Position numbers and translations under genes: made by a program | NCBI GenBank assembly: GCA_014804565.1 | Contig: JAAUZN010000065.1 | Span: 1-10,314, forward strand | Direction of reading: 5' to 3' | Origin: Lachnospiraceae bacterium | Lineage (GTDB): Bacteria > Bacillota > Clostridia > Lachnospirales > Lachnospiraceae | Length of the DNA stretch: 10,314 bases | The notes under the pieces: generated by a model | Told to the model about the DNA's origin: nothing | What the model saw: the letters and a program-made list of their open reading frames with translations, nothing else | Databases searched by the model: none | Shown: positions 1 through 10,314 of the stretch, piece by piece | Numbering within the stretch: position 1 is the stretch's first letter | Layout of the letters: each line of letters begins with the position of its first letter

Positions 1-2
1 AA

Positions 3-1001
3 GCATTTTCATTAATTGATGGGCTGATTTGTGAAATAGAAAACTGTTATGAAAACAAACAAAGCATAATTGGACTTATGAAAACAATTAAAAGTATTAT
101 TCCCTATGTACTTCTTTTTTATTTTCGCAGTGGTGCATTGTTACAGGAATATTCAATGGATGCTGAAGAACCTAAAAATACGAAAGTTGAAAGAATGCTT
201 ATGAATATAATGGATGTTAATTATATTCGCGGATTGAAGAATACCATTTGTAATTATTATAAGTGTGGAATAATTGTTGATGAGGAAGAACGTTTTTTGT
301 TGAGCGATCAGTATATTTCTACTGTTGCATTGATGTATAAAAACAGATTTTCAAATGCTTCAAATCGACAAATAGGTATGAAAGAAACAATGATCTTGAT
401 ACCATTAACATCAAAGTTTTATATTGTATTTTACAACGGAAGGGTTCCTTCTTATATTGGAGATAACGTGTTTTCTGTATTAAATGATGATAGTGTTAAT
501 GAAATAAATGATGTGATATTTCAGAATTCTTACGTGAAGTGCGTTGGAAAAAGTGAAAGCGAATTAGAGCGAGTTAAGAGTGTTTCACTTGAATCATGCA
601 GTCCAATAAAATGTATACTGAAATATAGTGATGGAAGCATTCAGGACAGGATAATAAAAAGGGAAGTCTTTTTATATGATGAGGATAAAGATATGAATGC
701 ACATTCTTATGAGTATATGTCTACCTATATTAGTGATATAAAGGGTAAATTAGGAAGAAATGATTTCTGCGTTTGTGGAAGTGGAATTAAGTATAAGAAG
801 TGTTGCATGAAGAAATATGAAACTGCTGCGCGGATATTAAGGGAAACGCAAAATCCTAGAATGCAGAATTATACGATCCCTGGAGTTTTGGTTACAGAGG
901 ATTCTATATTAGAATATCAGGGACCGCAAGAGAAAATGACTAATAGGCACGATAGGGGTGTAATAGATAAGATATTTGAAATGACAGAAAGTGATTCTTA
1001 A
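3..1001 (+). CDS. DUF4238-like protein with C-terminal SEC-C zinc motif, 5' partial
   Basis: The frame is open from base 3 without a stop, so the gene starts outside the window; the ATG at 78 is probably internal. The visible protein is about 332 residues. Its middle part (FLLSDQ, then ILIPLTSKFYIVFYNG, then VNEINDVIFQNSYVKCVG) has the pattern of DUF4238 proteins: a 'still in place' Asp, a 'PL' strand, and an Asn-rich helix before a final strand. The N-terminal HxxP region of that family would lie upstream. Near the C-terminus GRNDFCVCGSGIKYKKCC is a textbook SEC-C motif (Cys codons at 768, 774, 801 and 804), a small zinc-binding module first known from the SecA tail. A variable tail of about 60 residues follows. 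The gene is much richer in A and T than those from 1179 on, which suggests horizontal transfer. Function is unknown. The SEC-C call is secure; the DUF4238 call is from pattern memory. Confidence 0.75.
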   Translation, partial: AFSLIDGLICEIENCYENKQSIIGLMKTIKSIIPYVLLFYFRSGALLQEYSMDAEEPKNTKVERMLMNIMDVNYIRGLKNTICNYYKCGIIVDEEERFLLSDQYISTVALMYKNRFSNASNRQIGMKETMILIPLTSKFYIVFYNGRVPSYIGDNVFSVLNDDSVNEINDVIFQNSYVKCVGKSESELERVKSVSLESCSPIKCILKYSDGSIQDRIIKREVFLYDEDKDMNAHSYEYMSTYISDIKGKLGRNDFCVCGSGIKYKKCCMKKYETAARILRETQNPRMQNYTIPGVLVTEDSILEYQGPQEKMTNRHDRGVIDKIFEMTESDS

Positions 1002-1006
1002 AATCT

Positions 1007-1061
1007 TTAGTAGTAAGTTACAGCCCTTTTACTACTAACTTTACTACTAACAGGTAGTAAC
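1007..1061. repeat. Cluster of TTTACTACTAAC direct and inverted repeats
   Basis: TTTACTACTAAC occurs twice in perfect tandem (1028-1039 and 1040-1051). An inverted copy, TTAGTAGTAA, lies at 1007-1016, and a shorter inverted copy, GGTAGTAAC, at 1053-1061. The cluster starts six bases after the stop of the AT-rich gene, where composition changes. Closely spaced short repeats of this kind are typical of arm-type integrase binding sites at the end of an integrated element; that role is inferred. The outer arms could also form a hairpin, but no T-run follows. Confidence 0.7.
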
Positions 1062-1084
1062 AACTTGCTCCATTTTGCTATATT

Positions 1085-1113
1085 TTGTCAAGACGATAAG
1101 CCAGATAAATATT
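1085..1113 (+). promoter_or_regulatory. Possible sigma-A promoter of the phosphatase/oxidase pair
   Basis: TTGTCA (1085-1090), a 17-base spacer and AATATT (1108-1113) match the -35 element at 5 of 6 and the -10 element at 4 of 6. It sits about 60 bases before the phosphatase start. The region is AT-rich, so a chance match is possible. Confidence 0.35.
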
Positions 1114-1178
1114 TTACATATTCCCAGAATCCCTTGCAAAGCAGGGCATTTCACGACATATTAAGGAGATGGATAACA

Positions 1179-1643
1179 ATGATAAAAATACTTTTCGTCT
1201 GCCACGGCAACATCTGCCGCAGCACCATGGCCGAGAGCGTCTTCACCCACATGATCACCCAGCAGGGACTCGCCCAACAATTCCACATCGCCTCCGCAGC
1301 CACCAGCCGCGAAGAGATCGGCAACTCGCCGCACTACGGTACGGTGAATAAACTGCGTGCCGTAGGCATTCCTGTGGTTCCCCACCGTGCGGTGCAGATG
1401 ACAAAAGCGGATTATAAAAATTATGATTATATCATCGGCATGGACGGCATGAATATCCGAAATATGTTAAGGATTCTGGGGAGCGATCCGGAGCATAAGG
1501 TGTACAAGCTTCTTGATTTCGGCGCTCACTCCCGTGATATAGCGGATCCCTGGTACACAGGAAATTTCGATCTTACCTATGAGGACATCGTGGAGGGATG
1601 CGAGGCATTGCTTGCGTATCTGCAAAAGGAAGGGATGGTGTAA
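1179..1643 (+). CDS. Low-molecular-weight protein-tyrosine phosphatase
   Basis: This 154-residue protein has the usual family length of about 150-160. It opens with the phosphate-binding loop MIKILFVCHGNICRS: C8 is the nucleophile and R14 binds phosphate (C-X5-R-S). The general acid is D123 in ADPWYTG near the C-terminus. The enzyme hydrolyses phosphotyrosine through a cysteinyl-phosphate intermediate in the cytoplasm; members also act on phosphoarginine or in control of capsule kinases, and none of these substrates can be chosen from this context. The frame is open upstream to an ATG at 1065, but AAGGAG at 1163-1168 and the family N-terminus fix the start at 1179. The next gene follows after one base, so the two are probably cotranscribed and translationally coupled. 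Confidence 0.93.
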   Translation: MIKILFVCHGNICRSTMAESVFTHMITQQGLAQQFHIASAATSREEIGNSPHYGTVNKLRAVGIPVVPHRAVQMTKADYKNYDYIIGMDGMNIRNMLRILGSDPEHKVYKLLDFGAHSRDIADPWYTGNFDLTYEDIVEGCEALLAYLQKEGMV

Positions 1644-1644
1644 A

Positions 1645-2667
1645 ATGACCTATCAGGAATTGTTGGAAAAGGCAAAAGAAAATATTGGTACATACTGTAA
1701 GGCCTGTCCGGTCTGTAACGGGCTTGCCTGCAAAAATCAGATCCCTGGACCGGGAGCCAAGGGAACCGGAGACACAGCGGCCAGAAACTATGCGAAATGG
1801 CAGGAGATCCGGGTCAATATGGATACGCTGTGTGAGCAGAAAACGCCGGACACTTCTCTGGAGCTGTTTGGCAGAACCTTCCGCTATCCCTTTTTTGCGG
1901 GGCCGGTAGGGGCGGTCAGTCAGCATTACAGTGATAAGTATGATGATCTGTCCTACAATGATATCATGCTGAAAGCCTGCAGGGACAACGGAAGCGCGGC
2001 GTTTACCGGGGACGGTATCAATCCGGATGTGGTCAGACAGGCGGCGCAGGCTCTGGCGCAGGTGGACGGTCAGGGCATTCCAACGATCAAACCCTGGAAT
2101 ATGGAAACGATCCGGGAGAAGATGACACTCTGTAAGGAGGCGGGCTGCTTTGCACTGGCGATGGATGTGGACGCGGCGGGACTGCCTTTCCTCAAAAATA
2201 TGACGCCACCTGCGGGCAGCAAGAGTGTGGAACAGTTGAAAGAGATTGTACAGATGGCAGGTGTACCCTTTATTGTAAAGGGTATTATGACGGTAAAAGG
2301 CGCCTTGAAAGCCAAAGAAGCGGGTGCGGCGGCGATCGTTGTCAGCAATCATGGCGGTCGTGTGCTGGATCAGTGCCCGGCGACAGCGGAGGTGCTTACG
2401 GAAATTGCGGACGCTCTGCAGGGAAGCGATATGAAGATTTTGGTGGACGGCGGCATCCGGAGCGGTACGGATATTTTTAAGGCGCTTGCTATGGGAGCCG
2501 ACGGCGTGCTGATATGCAGACCCTTTGTGACGGCGCTTTATGGGGGCGGTGCCGAGGGCGTCAGTCTTTACATAGATAAGCTGGCGGGAGAACTTCGGGA
2601 TACCATGGAAATGTGCGGGGCAGGGACTCTGCGTGAGATTACCAGGGATATGGTGCGCATCGGATGA
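1645..2667 (+). CDS. FMN-dependent alpha-hydroxy-acid oxidising protein
   Basis: This is a 340-residue TIM-barrel enzyme of the lactate oxidase/glycolate oxidase/L-lactate dehydrogenase (cytochrome) family, which oxidises 2-hydroxy acids using FMN. Visible landmarks are the FMN-binding lysine K212 in IVKGIMT; SNHGGRVLD with catalytic H236 and substrate-binding R239; and the phosphate-binding stretch DGGIRSGTDIFKALAMGAD starting at D268. The order matches the family, though at 340 residues it is somewhat shorter than classic members at the N-terminus. Unusually, the N-terminus carries C18, C21, C24 and C29 (YCKACPVCNGLAC), which could hold a metal or iron-sulfur centre. The start at 1645 lies one base after the phosphatase stop, and AAGGAAGGG at 1628-1636 serves as ribosome binding site. 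The substrate is not readable from sequence; lactate is the default guess. A distant alternative is a type 2 isopentenyl-diphosphate isomerase, but the SNHGGR motif argues for the hydroxy-acid enzymes. Confidence 0.88.
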   Translation: MTYQELLEKAKENIGTYCKACPVCNGLACKNQIPGPGAKGTGDTAARNYAKWQEIRVNMDTLCEQKTPDTSLELFGRTFRYPFFAGPVGAVSQHYSDKYDDLSYNDIMLKACRDNGSAAFTGDGINPDVVRQAAQALAQVDGQGIPTIKPWNMETIREKMTLCKEAGCFALAMDVDAAGLPFLKNMTPPAGSKSVEQLKEIVQMAGVPFIVKGIMTVKGALKAKEAGAAAIVVSNHGGRVLDQCPATAEVLTEIADALQGSDMKILVDGGIRSGTDIFKALAMGADGVLICRPFVTALYGGGAEGVSLYIDKLAGELRDTMEMCGAGTLREITRDMVRIG

Positions 2668-2689
2668 CATGAACGGGCGAAATCATGTC
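2666..2689 (+). repeat. Short inverted repeat overlapping the oxidase stop codon
   Basis: GACATGA (2666-2672) and TCATGTC (2683-2689) are perfect 7-base complements around a 10-base loop. No T-run follows, so it is not a clear terminator and read-through into the next operon is possible. It may be coincidental. Confidence 0.3.
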
Positions 2690-2711
2690 GTGAATAAAGC
2701 GGCGCCTGCAT

Positions 2712-2738
2712 TAAGAGAAGGGGCAAATGATCCGATAT
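2712..2738 (+). promoter_or_regulatory. Near-consensus sigma-D/sigma-28 (motility) promoter
   Basis: TAAG (2712-2715), exactly 15 bases, then TCCGATAT (2731-2738) compares with the Bacillus sigma-D consensus TAAA-N15-GCCGATAT: 3 of 4 and 7 of 8 matches at the ideal spacing. It lies about 55 bases before the start of a three-gene operon whose second product resembles a flagellar cap protein, which strengthens the call. No convincing sigma-A promoter is seen in the same gap (2668-2792). Confidence 0.62.
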
Positions 2739-2792
2739 TTATTATAGAAATGGCGAAGTAGATATACTGTCATGGGACAGGAGGAACATAGG

Positions 2793-3914
2793 ATGCAGGT
2801 TAAGATAGGAAATAACGAGAATCAGACAATCAACACAAGTCTGCAGGCACAGGAGAAAGCGGCGAAAGGCGCGCGCAAGGAAGCGGTGAAAAGGAAGAAC
2901 ACCATTTTTGCGGGTGATCTGCCTATAAATAAAGATCCGATCGAGTTACGCAAGCAGCAGGCGCAGAAGAAGGCCATGAAGTTTGTGAAGGATGCCTGGG
3001 CGGGTGACCGCAAGCTGGATCAGAGTCAGGAGGAGATCCGTGCGAAGCTCAGAGAACTGCTGGATGAGTCAGAGGCTAATCAAGAGCTTGCGCAGGGCAA
3101 CACGGAGAGAATAAAAAATCTACGCCAGAAGTACGGTGTGGATGCAGATTCGCAGGAACAGAAGGATCTGGATTTGCTTATGAAAGCGGCGAACCAGGAA
3201 TCTCTCACGGAGGATGAGGAAGCAAGATTGGCTGAGATGGGCCCCCAGAGGGAGTATCTGGCATTGCTTTCGAAGAAGATGATTTCTACGGAACCTTTTA
3301 CGGAGAGTGATAAGGCAAGGTTGGACGAACTGGGGGAATCGTTGACGGAGTATCAGCGGAGTTGTCTGGAGATCAATGAAGAGCGGTCTGTCTATCAGAG
3401 AAGGGACGCGCGTACGCAGAATTATATACAGGAGCTCCAGTCCTCCCTCACGGATATGAAGATTGAGCGGTTAAAATACCACAAAATGGTGGATGCCCAG
3501 GAGAAAGCCGATAAGGTCATGGAGCAGGCCAGTGAGGAGATTGTGGGTCTTTTAGTGGATGAAGCCAAAGATCATGTGGATGAGACCTACGAGGAGCAGA
3601 GAGAAGCGGCGGAGAAGAAGGCCGAGGAGAAGGAAGAGCAGGAAGAGAAGCAGGAGAAGATAGAGAAACAGAGGGAACTGATCGAGGCTCGTGTGGATGC
3701 CGCACAGGAGCAGACTCACGAGGCGAGGGAAGCACAGAGAGAGCAGGAAAGAGACGCCAGAGAAGAGGCACAACTCATGAAGGATATGGCTGAGGGCGGA
3801 CTGGATGTTGCAGGTACAAGCGCTGCGGTGAAAGCGGAGATCAAGGATATGCTGCAGAAGATGAAGCTGATCGAGGCGGATATCAAGGGCATTGAGGTGG
3901 ACGAGGAAATATAA
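2793..3914 (+). CDS. Unrecognised charged coiled-coil protein, first gene of putative motility-regulon operon
   Basis: This 373-residue cytoplasmic-looking protein has no signal peptide or membrane segment. I do not recognise its family. Residues 1-70 contain a less repetitive stretch (NTIFAGDLPINKDP, then a basic helix). Residues about 136-181 hold an internal repeat: LTEDEEARLAEMG (138-150) and FTESDKARLDELG (169-181), 31 residues apart. Residues about 262-335 are a nearly pure Glu/Lys/Arg/Gln/Ala helix expected to form a long coiled coil, and a short amphipathic C-terminal helix follows (VKAEIKDMLQKMKLIEADIKG). An in-frame ATG exists at 2772, but AGGAGG at 2779-2784 lies eight bases before the ATG at 2793, which decides the start. 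The next two genes follow on the same strand with gaps of 33 and 5 bases. Such proteins often act as scaffolds, export chaperones or length rulers; that is speculation here. Confidence 0.85.
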   Translation: MQVKIGNNENQTINTSLQAQEKAAKGARKEAVKRKNTIFAGDLPINKDPIELRKQQAQKKAMKFVKDAWAGDRKLDQSQEEIRAKLRELLDESEANQELAQGNTERIKNLRQKYGVDADSQEQKDLDLLMKAANQESLTEDEEARLAEMGPQREYLALLSKKMISTEPFTESDKARLDELGESLTEYQRSCLEINEERSVYQRRDARTQNYIQELQSSLTDMKIERLKYHKMVDAQEKADKVMEQASEEIVGLLVDEAKDHVDETYEEQREAAEKKAEEKEEQEEKQEKIEKQRELIEARVDAAQEQTHEAREAQREQERDAREEAQLMKDMAEGGLDVAGTSAAVKAEIKDMLQKMKLIEADIKGIEVDEEI

Positions 3915-3947
3915 GACTAAAAAGACAGACGGAAAAGGGGTATTGTT

Positions 3948-4676
3948 ATGAGAGTCACAAGAAATTACAGAAATAGTATGGTAAATCCCAGAAAGAACAG
4001 TAAAAATGAGCAGGCGTCGCTTATACAGAATGCCTTAAAGCGCAACAGCACCAGCAGCCGTGCGAGCAGACTGGCGAGTATTTTGGGAAATAAGAACACC
4101 TCCACGACCAGTGCCCTGGCAGGAAGGGATTTTATCACTTCCACTGCGAAGTCGCAGAAGTTTTACTATGATATGCAATATCACGCAAATCAGGTAGAGG
4201 AGTATGCGGATGCGCTGAAGAGTTCCAATAAGAACTCTGTCTACGACAAGGCGAGAGAGAGCGGCAGCACAGAGCAGATCGTGTCAGATATTAAGGGCTT
4301 TGTGGCACAGTATAACAATATGTTAAGCGACTTGGAGGAATCCGGAACCAGAGCGGATTCCAGTATTTTAAGCCAGATCAATAGTATGGCAAGATTGGCG
4401 GAAAAGGATCTGGCGGCTACGGGTATTTCCCGGAAGTCGGACGGCACGCTGGTGATCGATGAGGAGAAGCTGGCGGCGGCAGATGTGGATACACTGGAGA
4501 AGGTATGGGGCGGCAGCGGATTTGCCTCTAAGGCGAGCACCAAGGCAGGCACTGTGGCGGCGACAGCGGAGAAGAACATTGAGGCGGAGAAGAGCAGCGT
4601 CTACAGTCCTTTTGACAGGGCGAATCTCTACAGCAGTTCTAATTCTGCCGGGAAGTACTTTAACTATCGCAGGTAA
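3948..4676 (+). CDS. FliD C-terminal-domain-like protein, truncated family relative
   Basis: This is a 242-residue protein without signal peptide or membrane segments. Residues about 110-192 follow the layout of the C-terminal domain of flagellar cap/hook-associated protein 2 (FliD): a helix IVSDIKGFVAQYNNMLSDL, a second helix, then LAATGISRKSDGTLVIDEEKL, and finally VWGGSGFASK. In FliD these read roughly 'FV.aYN.l', 'La.iGi....G.l.iDe.kL' and 'lF.G..GfA'. FliD proteins are usually well over 400 residues and have an N-terminal polymerisation domain that is absent here. The N-terminus (1-60) is basic and rich in Ser, Asn and Arg; the C-terminus is rich in Ser, Tyr and Asn and ends NYRR. The start at 3948 follows AAAAGGGG at 3933-3940. 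The likeness suggests a flagellum-associated or exported filament-binding protein, consistent with the upstream sigma-D-like promoter. The likeness is by eye, not by profile search. Confidence 0.8.
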   Translation: MRVTRNYRNSMVNPRKNSKNEQASLIQNALKRNSTSSRASRLASILGNKNTSTTSALAGRDFITSTAKSQKFYYDMQYHANQVEEYADALKSSNKNSVYDKARESGSTEQIVSDIKGFVAQYNNMLSDLEESGTRADSSILSQINSMARLAEKDLAATGISRKSDGTLVIDEEKLAAADVDTLEKVWGGSGFASKASTKAGTVAATAEKNIEAEKSSVYSPFDRANLYSSSNSAGKYFNYRR

Positions 4677-4681
4677 AGCGG

Positions 4682-5419
4682 ATGAATCATATAAACTGGG
4701 TACAGCAGAGCGAAGATTATAAGACGGAATACCATGTTTTGAAATGGAAGAGTTCTCATTTCCATGAGCCCTACGCGAGGCGGAATGTAGGCAATATGCC
4801 AAAGCAGCCCAGCGCTGCCGCTGCTGCGGCCGCTGAGGAGATGAAGACTGAGGCGGAAGGACTGGCATTAGGGCTTGCGGATAAACGAAAGAGCGGGACT
4901 CGTCCCGGCTTTGGCATGGGCGATTACATAGCACAGGGAGCGTCCGGAGAAGACAGAGGGCGCGACGGTGTGAGCATCTCGGCTCAGGGTACCAGGGAAC
5001 AGAACGCCGCAGTGCAGGCACAGATCGCGGTACAGAGTGTAAGTCAGACTGCCGTGCAGGCGGCCCAGATTCATGCGGCGGAGGCAGTGGTGGTGTCGCC
5101 GGCGGATGAGACCACGGCAGTGGAGGCAGAAGAGGAGCGGGCGAACCGGGAGAATACCACGGTAGCGGAGACAGGACGGGGGAATATCCGTAACCGTCTT
5201 AAAGAGAGCGCCAAGCGGTTACAGGAGGCGTATCAGAGACAAAAAGAAAAAGCGGCAAAGCTGTTGCCGCTTAAACAGATCAAAGAGGAAAAGCCCAGGG
5301 AAAAAGCGAAGGGCACACGGATGGCAGACAAGGAGGCAATGCTCTCCATGCAGGCCGAAAATCATTATCTGTTAGATTCCTACGATCATAATGGAAACTA
5401 CAGCACGCTAGGGAAATAG
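4682..5419 (+). CDS. Unrecognised Ala/Gln-rich protein with basic tail, third gene of operon
   Basis: This 245-residue protein belongs to no family I recognise. Residues 1-39 have normal complexity with several aromatics (INWVQQ, YHVLKWKSSHFHEPYARR). Residues 40-160 are low-complexity, with a run of seven Ala (45-51) and Ala/Gln/Val repeats that look disordered or loosely helical. Residues about 168-212 are a strongly basic helix (RNRLKESAKRLQEAYQRQKEKAAK). The end is again of normal complexity (ENHYLLDSYDHNGNYSTLGK) and looks like a short conserved motif. The gap to the preceding gene is only five bases, and its ribosome binding site is weak (AGG at 4671-4673, overlapping the previous stop), so translational coupling is likely. 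Alternation of ordered ends with a flexible middle would suit a linker or adaptor; this is inference. Bases 5241-5272 within the gene also form a terminator for the opposite strand. Confidence 0.78.
   Translation: MNHINWVQQSEDYKTEYHVLKWKSSHFHEPYARRNVGNMPKQPSAAAAAAAEEMKTEAEGLALGLADKRKSGTRPGFGMGDYIAQGASGEDRGRDGVSISAQGTREQNAAVQAQIAVQSVSQTAVQAAQIHAAEAVVVSPADETTAVEAEEERANRENTTVAETGRGNIRNRLKESAKRLQEAYQRQKEKAAKLLPLKQIKEEKPREKAKGTRMADKEAMLSMQAENHYLLDSYDHNGNYSTLGK
5241..5272 (-). terminator. Intrinsic terminator on minus strand, embedded in convergent coding sequence
   Basis: Read on the minus strand, AGCGGCAA (5271-5264) pairs perfectly with TTGCCGCT (5258-5251) around a five-base loop; one more A:T pair extends the stem. 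The tract TTTTCTTTTT follows at once (5250-5241). On the plus strand there is no T-run behind the stem. It is about 150 bases beyond the stop of the minus-strand aldo/keto reductase and the only strong candidate to end its transcript. Confidence 0.72.
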
Positions 5420-5420
5420 A

Positions 5421-6599
5421 TCAGTTCCACTTTACCAGCTTGTGGGCAAGTTTCAGCGCGATGCGCATATAAAAGGGCTGTAAGGCCTTTTTTGCGTTTT
5501 GCAGCTCCTTACGAATCTCAATATGCTGGGGACAATGCTTTTCACAGGCGCCGCACTGGATACATTTGTCCACAGAGGCGGGATTCTTTTTCAGGGAAGT
5601 GACTTGCGCGTACTCAAACCGTGTAGACAGCTTTTTGGCATTGGCCGTCTGGTTATAGCAGCGAAAAGCGGTAGGGATATCCACCCCCTGCGGGCAGGGC
5701 ATACAATAACCGCAGCCGGTACAGCCCACCTTCAGGTTCGCGTTTATCTTTGCACGTAACGTCTGAATCATGCTGTGATCGCTTTCCGTGAAAGCGCCTG
5801 CTTTCGCGGCGCACGCGCTGTCTATATTCTGCTGCACCATCTCCAGGGAATTCATGCCGGAGAGTACACAGGTCACCTCAGGCTGATCCCACAGCCAGTG
5901 AAAAGCCCACTCGGCAGGAGTACGTTTTACGGGATGAACTGTGAGCACCTCCTTGGCGGCATCGGGCAGATTTACCAGTCTGCCGCCGCGCAGAGGCTCC
6001 ATGATGACCACCGGAATGCTTTTGTCGTGGGCATAATGAAGACCTTTTCTCCCGGCCTGAGTATGTTCGTCAAAATAATTATATTGTATCTGACAGAAAT
6101 CCCAGTCGTAGGCATCGATCAGAGACTTGAAGGTGGCAGTGTCGCCGTGGAAGGAGAAACCGATGTTGCGAATGGCGCCTGTTTTCTTTTTCTCGGCGAT
6201 CCAGGATTCTATTCCGATGCTCTTCAGCCGGTTCCAGACATTCACATCAAAGAGCATATGCATCAGATAATAATCTATATGATCTGTCCGCAGACGTTTG
6301 AGCTGCTCGTTGAACAGCTTTTCTATGGACGCCTCATTTTTTAGCATGTAGTAGGGGAGCTTGGTGGCAATATATACCTGATCCCGGCAATGGTTGCGCT
6401 CTAGGATCGTGCCGAGGGCCTCCTCGCTGCCGCCGTAAATGTAGGCGGTGTCGAAATAGTTGACACCGTTTTCGATGGCAAGCATGACTTCCTTCTCGGC
6501 CTTTTCCAGATTGATCCTGCCGCCGGTGCCGGAGAACCGCATACATCCGTAACCGAGGATGGATACCTCAGTGCCGTCTTTCATTTTTCTATACTGCAT
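5421..6599 (-). CDS. Aldo/keto reductase with C-terminal 4Fe-4S ferredoxin domain
   Basis: The 392-residue protein joins an aldo/keto reductase barrel (about 1-285) to an iron-sulfur domain (about 290-365). The catalytic tetrad is visible as D50 and Y55 (YFDTAYIYG), K80 (IATKLP) and H114 (YYLMHML). The tail has two cysteine sets: C293, C296, C299, C302 followed by Pro, and C346, C349, C352, C356 followed by Pro, as expected for two 4Fe-4S clusters. This architecture is common in anaerobic Firmicutes and is usually annotated as an 'aldo/keto reductase, 4Fe-4S binding'; the physiological substrate is not known. The clusters imply electron exchange with ferredoxin or flavodoxin rather than NADPH alone. 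An AGGAGG ribosome binding site lies at 6606-6611 on the minus strand. It has its own promoter (6624-6652), and its stop is one base from that of the convergent operon. Confidence 0.93.
   Translation of the reverse strand: MQYRKMKDGTEVSILGYGCMRFSGTGGRINLEKAEKEVMLAIENGVNYFDTAYIYGGSEEALGTILERNHCRDQVYIATKLPYYMLKNEASIEKLFNEQLKRLRTDHIDYYLMHMLFDVNVWNRLKSIGIESWIAEKKKTGAIRNIGFSFHGDTATFKSLIDAYDWDFCQIQYNYFDEHTQAGRKGLHYAHDKSIPVVIMEPLRGGRLVNLPDAAKEVLTVHPVKRTPAEWAFHWLWDQPEVTCVLSGMNSLEMVQQNIDSACAAKAGAFTESDHSMIQTLRAKINANLKVGCTGCGYCMPCPQGVDIPTAFRCYNQTANAKKLSTRFEYAQVTSLKKNPASVDKCIQCGACEKHCPQHIEIRKELQNAKKALQPFYMRIALKLAHKLVKWN
5471..5493 (+). terminator. Possible plus-strand terminator inside the reductase gene
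   Basis: AAAAGG (5471-5476) pairs with CCTTTT (5486-5491) over a nine-base loop, and a six-T run covers 5488-5493. The stem is short and mostly A:T, so the call is weak. It lies 52 bases after the stop of the three-gene operon and no better candidate is seen nearby. Confidence 0.35.
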
Positions 6600-6623
6600 A
6601 ATATACCTCCTGCTGTTGTTCTT

Positions 6624-6652
6624 ATTATAAATAGGTTCGTACCGGAAGTCAA
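6624..6652 (-). promoter_or_regulatory. Sigma-A promoter of the aldo/keto reductase
   Basis: On the minus strand TTGACT (6652-6647), a 17-base spacer and a perfect TATAAT (6629-6624) precede the gene, giving a leader of about 17-20 bases that carries the AGGAGG site. The 5-of-6 and 6-of-6 matches make this a strong constitutive-type promoter. Confidence 0.82.
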
Positions 6653-6767
6653 ATGTGAAGCATTTTGCTTTTACTCATAAGTTTTTCGTGTGATTTGTAT
6701 GCCTTATACAGAGTGTAATAGATATATAGATAAAAATAAAATAATTTACAAAAAAATAAAATAAATA

Positions 6768-6796
6768 TTGAATATGCGTTGACTCTCTGCTATAGT
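6768..6796 (+). promoter_or_regulatory. Sigma-A promoter of the GH43 gene with upstream A/T tract
   Basis: TTGAAT (6768-6773), a 17-base spacer and TATAGT (6791-6796) match the consensus at 5 of 6 in the -35 box (TTGAAT against TTGACA differs in two places, so 4 of 6) and 5 of 6 in the -10 box. An A/T-rich run from about 6721 to 6767, with several A-tracts, lies directly upstream and could act as an UP element or bent DNA. A TTGACT at 6779-6784 lies inside the spacer but has no good -10 at proper distance. The rest of the 6653-6720 gap shows nothing I can call. Confidence 0.65.
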
Positions 6797-6840
6797 TTTA
6801 GGTAAGAGGAAACAACAGATTTCAGGTCAAATGAAGTATG

Positions 6841-6875
6841 GAGACGACGGGAATTTACGATTTTCGAGTCGTCTC
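6841..6875 (+). promoter_or_regulatory. Inverted repeat in the GH43 leader
   Basis: GAGACGAC (6841-6848) and GTCGTCTC (6868-6875) are perfect 8-base complements separated by 19 bases. The second arm ends five bases before the ribosome binding site GGAGGG (6881-6886). It may act as an operator for a dimeric regulator or as an RNA hairpin controlling translation. No T-run follows, so it is not a terminator. Confidence 0.5.
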
Positions 6876-6890
6876 GGAACGGAGGGTTAA

Positions 6891-8528
6891 ATGAGAAGGA
6901 AAGGACTTACGCTCTGTGGGCTTGGCGTCCTGCTTGTGTTCGGGCTTATGGCCTGCGGCACATCGCAGGATACGGGAACATCCGGAAGTGCCGGGGCAGA
7001 CACAGATGCGGGTACAGAGGAGGAAGCGACAGTGGCTATGGAGGAGAGCGGAGCGGGCGGGCTGCCCGTGGATTTGGATTTTTCGGTAAATTACGACGGG
7101 ATCAAGACGGCGAAGATCGATGCGGGCGTCAGTGTGCACGACCCCTCTATCGTAAAGGTGGACGGGAAATATTACATATTCGGTTCCCATATGTCCACAG
7201 CGGTATCGGAGGATCTGCGTACATGGACATCTCTGGGAGACGGCTATAAGGTGAAGGATCAGATCTACTATGAGCTGATGGCCAATAAGGATGCCTTCGC
7301 CTACGCCGGGAGCAAAAACAGTGTGATTCCCACAGATGACAGGGGATGGCATGTGTGGGCGCCGGACGTGATCTACAATGAGGAGACAGGCTTATACTAT
7401 CTGTATTTCTGCACTTCCTCCACATGGAATGCGTCGAATCTGTGCTATGCCACCAGCGAGAACATCGATGGACCCTATGAATGGAAGGGGGCGTTGATCT
7501 ATTCCGGATTCACGGCGCAGACGCTGGATGACACGGATGTGGCGGAATATGTGGACCGGGATACCGCAAAGGACAGATATATTAAGAAAAGCAATGAGTA
7601 TAATTTTAATAAATACCCCAACGCCATCGATCCCACTGTGCTCTACGATGGGGATGGCAGACTGTGGATGGTCTACGGCTCCTGGTCGGGCGGTATGTAT
7701 CTGTTAGAACTGGACAAGAGCACAGGGGAAGTGATCCATCCTCAGGAGGACGAGACAAACCGGGTGGATCCTTACTTTGGGAAAAGGCTTCTTGGCGGCA
7801 ACCACAGTTCTATCGAGGGACCTTATATCCTCTACGATGAGGAGAGCGGCTACTATTATCTGTTTGTCTCTTATGGCGGATTAGCCAGAGAGGGCGGTTA
7901 TCAGATCCGTGTGTTCCGCTCAGAGACCATAGACGGGGATTATGTGGACATGAACGGCGAGTATCCTATGGATACAAACAATCCGGAGCATTATCCTTAT
8001 GGCCTTAAACTGTCCGGCAATTATTTCCTGCCGAGTCTGGAGATGGCTTATATGGCTACCGGCCACAATTCCGCTTTCATCGATGATGATGGCAAAAAGT
8101 ATATTGTAAACCATACCCGTTTTGACAATAAGACGGAGGAGCATGAGCCGAGAGTGCACCAGTTTATCGTCAATGAGGAAGGATGGCCCTGTATGCTGCC
8201 CTATGCGACGGACGGTGAGAGTGTATCGGAGAGCGGTTATAGTATGGCAGACGTGGCGGGAAGATACTATGTGATCAATCAGGGAACGGCTATTGACGCA
8301 GAGATCGCGCAGCCCTTTATCCTGTATCTGGACGAGAGCGGAAAGGTTTATGGAGATGGCGTGGAAGGCAGCTGGGAAATGAAGGATAACACTTGCTATA
8401 TGAAGGTTTCCTATCAGGGCACGGATTACAGCGGTGTATTCTGCCAGATGAATGACGAGGCGGGAACGCAGGTTATGACCTTCAGTGCGGTAGGAAACAA
8501 TGAGAGCGTCTGGGGCGTGAAATATTAA
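6891..8528 (+). CDS. GH43-family lipoprotein, likely arabinan endo-1,5-alpha-L-arabinosidase
   Basis: This 545-residue surface enzyme starts with a lipoprotein signal (MRRKGL, hydrophobic stretch, LMAC with lipidated C22), followed by a Gly/Ser/Thr/Glu linker to about residue 60. The five-bladed propeller of glycoside hydrolase family 43 follows. D84 in VHDPSIVK is the general base, D247 in AIDPTVLYD the pKa-tuning Asp, and E309 in SSIEGPYI the general acid. WHVWAPDVIY and NHTRF-HEPRVHQF are further family signatures. Residues about 450-545 (GRYYVINQGTAIDAEIAQP to the end, VWGVKY) resemble the beta-rich C-terminal domain of large endo-arabinanases of the Bacillus Abn2 kind. The likely activity is cleavage of alpha-1,5-arabinan backbones outside the cell. 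Other GH43 activities such as arabinofuranosidase or xylosidase are less likely given the C-terminal domain. It stands alone, between its own promoter and a strong terminator. Confidence 0.9.
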   Translation: MRRKGLTLCGLGVLLVFGLMACGTSQDTGTSGSAGADTDAGTEEEATVAMEESGAGGLPVDLDFSVNYDGIKTAKIDAGVSVHDPSIVKVDGKYYIFGSHMSTAVSEDLRTWTSLGDGYKVKDQIYYELMANKDAFAYAGSKNSVIPTDDRGWHVWAPDVIYNEETGLYYLYFCTSSTWNASNLCYATSENIDGPYEWKGALIYSGFTAQTLDDTDVAEYVDRDTAKDRYIKKSNEYNFNKYPNAIDPTVLYDGDGRLWMVYGSWSGGMYLLELDKSTGEVIHPQEDETNRVDPYFGKRLLGGNHSSIEGPYILYDEESGYYYLFVSYGGLAREGGYQIRVFRSETIDGDYVDMNGEYPMDTNNPEHYPYGLKLSGNYFLPSLEMAYMATGHNSAFIDDDGKKYIVNHTRFDNKTEEHEPRVHQFIVNEEGWPCMLPYATDGESVSESGYSMADVAGRYYVINQGTAIDAEIAQPFILYLDESGKVYGDGVEGSWEMKDNTCYMKVSYQGTDYSGVFCQMNDEAGTQVMTFSAVGNNESVWGVKY

Positions 8529-8551
8529 GAATAGCAGTTAAAAAGCAAAAG

Positions 8552-8587
8552 AAAGCCTGCGGGGAATTGAATCCCGCAGGCTTTTTT
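8552..8587. terminator. Strong bidirectional intrinsic terminator between convergent genes
   Basis: AAAGCCTGCGGG (8552-8563) and CCCGCAGGCTTT (8573-8584) form a perfect 12-base stem with a nine-base loop. Six T follow on the plus strand (8582-8587). On the minus strand the stem is followed by TTTCTTTTGCTTTTT, so it can also end the convergent regulator transcript. Confidence 0.93.
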
Positions 8588-8607
8588 AATCTGCTTATCA
8601 TACTCAG

Positions 8608-9534
8608 CTATTCGTTCTCCTCCATAGGTGCATAGTGGATATTCACCTTGATATCCTGACCGTAGTTGCCGAAGGTTTTTCCGAAGATGGTCAGCCCGCC
8701 TACATGCTCCGCATCGTCATCCACTGCCAGTCGGAAGCGGAGGCTGCTGCGGTAATCCAGATGCAGGCTGTCAATGGTCACATCGGAAATCTTAAGGCCG
8801 TCGATAAAGGTGCCCTTGCGGTTGACCACGAGAAGCTTCAAAAGACCGTACTGATTCCAGTTAGGGAACCACCAGTCAGGGGTGAAGAGCCCTCTGGAAT
8901 CACCGAAATCTCCGGGGGAGAGCCAGTTTCCGATACACACATCATTTAAATAGAAGGAGATATCGGAGGGCCATACGTTGTTGACGCCGGGCGCCTCAGA
9001 GCTTAACTCCGCGGAGATGGTAAGCTGGGTGATCTTCTGGAAGCTGGGTATAAAATTCGGGATGTTGTATTCCACAAATCCTTTTGTAAACCAGAGAATA
9101 TCGGCGCTGTAGCGGTCCGGATGATCAAAGTAGCGGGAATCGTCCACCTCACCGATCAATGCCTTATCGGAGGCCAGGCCGCAGGTAGGGCAGATGCGGT
9201 AAACGGAGTAATGACCGACCTTCACATCGGTGCTGTATACGTTCAGGATGTCCTCCTGTCTTTCCAGATCGATTAGGATCTTATCCAGATGCACAGAGCA
9301 GATCTTCTGGTTGCCGTGTCCTGCCGACTCGGTGGAAATGGAGATGAGGCCGCAGCTTTCCAGTTTTTTGATATGGCTTGTCAGTGCACCGTTGGTAATG
9401 TTCAGTCGGGAGGCAAGCTCGTTCATGCTCATGCTGTTATTTTCCAGCAGTATATTTAAAAGTTCAATTCTGACATCGGAGCCCAGGGCTTTAAAGATGT
9501 CTAAACCGTCGGTCAATGAAGTGATGTGCAGCAA
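8608..9534 (-). CDS. ArsR-type winged-helix regulator with C-terminal beta-rich sensor domain
   Basis: The 308-residue protein begins with an ArsR-like winged helix-turn-helix (about 8-72): IFKALGSDVRIELLNILL, then the recognition region LNITNGALTSHIKKLESCGLI and a wing. A CPTC motif (C115, C118) follows; it is only one Cys pair, so it may be a structural zinc half-site or merely a loop. Residues about 165-302 are rich in alternating beta strands and aromatics (WPSDISFYLND, WWFPNWNQYG), in keeping with a jelly-roll or galactose-binding-like fold. Classic ArsR proteins are about 100 residues, so this is a much enlarged form that probably binds a ligand, perhaps a sugar. Translation starts at TTG (9534-9532), because GGGAGG at 9548-9543 lies eight bases before it and no ATG fits. 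The gene is convergent with the GH43 enzyme, suggesting but not proving that it controls arabinan use. Confidence 0.82.
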   Translation of the reverse strand: MLHITSLTDGLDIFKALGSDVRIELLNILLENNSMSMNELASRLNITNGALTSHIKKLESCGLISISTESAGHGNQKICSVHLDKILIDLERQEDILNVYSTDVKVGHYSVYRICPTCGLASDKALIGEVDDSRYFDHPDRYSADILWFTKGFVEYNIPNFIPSFQKITQLTISAELSSEAPGVNNVWPSDISFYLNDVCIGNWLSPGDFGDSRGLFTPDWWFPNWNQYGLLKLLVVNRKGTFIDGLKISDVTIDSLHLDYRSSLRFRLAVDDDAEHVGGLTIFGKTFGNYGQDIKVNIHYAPMEENE

Positions 9535-9573
9535 GGTGATTTCCTCCCAGTAGATAGAAACAAGTTTTATGAC

Positions 9574-9708
9574 TTTATAAAATACTATAGCAACAATGAT
9601 AACAATAAAATTATATACAAAAAATGTCTTTTCGTCAATTAAAGCTAAATAATTTCATATAAATTTGCACAAGGAAAAGGCGAAATAGTCTAAAATATTT
9701 TATAAAAT
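9574..9708. repeat. Two TTTATAAAAT palindromic sites flanking the regulator promoter
   Basis: ATTTTATAAAAT (9697-9708) is a perfect 12-base palindrome. ACTTTATAAAAT (9572-9583), on the other side of the promoter, matches it at 10 of 12. An overlapping palindrome TAAAATATTTTA covers 9691-9702. They could be operators for a dimeric regulator, but the whole stretch 9560-9710 is AT-rich and such palindromes arise easily there. Confidence 0.3.
9610..9638 (-). promoter_or_regulatory. Sigma-A promoter of the winged-helix regulator
   Basis: On the minus strand TTGACG (9638-9633), a 17-base spacer and a perfect TATAAT (9615-9610) lie about 75 bases before the TTG start. The long AT-rich leader leaves room for autoregulation. 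Confidence 0.8.
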
Positions 9709-9710
9709 GC

Positions 9711-9742
9711 AAAAAAGACGATCTCTCATCGGAGACCGCCTT
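9711..9742 (-). terminator. Intrinsic terminator of the symporter gene
   Basis: On the minus strand AAGGCGGTCTC (9742-9732) pairs with GAGATCGTCTT (9725-9715) over a six-base loop, with two G:U pairs, and is followed by six T (9716-9711). On the plus strand the same positions would be A:C mismatches, so the structure favours minus-strand transcription. It sits about 30 bases after the symporter stop and insulates the regulator gene. Confidence 0.83.
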
Positions 9743-9770
9743 TTGGCCTTCTATATATGTGAGCGACGGA

Positions 9771-10314
9771 TTATTTTCCCATTACCTCATCGAAAATCTG
9801 TGTGATCTTTTCATCGGGTGCCTTTGTCAGCAGAGAAACGATCACATTGACAAGGAGTGCCACAATGAATGCGGGAAGCAGTTCGTAGATGGCGAAAACG
9901 CCGCCCAGAGTAGCGATACCGTATTTCCACACAAAGACCATAACACCGCCCGCTATCATACCGGCGATGGCTCCCTGTTTGTTGGAGCGTTTCCAGAACA
10001 GAGCCAGAAGCACTACCGGGCCGAAGGCCGCGCCGAAACCGGCCCAGGCAAAGGATACGATAGTGAAAATGGAACTGTCAGGATCCTGGGCGATGAAGAC
10101 CGCGATCAGCGAGATGACGATGACCGTGATCCGGGCAATGCGCAGAGAAGTCTTGGTATCCAGTTTCTTTTTGCCGAAATCCTGCACCAGATTCTGAGAG
10201 ATACTGGATGCTGCAGCCAGCAGCTGGGAATCGGCGGTAGACATGGTAGCCGCCAGGATGCCGGATAGAATAACGCCCGCTATCAATGCAGGGATAATAC
10301 CGTAGGAGCTTAAA
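9771..10314 (-). CDS. Sodium:proline symporter-like protein, C-terminal part
   Basis: The frame is open to the window edge, so the N-terminal part lies outside; about 180 C-terminal residues are visible. IAGVILSGILAATMSTADSQLLAAASSISQNL is the conserved helix and MST-SQLL signature of PutP-type members of the sodium:solute symporter family. After it come a basic cytoplasmic loop (FGKKKLDTKTSLRIAR) and four more hydrophobic helices: VIVISLIAVFIA, a Gly/Phe-rich one with WAGFGAAFGPVVLLALFW, AIAGMIAGGVMVFVW, and LLPAFIVALLVNVIVSLL. It then ends in a short polar tail (KITQIFDEVMGK). The protein imports proline, or a related solute, with sodium. A terminator follows immediately, so it does not run into the regulator downstream. 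Its own promoter is outside the window. Proline is the best guess among family substrates; pantothenate or other members are less similar. Confidence 0.9.
   Translation of the reverse strand, partial: LSSYGIIPALIAGVILSGILAATMSTADSQLLAAASSISQNLVQDFGKKKLDTKTSLRIARITVIVISLIAVFIAQDPDSSIFTIVSFAWAGFGAAFGPVVLLALFWKRSNKQGAIAGMIAGGVMVFVWKYGIATLGGVFAIYELLPAFIVALLVNVIVSLLTKAPDEKITQIFDEVMGK

Follow-up and report, generated by a model that had tools for sequence, protein, structure and literature searches.

The operon of three genes described here, which lies in a 10,314-nucleotide stretch of a Lachnospiraceae contig (hereafter, the window), is probably the reduced form of a five-gene late-flagellar cassette whose promoters combine a sigma-D site with a LytTR-type operator. 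It would be a class 3 operon of gut Lachnospiraceae, transcribed by sigma-D (FliA). The full cassette would have the order ORF1 – LytTR response regulator – GHKL kinase – ORF2 – ORF3, with transcription entering before ORF1, the regulator, and ORF2, in each case through a composite promoter in which the operator stands at a fixed helical distance from the sigma-D -10 box. Given such composite promoters, the cassette would be read only at the sigma-D stage and when an active LytTR regulator occupies the operator.

In the window, three close-packed genes follow a sigma-D-like motif on the same strand (Table 1). As stated in a preliminary description of this DNA, the intergenic gaps are 33 and 5 bases and neither contains a terminator-like site; on the + strand, ORF1 and ORF2 contain two weak sites of this kind, and a further one follows ORF3. 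The ORF1 start in the table was preferred over the ATG at 2772 because of the AGGAGG upstream of it and a conserved MQ[IV] start.

Table 1. Features of the operon and its promoter region (positions in the window).
Feature	Position	Strand	Remarks
Operator half-site 1, GACATGAAC	2666..2674	+	LytTR-type direct repeat; pairs with 2687-2695
Operator half-site 2, GTCGTGAAT	2687..2695	+	21 bp after half-site 1
sigma-D -35 element, TAAG	2712..2715	+	relatives: TTAAGAAAA; window sequence and conservation
sigma-D -10 element, TCCGATAT	2731..2738	+	window sequence and conservation
Ribosome binding site of ORF1, AGGAGG	2779..2784	+	read from sequence
ORF1, 373 aa	2793..3914	+	predicted helical hairpin/coiled coil; no Pfam/NCBIfam family
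ORF2, 242 aa	3948..4676	+	predicted stand-alone FliD D1-like; lacks FliD_N and D2-D3
ORF3, 245 aa	4682..5419	+	conserved ends; nearly confined to the genus
Terminator-like hairpin past the operon	5471..5492	+	within 3' end of convergent aldo/keto reductase gene

The candidate promoter, TAAG-N15-TCCGATAT (2712-2738, with a 15-base spacer), was already proposed in the preliminary description, and the motif is indeed present. For comparison, the sigma-28/sigma-D consensus of Butyrivibrio is TAAA / MCGATAa (PMC3720852). Among 2000 shuffles of the upstream 200 nt, a motif scoring 11/11 arose at a frequency of 0.0005; shuffled windows contained 0.055 of them on average. A loose form of it is found at 39 places in the whole genome, compared with 15 for a reversed-pattern control. 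A single motif is therefore poor evidence by itself, and it is conservation that carries weight. A motif of at least 10/11 was found upstream of 44 of 48 ORF1 genes, 33 of them at 11/11, in loci that belong nearly all to the genus and include many near-copies, so that the counts are not independent events. The controls gave 0/41 for orf3, 0/37 for kinase genes, and 30/743 for random stretches. In other genera, 22 of 49 ORF1 loci carried the motif, against a background of 31/800, and the remaining 27 had none scoring at least 10. In five loci where ORF1 was undetected (L169, L170, L172, L176, and L178), an 11/11 motif starts 54–105 bp upstream of the regulator gene. Within the window's own genome, the motif also precedes fliK (with a 14-nt spacer), flaG-fliD, and one flagellin gene. 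As a positive control the flagellins were weak: the motif stands before one of the five Flagellin_N loci, although, of those without it, one begins where a contig ends and for another the scan covered the wrong strand.

The link with flagella was also evident in gene content. In a sample of 397 family genomes (raw counts, kinship ignored), FliA was present in 96 of the 100 ORF2-positive genomes and flagellin in the other four; these counts include a few long FliD-like matches, and with four such genomes removed the figure for FliA is 92/96. ORF1 relatives occurred in 72 of the 397 genomes, 70 of them FliA-positive, and the two exceptions are among the four ORF2-positive genomes with flagellin only. 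Homologues thus keep company with flagellar genes, and the promoter motif recurs upstream of orthologues, both as the preliminary description had anticipated. ORF2 is not a core flagellar gene, however, since 112 of 208 FliA-positive genomes have no match to it. That the motif is a chance match in an operon unrelated to flagella might be argued from the abundance of its loose form, but its conservation across loci and genera, the clean controls, and the co-occurrence with FliA or flagellin make this extremely improbable.

The operon resembles the class 3 sigma-28/sigma-D operons (flagellins, flaG-fliD) in its -35 and -10 elements, their spacing, and the distance to the gene. It differs from them in having direct repeats upstream at a fixed distance (no composite site was found at the flaG-fliD, flagellin, or fliK promoters of the window's genome) and in its neighbors, among which a domain search of the window detected no flagellar gene.

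At 33 of 60 related loci, the operon includes a LytTR regulator (Response_reg and LytTR domains) and a GHKL kinase (HATPase_c_5). A domain search found neither gene in the window. The window's genome likewise has no close orthologue of the cassette regulator, its best protein being 45–46% identical to a cassette regulator that itself shares 55–88% identity with 37 others selected by profile. If no regain is assumed, the window's lineage would have lost the kinase first and the regulator next, while keeping the promoter, the operator, and the three products. GHKL-LytTR two-component systems are those of the AgrCA and VirRS type. The relatives' genes share with these systems their domain composition and direct-repeat operators; unlike them, they sit within a sigma-D operon alongside a FliD-like gene, and both are missing from the window. 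The two-component genes of the relatives and the LytTR operators had both been overlooked in the preliminary description. In the literature searched, which covered few subscription journals, no title or abstract describes the cassette.

The window operator (2666-2695) consists of 9-bp direct repeats 12 apart (period 21 bp), upstream of the sigma-D promoter. LytTR sites are described as two repeats of 9–11 nt separated by 11–13 nt, and most LytTR-type regulators as binding upstream of the -35 element and activating (PMC4847170; PMC11347149); the repeats in the window have this geometry and position. The operator scores 15/18 against GTCATGAAC-N12-GTCATGAAC, for which a mean of 0.01 is expected per window, and 3 of 200 shuffles gave one. 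The 9-bp consensus was derived by eye from the very loci in which it was later counted, many of them near-copies; with it, operators of at least 14/18 were found upstream of orf1 (22/46), the regulator gene (19/38), and orf2 (12/61), and at none of the kinase (0/35) or orf3 (0/43) genes; a repeat test that uses no consensus peaked over the loci at 21 bp only. This period was absent at 19 ORF1 loci of other genera that have the sigma-D motif.

The distance from operator to -10 box is constrained as well. For operators scoring at least 13, CGATA follows at 28–29 bp upstream of orf2 (37/37), at 29–30 bp upstream of the regulator gene (25/25), and upstream of orf1 in 30/30, of which 20 are at 36–38, seven at 46–48, and three at 25–29 bp; the background is 283/3200 per 80 nt. 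In the window, the CGATA of the -10 box begins 37 bp past the end of the operator.

The repeats could instead be the operator of another factor or a structural element, with sigma-D alone driving the operon. The operator is indeed retained in genomes without the cassette regulator, and no erosion was detected after regulator loss (median score 12.5 where the regulator is gone, versus 13; p = 0.48). However, the geometry is that of LytTR sites, the sites are found at the gene of the regulator itself and at orf2 but at neither the kinase gene nor orf3, and a search of 772,006 bases from two genomes turned up no site of at least 14 at this spacing outside the cassettes, so this alternative appears improbable. 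Under the preferred composite-promoter reading, an operator that is equally good without the regulator suggests that something other than the cassette's regulator may read it; in the window, a different LytTR protein of the cell may do so, or the operator may be a remnant. A wider regulon of composite promoters is not claimed, because 24 composites of at least 12/18 were found compared with 20 at wrong distances, none reaching 14, in a scan of those 772,006 bases, which are a minor part of two genomes, one of them lacking the two-component genes.

Among the products, ORF2 is predicted to be a stand-alone FliD D1 leg domain without a head. It matches FliD_C at 27.7 bits (cut-off 25.4), FliD_C is present in 15 of 15 ORF2 members, and the protein shares with FliD (HAP2) the D1 helical leg fold and a DGTLxxDxxxL stretch. 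The best structural match of its model is FliD with D2-D3 skipped: model residues 69–214 span chain residues 43–411, with 142 aligned, and only the first FliD entry stands clear of unrelated helical bundles. Foldseek alone (rank 4, E 0.16, probability 0.97) would not suffice, and the assignment combines three lines, in one of which the best single stretch reaches 22.6 bits. In contrast to FliD, the 242-residue protein has no FliD_N (PF02465) match at E <= 1, no D2-D3 head, and no confident terminal coiled-coil helices in its model, and the window's genome encodes a separate FliD_N protein besides it. The likeness to part of FliD noted in the preliminary description is thereby confirmed, while these differences speak against a plain "cap-like protein". 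Cysteine, which is unusual in axial flagellar proteins, occurs in 4 of 15 aligned relatives of ORF2 and 8 of 10 of ORF1, a point against the preferred reading.

That none of the products belongs to a recognized family, as was also proposed, applies to ORF1 and ORF3, which have no Pfam or NCBIfam match, and not to ORF2. Structural matches of ORF1 to CT398, HP0958, and the YscO homologue CT670 did not rise above the level that helical models reach with this tool; no family is claimed for this reason, and the absence of one in this structure search is uninformative. ORF3 has a conserved C-terminal motif, LLDSYDxxGxYSxLGK, and a TFIIA match (E 0.2) far under the cut-off. A phage origin was rejected, since matches in PHROGs and a viral structure library were only weak.

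ORF2, together with ORF1 and ORF3, most probably works on or through the export or filament machinery of the flagellum. The products may quite possibly form a structural module, as the preliminary description suggests; they would then be exported after hook completion and placed on the filament, its tip, or a junction, with LytTR merely regulating this decoration. The sigma-D promoter and the D1 fold are consistent with this, as are the absence from the products of any hydrophobic stretch resembling Sec signals or membrane anchors and the conserved ends of otherwise low-confidence termini, which could be export or chaperone sites. In FliD, D1 is functionally important and D2-D3 dispensable, but the terminal coiled coil, for which ORF2 has no confident counterpart, dictates filament compatibility (PMC8533109). 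The missing FliD_N match also argues against a structural role, and in other genera ORF2 relatives adjoin LytTR genes, which points to regulation.

It is also quite possible that ORF2 is a cytoplasmic regulator that mimics the FliD leg, binds the FliD or flagellin chaperones or the LytTR regulator, and reports the state of export to gene expression. Of 20 loci from other genera, for the most part those with the highest scores, five have the ORF2 relative immediately after a LytTR gene (gaps of 12–114 bp), and one has it after a regulator-kinase pair. Two genomes of another genus repeat the order ORF1-regulator-kinase-ORF2, and some of the adjoining LytTR proteins, judged by eye, are short proteins whose receiver part is reduced or absent. 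However, a limited literature search on FliD relatives found no FliD-derived regulator. The late-flagellar operon of the preliminary description is supported; the relatives' two-component genes and LytTR-type operators make it no less a regulatory than a structural cassette. A more speculative and rather unlikely extension is a circuit for flagellum status, in which a LytTR regulator, expressed with its kinase from the same sigma-D operon, would gate the composite promoters and the FliD-derived ORF2 would be an exported or chaperone-captured reporter read by the circuit. Some lineages would later have shed first the kinase and then the regulator while retaining the reporter.

The sigma-D RNA polymerase is usually thought to be activator-independent, and sigma-28 promoters are regarded as responding simply to completion of the hook. 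From sequence alone, it is predicted that both inputs would be required and that helical phase dictates the distance from operator to -10 box (28–30, ~37, or ~47 bp). If this is true, a family of sigma-D promoters into which a LytTR operator is built at rigid phase, in an operon with a two-component system of its own and a headless FliD, would constitute a second checkpoint in the flagellar program of gut bacteria.

The 3.1 Mb genome harbouring the window contains genes for flagellin, FliA and FliD_N proteins. In the preliminary description, three tightly packed genes were placed behind a sigma-D motif, and both the coordinates and the intergenic gaps agree with this layout. ORF3 stops one base short of a convergent aldo/keto reductase gene. 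In many relatives, genes for a Response_reg-LytTR regulator and for a GHKL kinase lie between ORF1 and ORF2 (the stand-alone FliD D1-like protein), giving a five-gene cassette. For 66 named loci encoding an ORF2 relative, the titles are mostly Lachnospiraceae; a few MAGs are labelled otherwise, and two of the loci come from strains, 1xD42-87 and 0.1xD8-71. The motif YLLDSYDxxGxYSxLGK is common to the C-termini of ORF3 relatives.

Coordinates of features in the window
Feature	Position	Remarks
DUF4238 protein	78-1001	left end; SEC-C motif at C-terminus
LytTR-type operator half-sites	2666-2674 and 2687-2695	15 of 18; 0.01 expected
Sigma-D motif TAAG-N15-TCCGATAT	2712-2738	read in window
ORF1	2793-3914	
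ORF2	3948-4676	33-base gap after ORF1
ORF3	4682-5419	5-base gap after ORF2

By shuffling, an 11/11 match to the sigma-D pattern within 200 nt upstream has a chance of 0.0005. The position of the motif is insufficient by itself, because its loose form occurs 39 times in the window's genome, versus 15 for a control pattern. Among the 30 loose matches examined, three precede recognised genes: FliK (Flg_hook, with a 14-nt spacer), FlaG-FliD, and a flagellin, the only one of five Flagellin_N loci with the motif (two of the other four were not assessable). The promoter is accepted as real because the motif is conserved across loci, a check that the preliminary description had proposed for orthologues. 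At least 10 of 11 positions match before 44/48 orf1 loci (11/11 in 33 of them); of the four loci that missed, one offers just 5 nt of upstream sequence and another belongs to a different genus. In the same scan, the motif turned up in 30/743 random stretches and never upstream of orf3 (0/41) or the kinase (0/37). The matches before the regulator (16/40) and orf2 (10/69) are explained by the operator and CGATA sites at these genes, described below. In other genera, the motif precedes 22/49 ORF1 loci, against a background of 31/800, and five loci where no ORF1 was detected carry an 11/11 motif that begins 54-105 bp upstream of the regulator gene. Sigma-D control of the operon is very well supported by sequence conservation.

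ORF1 and ORF2 also follow FliA and flagellin across genomes, a co-occurrence that the preliminary description had proposed to test. Within the genus no contrast is possible, since flagellin and FliA are present in all 37 genomes. Across the family (397 genomes, drawn evenly; raw genome counts, uncorrected for kinship), FliA was found in 208 (E <= 1e-50), an ORF2 relative in 100 (E <= 1e-10) and both in 96; the four ORF2-positive genomes without a FliA hit all have flagellin. ORF1 was found in 72 genomes, 70 of them with FliA. At the same ORF2 threshold, 112 FliA-positive genomes of this sample gave no ORF2 hit, and the module is therefore accessory.

Alignment of the promoters revealed a repeated element, GTCATGAAC, upstream. 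In a consensus-free test (best 9-mer self-match, 75 bp upstream of the -35 box, periods 12 to 32), the sole peak across 44 loci was at a period of 21 bp, with a mean of 6.89 of 9 versus at most 5.23 at other periods, and self-matches of at least 8/9 in 17/44 loci versus at most 2. Six regulator-first loci likewise peak at 21; in 19 ORF1 loci of other genera this peak is missing. A consensus scan at >=14/18 found 22/54 loci versus 0/1080 shuffles and 7/2160 random stretches. Published LytTR sites are pairs of 9-11 nt repeats with a spacing of 11-13 nt, and the majority of LytTR-type regulators act as activators from a position upstream of the -35 box (PMC4847170, PMC11347149).

The operator (>=14/18; 230 bp searched for orf1, 150 bp for other genes) precedes orf1 in 22/46 loci, the regulator in 19/38 and orf2 in 12/61, always in reverse orientation at the latter two, and neither the kinase (0/35) nor orf3 (0/43). 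Of the 31 sites scoring >=15/18 in cassette loci (1.6 Mb strand-bases), 30 lie before one of these three genes. Every operator of at least 13 found within 230 bp upstream is followed by the sigma-D -10 core CGATA (background 283/3200). The distance is 28-29 bp in 37/37 cases at orf2, 29-30 bp in 25/25 at the regulator and, at orf1 (n=30), 36-38 bp in 20, 46-48 in 7 and 25-29 in 3, counts that are not independent events because many loci are near-copies. The main distances differ by about one helical turn. The -35 boxes of the regulator and orf2 promoters appear poor (many are GAAA-like or CTTTATT), as would be anticipated for promoters that an activator helps. Outside cassettes, in 772,006 bases taken from two genomes, no operator >=14 had such spacing; at >=12, 24 were found versus 20 at wrong distances, compared with 121 versus 14 in cassette loci. 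In the window's genome, the promoters of flaG-fliD, flagellin and fliK lack the composite site. In five loci without the kinase (L123, L125, L126, L130, L131), the orf2 -10 box is CCGATAT; most kinase-bearing loci have ACGATAT or TCGATAT there, further from the sigma-D consensus, with exceptions such as L170.

In an ORF2 tree of 60 rows, 33 loci have both two-component genes, 5 have the regulator without the kinase, 1 has the kinase without the regulator, and 21 have neither. The window falls in a starred 19-row clade (16 neither, 3 regulator only; some inner branches unstarred), nested inside a starred 24-row clade that includes five rows with both genes. If genes are lost but never regained, the kinase would have been lost first and the regulator later, several times. 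The nearest regulators remaining in the window's genome have 45-46% identity to a cassette regulator, which shares 55-88% with 37 others chosen by profile. The operator is not clearly worse in loci without the regulator than in those bearing it.

Among 20 mostly best-scoring loci of other genera, five have an ORF2 relative immediately after a LytTR gene, and a sixth has one after a regulator-kinase pair; the order ORF1-regulator-kinase-ORF2 occurs in two genomes of another genus. The LytTR proteins directly before ORF2 relatives in L187, L188, L190 and L191 (148-186 aa) apparently fall short of a full receiver domain, which would mean that the input from the kinase was possibly lost more than once. 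A protein encoded at L187:9432-10148, near an ORF2 relative of another genus, weakly matches the C-terminal end of ORF3 alone. A DUF6033 protein (L193:7182-7997) adjoins an ORF2 relative; the literature was searched for DUF6033 without result.

The window's genome encodes two more proteins with FliD_C, one of 417 aa at G000:C86 (L085:4759-6012) and one of 437 aa at G000:C69 (L084:5336-6649). The former appears to have two tandem D1-like repeats and no head; headless or rearranged relatives of FliD may form a family. The genome's fliD (G000:C60; L083:8657-11114) appears split into two overlapping frames that contain many N, which is probably due to assembly or masking and not to a disrupted gene.

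Each of the components (FliD-like proteins, sigma-D promoters, LytTR systems) is already known; one operon uniting them with composite promoters was not found in the literature searched, and the consulted part of PMC3720852, on Roseburia/Eubacterium motility genes, does not contain the word LytTR. Geometry and gene choice give good support to the putative control of these promoters by a LytTR protein. The cassette's own regulator likely acts at the operator in genomes that have it; as reader in the window it is ruled out, as far as the window's genome was searched. The products may be exported and decorate the filament or may have a cytoplasmic role linked to a LytTR partner.
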